Shown here piece after piece: positions 1-64,000 of a stretch of 64,000 bases of DNA. The notes under the pieces were generated by a model that had not been told where the DNA came from, searched no databases, and saw only the letters and a list, made by a program, of their open reading frames with translations. The first letter of the stretch is position 1. Every line of letters starts with the position of its first letter. The DNA comes from Ianthella basta (lineage: Eukaryota; Porifera; Demospongiae; Verongiida; Ianthellidae), in assembly GCA_964019415.1 (NCBI GenBank), contig OZ025887.1:323501-387500 (forward strand). The letters run 5' to 3'. Both the position numbers and the translations under genes were made by a program.

Positions 1-105
1 TTCACAATATGAAGAGATTAGCTCATTTTAAACATGACTACACAAATGTGTCCGTTTAGTGTTGTGTTTGCACATCCGCCAGTTATTGTTTGCTGTGCTG
101 TGGAG

Positions 106-1589
106 TTAGTAGAAATAGGGGTAGTAGGTCACGTCATCATTGCAGGAGTCCCGTGTGTAGATAGCACTGTTACACTCAAACGCAGACAGTGAGTACTTGT
201 CAAGACAGAAGGACACTTGGTACAAAACATATTGCCCCTCCTGGAGGAATAGGTAGAAGAGACATGTTGGACACACTGGATCTTGGAGCTAGGACAACAA
301 TGAGACACGTGTTCACATGCCACACTCACATGGTTCATTCGACATTGCAACTCAGGTTCAGCTCCAAAGTACTCTCTGAAGGCTGCCTTGATGTCACTGC
401 CCTGAGTAGGAAAGGAATAGAAGGAGAGCTAATGAGAGGAAAGAGCAATGGAAAAGGTGTTCTAAATAGTTGAATTAAACCAAAGGATGTTAAATATAAA
501 CTGTGATCAATTTGGACTCTGGACTGCCGTGGTCCAGTGGAGGTATGTGGCGTTCTTGGCGTTTGCATGCCACAGGACCACAGCAGTTCACCTGGTAGGT
601 ACTGGTCTTGGAAGGAACTATGCCACTCTTTGACAGTGCCCTGCACAAGAGACCAAACCACAGCAGACACTAAACCACACAACAAGCCTCACTCACATGC
701 ACCTCCTTCTTCCCCCATTGCTTACTGGTAGAAGTCCATCTTCTTCCAGATGTTCAGTGTGCTGTAGAAGAAGTTGTACTGGTCTTTGAACTGAGGGAGA
801 ACACTGGCACATGTGCCGTGTTTCTCATACTCGTGTTTCCTGTGACAGGACAGAGTGACTTCTGTCACACAAGACCGATAAGTACCATTAGTAGACTTGT
901 CACTTACCAGAGGCAGTAGTAGTCACGATCAGTAAAGCTCTCTGGCCAAGACATATTCAACGTTCCAGTCAGATTCTGCACATGACAGTAAAGATAGGAG
1001 CAGTGTCCACTGACTTCAGTGACAGTGCAGGTGGACCTACTCACTGCAATCTGTCCAAGGTCAAATGTGTACGGGAAGCAGTAATTTGGTCCTTCAGAAC
1101 CATTTCGTGTTGGCCTGCAAGTGTGCACAGGAGAGGAGTGATCTGTTAGCTCGACACTGCTAACAGTAGTGACAGCTGTTGATCTGTCACATACCATAGT
1201 CCGTGCATGGTCCACCTGGGGTCCCCGCGGGGCACTCTGCACGGCTCCTTCTGGGTCTACACAAGAGGCAGAGACTATGAACACAACACCAAAGGGCTCC
1301 ACCCCTGTTAGTGCGGGAGCGACTTACTGTGCAAAATCCAGGAACCCAATCTTGTACGAACAGCAGGTAATCAAATGACGGGTATTCACCACTGTGACCA
1401 AGGGGTAAGGACAGCGTTAGTCGGGCAGCGTGGACACAAGCGTGGGGACAGCACGGCAGAATGAACATAGCTAGCTACACTGTTAACTTACAGGTTTCTC
1501 CTGATTTCCTCGTCACTCCTGGAGCAGCCGGCTGCCGCTAGATTACATAGAATGAGAATCACTGCTGAGATAATAACAAACGTAGCCAT
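106..1589 (-). CDS. RNASET2: Secreted ribonuclease T2 (paralogue A)
   Basis: Multi-exon gene for an RNase T2 acid endoribonuclease, which cleaves RNA through a 2',3'-cyclic phosphate in the secretory or lysosomal compartment. Exon 1 (1589 to about 1492) gives a hydrophobic signal peptide beginning MATFVIISAVILIL and a donor GTAAGT. The next exon reads FDYLLFVQDWVPGFC, the usual T2 N-terminal strand. Catalytic site I is W-T-M-H-G-L-W near 1200-1217. An exon at about 1050-1110 carries NGSEGPNYCFPYTF. Catalytic site II is H-E-Y-E-K-H-G-T-C near 815-840, with both histidines and the lysine present. A small exon near 600 reads IVPSKTSTYQ. The last exon reads FCLDKYSLSAFEC and ends at TAA 106-108. 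All catalytic residues are seen, so it looks active. It is one of a tandem pair with the gene at 2068-3899. Exon ends are approximate. Confidence 0.88.
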
Positions 1590-1657
1590 TTCGCTGCAGC
1601 GGCAATCGGATCGTCTGGGACCTTATCTTCGAATAAAGTCAAATTTCCCTCCACCAG

Positions 1658-1665
1658 TATTTATA
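1658..1665 (-). promoter_or_regulatory. TATA box of RNase T2 paralogue A
   Basis: On the minus strand the sequence reads GGGTATAAATAC, about 70 bases upstream of the ATG at 1589. That spacing fits a start site near 1630 and a short 5' UTR. Identified by motif and position only. Confidence 0.5.
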
Positions 1666-2067
1666 CCCCACCTACTCACGTGATACTTATAGCTGTGAAT
1701 ATCATTACAGTGCAGTGCTGTGGGGAGTGCGCGGTACAATCCATACAAAAGCAAACACCTTCGCGCCTACCAGAGCTGATTGATCCGGTGACGTCTGGCC
1801 GCAACTGGCGCCCCCGCCATGTATGTGTGCGTGATTAGCGAATGATACTTTAAGCAGACAGGTTTCTTCAAGAATCGAATCAAATCAAATGTGCGCAGCA
1901 GTGAAATTCACAACTGCCGATGGTGCCATGATGACCAAGCACTAGAGTGGTCTTCACACAGTAAAGAATATAAAATTTTACAAAAGTACAGCTTAATACA
2001 ATACAGTTAGAACACATTAATTTCCATTAGAATAAATCCTTCGTCACACAGGCCATTACTGACCAGT

Positions 2068-3316
2068 TCAGAAAGGATAGTATGTTACATCGTCTGTGTC
2101 CCAGCAAGTGGCTTGCTTATAGACGTAGTCTTCACACTCAAACACATGAAGTGTGTCCTTGTTCAGGCAGAAGGATGCCTGGAATAAGACCTGTTTGCCA
2201 TCCTGATGTGAAAGCAAGAGGGAGGTACACACAGTAACCCTCCTCGTGTGTGCTGCACCAGGTCATCTTCCTCCCCCCCCCCCCCCCTCCCCTCATCAAG
2301 TCACCACTCACAATATCCTTGCACTCAAGGTAAGGGGTGGCGTTGTTAAAGGCCCCTTTCAAGGCAGCTTTGATGGCCCCACCCTGCAGACAAGCAGTGA
2401 CAGGGAGACAGACTGTCTGACCACTGGTGTCACTTGACAACCACTGTGGCTTGGTGGACAATATACACCTCAGCACTTGGTTGGTACAGAACAGGCAACT
2501 CTAGGAGTGTTGTGGCAATGCATCATGGGATAATAGTGGGACCTTTGAACCTAATCAGAGGAAGTGAGACCTCCACCTGGAGACCTGCAAGACCATTGCC
2601 TCAAGATTGAACTGAGCGATTCCACCACCAACATTCCCTGAACACTCATTGTCATATTAAATGTGTGTCCCATTGTGGTGTGGGAATGTCTGCTCCTCGC
2701 TTACCTTGTACGTCTTGTCTTTGCTAGGTAAAATGCTGCCATTGCTGAGAGCTCTGAGAAGGCAGAGGGCAGTACATCCTATACACAATGAGATGACCTC
2801 CTTCCATCGCCATGCGCTCACAACCAATACAGCAATGCTCTCTTTGTCACACATCAGCCACTACAACTGCCTCAATCTCTCACTCGCTCTCCTTTCCTCC
2901 CAGCACTCACAAGTAGAGGTCCATCTTATTCTTGATGACCAGTGTATTATAGAAGAATAAGAACTCATTTTTGAACTGAGGGAGAACACTGGCACATGTG
3001 CCATGTTTCTCATACTCGTGTTTCCTGTGATAGAACAGAGTGACATTCGTCACACTCCAGACATGCACTCAACAGCTGTCAACATTGTCACTGACCAGAA
3101 GCAGTAGTAGGGCTCATCTGTGAACAGGTCAGGCCATGACGAGTTCAGTTGTCCAATCAGACTCTATGTGTACAAGCCACAGGTGAATGGGATGCAATGC
3201 TGTGCCGTTATCCTTCTCAGTAGAACATATAGGACAAACAAACTCACTGCAATCTTGCTCAGGTTAAATGTGTAGGGAAAACAGTAATTTGGTCCCTCAG
3301 TACCATTACTTGTTGG

Positions 3317-3362
<46 letters not shown>

Positions 3363-3899
3363 TATGTTTGTGTAAGATAATGTAAGTGTCTTTCATTCAA
3401 TCACTCACACACCATTACCAATATCATTAGTGGAGCAGATGACTGAGTCTGTTTAGGTGTTACACACCATAGTCCATGTATTGTCCATCTGGGGTCTCCT
3501 TGGGGCACTCTGCAATGCTCGGTCTCATTCTAACACAGTGTGCACAAATAACATGCACTAACAGACAGACAGTTGACTGTACTGATTGCTCATGAAGTGA
3601 CCATGATACATGTCACTTGTCAATTGGTTTGTAAGATACAGACTCACCGCACACTCGCCCGGTGGCCACTGCTGAACGAATAGCAGGTAGTCAAAGGAAG
3701 CTGTTTTAGCCCTGTGACCAAGAGTGTTGCAAGGCTAGTCCAGGCCACATTGCTGTCTAGTTACTGGTGCATGGCAGGGTTTTACGTGTGGCACTCACAA
3801 GTGTCTTCTTCCTTGGATTTCAATGTCTTTTTCAGGACATTTGTCTGTCGCTACGCCACAGAGGATTGGGACCAGGAGCACAGCAAGACCTTTCCACAT
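2068..3899 (-). CDS. RNASET2: Secreted ribonuclease T2 (paralogue B)
   Basis: Second RNase T2 gene with the same exon order as the neighbour at 106-1589. Exon 1 starts at 3899 with a signal peptide (MWKGLAVLLVPILCGVA) and ends at a GTGAGT donor. Following exons read FDYLLFVQQWPPGEC (near 3670), W-T-I-H-G-L-W (near 3480, catalytic site I), NGTEGPNYCFPYTF (near 3290), H-E-Y-E-K-H-G-T-C (near 2995-3020, catalytic site II), ILPSKDKTYK (near 2720), GAIKAALKGAFNNATP (near 2370), and a last exon with FCLNKDTLHVFEC ending at TGA 2068-2070. Active-site histidines and lysine are conserved. A (GT)n run at 3321-3359 and a poly-C run at about 2274-2287 lie in introns. Divergence from paralogue A is clear at protein level, so the duplication is not recent. 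Confidence 0.87.
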
Positions 3900-4118
3900 G
3901 TCCAGACCTGATGGCGCCGCAGGGCAATGTCTAGTCGTCTAGATTTTAGGATCCGGCGACGCCCTCGCACACACACACACGTGATTAGTGGCTATGAATA
4001 CTATTATGTGTATTTCAACTTTATCAGCGGTATACCATTGCACTACAGAATGCAGTAAATTCAACTAGTGCTTGCTCGCTATTATAAATTCTACGGATAA
4101 AACTGAAATGAGTTGTGT

Positions 4119-7433
<3,315 letters not shown>

Positions 7434-7526
7434 CCTGTAGCCTGGCGCATCCAGGCCTATTTTATACCGGGGGTAAATATTTCCCCGAACCTCTCACCAG
7501 ACGGCCATTTTCCCTCTTGTCTCAAA
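7434..7526. promoter_or_regulatory. Divergent TKFC/ERG28 promoter
   Basis: Only 93 bases separate the start codons of TKFC (minus) and ERG28 (plus). On the TKFC strand there is a TATA-like GGTATAAAATA at about 7458-7468. On the ERG28 side CGGCCATTTTCCC and CAAAATGGCTGAC resemble YY1-type motifs, the second overlapping the ATG. Both 5' UTRs must be very short or overlap. Confidence 0.6.
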
Positions 7527-8842
7527 ATGGCTGACTCCAAGCTCGATAAGCTTAATAAGATTGCTTTGCGCGTGTGGATCGGTGCGGTTGCAGGGATAGC
7601 TCTTACGACAACTCTGCAGTGTTACACCAAGTTTCGCTTCCCCGCAGAGAACATCTTCCTACTCGCACCGCACCAAGGTGAGACGCTAAGTCGCCCATAA
7701 AAGTCAGCGTTGCACTCCACTGTGCCAATGCAGTGCACAGAGCCTACAGATTAGTCACGTGCTGCTCCTGCGCTCAGCACTTGACAGCTACCACGTGACA
7801 TGGCACGTCTGTAGCGTACCTCTTGCTGTTTGTTGTTCATGTCTTCAGCCACTCCTCTGTTAGCACGCACCTTTGGCACATGGACTCTGCTAGCCGCTGT
7901 CATCCGTCTGGGGTACTCCCTGCACCCCAACAGCAAAGGGTGAGTTAGGGGGTGCCACATGCATCTTGGCTAGTGTTGTCATTGGAAGTTGGTCTCAATT
8001 GCAGGTAGTATTGTCAAACAACAGTTATAGGGTTTCTAGTCCCAATTAATAACTTTGTGATTTGCCTGATCATATGAACAGAGCATTGAAGAGGTAGACT
8101 AGCATGTGATTTGATCTACACTTAAAGCATGTGTGCTCTCCACCTTTCCAATACCTCTTTACATGATCGAGCAAGTCGATCGGACTAAAGACCCTAAAAC
8201 CCCTGCTTTATACCACCAGTGATATAAGGCATGGTACGTACAATCAGTAATGTCAAGAGTAGACAGCCAAAAGTGGTCGAGGGTGTTTCCAGGTTTCCAC
8301 GAACTAGTCCAATTACTCCTGGTTTGGATCAGTCTTATGTAGACAAGGCTATCACTTTTTCTGGAACAAAGATTTGATGTTGGTCTTGGCTGCACGAGAC
8401 TAGATAGGAGTTTCAGGTATCAGCCATACACTAATTGTTACATTTCCTGATTTATCCCTGTGCATGGAACCAGCTACAATTTGCTCTGCCCTTGTCCATG
8501 TATGTGGAGGCACCAGCTGTTGGTGGCTCTGGTGTCATCACCACAAGAGGGACAGGCTCTCTATCTATTGTGCACCATTCGCCCTCTCTCTGTGCCACAG
8601 GTTGTACTCTCTGACCTTCTTCTCCTTCATACTGGCATTCTGCTACTTTGGATTGGAGGTGTTTGTGTACAAGACCGCTCCTCTTGCCTTTGGCACAGTT
8701 GCACCAGCTGTTATATCAGGTACACTTTGCTACACACCCACACACCCACACACTCAAATCATCTCAACTCCCCTCCCCCCCTTCCCTCCCCTACCCCCAA
8801 TCTCATGCAGGTCTCACTGCCCTCTGGATGACTTATGTATAA
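7527..8842 (+). CDS. ERG28: ERG28 homologue, ER sterol-biosynthesis scaffold
   Basis: Small multi-pass ER membrane protein that tethers the sterol C-4 demethylation enzymes. Four coding exons: 7527 to about 7675 (MADSKLDKLNKIALRVWIGA, first membrane helix, donor GTGAGA); about 7847-7939 (ARTFGTWTLLAAVIRLGYS, the family's most conserved block); about 8602-8719 (LYSLTFFSFILAFCYFGLE then VFVYKTAPLAFGTVAPAV); and a short last exon, LTALWMTYV, ending at TAA 8840-8842. The protein is about 130 residues, close to the usual length. The ARTFGxWTLL...R block and the ExFVYxTA block match ERG28 as I know it. The long intron 2 shows no recognisable feature. Confidence 0.85.
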
Positions 8843-9090
8843 CAACAATGTAGAGTGGCATACAAGAATATGTTGTACATGATTATACACATAAATAGCA
8901 CGCGTGCAGTTTTTTATTGGAAAAACCTGGACAAGGTGAAATACCCCACATCACTGGGGGCCGGGGACCTTAGTTTTACCGACCCCATGAATTTTTCGCC
9001 GGGAATTGCGGTCGGTGTTGCAACGTTGTGGAAAATGGCTGCTGCACACGCGCTGTGATTTTTCGTTTGCAAGAAGCTTTGGGAAGGAGG
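8843..9090. promoter_or_regulatory. ERG28-AQR intergenic region
   Basis: About 250 bases holding the ERG28 3' end (an ATAAAT at about 8890 could serve as polyadenylation signal) and the AQR promoter. AAAATGGCTGCTG at about 9032 resembles a YY1 motif. There is no clear TATA box. Confidence 0.4.
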
Positions 9091-21088
<11,998 letters not shown>

Positions 21089-21315
21089 TGGACATATACT
21101 TCAACTTTAACATTGCCAGCAACAAACACATTCATTACTAAACTGTAGTCAAGCCCTTATATAAATATGAGTAATAAATTTTATAGAAAATGTGGCAAAA
21201 CAAGTATATAATAATATATTATGCATACACACACATGGGTATGTAGTGAATTATACAGCACTGTATGGACCAGGGGACCTGCACCCGACATGAGTACATT
21301 TACTAGTGGTTTAGT

Positions 21316-28595
<7,280 letters not shown>

Positions 28596-28727
28596 TGCCT
28601 ACTAGTCACTCACAACCAGATCGAGACCTCCCGCACGCTAGATGAAGGGATTCTCCCTTTCTCCGCGAGAGATGGATCGGAAGTAATTAGTATGCAGACG
28701 CCGGATGTGCTATACATCTAGACATGA

Positions 28728-29234
28728 ATCAGGCACACATGCGCACTGCCTGTGATATAATACATACTTGAAAGGAAAACACATTACACGCAGGCATGCA
28801 TAAACAGAATATAAGTTGCAGTACATTGGACCAAGGATGAGTCAGAGTATAAGTTATAGGTTGCAAAATAGGGTGGATAGGATTAGCTGATTGTCATTGG
28901 TTTGCTACCGTGCTGAGACCCTGCCCTCTCTTGCGATCACATCAATTGGCACTTCAGAGGGGCAGATGGGGTGGTGGTAGCTGGATCGTGATCCGCGGAT
29001 GCAAAGGATTGCTGATCTGAGCAATGAGTAGCTCAAGCGACACCGGATTCATCCCACTGTGGTGGAGTACGACTGCCTACTCTTCTCTGAGATCATGCTT
29101 GCCAGTCGCTTGTAGACTGTCCGTGCAGCTGGGCCCATGTCTCCTGTGGCAGAGAACACAAGGGGAGCAAAGGTGTCTCATTCAACCTCCCTGACACGTT
29201 GGTCATACAATCTTCTTTTCTCCTTTCGTGCTTC
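28728..29234 (-). mobile_element. Probable 3' region of the adjacent LINE
   Basis: Lies between the stop of the retroelement reading frame at 29235 and GGCACACATGCGCACTGCC at about 28727. The latter is nearly repeated at 38595-38613, which would fit a shared retroelement 3' end. The boundaries are inferred. Confidence 0.4.
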
Positions 29235-29780
29235 CTAGCAGGCCTCTAGGGAGGAGCAGCGGTTGCTGGACGCGTGGGGGTTGAACACCCATAAGTCAAA
29301 GAATGCGTCTTGCCGCTGCTCTCCCCAAAAACCTTGCACTCGAATGTCCAGTCTTGCACTGTCTTCTCTGTTTGCAGAAGCGAGGGACAGGATCTCTCCT
29401 GTCAATGGTTGAAGTTCCGGCTCTGTCCTCACATTGGGGCACACTTCAGTGAACAGCATTGCAGTAAGGTCCCTAATCTCGTTGTGCCTCAGAAATCTGA
29501 ACCCTCCATGAGAGCAGGTGAGTGCATGCTCTACATTGAACTGGCTTCCGCAACTGCACTTGTCAGGTAGCCATTCAGGTGTCCATCCGTATCTCAGGCA
29601 GATTGCATCATGAAAGGCAGTCTTGTGTAGGTTGAATCCATGTTTGTCTATTGGCAGGGCTGAAAGCCAGTTGGATGCTCCCTTCTCAGCAGCCAGGCTC
29701 CTCATCCGCTCTAGCTGTGCTGGAGCTATATATCTAGACCCACAGGCCGTCCGCTGAGGGGCATCATGCACAGCCAGCAA
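29235..29780 (-). pseudogene. Non-LTR retrotransposon C-terminus (zinc knuckle plus endonuclease-like)
   Basis: An open frame of about 180 codons without the upstream reverse transcriptase. It contains a Cys/His cluster C-S-C-G-x(5)-E-H-A-L-T-C followed by RHNEIRDLTA, then EPELQPLTGE, ARLDIRVQGFWG and FFDLWVFNP. CCHC followed by RHN and then spaced acidic residues is the layout of the restriction-like endonuclease end of R2/Dong/NeSL-type LINEs. No reverse transcriptase domain is visible upstream (plus coordinates above 29780), so the copy is 5'-truncated or broken. Assignment to an exact clade is not possible by eye. Confidence 0.6.
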
Positions 29781-29848
29781 GCCTTGCCGTCCCGAGTCTC
29801 TGCTCTTGCTTGCATGTTAATTACCCCACGCGCAATAGTGCAGTGGAT

Positions 29849-29983
29849 CAACCGCAATATAGGGACAACGCCTATAGGCATTATATTGTCTAATATAAAT
29901 GCCAGCCCTAACCCCTAACCCTTACGCTAACACTAACGTGTGCTAAACGCCCCGGGCAAGTGCGTGTCCCTTTATTGCGGTTG
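29849..29983. mobile_element. 135-bp MITE with 19-bp terminal inverted repeats
   Basis: The left end CAACCGCAATATAGGGACA and the right end TGTCCCTTTATTGCGGTTG are reverse complements with one mismatch. The interior includes CCCTAACCCCTAACCC, which resembles telomeric repeats. No clear target duplication was seen. Confidence 0.6.
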
Positions 29984-30175
29984 TTCCTGCTTGTCTCCTG
30001 ACGCATTCGTTGCTTGTCTATGCAAAATCTTCTTGTTCCCTTCCCTGCAGCTGCCTCAGATATTTAGCAGCAGCAGTTGCAGGTACAACTACCTCACCTC
30101 CACTCCATTTAGAGTGGCCATGTATACATACATAGCCCAGGACATCCCCAATAATGGACCTAAATACACGTCACC

Positions 30176-30259
30176 AGTGTGTGTGTGGTGTGTGTGTGGT
30201 GTATGTGTGTGTGCATGTGGTGTGTGTGTGTGTGTGCGTGTGGTGTGTGCGTGTGTGTG

Positions 30260-30292
<33 letters not shown>

Positions 30293-30415
30293 TGTGGTGT
30301 GTGTGTGTCTGTGTGTGTGTGTGCGTGTGGTGTGTGTGTGTGTGGTGTGTGGTGTGTGTGTGCGTGTGTGTGTGTGGTGTGTGTGTGTGTGTGTGTGGTG
30401 TGTGTGGGTGTGTGC
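30176..30415. repeat. GT-rich simple repeat
   Basis: Interrupted GTGTGTGGTGTGTG tract in the spacer between the two fusion genes. Confidence 0.9.
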
Positions 30416-30895
30416 CAACCTCTACTACAGTAGTGCATAAAGCACTTCATCACTGACTTTAAGTACTCTTTATTTACAACTGAAGCACTTAACAAAATAG
30501 TTTTAGATGCTGTCAACCAATTACATAGCACTACACTGTCTACACTTACAAACATGCATTAACTGTTCACTCGTGCGTGGGGTATGTACACTGTGTGTAC
30601 TCTAGGTTCACAACAGCATTAATATAGCCAGTGATTACATGCAGGGTTAGCAGCACTACATTAAGAGGCCTGTTTTACCATGTTTTACTCCAAGGTGTCA
30701 TCTCTAGTTTACCTATAGTACACCTTGCAATTGGGCACATCTTACCCCCAAGGTGAACAGCAGTGTCCTCTGCACATTAATTACAGGAGCTTTCACAAGC
30801 ATGAATATCATTAAATTCACGCCTTTTTACACAGTAATAATATTCGTGAGCAGTCTTGTGACTCTCATGACTTTGCATAAATCCACAGTGGGCTC

Positions 30896-31058
30896 TGATT
30901 TATCCAATGTCTACTTATCCACAAACCTGATTTATCCGACAGAAGACTGAGGAACGAAAGTGCTACATGCTATTGTATGCATACTTTTTTATTTGACATC
31001 TGATATATCGTACAAGTTTTGAGGGAACAGATGACGTCGGATAAATCAGAGCCCACTG
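30896..31058. mobile_element. 163-bp TIR MITE (Tc1/pogo-like ends)
   Basis: The left end CAGTGGGCTCTGATTTATCC is the reverse complement of the right end GGATAAATCAGAGCCCACTG. The right flank is TA. CAGTG termini with a TA flank suggest a pogo/Tigger-type nonautonomous element. The left TA is not present (CA instead). Confidence 0.65.
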
Positions 31059-31104
31059 TAATTGGGTAGCTAATGTGCATGATCATATGTGTACTGAAGA
31101 AACG

Positions 31105-33640
31105 AAAACAATGGGCCAGTATGTCATGTGACCACATGTGATTGGCTCAACAGTAGCTTCACTGTATTGACCCAATTGCATGTGATTATGCAATCCTCAA
31201 TGTCATGAGACCACATGAGATTGGGTGAACAGTGGTTTAACTGTATTGGCCCAATCCCATGTGGTTATGCAATCCTCAATGTCATGTGACCACATGGGAT
31301 TGGGTCAACAGTAGCTTCACTGTATTGACCCAATCCCATGTGGTTATGCATTCTTCAATGTCATGAGATCACATGGGATTGGGTCAACAGTAGCTTGACT
31401 GTATTGACCCAATCCCATGTGGTTATGCAATCCTCAATGTCATGTGACCACATGGAATTGGCTCAACAGCAGCTTAACTGCACTGACCCAATCCCATGTG
31501 GTTATGCAATCCTCAATGTCATGTGACCACATGGGATTGGGTCAACAGTAGCTTGACTGTATTGACCCAATCCCATGTGGTTATGCAATCCTCAATGTCA
31601 TGTGACCACATGGGATTGGCTCAACAGCAGCTTAACTGCACTGACCCAATCCCATGTGGTTATGCAATACTCACTGTCATGTGACCACATGGGATTGGGT
31701 CAACAGTAGCTTGACTGTATTGACCCAATCCCATGTGGTTATACAATCCTCAATGTCATGTGACCACATGGGATTGGGTCAACAGTAGCTTGACTGTATT
31801 GACCCAATCCCATGTGGTTATGCAATCCTCAATGTCATGTGACCACATGGGATTGGGTCAACAGCAGCTTAACTGCACTGACCCAATCCCATCAGGGGCG
31901 GATCCAGGATTTTGTAAAGGGGGGGTCACAAAGTAATTTTTCAAATTTCCCACATCTGAGCGGCCATCTTTATTGCAATAAAATAACGCTTGTGACGTCA
32001 TAAAAATGGCCGCCAGCGGGTGGCATTGAAGTAAAAGCCAATTTTGGCATATTGGACTACTGTACAATCACATCGGGCAGGTTTATGGTAAAAATGATTG
32101 TGTCATAGTTGATTCATAGCCCTTTCTATGCCATAAATACTGCTTACTGCCATTTTCTGCTTTGAAAAAATCTTAGGGTCTAGGCTAAGGGGGGGTCACA
32201 TGACCCCCTGGACCCCCCCTAAATCCGCCCATGCCCATGTGGTTATGCAATACTCACTGTCATGTGACCACATGGGATTAGGTCAATACAGTGAAGGTAC
32301 TGTTGACCCAATCCCATGTGGTCGCATGACATTGAGGTTATGCAATCCTCAATGTCATGTGACCACATGAGATTGGGTCGACAGTAGCTTCACTGTATTG
32401 ACCCAATCCCATGTGGTTATGCAATCCTCAATGTCATGTGACCACATGGGATTGGGTCAACAGTAGCTTGACTGTATTGACCCAATCCCATGTGGTTATG
32501 CAATCCTCAATGTCATGTGACCACATGGGATTGGGTCAACAGTAGCTTCACTGTATTGACCCAATCCCATGTGGTTATGCAATCCTCAATGTCATGTGAC
32601 CACATGGGATTGGCTCAACAGCAGCTTAACTGCACTAACCCAATCCCATGTGGTTATGCAATACTCAATGTCATGTGACCACATGGGATTAGGTCAATAC
32701 AGTGAAGGTACTGTTGACCCAATCCCATGTGGTCGCATGACATTGAGGTTATGCAATCCTCAATGTCATGTGACCACATGAGATTGGGTCAACAGTAGCT
32801 TGACTGTATTGACCCAATCCCATGTGGTTATACAATCCTCAATGTCATGTGACCACATGGGATTGGGTCAACAGTAGCTTGACTGTATTGACCCAATCCC
32901 ATGTGGTTATGCAATCCTCAATGTCATGTGACCACATGGGATTGGGTCAACAGTAGCTTGACTGTATTGACCCAATCCCATGTGGTTATGCATTCTTCAA
33001 TGTCATGAGATCACATGGGATTGGGTCAACAGTAGCTTGACTATATTGACCCAATCCCATGTGGTTATGCAATCCACGATGTCATGTGACCACATGGGAT
33101 TGGGTCAACAGTAGCTTGACTGTATTGACCCAATCCCATGTGGTTATGCAATCCTCAATGTCATGTGACCACATGGGATTGGCTCAACAGCAGCTTAACT
33201 GCACTGACCCAATCCCATGTGGTTATGCAATCCTCAATGTCATGTGACCACATGGGATTGGCTCAACAGCAGCTTAACTGCACTGACCCAATCCCATGTG
33301 GTTATGCAATACTCACTGTCATGTGACCACATGGGATTGGGTCAATACAGTGAAGGTACTGTTGACCCAATCCCATGTGGTCGCATGACATTGAGGTTAT
33401 GCAATCCTCAATGTCATGTGACCACATGAGATTGGGTCGACAGTAGCTTCACTGTATTGACCCAATCCCATGTGGTTATGCAATCCTCAATGTCATGTGA
33501 CCACATGGGATTGGGTCAACAGTAGCTTGACTGTATTGACCCAATCCCATGTGGTTATGCAATCCTCAATGTCATGTGACCACATGGGATTGGGTGAACA
33601 GTGGTTTCACTGCATTCACCCAATCCCATGTGGTGTTGTT
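31105..33640. repeat. 79-bp palindromic satellite array
   Basis: About 2.5 kb of head-to-tail 79-base units (for example starts at 33059, 33138, 33217). Each unit holds two inverted-repeat pairs: CCCAATCCCATGTGGT with ACCACATGGGATTGGG, and TTGGGTCAA with TTGACCCAA. Three segments (near 32279, 32690, 33335) carry the inner spacer in reverse orientation. A 341-bp MITE is inserted at 31893. Confidence 0.95.
31893..32233. mobile_element. 341-bp hAT-like MITE inside the satellite array
   Basis: The left end CAGGGGCGGATCCAGG and the right end (reverse complement CATGGGCGGATTTAGG) form imperfect TIRs. The flanking CCCAT at 31888-31892 and 32234-32238 is a 5-bp target duplication. The subterminal GGGGGGGTCAC is also inverted. 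It has no coding capacity. Confidence 0.75.
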
Positions 33641-33734
33641 ACTTCACGCGTGGTAACACAGGGGGTAAGTGATTGCTTCAGTCTGACTGTCTGTCTGTCT
33701 GTCTGCTGGCACAACCTTATCCTAAACACCAGTC

Positions 33735-33846
<112 letters not shown>

Positions 33847-34379
33847 GAGCTGCACTGTCTAGTCCTGCGTGGGGTATGTGCACTATGTGCACTCCAGTTT
33901 ATATTTTTTCATTCTCTTCTTTTTTTCTCTTGCTGTTCGTTAGGGTCTCCGTTTTCACGGTGCATAGTTTGGGCAATCAGTCTGCGTCCCAGAGGTGACA
34001 TTGAGAAAAATCAACCCCAACCCTAATCCTAACCCTAATACTAAACAATTTATACAGGATATAATATCGCACCCTACGGTGTTTTATATAATTTTTCTGA
34101 GCTGGCTGCCGGACTAATAGCCACTTCGTGAGAAAAAACCTTGGGAAAGCCAAAGAGCAGCGTTTTACAGCAAGGAGGAGACTCACTCTTTTAATTAAGG
34201 CAAAACTACGCATTCCACCTGTGAATACGGTACATCGCACACAAAAACTTAATTATTCTCACAAACTGGTGATGTGAAATAATTGGAGTACACCATGGGG
34301 ATTCAAATAACTATTGCTTAGTTCATTATAAACAAGTAGCCACAATATTGTTAGATGATAAACTGATTAGTTGTTTTAA
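33847..34379. other. Spacer with short telomere-like tract
   Basis: No gene seen. ACCCTAATCCTAACCCTAATAC at 34018-34040 is a degenerate CCCTAA tract. A 35-base stretch starting GCGTGGGGTATGTGCACT at about 33868 is a diverged direct repeat of one at about 30575. Confidence 0.5.
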
Positions 34380-35339
34380 TTATCTATAGGGCAGATAGTC
34401 AAAATTGAATCCAAACGCTCTTGGTCCAACAGCTCTGAGAGCTACAGCCGATTTCATTTTTGGATCTGCTGCCATGGCAACCACAGCCACTCTTAGCCCG
34501 TACTGGAGGTCCTCAGTTGTCACGGGATACCCACTGTCTATGTCAATGATGGAAATCAGGTCAGGAGTGGTCACATCACCTGTGTGGAGGGGTCAGTGGA
34601 CATGACACTGAGACACCGAGGGGTGGTAATGACAAGCTGGTTGCACCAAGCTAGCAGTGCACACAGAGGGGCAGCAATCTTACACCATGTACATACGTAC
34701 CTGGTTGGGGCTTCCCCTCCCTGTTTGTAACTGGACTGTCTGTTGTCATGGCAACTAGGTTCTCATTGTGGAAGGCAATGTGGAGGTACTTCCCTACAAA
34801 CTGCTCTCTTCCCTCCACCACCAGGTGACCTAGGCTGAAACCTCCTTCTGTGGCTCTGAGCACATTCATAATCTGCAGAGTTAGTAGTACAGTACTAAGG
34901 TGCAGCGTCACTCAGAGTAGCACCCCACAGAGAACACCACACACAGTTCACCAAAGCAAACAGATAATCTGCAGTGAATTGATGGTACATAGAAACACCA
35001 CAATAAATAAAACCACACACAGTCCGGTTGAAACAAGGCTTCATACACACACTGTACTCAACAGTCCACCTTTCCAGTCATTAGAAGCCGGCCATTTTGA
35101 CTCTCAGTCACTGCCTCGTGTGGTGTCCTCTGCTCAAGCCGTGCCCTCAGTACAGCTCGTCCTAGTCCCCAGGCATGGCTCACTGACAGCAACACACACT
35201 TGGACAGCACCTCCGAGTGCTGAAAGCGACCCAGGGTAATGCCAGCAGTCAGACTGCACACAAAAAGTATTTGTCACATCATCCACTGACATGCACAGGC
35301 AGAATACACACACACACTCTCACAAGGGCACACATGCAT

Positions 35340-35374
<35 letters not shown>

Positions 35375-38300
35375 AGAGCACACATGCACATACACACACA
35401 CATACATGCAAACACATCCATATACACACGTCACTAGTGATAAACTGGCAGAGACTAATTGAGAGATTGGCCTATTGAGAGATGTGTAGAGACCGATTGA
35501 GCGCATGGCACAAAGGGGAGACCAGTAGGAGACTCCATGGAGACCATTTGTAGACTACTCAGAGACAAAAGGGAGACCATTGGAATCTATTTGAAGACAT
35601 GGAGATTACTTGGTGACTACTGGGAGACCAATTGGGAACTACTCAGAGACAAAAGGGAGACCATTGGAATCTATTTGAAGACATGGAGATTACTTGGTGA
35701 CTACTGGGAGACCAATTGGGAACTACTCAGAGATAATTTAAAGGCTATTTGGAGACTACAGACAACATTCAGCCTCACCCCATCCTCACGACCTCCCTCC
35801 GAAGCACATCCTCCAGAGCCATTGGTGAGGCGCAGTGGCTGACGGCTACCACCTCACCCTTGTTGTCGGCCAGGCAAGAGGGGTAGGGTGGGCAGCCCTG
35901 GATGAAGGGCAGGTACATCTGCAGTTTAGGGAAAGAACGGCCCATACCGTCTGCATCCAGAACTGGTAATCCTGGGAAGGGAGGATGGGAGGGAGGAAGC
36001 CACAATACAGGAGCTACCAACCACAGGTCCATTCAATATTGTACTAGTGTATAGAAAATCCTTTATATAGAATTGAAAGGGATCTAGGAATGGCCAGCAG
36101 AAAACTTCAATGAATAAAGTTAAATTTAACTTTGGTTTCAATTTCTGGTTGCTCCGCTGTGATTGACTGGTTTTCACGTCTTCCGATTGACAGTACTGAG
36201 CCCAAGGTGGCTTCATAAAGACAAACACAGTAATTTTTTAGATGCTGCAATAAATGATGGTACACTAATATTGTTAATAATTATTATTATTGGCAATTTA
36301 GGGTTAGGAGTTTGAAACTTGTACTGTATTAACAACAATATTATTGTAGCACAGCTCCCACCCGTGTGCACATACCACTGCACCTTATTGTAGCACAGCT
36401 CCCACCCGTGTGCACATACCACTGCACCTTATTGTAGCACAGCTCCCACCCGTGTGCACATACCACTGCACCTTATTGTAGCACAGCTCCCAGCCGTGTG
36501 CACATACCACTGCACCTTATTGTAGCACAGCTCCCACCCGTGTGCACATACCACTGCACCTTATTGTAGCACAGCTCCCACCCGTGTGCACATACCACTG
36601 TACCTTCCACTACCTGAGCCGCACCTGCTTCAGTCTAGTCTAGCTGCCATGCATGTCACTCACTACATGCCAATACCAAGACCAGGAAATAATGAGCAGA
36701 CATGTTTCAAGGTGAAGTGTTCGGTGAGATGAACTAGGCAGTCTAGCATCACAACAGGTAGTGTATATTGTTGTAGCTACTTCCAATTCATGGCGGCATT
36801 GATATTTCTATCAGATGTGGTAGAAGGAGTGCAGGACGTGAGCAAGCACCACTGTGCATGCACCCCAGAGCTATAGTGTACCAACTCGCTATGAGCAGTG
36901 CCTCTGTCACCTACCTAGCTTAGCCCCCATGATCAGCGGCTCAATGACATTTGTGCCCCCGATCTCAGCAGACATCAGTGACGTCACCTGAAGATGCTGC
37001 ACGAAGAAGATCACAAACACACAGGCTGTCTTACAAAGCTAAGAACTGCTCCACATGCAGTCTCTGTGTGCACAAGTCACCCCATCACAACTGCAAAACA
37101 ACCCCAGCACAAGGATCAATGTTACAAGTGTCTTGGAACATACATTTGATGGGGTCGTGTACATGCATGTGTACAGCTACAGGAGAGATTAATCATTCAC
37201 ACGCTCTGTCAAGACCTACTGGAGGAGCTGCAGTGACGTCCACACTCTGATAGCCGTCTGCCCTCCACACGCTGCTCTCCGTACCAGGGTCGGCAGTCAC
37301 CCTCACACACCCGTGGTCCTCCTTTCCACTGCCATTCTCTGCCTCACACACTCCACTGGCAATCAACTGCTTCACAGCATGCAGGGCACTGCTCGTCTCC
37401 CCTCCACTGACCAGCTTCTCCACCAAGACTGTAGGAGCTCCCATGTACGCTACTGACACCGTACAACCCTGCCCTTCAGCAGCAAGCCTACATCAGACAC
37501 AAACCAACACAAATATACATGAGGTACAGTATGTCCCAACTAAAGGTGAGTTCAATTATTTTTATACCTGAATGGATTGACGACCCTGATCTTCTGGCCA
37601 TCCTGAAGAGCTCTTAGAGCCAAAAGGTGGCCAATGGTGGGGCTTCCCCCACCCCCACAGCCCATGATCCCTGCTCCAATTGCCAGACACTCCAGATCCT
37701 GCTCAGACAGCACCCACTCCCCAGTTGACACATCTGCAAGAGGAGGGATGGGGAATGGATGAAACATGCAGGTTCCCTGCTTACATTTGTTCCACTCCAA
37801 TAGTAAATCACAAACCTACTGTGGGCTTTGTCAGGCCGGCCTTGTCATCAAAGTCTTTGGCAGCTGCTGAGGGGTATGGCCAGTGTGGGGAATCCCCTGC
37901 TACCATGCTACCATTCACCTGAACAGCAGAGAAACCTCACTAATACTGCATATCGCAAATTTCTCAATCATGGAAACAGTTTCACAAATCAAAGCTGAGC
38001 TAGGCCATCACTTGTGTATAGTGGGTATCTGCATTCCCAACCCTGCACTCAGTTAATACAGTACTCACCTGCTGCTGCTGCTGCTTGGCAACATCTCCTT
38101 TGTCTTGTGTCCCTCCTACGCCAGCTGTGGGCTGCTCACAGCTCTGCAGGTCGCCCACTGCTCTGACACGCATCCTCACAGCCAACCCTGAGCTACCCAC
38201 GTAGGGCACAGGCACCTCACTCACATCCACCACCTCCACCGAGCTCCGCTCAGCTCCAGCCTTCACGGCAGACAAAATGGCCGCCTCCCTGCACTCCTGC

Positions 38301-41300
38301 TGAGCCTTCTCCCACGAAGCATCCCTGTCATTTCTGTCCAGAGTCACAATGCGGTCCACAGACCCACTCACCTGCCCCAGAGCAGCCCCCACAGCATTTG
38401 CCACCTGTGGTGGAGGAATGTGAGGTGCTTTTGCACAGATGCGTATGCAACCTCTGCTTGTAATCTGTGCAAGTAGGTAGCTAGTAGCTATGCAATTAAG
38501 TTTGCTTTTAACTAAATAGACTTTCTATATAGATGTGCACAAATGCAGAGTGAGACAGTTAGTCACCAATAACACCAAAATAATGAATGATACATAGGCA
38601 CACATGCGCACCGCCCAATATAACAGAAATGCCACGCAATACTTAATCAGATATCAAAATCTCTGAAAGGTACAGTGAATTATTAAATCAAACATGATCA
38701 AGTCAAGAGCTGATGGTTCGGCTCTCGGCTGCTGCCAGCTCAATCTGGGTGTCAAGGGCGATTGGTCTATCAGGCTGCTTCCTAGTCGAACGTGCTCCGC
38801 GAATGCACATGAGACAGTTAGTCACAAAGTTTGCAAAACAGGAAAATAAATAGAAATGAAGGCAAGCCAAGTTGGTAACCCTTTAGCCTCTCTGGATCTA
38901 TATCACACACAATGCCTATAGTAGCCATTACTTCATTCTCACATCAAAGTGTGGTGGCCGGATGACTTGAGAGACTCCATGCAGGGACCAGGAGCAGTCA
39001 ATCAGGGCAGACCCACCTCCCACCATAATTACAGGAACATCCCTTTTGTCAGTCTGCAGGGAAGAACCAAAGGGACATTGGGTTAAGACCCACTCAGTGT
39101 GATGACACTAATGTACAGATAGCACTAACTCATACACCACATCCGCTGATGTGGTTAGTGCATGCTTAATAGAGGACAAACACAGATACTGTATCACTCA
39201 CTCTGCCTGCTGCTCCTCACCTTTGCTGCATCCACAAGCATCTCCAGCTTCCGATGGATCTCCTGCATTACAGCATATACCACTCTTGGTTCCAACTGAG
39301 GGGGTGTGGCAGAAGGGAGGGGTGGGCACACCCCTGCTACCATGGCAACATCTGTTGTAGTAAGAGTGCCTCCACCGAAGGACTTCCCTTTGGTGAACAA
39401 CTCATTGGCAACACTTTGGGGACCCACACTGACTTTGATCTTAAGACAAGTTGGAATGGGAACAGGATAGTACTCAGTTAGCTACGACACAAAGAAACAC
39501 ACAGAGAGGATAGGCAATAAGTGATGACAGACATACACAGCCCTCATGACTGTTACAGCACATCAGTCCACACTCACCACCCTCCACTCTCTCTTACACA
39601 CATCACTCACCATTCCAGCCCCACTGTCCTCCTGCACAGTAACCACACTCCCTCCTCCCAACCCAACACTGACAACATCTGGGAGGCGGAAGTTAGTGGC
39701 AACACCTCCAATCTGTGGAATCAACAATCAGACATGTTTGAGACTATATAAAGCTAAGCCATGATGCTCCACTCCACCACACACTTCAGCTCAATCCTAC
39801 AACTTCACGCGACCCTCCACACAGTGAAGAACCTCTGACCTCTCTTTGAGTTGATGCTTCTCTAGGGAAGCCATTCTCGAGAGTGCCAATGTCGGTCATC
39901 GTCCCTCCAATGTCCACCACCAGTGCATTCTTCAGCCCAGAGAGCCACATTGCTCCACGCATACTGTTTGTGGGGCCACAGGAGAATGTCAGAATTGGGA
40001 ACTCCTCAGTCAGGTCCGAGCTGAGATGAGGAGGGAGGGAGGGAGAGAGATAGAACACACTCACAAGGTCTTCACCACAATATGCCTACCCGATGAGTGT
40101 GCTGTCATTCTGTGTGAGAAAGAAAGGGCAAGAGAGCTGGAGGCTGGCCAGTGCCTCTTTGAAGGCCGCCACAGTGGTCCTGCTCAGTGGCTTGAGAGCT
40201 TCATTCAAGATGGCTGCATTCTCCCTCTCGAGAAGACCAAGGTGGGCCACCTGGGGTAGGGGGAGAAGTGCATGGCAGCTCATATTGTGAGACAGCTGGC
40301 ATGGAGTGATGCATGTCTCACAGATGGACAGCTGTATCCTAGGTAATGCCAACCACAAACTATACAACAGTGCATATACACACAATTGGGTCCAGGGTTA
40401 ATTATCTATGGTGGACCTTAATGTAGATATTCAATATGGCCTCTTCACTTAATAAGTACGTCTATTAGCTAAAATTGATGGACACAGCAACTGCACTAAG
40501 TCTTCTTGATTAACAGTTACTAAGTCTTCTTGATTAACAGTTACTAAGTCTTCTTGATTAACAGTTACTAAGTCTTCTTGATTAACAGTTACTATGGGCC
40601 CAGAGCTACCATTCACAGGTGTGGCATGAGCATTCCTTTCAAAGGCACTCTATCAAGTGTCCAGCAGGTGCAAAGAAGTTGTATAGGACGAATGCCATTG
40701 ACCTTAGTCTATCTGAAAGGTCATGTCACCACAACACTCCCCATTCACTGAACAAGTAAAAAATTTGATCACTATGTCTATGTTGTATGTACTGTGGGCG
40801 GCTGGAAGAGTAGCCCTTCCGGCTAAAGTCTCCCTCACATCAGAAAATTTCCCACTCCCTCAAAACTTGATCTTAACGTGGAAATCCTCTACAATGTAGG
40901 CTTATAGCATGGACAGTACTTCATAAGTTATTTACTTGTTCACTGTACTACTAGGTCCTAGTCCAGGGAGACTCAGCCCTTTGTGTGGAAGCTAAACATG
41001 TGTGGCTCACAGCGGTCTACCTCCAGGTGGTAAAGTAAAGACAAGGACACCGAACCAGTCTATGTGCAATACCAATCGTATCAGGCCCGGGAAGGTACCT
41101 GGTGGGACAGTGTGCAGGAGGCCGCAGGGTACATCTCCTTGAGTATCTCTGCTGCCCGCAGCTCATGGGTGTTGCACACAGGAGAGAACACTCCGCAGAT
41201 GACGATGTTGGAGACACCGCTGTTCTGAATGCTTGCAAAACACTGTCGTAGCTCGTCCACGTCCACTGCCTCGATCTCCGCTGCAGAGAACTCGAACCCT

Positions 41301-41695
41301 CCCTTCACCAGATGCACAGAGGCTCTCACGATGTCTCGCAGATCAGGAGGAAAGTTGGTAAAGGGAGGGAGGGCGTGCGTGGCAGATCCGCACAAGCGAA
41401 CCACTGCCACGCGAGCAAGGTGCCGTCTCTGCACCACTGCATTGACGAAGTGGGTGGTGCCGATGTTGACTCGAGACACACGTCCAGCGACCTGACCGAT
41501 CTCCGCCGACTGCTCTTCGAGTGAAGCTAATGCAGATTGCACTGCCTCGATGACACCAGTGGCGACGTCTGGGGTGGTGAGGCGTTTCGACTGAGAGAGA
41601 ACGCTCCTCCCTTGCAGCACAACTGCGTCCGTGTTGGTCCCTCCGACATCCACTCCTACAACGAGCGAATTTCCTGCCATTCTTGCTCTAGCCAT
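34380..41695 (-). CDS. Hydantoinase/oxoprolinase-DUF917 fusion, copy 2
   Basis: Near-identical duplicate of the gene at 21316-28595, with the same exon order and most exons differing by a few substitutions. It has GVDVGGTNTDAVVLQG (start of exon 1, ATG at 41695), FSCGPTNSMRGAMWLSG, the QQQQQ linker (about 38070), LAIGAGIMGCGGGGSPTIGH (about 37640), PVLDADGMGRSFPKLQMY (about 35950), and ends at 34380. One notable change is VVDIGGTMTDIG where copy 1 has VVDIGGTTTDIG (39890-39925), and the S in FSSGP is C here. No stop or frameshift was seen in the exons read. Introns differ in size because of copy-specific minisatellites. Homology to copy 1 stops about 17 bases upstream of the ATG, so each copy has its own promoter. 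Confidence 0.83.
35530..35745. repeat. 84-bp minisatellite in copy 2
   Basis: About 2.5 copies of an 84-base purine-rich unit (GACATGGAGATTACTTGGTG repeats at 35596 and 35680). Absent from the matching intron of copy 1. Confidence 0.9.
36344..36605. repeat. 44-bp minisatellite in copy 2
   Basis: About six nearly identical copies of a 44-base unit starting TTGTAGCACAGCTCCCACCC. Absent from copy 1. Confidence 0.95.
38590..38830. mobile_element. Possible 5'-truncated LINE 3' end
   Basis: Contains GGCACACATGCGCACCGCC, nearly the same as 28727-28745, and a GCTCCGCGAATGCA similar to ATCCGCGGATGCA near 28990. Copy 1 lacks an insertion here. This would be a short retroelement tail inside an intron. 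Confidence 0.35.
40498..40593. repeat. 24-bp minisatellite, four copies
   Basis: Perfect tandem copies of TTACTAAGTCTTCTTGATTA plus ACAG in the first intron of copy 2. Confidence 0.95.
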
Positions 41696-41711
41696 TGCCT
41701 ACTAGTCACGA

Positions 41712-42482
41712 TCTATAAATCACTTATCGTGACTACGTCACTCCTCAGAGGATGGGGATTCTTCCTTTCAAGTCGGTCGAAACGTATTCAATCTCAGCGA
41801 ATGTTAATTACCTGCATGGGTTTGCGTGGGCAGGCTGCCCCCTCTTTGCATGGACCGGCCCTCCTCCTTGTTCCTATGTTTCTTTTTTTTTTCCGCCAAG
41901 TGGTTTGCTATGCCCTTGAGACACACTGCACCATCCCACATCTGCCCTTGTTTTAATAATGATGTGGTCCCCCCCCCTGGAGGAAACATTTTCATACGCG
42001 CTTATTATAGCAGCATGTTTTGGTGTGGCCGAATTACTTGCTCTCTGCTGCAGCTGGTCTCTTGCGGGGTTTCTGCAGCCGTACAGCTGCGCCGAGTAAG
42101 CATTCAATCGGGTAAACGAGGCATGAAGAGTATGCTAGCTTAGTGCATAAGATGAGTAGCTATGTGCAAATTGCATGTTGTTGCTGCATCCCACTCCAAC
42201 TTGTACCAATGCTGGTAGCTATATCCGATGACCTTCAGTTACTTGTGCTGGTGGTGTCTTTCATTCCAGCGACTAGCACAAGCACTCTATGCTAGATAGC
42301 TACTCACTACAGCTTGCTCCATTGGTGGTCTCTTACAGCTAGTCACCTGGACTAGTAGCTAAGTAGTAGCTAGCTAGCTAGCACTGGCATGTAGTTATCG
42401 TGCACGCACAAACTGCAATTTACACTGTGTGGTTGACAATGTGTAGATAATGTGTAGATAATGAATCTGCTTGTTTGCAGGC
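41712..42482. other. Intergenic region
   Basis: No supported gene. It holds the copy-2 promoter area (CTATAAATCAC at about 41711 could be a TATA element) and short tracts of low-complexity sequence such as poly-T at about 41882. A minus-strand frame near 41804-41995 has no recognisable domain. Confidence 0.4.
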
Positions 42483-43296
42483 CAGGGCCGTCGGAGGCGG
42501 TACGGCCGGTACGGCCATGGCCGTACCACTTTTTGAACAGCTAGCAGTTTTTTTTATTTTCAAAAGCAGTGTTTTTAGCTACTAAACCAGATAAACCCTA
42601 CCCTACCCAAACTAACCGTTGAGGAAACAAAGAATCAATGATCTTAGGTTGTTAGCAGATGCAATGAAACCGGAGATATCAAGTAGGGTCCAATACTTCA
42701 CGATTTACAAGCACGCTCCTTTCTTCCGCCATGTTTTGTTACGTAATCGATTCGAAACGTAATAAAGATGGAGGCCAGCAGCGCGTACGTAGGCAATCGT
42801 TTTCTCGCATCACCTGGCGCTACGAAGCATGGCTTGTAGAACCACACGTCAGCGAATCGCTATACCCTAAAGGTGATGTAACAATTCAAAATGGTCTCAT
42901 CGTCGAAGCACGTGGACCTAAGAACGCCGACAATAGGTGACAAGCCTCATCAGCCTCGCGCAGGTTTTCAGAAATTGCTAATCTGTGGAAATATTGATAT
43001 GGCTTCGTTCATTAATATATTATATATACTGTGTACAGACAATGCATGCAAAACAAAAACAAGTACATGATTTATTGTGAAATCTATGTAACCCTCTTAA
43101 AACGACTTACTGACTGATCGAGAGTGCATGCTGGGCTAGCAAAGGCATCACCATTCTTGAGGCACAGATCTGTAGCAAACGTTATCTGTATGATAATGAA
43201 AAGTAGCTAAAAAATTTTTTTGCTCGCTTCGCTCGCGACATTTTGTATCCTTTGCCCAATGGCCTTACCACTTCTAAATTGCCTCCGACGGCCCTG
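42483..43296. mobile_element. 814-bp nonautonomous TIR transposon
   Basis: The ends CAGGGCCGTCGGAGGC and GCCTCCGACGGCCCTG are perfect 16-bp inverted repeats. CAGGC at 42478-42482 and at 43297-43301 is a 5-bp target duplication. The interior has no transposase frame. The CAGGG ends and 5-bp duplication suggest a hAT-type element. Confidence 0.8.
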
Positions 43297-43642
43297 CAGG
43301 CATGTGCAAATATGCATGTGTTTGCTTGTGGTGTGTGCAAGAATGCATGCATTCCTGTGGCCTCTATGTAGCTAGCTAGCTACGTAGCTATAGGGCGTCT
43401 TCTATGCATTGGCATGCAGCTATTCAGCCGCTCACAAGATGTACTAGCACTATGTAACTAGCTACGCGTTTGTATCTGCTTGTTTATGACTGCATTGATG
43501 AGTAGCTAACAGTGGCAGACACATTGGGAGTGTGTGGGTGAATGGTTTCCTACAACTGCCGCTAGCTACATGTTTCAAAGTTCTCACCTTTCGAACGAGT
43601 CGCTCTAGTTTATCTAGTTTATCCTACGTGAATGGTGAACGT

Positions 43643-43655
43643 GTTGCTTAGCAAC
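43643..43655. promoter_or_regulatory. RFX X-box before the axonemal gene
   Basis: GTTGCTTAGCAAC is a perfect inverted repeat matching the RFX X-box, 15 bases before the ATG at 43671. RFX factors drive ciliary genes in animals, which fits the encoded protein. Confidence 0.6.
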
Positions 43656-43670
43656 AGTGCAAGTACCAAA

Positions 43671-44464
43671 ATGGCGGATAGGGAAGTGATGGACACCAAT
43701 GCGGAAGACAGGATGCTGGCGAAACTATACGGACCGGAGAGGAATTTGCTTCGTGATAGCCATGCATCCTTCATGCGCAAAGACAACGTGCTGATGAAGG
43801 GAATGGCTTATGACATTGACTGTCCTCAGCAGAGCACCGCTCGGGCTTCGTACGAGGTGAGCTTCTAAGAGCGCTCACAACTGCAGTTAGCATGGAGACT
43901 GGCGAGTGTCCGTACAGTCCCTGTTCGCCTGTTGTATGAAGAGTGTTCAGTTATGTGTTTATTTTAATGCTGAAATATCACTTAGATTTTGCTCATCCAG
44001 GACAGTCTGTCCTGCTAATAGTGGAACCACGCCCACTACACGATTGTTATCTAAATACAGTTTACAGCGAATATTGCGCCAGTAATGCGGTCTAAAAATA
44101 CGCCTGTTTCAGCACGCAGCCCCTCCCCATGACACTCACCAGGCTCTGCTCCACAGTAGTCCTGTATTGGGTTATGGGTGGTCTTTAACCAAAGGAGGGG
44201 ATAACATATGAATTGGCTATAGTATTGTCTGGGAGGAGTCAATGATGGCATCTGGACAGTGGTATGGAAAATGATTATCCCAAGCAAGAGTGCTTTCAGT
44301 AATTTCAAACCGGTACGGTGTGCAAGTGTGTACTCTGTGTGTGTGTGCTGTCCTTGCTAAGGATGGAGGAATTTGTTTCAGCTCTGATCTAATTGTAAGC
44401 CCCTGTCACGTCAGTTGAATGAGGGGCTGGTTGATGCAACCCTCTTACAATAAGATGGTGATGG

Positions 44465-44505
<41 letters not shown>

Positions 44506-46141
44506 GTGATGGTGATGGTGATGGTGATGATGATGATGGTGATGGTGATGATGATGATGATGATGATGATGTAGACAGTAACAAGTAAAGCTACATTCCA
44601 GCATTGTTTTTATTCTGTGTGAGCTGTGAGAGAGCTGCAGACAAGCAACTTGCTCCATTCTTCAGGACCCTGCGGTGAGGAGAGGGAGGGAGGGGTCGGC
44701 AACAAGAAAATGGAGCTCTACTGCACAGGTAAGATGGAGCCAAAATCATATTCTACTGTGTGTGTGTGTGTGCATGCGTGCGTGCCTGCCTGCCTGCCTG
44801 CCTGCGTGCGTGCATGCGTGCGTGCGTGTGTGTGTAGAGTTACTACAGTACAGTGTATTGTCCACCTTGCTGTGTGTGTCCGTCTGTGTTGGCAGCTCCA
44901 GACCCACATTTCTCTTGGATCAGATAAGAGTCCTGGCAAGACCATTGTCCAAACTGACTTTACGTCAAAAACACCTCAATTCGTAAGGGGAGCAGATGCT
45001 CTTGCTTCACACACACAAGTGTAATGTTAACCAAGTTAGTGTGCACTTGTGGGTCTTGTGTTAGCACTGATTTGTGGCTGTATGTACGCCCTGTGCAGAA
45101 GGGACTGGTGATCCCTGAAGGTGCCCATGAGAACCACTGGACGGTGAGAGCACTGTCAACGTGACTGCGTGTAGTGTGTGCTAAAGAAGGCACTGCTAAA
45201 CACACACATGTGAATACCCTGTCCTTAGGACTGCAATCCCAAGTATGCTGTTTGCAGGGAAACAGCTCCCTCTGTGTATGGTGCAGACTTTGATGGTGCA
45301 AAGGTGAGAACAGGCTTAAAACTAAAACAATGATGGTTCTGTTTATGTAAGTGTTTGTGTGGACATTCTGAGCAATGTGTCTTTGTTTGATTACTAGTCT
45401 TTCAGAGAGTGGACAGATGGCATGAAGGAATCGGGCAAGACAGTTGGTCGACGCAGCAAGACCACGACATATCAGAAGGCCACGCACTTCTCTCTCGGCA
45501 GTGATGTCCCCAAGTGAGTCACATTAGAGGGAGCACTGCTGTGGGAGGTGCTGACTACAAAGTGTCGTCTGGTGTCATCTCAGTATATGTCCTTCCAACA
45601 GTGCACTGTCAGAGACACAAGATCAGTTTGCTGGCTCCGATGTGAAGGGGTGGGGTCAGGATGCCACGCCCACTCAGTCTGGTGATGAAGAGAAGGACAA
45701 AGGTCCACAAGACCTGTCTACAGTGTTTCGCAGTGGAGATTACAACGTTACTCACGAAGTGCCTGAGGAGAGGTTCCAGTCCATTCAGATGAAGGACTAT
45801 CTGCCAACCAAACCCAAGGCAGACGCCAAAGGTACGTACACGGGTCAGCACACCTGCCAACCGCATGTGTTGGTCTAAAGCCTGCAAACTGCACTGTGAC
45901 CATCAATTCCTTCTTCTCCTCTGTTGTCCTGACAGAGGCTTTCACTGGGAGACACTACCAGACTTCTACACACTTTAAGGTTTGTGTGTGCGTGTGCGTG
46001 TCTATATGTATGACTCCAATGATGTGCTCAGTCCTGCAGTGCCACTGAGTGTGTGGGTCTGGTCTGTTGGGAGTGATGAGTATTGCTTTGTTCTGCAGTT
46101 TGGCACAGCAAGAGGCAGTCCTGGTTCAGTGTACCATCAAG

Positions 46142-46220
<79 letters not shown>

Positions 46221-48872
46221 CACCAGTGGAGACATGTGTTGTTGCTGCACTATTCCTTACCACTGCATGTGTGGTTCTTCCATTGCAGATTACATCAAGG
46301 GCAAGTCCCTGGCCGTTCCTATGAGGCAGTCTGCCCCACCTCCACCTTCTGGAAAGGTGAGGAGGACTCATGTCTTGTGTTAGCTGCAACAGGTGTTATT
46401 AGTAACTGCTGTGTTGTGAACACTCTGTGTGTGTGTGTGTGTGTGTATGTGTGTGTGTGTGTGTACATATGCACATTCCTTTCAGGTCTTGCCAGGTCCA
46501 GAGGAGGTAGCTGCCCACAGCTGGGGCTCCACCACTTGCCAGGAAACTTACCGGCAGCACAATGTCAGGCAAAAGGAACAAGATAGATTGGCTGAGATGC
46601 GTGTCAACCATGTGAGAGAGGGGCTGTGTGTGGCTGCATTAACTCACGTGTACTCCAAGAGTTGCTTGATTGCATGTTGCACGTTCCAGCATACTTTAAG
46701 GCACTCAGTACATTCGAATTGTGTGCAATGTGATCGTATTCATCTATCCACTTGCCTGTCCAACCACATGCAGGAGAGACACCAGGCACTCTCTGTCACT
46801 CTTACATGTGACAAAGGACGCAACAGTCGCGACAGGCAGTCCAGCAGTCAGTGACACAAGCCCTAACCACATCATCGTGTTCTGATGTGTAGCTAGGTCC
46901 TAACAATCAATAGTGGAGGTTCAATCAGGTCTCCCTCGCTCTCCTTCACATGCATTCTTCCCTGTCCAGTAATGGCTTCTTCCTATGGCGGCCATGCTGC
47001 AGCCCCTCTGGTGGAGTCAGCCGCACCTCCTAAGATGTCGTACAGGCACCTTGAGAGCAATGATGCTCTCTCCAACCCAACACGGCTCATTGGCACAAGC
47101 GAAGCTCAGGTACACACACCACACACAGAGCTAATGAGCACAGTACAAGTGTACTGAGTAGCCCTCCCACTGCTACTTACTCTCCACCTTCACACTGGAT
47201 GTGAAGGACTCCTATTACCAGCTGCTAGAAGGTGAGGGAGAGCTAGCGGGTCACATGCAGGGCCTCAGGACAGAGAGAAAGGCCCGGCAGCAGAGTAACA
47301 AGACCACCCACTTCCACCTCGGCTTTGACCACAAGGACAATGTGTCGGAGCAGGTGAGGGCTAATTGCACTTTCCTGTGAAAAATCCTGTGTGGCTTAGG
47401 TACCATCATACGTATCTATCACTGAACTTCACTAGCCAAAACTTTGAATTAATGACACGATGACAACTGCATAGTTGTCGAAACGTTTGGCTTCATTAAT
47501 TCAAAGTTTTAGCTAGTGAAGTTTGATGATAGATACGTATATCTGCACTTTCCTTGCACATGACGCAGTGGAGGTGGTGTAGTGTGGGACCAGTGTCCTT
47601 ATCTCTCTCTAGACGGCAGAGTATACCAAGAAGTCGGCCATCGACCCAAACTACCCCGTCGCTGGAAAGCCTACAGCCAGCAACTCCGCTGCCAAGAGTT
47701 ACTCTGTCGTCGCTCATGAGTATGCTATTGTACACACACATGCACTACACCACAGCAAGGATACACACATATGGTGGCGTGAACGAAGAGGGCAGTACTC
47801 CACCCAGCCACACTTGGATCTGTTCTTTTTCTGTCTCTCCCTTTCATACAGGGTGGACATGTGCCACCAGCATGGCTCCGAACAGCCTGCCAGCTCGGTT
47901 GCTGAATCCATGCAGAATGTACTTCTCCAAAGAACTCTGCTCAAGTTAGCTCAATGTACTATGTACTACTTGTGTACAAGTGTCTTCCAACAAAGATTGG
48001 TCCATGTGTGTGCAGTTAATGTGCATTGGCACAGCTACTCCTTCCTTCCTCTGTCATGTGTAGGATGGACGCAGCTCAAGACTCCCATTTGATGGGCCTC
48101 AGGAGAGCATTTCTTGAAGCAGACAAAGAGCTGTGAGCATTTCAACAATCCACTATTGGTTACTGTCAAATCACTAGAGCACCCCCTCCCTCCCTCCACC
48201 CCCTCCCTCCCCCACCCCCCTCTGTGCACATGCAGCTGTGGTACTGTGCCAAAAGGCAGTGTCCGAGCAATCTGCAGCAAGCTTGATATGACCCTACCTG
48301 ACAACCTTGACGAACTCATGGACAAGTAAGTGCACCACGACCAGTGACATACACACAGGGAAGAAGAATTGACATGCCCAGCACCTGTTCCTCCCTCCCT
48401 CCCTCCCCCAAAGGTGCGAAAAAGGCGGTCAGGTTGATTACCACGAGCTCACACTACAACTCTCTCGAAATACACAGGCAAGAAAGCTGGCCGATCCCCA
48501 CCTGGCCAGCCTTACTGGAAGAGACTATGCAGACCCAAGGGAAAAGAAGTAAGTGCTCTCTCTCTCTCCTTGGGCTCTGTGTTGAGCCACATGCCACATG
48601 CTGCTGTCTTCCTCCAGGTTGACAGCCACGCAGCAACTTGTGTTTGACACCAGCCACAAGCGCCTTGTGCCCAGTGTGACCTCTCATTACTTCCACACAG
48701 ACCCCAGCAAAGGTACACCCACACACTGCAACATACACACATACATGACTCAGGGAAGGTTTGTGCGTGCACCCATCATGATTAAGCCACAGGTTTTCTC
48801 CCAATCTCACCTTCCACAGGCCCTATGTTGAGCACTGCTAGAAAGGACTACATTCCTCCAGTACTTATGTGA
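43671..48872 (+). CDS. Putative axonemal microtubule-associated protein (TEX45/SAXO5-like)
   Basis: Multi-exon gene. Exon 1 (43671 to about 43855) reads MADREVMDTNAEDRMLAKLY and later LMKGMAYDIDCPQQS. Later exons repeat a pattern of a T-x-H-F/I-x-L/M-G-x-D box: QTHISLGSDKS (about 44900), ATHFSLGSDVPK (about 45480), STHFKFG (about 45970), TTHFHLGFDHKD (about 47310). Other parts include QETYRQHNVRQKEQ (about 46540) and a C-terminal KCEKGGQVDYHELTLQLSRN (about 48410), which resembles an EF-hand loop region. It ends ARKDYIPPVLM at 48872. Repeated HF-x-LG-x-D boxes are typical of sperm/cilia microtubule inner proteins such as TEX45, but the exact orthologue is uncertain. An upstream ATG at 43632 in the same frame is possible; I prefer 43671 because the X-box lies between the two. 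Confidence 0.65.
44456..44570. repeat. (GAT/GGT)n trinucleotide repeat
   Basis: Imperfect GATGAT/GGTGAT run in an intron of the axonemal-type gene. Confidence 0.95.
46142..46217. repeat. (CA)n microsatellite
   Basis: Pure CA run in an intron of the axonemal-type gene. Confidence 0.95.
47408..47540. mobile_element. 133-bp foldback MITE
   Basis: Nearly the whole element is an inverted repeat: ATACGTATCTATCA and AACTTCACTAGC at the left reappear as reverse complements at the right (GCTAGTGAAGTT, TGATAGATACGTAT). The centre contains a second small hairpin, GACAACTGCATAGTTGTC. It lies in an intron of the axonemal-type gene. Confidence 0.75.
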
Positions 48873-49031
48873 CACAACAACATTATAGCTTCCAATATTA
48901 TAGTTTTCAATAATAATAATAATAATAATCATAGTACATAAGCATGCGCGCTCAGTGCATAATAATATGGTGTACGTATAATCTGTTATGGAAGTCATAA
49001 GTACAAGTCATGTGTAAAAGAAAAAAAAAAG

Positions 49032-49113
49032 CGACGAAGGTGGGATTCGAACCCACGCGTGCAGAGCACAATGGATTAGCAGTCCATCGCCTTAACCACT
49101 CGGCCACCTCGTC
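49032..49113 (-). tRNA. tRNA-Ser (anticodon GCU)
   Basis: The minus strand folds as a class II tRNA: acceptor GACGAGG pairs with CTTCGTC (one G-U). The A box is TGGCCGAGTGG, the anticodon loop CTGCTAA gives GCT, a long variable arm follows (GTGCTCTGCACG), and the B box is GGTTCGAATCC. It has no intron. A run of T on the minus strand right after it (49021-49030) is the Pol III terminator. Confidence 0.93.
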
Positions 49114-49941
49114 AGCTGACAGCTAAACCTGTATTGGAAGTCCTTTAAATTAGACGTCATCTTCGGGCATCCTACACAGGAAATGCACACAGGTAATTTT
49201 CTGATACGAGATATGAAGCAGCACTCTGTCACTGACCTACACGATCTCTTCTCTGATACCTTTAACTTGTACTTTCGATGTCGCCTGTCAGGAGACACAC
49301 ACAGCATTAATTGCAGTCATAACCCATACTGTTACAAGTCAATGTAGCATCAGTTGACTCACATGACTCTCTTGCGAGGCTCAATTATATTTCTCTTCAG
49401 CAAGCTCTTGTACCTGTCCTGTGCTATGCTACCTTCAGGCTGTAAGAAAGAAATCACACTTGCACTGACAGTTCCACAGTCCTCACCCCCCCACACACAC
49501 CCTCACCCCCCCCCCACACACACCCTCAACCCCCTCACCCCCCCCCCCCCCCCAACACACTGGAGATCTGTACCTCGAGTTTCCTTAGTGACCCAGTTAG
49601 CTCACTGCTCAACTTCACATCAGTCATTGGCTCTTCATACCTGAGGTAACAGATGACCCCACCAACTCACTCTCCACAACACAGCTGAGCTCATAGCACC
49701 AGCAATCTCTTACCTTATCCGTCCTAGTCTCAGTGTCTTCCTTCCTAACTCTGCTTTCTCCTTCCGTTTCCTTTCCAACTTTTCAGCCAGCAAAACCTCG
49801 TCCCTTTTCACTTCCTTATTCAATGTCTTCAGTCGAAAGACCTCTCCTTCACGGACCTTTCTCTGCTTTTCCATGACTTGTTGAACATGCTGCACAAACA
49901 ACAGACCAGACCAGACAACACAACACACTACAGTACACAGG

Positions 49942-49980
<39 letters not shown>

Positions 49981-52900
49981 CGCGCGCACACGCACACAGA
50001 GAGAGAGACAGACAGACAGACACACACTACACACACACAGACAGACACACACATACACACACACACACTTGCAAAGCTGCAATATTATGGCAATGGGATG
50101 GAGCAGACCTGTTCCCTCCTTTCTGTCTCCTTCCTCTTCTGTTTCACTGTTCTGCGGTCATCTGCTCTTATAGGTCGTTTGTATGTAGCCACATCACTGT
50201 CCTGACCACTCCCCTCATCAGCACTAGGGATGTCCTCAAAGAGGCCCTCTGAGATTTCCTTCAACCAAATGTGCTACAGTAGAGGGTACATGAGCGTGTG
50301 CCATTGTACACAGCACACAGCAGACCTCACATACATACATACATACATACATACATACATACATACATACATACATACATACATACATACATACATAGAC
50401 CTCACAGGTGCAACTCAAAAGGAGGCACGAACATACCTTGCACATAACACATCATAGGAATGTGACAAACTGCTCTTGATCAACATGCACACATGCACAC
50501 ACGCATGCATGAGCACGCACACACATGGTCACACACACAAGGGAGGCCCACCACAACAGCATATGATCTAAGCCCAAAACACTTCACAGCTGCATAGACC
50601 ATTTAGGTATTGCATTCCCACACCCAGCACAGTGCACTGCACATTCCAGTCACATTGCATGATGCACGTTACATGGTCATATAGGGCAAGGAATGCACAC
50701 AGGTATTGAGTGAATAGAGGCTGTAGCCTGGGAACAGCAGGGTGGGAGGGTTACATTGCATAGCACACACCCAACTAAGTCCAATAGTGTAAATAACTCA
50801 AGTGTAACATCATCCAACCACAGGCAAGGGGAATAAAACAGGAAGTGATTAGTTCGCAATTCTTGTGGGTGTTCACCTCTCGCTGCAGGTGTCCCAGCTG
50901 AGGTACTCCTCTGTACCACCGCTCCACTTTCTCCTCCTCCTTCTCCCTCACCTCCTCCTCCGCCACAGCCACCCTCAGCAGGTCTTGGTGATCACCAAAT
51001 GAAGGGTTGTAGGACGCACCTCCCTCAGCCACCTTCACTGCCGGCAGGAGGGAGGGCTGGCGGTGGGCCAGGGTCTTCGGCAGCTGTGCATAGGAGGAAG
51101 GGAGGGGGGAGGGAGGGAGGGGAGGGAGGAAGGGAGGGGGGAGGGAGGGGGGAGGGAGGGAGGGGAGGGAGGAAAGAAGGGACGGAGGGGAGGGAGGGAG
51201 GGGAGGGAGGGAGGGGAGGAAGGGAGGAAGGAAGGGACGGAGGGAGAGAGGGGGGAGGGGGGAGGGAGGGGGGAGGGAGGGGAGGGAGGGAGGGAGGGAG
51301 GGAGGGGAGGGAGGGAGGGAGGAAGGGACAGAGGGAGGGAGGGAGGGAGGGGAGGGAGGGAGGGAGGGAGGAAGGGGGAGGAAGGGGGGAGGAAGGGGGG
51401 AGGGAGGGAGGGGAGGGAGGGGAGGAAGGGAGGGAGGGAGGGAGGGGAGGAGGGAGGGAGGGAGGAAAGAAGGGCAGAGGGAGGGGGGAGGGGGAGGGAG
51501 GGGGAGGGAGGGAGGGAGGGAGGGAGGGAGGGGGAGAGTGTGTGCCACTGCTGTGTGCTAGAGGGTTGTGTGTGAGCACTGCTGGTAGAGTGTTGGTATG
51601 TGAGTGATGCTATTTGGAAAGGTGTAGTGGAATCCATTGTCTGAGCCACAAAGGATTCTTTTCATTCATGTAGTGGACTTTGTATATGTGAGAATGTGGC
51701 ATAGCCATTGTATAACAAGGTCTGAAGTGAGTAGGAGAGCCTCTATGATATCACCTGACGGGGGCTCATAGCCACACCTGAGGTGGCAGGGGTGGGTCCA
51801 CTGCTCAGGGTCACATGACAATGAATCCTCAGCAAGAGTGAGAATGTGCCAGCTGACCCTAGAGCCACAGCTCCTACCTCACCTTAGGCTTGTTCTTGCC
51901 AGTCATTTTAAGGAAGATCTGTTCTTCCTCCTTCTCCTTGGGGTCATCAACTGCATCCCAGATGTCACGCACACCTCCCCTCTGGGCCCTCTCAACATCA
52001 CATCCTGCTCCTCCTGGCAGTGCAGTCCTCTCTTTTGCTCTGTGAAGTGCCCTCCTCCCAAGCCTGCTTCGTTTGAGCCGTCCCACAATAGGCTCTTCAC
52101 ACTCAGAGCTGTCAGAATCACATGAGTGCATGTTATTGTCTTGTGTTGATTGTTTAGCAGTCGCGCCTTTCCTCCTCTTCCTGCTCCGCTGCTCAACACC
52201 ACATGTCAGTAGGACGTATTTACCGTGGCAGATATTCGGCTGGGGCCAGGTGCTCTCAGTGGAACCAGGCCCCGTCCCTTCCAGGCACCGTCCTTCGGTA
52301 GATATCACAAACAGCTCCTCGTTCGGCCTGTCCATGGCAGGGCCACTGTGGATTGGGCAGAGTGAAACATCTAACAAGTCGCATGACAAGGTCAACGCAG
52401 GCAGATTGGCTAATGAAGTCAGTGCATTAGCCAACACCTGCACTCAGCAACATACTGCTAAATATATAAATGTATTGATTGTAGTGAACAAGCTGTCAAA
52501 GATGGGGGCTGGTCACCATGGAAACATGTCACAACTTGCTTAAATACAGTATTCAAATAAATGAAATTCAGTAATTACCCAATTGATTTAAATAAAGTGG
52601 AAATAAGGTGGAAATTCCCACTGTGTCAGCAGTCATTGTGTCTGCTCCTGACCACAGTGAACCAGGCTGGACGACTGGGAACCACACACACACCTGTCAT
52701 TTCAATGACTGACACGTGCTGGTACAGTGCCTTACAATCACCGTGGCAATGCTACAATCACCATGACAACATTCCTGTCATGCCTACACTCGTGCAACAC
52801 TCACCCATCACTAACCTCACACCATACACACACACACGCAGCGCACGCACAAACACACAGCACAGTTATCGTCATGGCGATTGAATTCAATGACCAAGTG

Positions 52901-54840
52901 GTGGCACACGTGATCGCCGGTGCAGAGGTAACGATAATTGAGTCAATGAACTGTGAATTGGGACTGCTAATCCTAGCACCCAGTGACACTCTCCCCACAC
53001 TAATGCAAGGGGGGGGGGGGGGAGCTGAAAATGAACTTAACATTCAGTGCAAATCTAGTCCATTAAGGCCTGAATGCTGGGATGCCCCCGGGTGGGCAGT
53101 TGCTCAAATCATATTCTGTTCTATAGAGATAACACAAAGAAGTATTGAGATAGAATCACTTCAAGTGAGAAGGATGGCATGGGACCTGATTGTGGAGTGG
53201 AGGGCAGGTCCCAAGGGACCATACCAGTGCAAATGGTGAATGGGATGAATGAGCATCCCAGGATGTGGCGAGGGGAGAAGAGTCATTGGAGGCACAGCTG
53301 GTGGTCACACGGCGACTAGTGGACAGGTGGGTGCATGCATGCGTGTGAGGGGGCACCATCTAGTGCCAACAGATCACGCAAACTCAACAGCAGAGAGCAG
53401 TGTACTGTGTTGTCCATTAATCTTGTACTGCAGGTACACACGAGCATTCACCACCAGGACACCAGAACAGTTAGGTACAACCCAAGTACCATGTACCTGC
53501 ACAATACCCTCTGTGCTACATCATGTGAGTATCTGTTCAGTACACATGATTCTTCCCCCTGTCCCGCCCCTCCAACATGATGGTCAGAGCACTCAACCCT
53601 CCTCCTCCCTTCCCTCTCTTTTCCTCCCCTCCCCACTCTTCCCCCTCTTGGCCACTTCCCTCCAAAATGGTGGTACGAGCACTCAACCCTCCTCCTCCCT
53701 TCCCTCTCTGCTCCATCTTCCCCCTCCCTCCGTTCCTCCCCACTCCTCTCTTCCTTCCCACTCCTCCCCTCCCACCCCTTCCTCTCTTCCTCCCCACTCC
53801 TCCCTGCTCTTCCCTTCCTCTCTTCCTCCCCACTCCTCCCCTCCCACCCCTCCCACCCCTTCCTTCTCACTCCTCCCCTCCCACCCCTTCCTCCCTTCCT
53901 CCCTTCCTCCCTTCCCACCCCTTCCTTCCCACTCCTCCCCTCCCACCCCTTCCTCTCTTCCTCCCCACTTCTCCCCTCCCTCCCTTCCTCCCCACTCCTC
54001 TCTTCCTTCCCACTCCTCCCCTCCCACCCCTTCCTCTCTTCCTCCCCACTCCTCCCTGCCCTTCCCTTCCTCTCTTCCTCCCCACTCCTCCCCTCCCACC
54101 CCTCTACTATGACATACATGGGTGAGTGAGCGCGCTGCCAACTCACTACACGTAGGAGGAAGCTGTCCCATGCCTGCAGCCCGGTAGGCGCTGGCGGTGT
54201 CTGATGTCACAAATAAGGCGACACACAGCAGAAGCCTAAAACAGACAATGCAGATCAGCTACCGTTTGTATATACACCAGCTGCCCACTTGTCTGTGTCT
54301 GTGTGTGTGTGTGTGTGCATGTGTGACTTCCTCTGGAAGGCATCCCAACCAGCTCTGGTCCATAATTGGATAGTGAATGCCATCACAGTGGAGAATGATG
54401 ATGTGCACTTGTGAATATGACCTGATAGCCTCTCAGGGAATGCAAGTATGTGTGTACGTGCTCAACACAGCCACTGCACCCAGCACCGCACCATATGTAG
54501 ATGACTGCACAAACACACACACACACATGCATTGGCTCAACCAATACCACCTTCACAGTCAGTGAGCAGGTGGTTAGGTGAGAGGGTGATGCTTTTATGG
54601 ACATGACTACAATCACACGTTTTAATATAACTCAAGCGCGCCATGCTTGACGCGAAGGTGGACTTAAATTGAAGAAAAGCGGCGAAGCAGCCAATCCTAC
54701 CCTGTCCTCTCCTCTCTCCTTTTGTCCTCTAGGTAGGTCTCCACATCTCTGACGTCTGTGAACTTTCTCCAGTTCCTCTTTTTGTTTTTACTGTACTTTC
54801 TCTTCTTCGCAGCAACCGAGCCAGAAGCGCTGTCGGCCAT
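49092..54840 (-). CDS. NOP53: Ribosome biogenesis factor NOP53
   Basis: Nucleolar protein needed for 60S subunit maturation; it recruits the exosome to pre-60S. Exon 1 starts at 54840 ([20 protein letters not shown], then [19 protein letters not shown]). Middle exons: [20 protein letters not shown] and TGKNKPK (about 51900-51960), and [16 protein letters not shown] (about 50990-51030), the family hallmark. Then come a long Lys/Arg/Glu-rich helical exon (about 49720-49890, [20 protein letters not shown]), [15 protein letters not shown] (about 49600), [20 protein letters not shown] (about 49400) and [11 protein letters not shown] (about 49260). The expected C-terminus comes just after EKRS. The frame instead stays open to a stop at 49092, inside the tRNA gene, so the true 3' end is uncertain. 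Introns hold long purine and pyrimidine tracts. Confidence 0.85.
50331..50396. repeat. (ACAT)n tetranucleotide repeat
   Basis: About 16 CATA/ACAT units in a NOP53 intron. Confidence 0.95.
51092..51535. repeat. (GGGA)n polypurine tract
   Basis: About 440 bases of nearly pure G/A on the plus strand (C-rich pyrimidine on the NOP53 transcript), adjacent to a NOP53 exon. Confidence 0.95.
52990..53240. other. NOP53 intron without further features
   Basis: A poly-G run at about 53010-53022, otherwise unremarkable intron sequence. Confidence 0.4.
53558..54110. repeat. Polypyrimidine CCTTCCTCTCTTCCTCCCC repeat
   Basis: About 550 bases of C/T on the plus strand with irregular tandem units in a NOP53 intron. 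It is purine on the transcript. Confidence 0.95.
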
Positions 54841-55073
54841 TTTACCACAGACACGTGGTCACAGTTGGTTAATATCTGGAAAATGACATCTTCATTATTA
54901 ATTTTCAATTCATATCAAAGTGCCAGGCTAATGATCAAATGGAATGACGGCGCACATACGTGATTCCCTTCAAATTCTTGGTCAGTGAGATGGATGACCT
55001 GTCTACAGCGCTCGCATAGTTCCGTTTCCTGTGCTTTCGATTCGGCAGCGGCCCAGCGGCCGCGGACAGGCGT

Positions 55074-55081
55074 TATATAAA
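55074..55081 (+). promoter_or_regulatory. TATA box of the small membrane-protein gene
   Basis: TATATAAAG about 120 bases before the ATG at 55198, in a GC-rich setting. Confidence 0.5.
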
Positions 55082-55197
55082 GCGACGCGACGCGACAGCT
55101 GCAATTCCTTGCGTGTCGGTCCATAACAGCACGTGCCTTGCTACATTGGAGTTGATCTAACAGATCATTGCGTAGATTGTGGTTAGAACGAGCTAAG

Positions 55198-56791
55198 ATG
55201 TCTGCAACATTACTGATCGCGTTGAGCGCCGTGTTGGCAGCAGTAGCAGGTAAGAGCTCTAGTGGAAATGACACGATCGCACTCAGCTTGGGCGCGGGCA
55301 TACACAGGGCGGGTTCAACAGTGTGTTTACACTGTTACTACATTCGAAGTTATGCTTCAATCTGGTAGAAGTTATTAATCCCAGGTTATTGGGTATTGTT
55401 AGAAGAGAGTTGGCTGCACACATTACACACACGTGCAGTCTACAGGTATGTGACTGAGTGTGCTCTTCTCTGGGTCCCACACAGGAAATCCTGACATTGG
55501 CAGCTTAGTACCTGTCTTCACGACCACCTGTTCTGATGGCACTGTGTGCCCATCAAATGTAACAGAGGCCACGATAGCCCAGAGAACTGGGACAGAGGTG
55601 GCCAATGAGTGTTGTGCTTACTTCCGAGGAGGATGCTGCACACCCACAGAGAACCAGCAGCTGGTGATCTGGTGAGTCGCCCCACATGCACTATACCACC
55701 TCCCACTGCTCCATGCTTGTGCTTTTGGATACACAGTGGAACCTCCCAAATCAGGAAATGTTTTAGATGGTTTAGGACAGGCCCAAGTGTCCTGATTAGA
55801 TAAGATTGAGTGTCTAAGATTAAAGCAAGTGTCCCCACCCGCTAGTACAATGCAAGAGGTGTTCTTTATCAATGTCACTACCACCAATGGCCTATTCTAG
55901 TACAATGTGTGAGGTGTTCACTGGGTTAAGTAAGCGTCCACGTCTCACTTTGGCAGTGAATACAAGTGTAAGTAAACAAAGAGTTCGTAAATTAACAGAT
56001 GGCACAGTGAGATTGCTAATAAATTAGGTATATAATAGGATTAGTAGACTGTTTCCAAGGCAACCACAACTTCAGTGTCAGTTCAGCCATAAACTGGTTT
56101 CTTTCAATCCATACACTGTGCAGTCTGTCTGTGTGCAGATCTCCATGCAGAGGAGGTGAGGTCAGGTTTACAGTAGCTCCACCATGCAACCAAATGCTAG
56201 GTAGCTGAAGTCAGTGGTACGGTGCAGACGTGCTGTGTAGCGTCCACAGGATGTGCCAATCTGTTCCACTAGCCCTTGTGCTACAGTAAATGCACCTGAC
56301 CTCCCCACCACACTGCTCCATGTGCAACCACACACAGATTGCATCACTGCTGATGACACTGCAATGTAATGACCAGTATGAACATTCATCAGTTGTACTT
56401 CCCTTGGCACAGCTGTGGATGGTTGCATTGTAATTCATTACACTTTAGACTACAGTAGGTTGTCCCTGCATATAAGAACGGTGCTACTTCTGTCTGACTC
56501 AGCACTGCACCCACTGTGTGCACGGGTCAATGATATCTCCTTGCCTCCCCTTGCATGCTTTGCAGGTTCCAAGTGGCCCTGGGGTTAGGAATTGGGGTGC
56601 CGTTCCTCGTTGCCCTTACGTTGGCTCTGCTCATATTTGGCTGCATTTACTACAAGCTACGTTATGCCAATCCACGTGAATCCACAATTGAGAAGGACAT
56701 CTTCAGGTCACCAGCTACCAAGACTTACTCTTACTGGAACACGTATGCGAATGGGAGCACAGAGAGAGCAATTTTCCAACCAAAAAGCTAG
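55198..56791 (+). CDS. Small Cys-rich single-pass membrane protein, unrecognised
   Basis: Three coding exons. Exon 1 (55198 to about 55249) encodes a signal peptide, MSATLLIALSAVLAAVA. Exon 2 (about 55485-55671) gives a short ectodomain with CSDGTVCPSNVTEATI (one N-glycosylation site, NVT) and ECCAYFRGGCC. Exon 3 (about 56566-56791) gives a transmembrane helix (FQVALGLGIGVPFLVALTLA and on), then a basic-aromatic tail with YYKLRYANPRESTIEKD and SYWNTYANGS, ending at TAG. The total is about 155 residues, predicted type I. The CC...GCC plus one-helix layout is loosely like Shisa or CYYR1-type proteins, but I do not recognise the family. TATA-driven, between NOP53 and a repeat region. Confidence 0.7.
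55734..55815. mobile_element. Possible MITE terminal fragment
   Basis: CAGTGGAACCTCCCAAATCA and the downstream TCCTGATTAGATAAGATTG resemble ends of pogo-type MITEs. The second end is not clear. Confidence 0.25.
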
Positions 56792-57156
56792 TTTCACAGC
56801 ACACACTGGAACTGAGACTCTTCTGGTTGCCGTGTGTGTGTGTATGTATGTATGTATGTCCCCTTGTACTCATGTTATGTGGTGCTCCCTTTACTGTTTG
56901 CTACTTGTTCTCACATGTTAATATGACCAACATGCTCAAACATTGGCATGTACTCAGCAGGTCCATTTCAATTGCAGCTATTGTTTGTTGAATGCATTCA
57001 TTCAAATGTGAAGGATGTCCTGACATTCCATCTTCATTCTCAGCCTGTCTCCCACGGAGGAGTGTGCCAAGACCAAGATGCATTTCGATAGAGCATGTCT
57101 CACCATCCATGGTATTTAGTTCCACGGCTGACTAACTTAATGTCTGCACTTACCAC

Positions 57157-57610
57157 CACCTCCTCACACCAACCCACCCCCACACCTCCTCACACCAACC
57201 CACCCCCACACCTCCTCACACCAACCCACCCCCACACCTCACACCAGCCCACCCCCACACCTCACACCAACCCACCCCCACACCTCACACCAGCCCACCC
57301 CCACACCTCCTCACACCAGCCACCCCCACACCTCACACCAACCCACCCCCACACCTCACACCAGCCCACCCCCACACCTCACACCAGCCCACCCCCACAC
57401 CTCACACCAGCCCACCCCCACACCTCCTCACACCAGCCACCCCCACACCTCCTCACACCAGCCCACCCCCACACCTCACACCAGCCCACCCCCACACCTC
57501 ACACCAACCCACCCCCACACCTCCTCACACCAACCCACCCCCACACCTCCTCACACCAACCCACCCCCACACCTCCTCACACCAACCCACCCCCACACCT
57601 CACATACACA
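57157..57610. repeat. 18/26-bp CACCCCCACACCTC minisatellite
   Basis: Tandem units built from CACACCAACCCACCCCCACAC with optional CTCCT, about 20 copies. Confidence 0.93.
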
Positions 57611-57837
57611 CACCCACAAAAGTGTCTCATACACAGCCACCACACACCATGCACTAACTAGATGCAAGCTGCACACACTATAATGAGTGCATGGGCTCAA
57701 GGAATGGTCACAGTACAGCACACACACACACACACACACATAGGGAAGTGGATGGCAGAGCATGGACAGTGCATGATCGGAGTAAATGGTAGATGTGCCT
57801 GCATGTGTGTACAGGTGGCTACACCCACTCCACTGGG

Positions 57838-58180
57838 GCATATACTGGGGGAGACACACCCACTTCACTGTACGCAGGGGTGTACACCGGGGGAGACACA
57901 CCCACTTCACTGTACGCAGGGGTCTACACCGGGGGAGACACACCCACTTCACTGTACGCAGGGGTGTACACCGGGGGAGACACACCCACTTCACTGTACG
58001 CAGGGGTGTACACCGGGGGAGACACACCCACTTCACTGTACGCAGGGGCATACACCAGGGAAGACACACCCACTTCACTGCACGCAGGGGTGTACACCGG
58101 GGGAGACACACCCACTTCACTGCACGCAGGGGCATACACCGGGGGAGACACACCCACTCCACTGCACGCAAGTGTATATA
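57838..58180. repeat. 42-bp minisatellite
   Basis: Eight copies of a 42-base unit starting GGGGTGTACACCGGGGGAGA. All three frames stay open, which makes spurious reading frames. The stretch 56792-58660 has no supported gene besides the two minisatellites. Confidence 0.95.
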
Positions 58181-58662
58181 CATCAAGAGAGCCCCACCCA
58201 CCAGTATACCACTGCAGGACAGAGTATGTGTAACACAAGGCACAGTCTTAATATAGCATAGTGAGCTACAGGTACCCTTACCGTGGCATAAACATAGTAC
58301 TGATGTGGTTTCCAGGGCAACCATCCAGTCACCTACATATACCCATAACCTCTGAATGGTTGACATGACAACTAACTCCATTATAAGGCCCAAAGGGGTT
58401 CTATTGGGAAGTGAATGTGGTCAATAAAGCTGGAACAGGTGACAAGGGCTAATTATTCCATTAATTGATTAGTTTATACATGAACTTAATCAAAACTCTA
58501 TTAGCACCAATCCAATAATCCTACAAAGTTGCAAAATCACAACAATGCATTAAGAGTACTGGTACATAAATATAGAATAGTGTAGTGCATAGAACAAACA
58601 AACAAACACTAACTAACAACAACAACATAACATGTAATTGAACCTGTGCACCTGTGTGCGTT

Positions 58663-60263
58663 TCATGTGTCAGTCTGACTCGTGGTTAGCAGTGTCATTG
58701 TGCCTTGCCCCACGCCCCATCCAGGAGGTGGGGCGCTTTGGCAAGCTCCTCCCTGTCTTCTCTCTGGGTCTTGGAAATGATGCGTACCCGTCCCATTTTT
58801 ACTGGCTTCCTTGCTCACCTTCACCCTGTGACGGTCCACAGCCATCAGGTGACCACTTCCCTCCTCCTCCACTTCCTGTATTTCTACATCGTCCACATCT
58901 AATGCTGACAGCGGGCTCACCTTCCGCGGTTTTGCACTCTCCACTGTCAGTTGAGCAAGAGCTTGTTGCATCTGTCTCGAAACATCCTGCAGTCTCATGT
59001 CCATTGTCTTAAAAAACTGATCATATGCAGTCATCCTTGTCTCGACGTTGGCCTGCCATTGATGAATATGCTCCATGAACTGGTTAATCTTACCATTGGT
59101 CTTCTTAAACTCTTCAATCAGGTGTGTCTGGTCAGAGACATGCAATACAATAGTAACAGAGGCCAATACCCTACAGTACTCCAGGCAACATGGGTGGACT
59201 GGAGCGCTGTGTGTGCATCTTGTGTTACCTCATAGAATTGCTCTTGTGCTGCTGGTGCTGATGAAGGTGTACCCTTAGAGGCAGTGGACGTAGGGCTGCG
59301 ATCATCTGCAAACTACCAAGATGGATTGAGCAGAAATGAATCCAACCATGTGTGACCAGTCATCACAGTGTGTGAGTCTTGCCTACCCATCCCAGAGCTG
59401 GCTGGTGCAAGGTGGAGTAAGGGTGGATGTTCATTTGTGGCAAGGTTCGGGAAGATCTGTGGCGGATTCCTTGGCTTTCTGACTGTGATCTAGGCAGGGA
59501 GCGTCCCTTGGTCACTTGAAAGGCATACTGCTTCATGTTCAGAGGGGGATTGCTGTCAGACTGCACCAGGAAGACAGGAAGACAGCAGACAAGCCACAAA
59601 CAAGCAGAGTAGGCTCTACCCGCAGTTGGTTCATGCGCTACACACTGTGGTAAGTGCCACCGACTCACACTGATTTCAGTGCTAACACTTTGTTCACACA
59701 CACTTTCCACAACTGATGCAGCGTCCGACACTTGTTCACTGTTGGGCTCCACAGCACTGTCATCAGGACTTACTGTATATTGCTGTTGCTGATGTGTGTG
59801 TGCGTGCGTGCGTGCGTGTGTGTGTGTGTGTGTGTGTGTTGGAGATGGTGAGGGCAGTGGAGTACATACATTCAATACACAAGTACGTACGGGGGGGTGG
59901 GGGGTGGCATGTGGGTACAGTTAGGCCCTGCATAATGCAACCTGCCTGCAGCTCGTCCCTCTTCCTGACCAGCGCCGTTATGAGCTGGAAGTGGCTGTGC
60001 TGCTGGTCCAGGTGCCTCTCCACTGACTTACGCAAAGCAGATACGAACACATCAAAGCAGTTTCGCTTTGTCTTCAGCAGTTCAAGAATGCAAACAATGG
60101 CTGCCATTCTATTCCTTTTGAGCTCTTTAGTTATCTTCTTCCCTTCGTCCAGCGACACCAGATTCAGCGAAATGCCGGCTGCGAGGAAGAGATCCACGTC
60201 CAACATGGCATGAAGCTCCGACGCACACTGGTGAATAGCTTCATACTCCCTGCGCGCCGCCAT
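58663..60263 (-). CDS. CARD-like domain plus coiled-coil protein
   Basis: Exon 1 (60263 to about 59945; ATG at 60269 or 60263) is a compact helical domain of about 110 residues: YEAIHQCASELHAMLDVDLF, then LVSLDEGKKITKELKRNRM, AAIVCILELLKTKRNCFDVF and SALRKSVERHLDQQH. The spacing of LL..L..K....F..F..AL is that of a caspase-recruitment/death-fold domain. Following exons are Ser-rich linkers (VSPDDSAVEPNSEQVSDAAS; KGRSLPRSQSESQGIRHRSS), then a coiled coil (EEFKKTNGKINQFMEHIHQW; MDMRLQDVSRQMQQALAQL) and an acidic EEEGSGHL segment, ending at 58663. CARD plus coiled coil is a signalling-adaptor layout (as in CARD9 or BCL10), but this is inference. Exon joins are approximate. Confidence 0.6.
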
Positions 60264-60567
60264 GGTCAACCAGTCGCTACAACAGCAGAATGGCTGTAGC
60301 GATCGGCATACGCTTCGTGATCTTCCAGCTGCTATAATTATGGCTTCTCAGCGATAAGCTGAAAGTTTCTACCCCGCGAAACACTTACACAAAGGGGAAA
60401 AACCACATTGCTATTACAGTGCATGACATCACCTCCTAAAATCCAAAACCAATAATTGTTGTAAAACCATAATTCCATTCAAACACATCGCCATACAGAA
60501 ACATACATACATACGTACATAGACGGAGTGCACACAAGTGCAGTGTATTTATGTTTGTGGTGCAGTT

Positions 60568-60860
60568 CTAGTCCAGAGGTGTGTAGCCCAAGTGAGCCTG
60601 GGGCCTCATCAACAGACAGACTCTCACAGAGGCAATGAAGAGCAGGGCTAGGATAACTGCAACGATACTGAGGAGAACAACGGAGAGGATAAGGTCAAGG
60701 AAGGAGAAGATGCGATCATAGCCGTAGGGGGCATCGTTGGTGAGGATGGTGTTTGTCTTGAGTGTCATATACCCCATGGGCCACCCAAGCGGGACGCCGC
60801 TGATCTGTGGGAGGCACGAGTAGGTGGAACGGTAGTGTGTGTGCAGTTCAACCTACTGTT

Positions 60861-60944
<84 letters not shown>

Positions 60945-63399
60945 GCACACACACTCATCCACAAGCAAACACAGATGAGGCTTACACTTTGGTCAAACTT
61001 CACAGTCCACGGCAGTGTAGAGCTACGTGAAAAGTTGAGTCCACCGAGCAGTGTGCTCCACATGAGGCGTCCATCAAAGCACAGCTCAGCAATGTGGCTG
61101 TCCTGCTCCCCCGGGTAGAGAGCTCTCAGCTGGACAGCAAACACACACACAGAAACCAAGTGACACACAGACGGACAGACAGACTGCAGCAGCCCGACAT
61201 ACATGACACAAGACATTAAACTCTAACAATAAGAGAGAGTGTGCAGATAAGACTATGAATTGGCACACACTTTATACATGTGTGGCTTAGGGGATGGTCT
61301 AGCAGACTAGACAATTATCACCATCACGGACACAAGTGCACCGTCACCTAGGCAACACATCCAGCACCTTCTCACCTCAGTGAGGTTGGCTTGGCACCAA
61401 GACTCCACAGTCTGGTTGAAGTGGGTCCACTCATCGGCACTGGAGGATTGTAGCTCTGGCAGCTTGCTTGATATGACTTTGAATAGCCCCATGGCCTACA
61501 GCAAGTGGGAGAGAAGGAGAGGGGAAGAGGAGGACTTGGGGTGAGTACGTTTGTGAAGGAAGAGCCAGTGAATTCACACAGCACAGTGACACACACACTA
61601 GTATAGGGGTAGGGAGAGTCAACCTGACAACACTCACATAATATGTCCCATTGACCAGTGGTTGGAAAGTGCCGTTGATGCCGCATGTGCCAAAGTCACA
61701 GCTGACTTTGGGGAAGAGTTTATCCACTTCCATTGCACACCGTGCGCTGTCTGATGTCCCATTGAAGAACACAAGATCGCCTTCAGTGAGGTCTACAGTA
61801 TTCAAGAGATGCACACTCACCACACACACAACAGTGTCACCACACAACAGGACGTCACTACATGACACAGTGTCAACACACAACATGACGTCACTACATG
61901 ACACAGTGACACGACATGTTACAACACAACAAAATGTCAAATCACAAGAATAGCACTCCATGCTGTATACAGATGCACACACACACACAAAGAGAGACAA
62001 AGACAACAAGCTCATACTTGATGGAGGCTGGGTTATGGCACAAGGATGGCTCCAGATATCTGCGACAGTCTTGTTCATCTGAAACCCCTGCGGCAGACAA
62101 GGGTTCTCCACTGTACGATTGTCCTCCCGCACATCCTGGGCCAGGTTGGCTAGGAGGCGGAGCTCCATCTGGTCCCGCCCATAGCAGAGGTAGCTGTGGG
62201 CGTACAGGGTGTGGCTGTGGTTGAAAAGGGTGACTGTCTCGTTTGAGCTGACAGACTCAAAGGCCAACTCAAGAGATGCACCACCAAAGTCAATTGAGCC
62301 TACTGTCTGGCCAGGTGCCAGCAACTGAGCAAAAGGAGACAATAGTATGCACAGGACGGCATTGTGATGTACTTCCTCCTACTTAGCACCATGCCACCTT
62401 ACTGTCTGATTGAGAAAGTTGACTGAAGTCCATGAACTGCTGGCTTCCTCCATCCCAGGGATGATTGCAGTATTAGTTGCAAAGAACTTCTTGGCAATCA
62501 ATGCTTTGTGGACCTCATTCATAATTTCAGTAGCAGCAGTTTTGTTTCTCTCCCTGAAGGCAGGACAGAGGCAGGTCAGAAGGAGCGAAGGTGTGTGTCA
62601 GATGAAGTCGAGGAGAGTGCATGAGCTGGTAACAATACTGGTGATGCAGCAGCAGTGATGTCACAAGCTGTTAGCCCAGCCAGAGCTAGCAACCAGCACC
62701 ACAGCCACATGACTAGTTGTCCTAGCAACCAGCACCACAGCCACATGACTAGTTGCCCTAGCAACCAGCACCACAGCCACGTGACTAGTTGCCCTAGCAA
62801 CCAGCACCACAGCCACATGACTAGTTGCCCTAGCAACCAGCACCACAGCCACATGACTAGTTGCCCTAGCAACCAACACCACAGCCACATGACTAGTTGC
62901 CCTAGCAACCAGCACCACAGCCACATGACTAGTTGCCCTAGCAACCAGCACCACAGCCACATGGCTAGTTGCCAGTAATCAATGCTGATTACTGGCAACA
63001 TCACACGAATTGGTCTACCCTGGTCCCCTGTTCACACACACACTCACTCAAGTAGTCTCATGCCTGCCGTGGCTCCAAGATACAGCCAAGTTCTGTTCTT
63101 TACACTTCCAACAATAGCGTCCGCTCTTGTCACCAGTGCACTGATGGACTCTGCTGCCGCGGACGCATTGCCAGCATACTGGTTGATCCCCACTGCAGCA
63201 AGCGGGGCGACACACAACACAACACAACACACCGTACACCTTGTGCTTTATACCTGCGCACTCGTGTTCACCCACCATCAGTTCCTTTGATTCTCGCATA
63301 TGCCGAAATTTTTCCTGTGTTGCTGTGTTCTTTCAATCCGTCCCATGCAAATATCCACAGGGTGCTATGCGAAGACCCAGCATCAATCACAACGCCGTA
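60568..63399 (-). CDS. Ecto-nucleoside triphosphate diphosphohydrolase (CD39 type), 5' end missing
   Basis: Hydrolyses extracellular NTPs and NDPs. Exons in order: VIDAGSSHSTLWIFAW (ACR1, 63399 to about 63285; the usual last T is S), NRTWLYLGATAGMRLLE (ACR2, about 63060), ASSSWTSVNFLNQTV (ACR3, about 62420), SIDFGGASLELAFESVS (ACR4, about 62280; usually GGASTQ), AHSYLCYGRDQMELR, CDFGTCGINGTFQPLVNGTY (about 61660), LFKVISSKLPELQ, ELCFDGRLMWSTLLGGLNF (about 61050), and ISGVPLGWPMGYMTL. A C-terminal transmembrane helix (FLDLILSVVLLSIVAVILAL) and a short tail end at 60568. The C-terminal anchor and HSYLCYGRDQ indicate the ENTPD1/2/3/8 group. The N-terminal anchor exon was not found; it may lie beyond a LINE at 63.5 kb. 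Confidence 0.85.
60861..60943. repeat. (CA)n microsatellite in the NTPDase gene
   Basis: Pure CA run of about 41 units between two NTPDase exons. Confidence 0.95.
62690..62967. repeat. 36-bp minisatellite carrying X-box palindromes
   Basis: Seven to eight copies of a 36-base unit containing AGTTGCCCTAGCAACC followed by AGCACCACAGCCACATGACT. It lies in an NTPDase intron. X-box cores start at 62716 (one base variant), 62752, 62788, 62824, 62860, 62896 and 62932. Confidence 0.95.
62968..62999. repeat. Perfect 14-bp inverted repeat
   Basis: GTTGCCAGTAATCA, loop ATGC, TGATTACTGGCAAC. It directly ends the X-box minisatellite. Confidence 0.9.
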
Positions 63400-63422
63400 C
63401 TACAAGACAAGGAGCTGACAAT

Positions 63423-63462
<40 letters not shown>

Positions 63463-63481
63463 GACATGACATGATTAGAAA

Positions 63482-64000
63482 ATGGCGTCAATCAAGAAGA
63501 GTCAATTGAGGAGACCAGAGCCAGAAGTGATCGAGATGCAAAAATCATTGAGATATCTAGACGAGGGAAGAGGAGAAAGTTCTGATGGTGCTGATTGTGA
63601 CAGAATCCTGTGCTTCTGCGGGAGTGATTGTGAGTCCAGTGAGATGGCATGCTGCGAGCTCTGTTCGGTGTGGTTTCATTTTTGATGTATGCGCTTTAAG
63701 GGGAAGGTAGAGCTGCTGGAGAATAGGGATTTGTCTGCTGTTTTGCTTGGCGCCTAAAAGTCTGGTGCTGCTGAAGGAGGTTGATGCGTTGAGGGAAGAG
63801 TTGAGAGAATTGCGAGGTGTGATAAGGAACGGCAGCAGTGACTGTGAGCAGAGCAGGAATGTCGCCGGTTCGAGAGCTAGCAGTCATCAACCCACGATTG
63901 AAAGTAGTGACGGCGATGTTGGTGTGGCTAACGCCAAGAAACTGAGTAGTCTCAACAGCGGGTCTAGTTACAGTGAGGTGGTGCGTGGAGGAAAGTCGGA
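63482..64000 (+). pseudogene. LINE ORF1 with PHD finger, decayed, runs off the window
   Basis: The frame from 63482 reads MASIKKSQLRRPEPEVIEMQ and then a PHD-type zinc finger: ILCFCGSDCESSEMACCELC, then SVWFHF. A TGA at 63683-63685 sits where the finger should continue (next codons C-M-R-F). A later frame change joins LVLLKEVDALREELRELRG (coiled coil) and SSYSEVVRGG, which ends at the window edge. PHD finger plus coiled coil plus a SYxEVV box is the layout of some non-LTR ORF1 proteins. The stop and frame change mean it is not functional. Confidence 0.55.

Follow-up and report, generated by a model that had tools for sequence, protein, structure and literature searches.

RFX-type X-boxes at the seams of an intronic minisatellite in the sponge Ianthella basta and their likely origin by tandem duplication

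One intron of an NTPDase gene in the sponge Ianthella basta carries seven RFX-type sites at regular spacing, and the locus raises the question of whether these sites form a regulatory element or are an incidental product of the repeat that holds them. We analysed the 64,000-nucleotide stretch of DNA that contains the array (hereafter the window, in whose coordinates positions are given) together with the genome assembly. We consider it likely that the array is a young intronic minisatellite whose X-boxes arose at the seams between its units and which has no selected role. The array itself, its edges within the motif, a search of the genome that found no second copy, the enclosing intron, the RFX domains encoded in the genome and the excess of X-boxes are observations; the order of events, RFX binding and neutrality are inferred.

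The minisatellite lies at 62686-62973, where Tandem Repeats Finder reported a period of 36, 8.0 copies, 97% match and a score of 548, and a unit-by-unit listing resolved it into eight units of CTAGCAACCAGCACCACAGCCACATGACTAGTTGCC (no strand assigned). With a head-to-tail unit of 36 bp repeated 8.0 times, it falls within the roughly 10-100 bp that define this repeat class. There are four substitutions in the 288 bases of the eight units, one in the motif and three in the spacer, counts too few for a comparison of the two. The 14-mer to which the sequence-only reading drew attention straddles the boundary between adjacent units. On the plus strand, the first seam (62716-62729) reads GTTGTCCTAGCAAC, one base off the X-box consensus, and the remaining six carry exact copies of GTTGCCCTAGCAAC, which fits that consensus, at 62752-62765, 62788-62801, 62824-62837, 62860-62873, 62896-62909 and 62932-62945. 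The seven copies, their spacing of exactly 36 bases, the single T for C and the limits of 62716-62945 were all as first described; the array itself extends past these limits by 30 bp on the left and 28 bp on the right, with an unpaired half-site at each end. Across the whole window, GTTGCCNNNGCAAC with up to two mismatches gave 58 matches against a shuffle mean of 22.2 (sd 5.5), a count that 0 of 100 shuffles reached; 14 of these 58 are the array itself, counted on both strands.

The sequence specificity of RFX proteins is established. The published X-box has the form GTNRCC N0-3 RGYAAC, with GTTRCY as the monomer site (PMC10530576), and the array resembles the X-boxes of ciliary promoters in fitting this form, with a 2-bp spacer. 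Six of the seven copies match the consensus, and the seventh (GTTGTC, with T for C) misses one fixed base. The 14-mer had been called a complete X-box palindrome, which holds for the consensus fit of six copies but not for the symmetry: its 5-bp arms, GTTGC and GCAAC, enclose CCTA, and its half-sites, GTTGCC and GTTGCT, differ. Two loci in the genome pass the cut-off that Pfam sets for the RFX DNA-binding domain PF02257 (88.4 and 39.8 bits), the better of which is near human RFX1 (PDB 1dp7; E 3.2e-28 over residues 1-61). The proposed link to RFX is supported by the consensus fit and by these encoded domains, and the array motif, judged from its letters, should be bindable by RFX.

The two ends of the array bear on how the sites came to be there. 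Both edges fall inside the motif and keep a half-site, CAGAG/CTAGCAAC on the left and GTTGCC/AGTAATCA on the right, where the slash marks the edge. A half-site scan placed the lone left half-site, AGCAAC (GTTGCT on the minus strand), at 62688-62693 and the lone right one, GTTGCC on the plus strand, at 62968-62973; the nearest inverted partner of the latter, at 62994-62999, is 20 bp off in an adjoining palindrome and beyond X-box spacing. Each flank agreed with the unit at 5 of 24 bases (the left with the unit end, the right with the unit start), against a mean of 6.1 and a 95th percentile of 10 at random window positions. When the flanks were shifted by up to 3 bases, the best matches were 8 (left) and 10 (right), neither above the 95th percentile. 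Because the flanks do not match the unit, the array ends abruptly within an X-box on both sides. Since the edges cut the motif and the flanks are unlike the unit, the seven X-boxes coincide with the seven seams of eight units, and to judge from the sequence they probably arose through the duplication and not by amplification of a pre-existing X-box. An amplification of a palindrome by chance, as raised before, came close but had the relation inverted, as the edges suggest that amplification itself made the palindrome, at the seams.

In the simplest history, the ancestral copy was single and lacked an X-box, its two inverted half-sites being separated by about 36 bp. Replication slippage or unequal exchange would have produced a head-to-tail duplication of a unique 36-bp segment, starting with the half-site CTAGCAAC and ending with GTTGCC. 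Where the end of the segment met its start, at the first seam, GTTGCC/CTAGCAAC would then have formed an X-box, and more copying would have given eight units with seven seams. Alternatively, an older array may have been trimmed of its outer sites at both ends, with the same appearance. In a random register an edge would fall within the 14-bp motif of the 36-bp unit about 13 times in 36 (by arithmetic), a caveat on the junction origin.

The host intron, on the minus strand at 62554-63047, is 494 nt long. Its donor reads GA/GTGAGTGTG (GTGAGT) and its acceptor CTGCCTTCAG/GGAGAG (CAG), and the joined frame remains open (..YLGATAGMRLLE/ERNKTAATEIMNEV..). On the same strand, the exon before the array (..YLGATAGMRLLE) lies in an open reading frame at 63048-63247, within which its 5' splice limit is not fixed, with a GDA1_CD39 match at 63047-63247 (E 5.9e-6), and an upstream NTPDase exon (YGVVIDAGSSHSTLW..) lies in a frame at 63271-63399 (GDA1_CD39, E 3.3e-6). 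The exon after the array (ERNKTAATEIMNEV..) occupies the part at 62382-62553 of a frame that is open across the splice; the full open frame (62382-62597) had no Pfam hit of its own. The frame at 61434-62378, with the next NTPDase exon or exons (..GSIDFGGASLELAFES..), matched GDA1_CD39 (E 8e-14) as well as the structures of NTPDase2 (PDB 3cj1, E 1.2e-20) and NTPDase1. These domain and structure matches, with the output of Tandem Repeats Finder, confirmed that a 36-bp repeat sits within an NTPDase gene. A coding array was ruled out by the supported intron, though three frames across the array are open. Beyond the window, a frame without a Pfam hit was read by eye as the likely first exon, which includes a membrane segment and has its ATG at about 64916 in window coordinates; this start codon would place the array about 2.1 kb into the gene. 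Past the 5' end of the gene, an SNF2 helicase domain is encoded in a plus-strand frame at 66941-67351. Retroelement-like frames (L026, L027) were seen by eye in the 5' part of the NTPDase gene, between the array and the first exon (63479 to about 64600), and past the neighbouring SNF2 gene (about 72579-75330), with a PHD-like finger, an endonuclease and a reverse transcriptase among their contents as read by eye.

The last unit's half-site also begins a perfect palindrome, GTTGCCAGTAATCA-ATGC-TGATTACTGGCAAC, with 14-bp arms at 62968-62999 (no strand assigned). Folded as DNA it reached -15.3 kcal/mol (z -8.8), and exact genomic matches to its arm were limited to its own two arms; it looks like a template-switch product. 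A single unit folded at -4.5 kcal/mol (z -1.8, with 11 of 200 shuffles as good) and two units at z -2.5, and the single-unit hairpin was dismissed as weak. It may be asked whether the array works in the transcript, where the inverted half-sites and the terminal palindrome would fold the intron and affect splicing. Array and palindrome cover 314 of the intron's 494 nt, the terminal palindrome folds as given above (by DNA rather than RNA parameters), and CeRep25B, a palindromic intronic minisatellite, is enriched beside alternate exons of C. elegans genes with multiple splicing decisions (PMC4039745). The unit folds weakly, however, and the splice sites look ordinary, and we regard a function in the transcript as improbable. 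The array is like CeRep25B in being a short, repeated, near-palindromic intronic unit, whereas CeRep25B occurs in clusters along two chromosomes (PMC4039745) and the array was found at a single locus in its genome.

X-boxes are in excess across the genome. The loose X-box pattern had 6,311 matches in both orientations against 695-1,140 expected from dinucleotides, and the reversed loose pattern had 974, near its expectation of 992-1,355. For the strict pattern GTTGCCNNRGYAAC we counted 2,264 oriented matches against 128-148 expected, or 15-18 times what composition predicts (Markov/dinucleotide), while its reversed control gave 21 against 40-56 expected. Because the reversed control contains CpG, which is depleted here (observed/expected 0.33 in the window), we preferred the Markov expectation over the comparison of 2,264 with 21. 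With GTTGCCNNGGCAAC, present at 478 places, counted twice among the oriented matches, about 1,786 distinct strict sites are left (2,264 less 478). The exact 14-mer of the array was found 23 times, 6 of them in the array and 17 dispersed, against 2.2-2.5 expected. The strict X-box excess is real and its sources are mixed. We compared the 22 strict sites that come first on contig C1, each with 200 bases on either side, with other X-box loci (37 loci in all): 9 shared flanks with another locus, 2 belonged to one locus at a distance of 87 bp, and the remaining 11 had no match; the centre of the site was AT in 15 of the 22 and is CT in the array. Eight of the 17 dispersed exact 14-mers were inspected, at L001-L008. 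Two of these loci, L006 and L007, show no difference in the 400 compared bases and are members of a repeat family; by eye, L005 and L008 are presumably coding exons of CAD and of an ATG16L-type WD40 protein, respectively, and L028/L029 presumably an Ig-domain exon.

This abundance bears on two further explanations. The sequence-only reading had proposed that the array could be a decoy, a sponge that titrates RFX. Seven tandem sites at one place would suit such a role; because they amount to only 7 of about 1,786 distinct strict sites, or 0.4%, a decoy is very unlikely, barely worth entertaining, and we rejected it. The array could also have been seeded by a transposable or hairpin element carrying X-box palindromes. 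The genome contains repeat families whose sites are of the GTTGCCATGGCAAC or GTTGCCATGGTAAC type (L006, L007, L011, L039, L040, L046 and L049; and L037, L038 and L048), and because they carry X-box palindromes, mobile elements may spread RFX-type sites; a perfect palindrome, moreover, adjoins the array. Against this, 421 bases comprising the array and its flanks, and a 109-base piece of the array, match nowhere else in genome searches that skip very common words, and the palindrome arm has no other exact copy. A transposon origin was set aside on the single locus, with no dispersed copies found, and we give it little chance.

The reading of the locus as an RFX-dependent enhancer, put forward at the outset, has more on its side. 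RFX dimers on six or seven seams would raise transcription of the NTPDase gene or of a neighbour in ciliated cells. The motif fits the consensus, RFX DNA-binding domains are encoded, strict X-boxes exceed expectation, and we found no second tandem run of more than two strict sites at periods of 19-48; in the reporter of a PU.1 repeat enhancer, few motifs were already mildly activating (PMC13373173). Yet when MORC3 was absent, accessibility and binding were confined to about 50 of the roughly 1,000 human PU.1 clusters that have more than 15 motifs (PMC13373173). The 36-bp spacing corresponds to 3.43 turns of 10.5 bp, in agreement with the earlier estimate of about 3.4. Because of this spacing, adjacent seam sites are rotated by about 154 degrees and out of phase, so helical phasing of the seam sites was ruled out. 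NTPDase is not known to be a ciliary gene. The array also lies well inside it, the gene beyond its 5' end encodes the SNF2 helicase domain, and the X-box matches elsewhere are partly repeat copies (the 9 of 22 on contig C1), with some others in coding exons (by eye). Because of the base rate of PU.1 clusters, a host gene with no known ciliary role and the lack of phasing, we consider an RFX-dependent enhancer unlikely, although weak enhancer activity is possible by analogy with such repeats. Somewhat less probable again is that an RFX-responsive enhancer was born here from X-box-free sequence, with each copy adding one X-box, as a copy-number-tuned switch of the ecto-nucleotidase.

In C. elegans, one X-box or several are often found 100-250 bp ahead of the coding sequence of a ciliary gene (PMC2873420). 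The array departs from this arrangement, with sites in tandem within an intron of a gene for an ecto-nucleotidase, about 2.1 kb past the presumed start codon. IFT20, the sole ciliary gene that we checked, had no X-box with a spacing of 0-3 in any of four loci (L057-L060), which comprised a match and 1.5 kb of flank in either direction, nor any with a spacing of 2 even when one mismatch was allowed. Because these loci are without an X-box, which also speaks against the enhancer, we do not claim X-boxes as marks of ciliary promoters in this host. The IFT20 matches fell into two sets of equal score 8.9 kb apart (contig C23, 5756728-5766208), a tandem or an assembly duplicate.

Could repeat turnover alone have produced such an array? 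The window holds 23 non-overlapping minisatellites with a period of 19-48 and at least three copies, against 2 in 40 kb elsewhere, a sample of four 10-kb stretches. Scaled to 209 Mb, these densities give about 10,000 to 75,000 arrays, on a base of 104 kb (114 kb with L027) and with a sevenfold spread between window and sample. At the rate set by composition, with the mean unit taken as 33 bp, 0.24 strict-X-box arrays would be expected from the sample (95% 0.03-0.88) and 1.8 from the window rate; at the genome's real X-box density the figures are 3.0 (95% 0.36-10.7) and 21. One was seen. Arrays in which a strict X-box is made at the seam by chance would number 0.1-0.7, and because of this figure the chance model is stretched slightly, not broken, if the seam origin is right. 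By this rough estimate there is no clear sign that X-box arrays are favoured, and the array as it stands is a plausible product of repeat turnover in a minisatellite-rich genome; a selected element could also be the only tandem strict run. Neutrality is probably the right reading on base rates. In naked DNA, RFX proteins of the host would probably bind the six seams that fit the consensus, and the array would have no selected role and act at most as a weak, incidental RFX-responsive element, often closed in chromatin. Among 16 consensus units of the window, inverted repeats as long as or longer than the array's own perfect 5-bp arms were present in the minisatellites at 12622 (8-bp arms) and 31121 (6-bp arms). 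The latter, with a 79-bp unit, runs for 2.5 kb (31121-33634) and shows long inverted repeats by eye, TTGACCCAATCCCATGTGG and its complement.

A close likeness is to the tandem-repeat enhancers repressed by MORC3, which share with the array an intronic minisatellite and a homotypic motif cluster, and the 36-bp unit is within their reported range of 20-192 bp (PMC13373173). Among them, IFNB1-MRE is an intronic minisatellite with 45 PU.1 sites and a strong, repressed enhancer in human monocytes (PMC13373173). With seven sites in eight units, the array belongs among minisatellites with a homotypic motif cluster of this type, and the proposal that such clusters grow by repeat instability (PMC13373173) extends the likeness. 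The MRE, however, has 45 PU.1 sites and tested enhancer activity, whereas the array has seven RFX-type candidate sites, and repression by MORC3 needs more than 15 motifs (PMC13373173). The array's motif sits at the unit seam. RFX has 0 occurrences in the main text of that paper, and no X-box minisatellite was found in the titles and abstract openings of the RFX papers retrieved. The array probably has an ordinary cause, an intronic repeat with X-boxes at its seams by accident, and its seam origin is the new point. The array suggests that tandem duplication can turn two half-sites lying apart into a dimeric transcription-factor site at each seam, so that a homotypic cluster can arise without an ancestral site. 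Were it bound, it would show cleanly how a single mutational step can give rise to a regulatory element; on present evidence, it cautions against calling motif clusters in minisatellites enhancers.

Clustered X-boxes occur elsewhere in the genome. Pairs of GTTGCN4GCAAC with a gap of 5-34 were found at 8 places genome-wide, 5 in the array and 3 isolated, and pairs of GTTGCCNNRGYAAC gave 12 oriented matches, 5 in the array and the other 7 from six pairs elsewhere; the reversed-motif control gave zero pairs in either genome-wide search. With the two strict patterns, no place except the array was found to have more than two strict X-boxes in tandem at periods of 19-48. Because only these patterns and gaps of 5-34 were covered, clusters at other periods or with looser motifs could be missed. 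Two of the six outside GTTGCCNNRGYAAC pairs (L020 and L021) are 91% alike over the compared 400 bases. L020 has exact loose-pattern X-boxes at 1416, 1501 and 1530, three within 130 bp, and a one-mismatch site at 1333 makes four within 211 bp; L021 has exact sites at 1334, 1501 and 1530 and two one-mismatch sites. Since these clusters exist, X-box clusters as such are not unique to the array, although within our searches the tandem form is. Both clusters are unevenly spaced within about 210 bp (about 1333-1543 in L020 and 1334-1543 in L021), and we consider them better candidates than the array for real RFX clusters. A gene that we take by eye to encode a CTR9-like TPR protein lies beside L020, and at L017 a third, degenerate site was seen by eye next to the strict pair.
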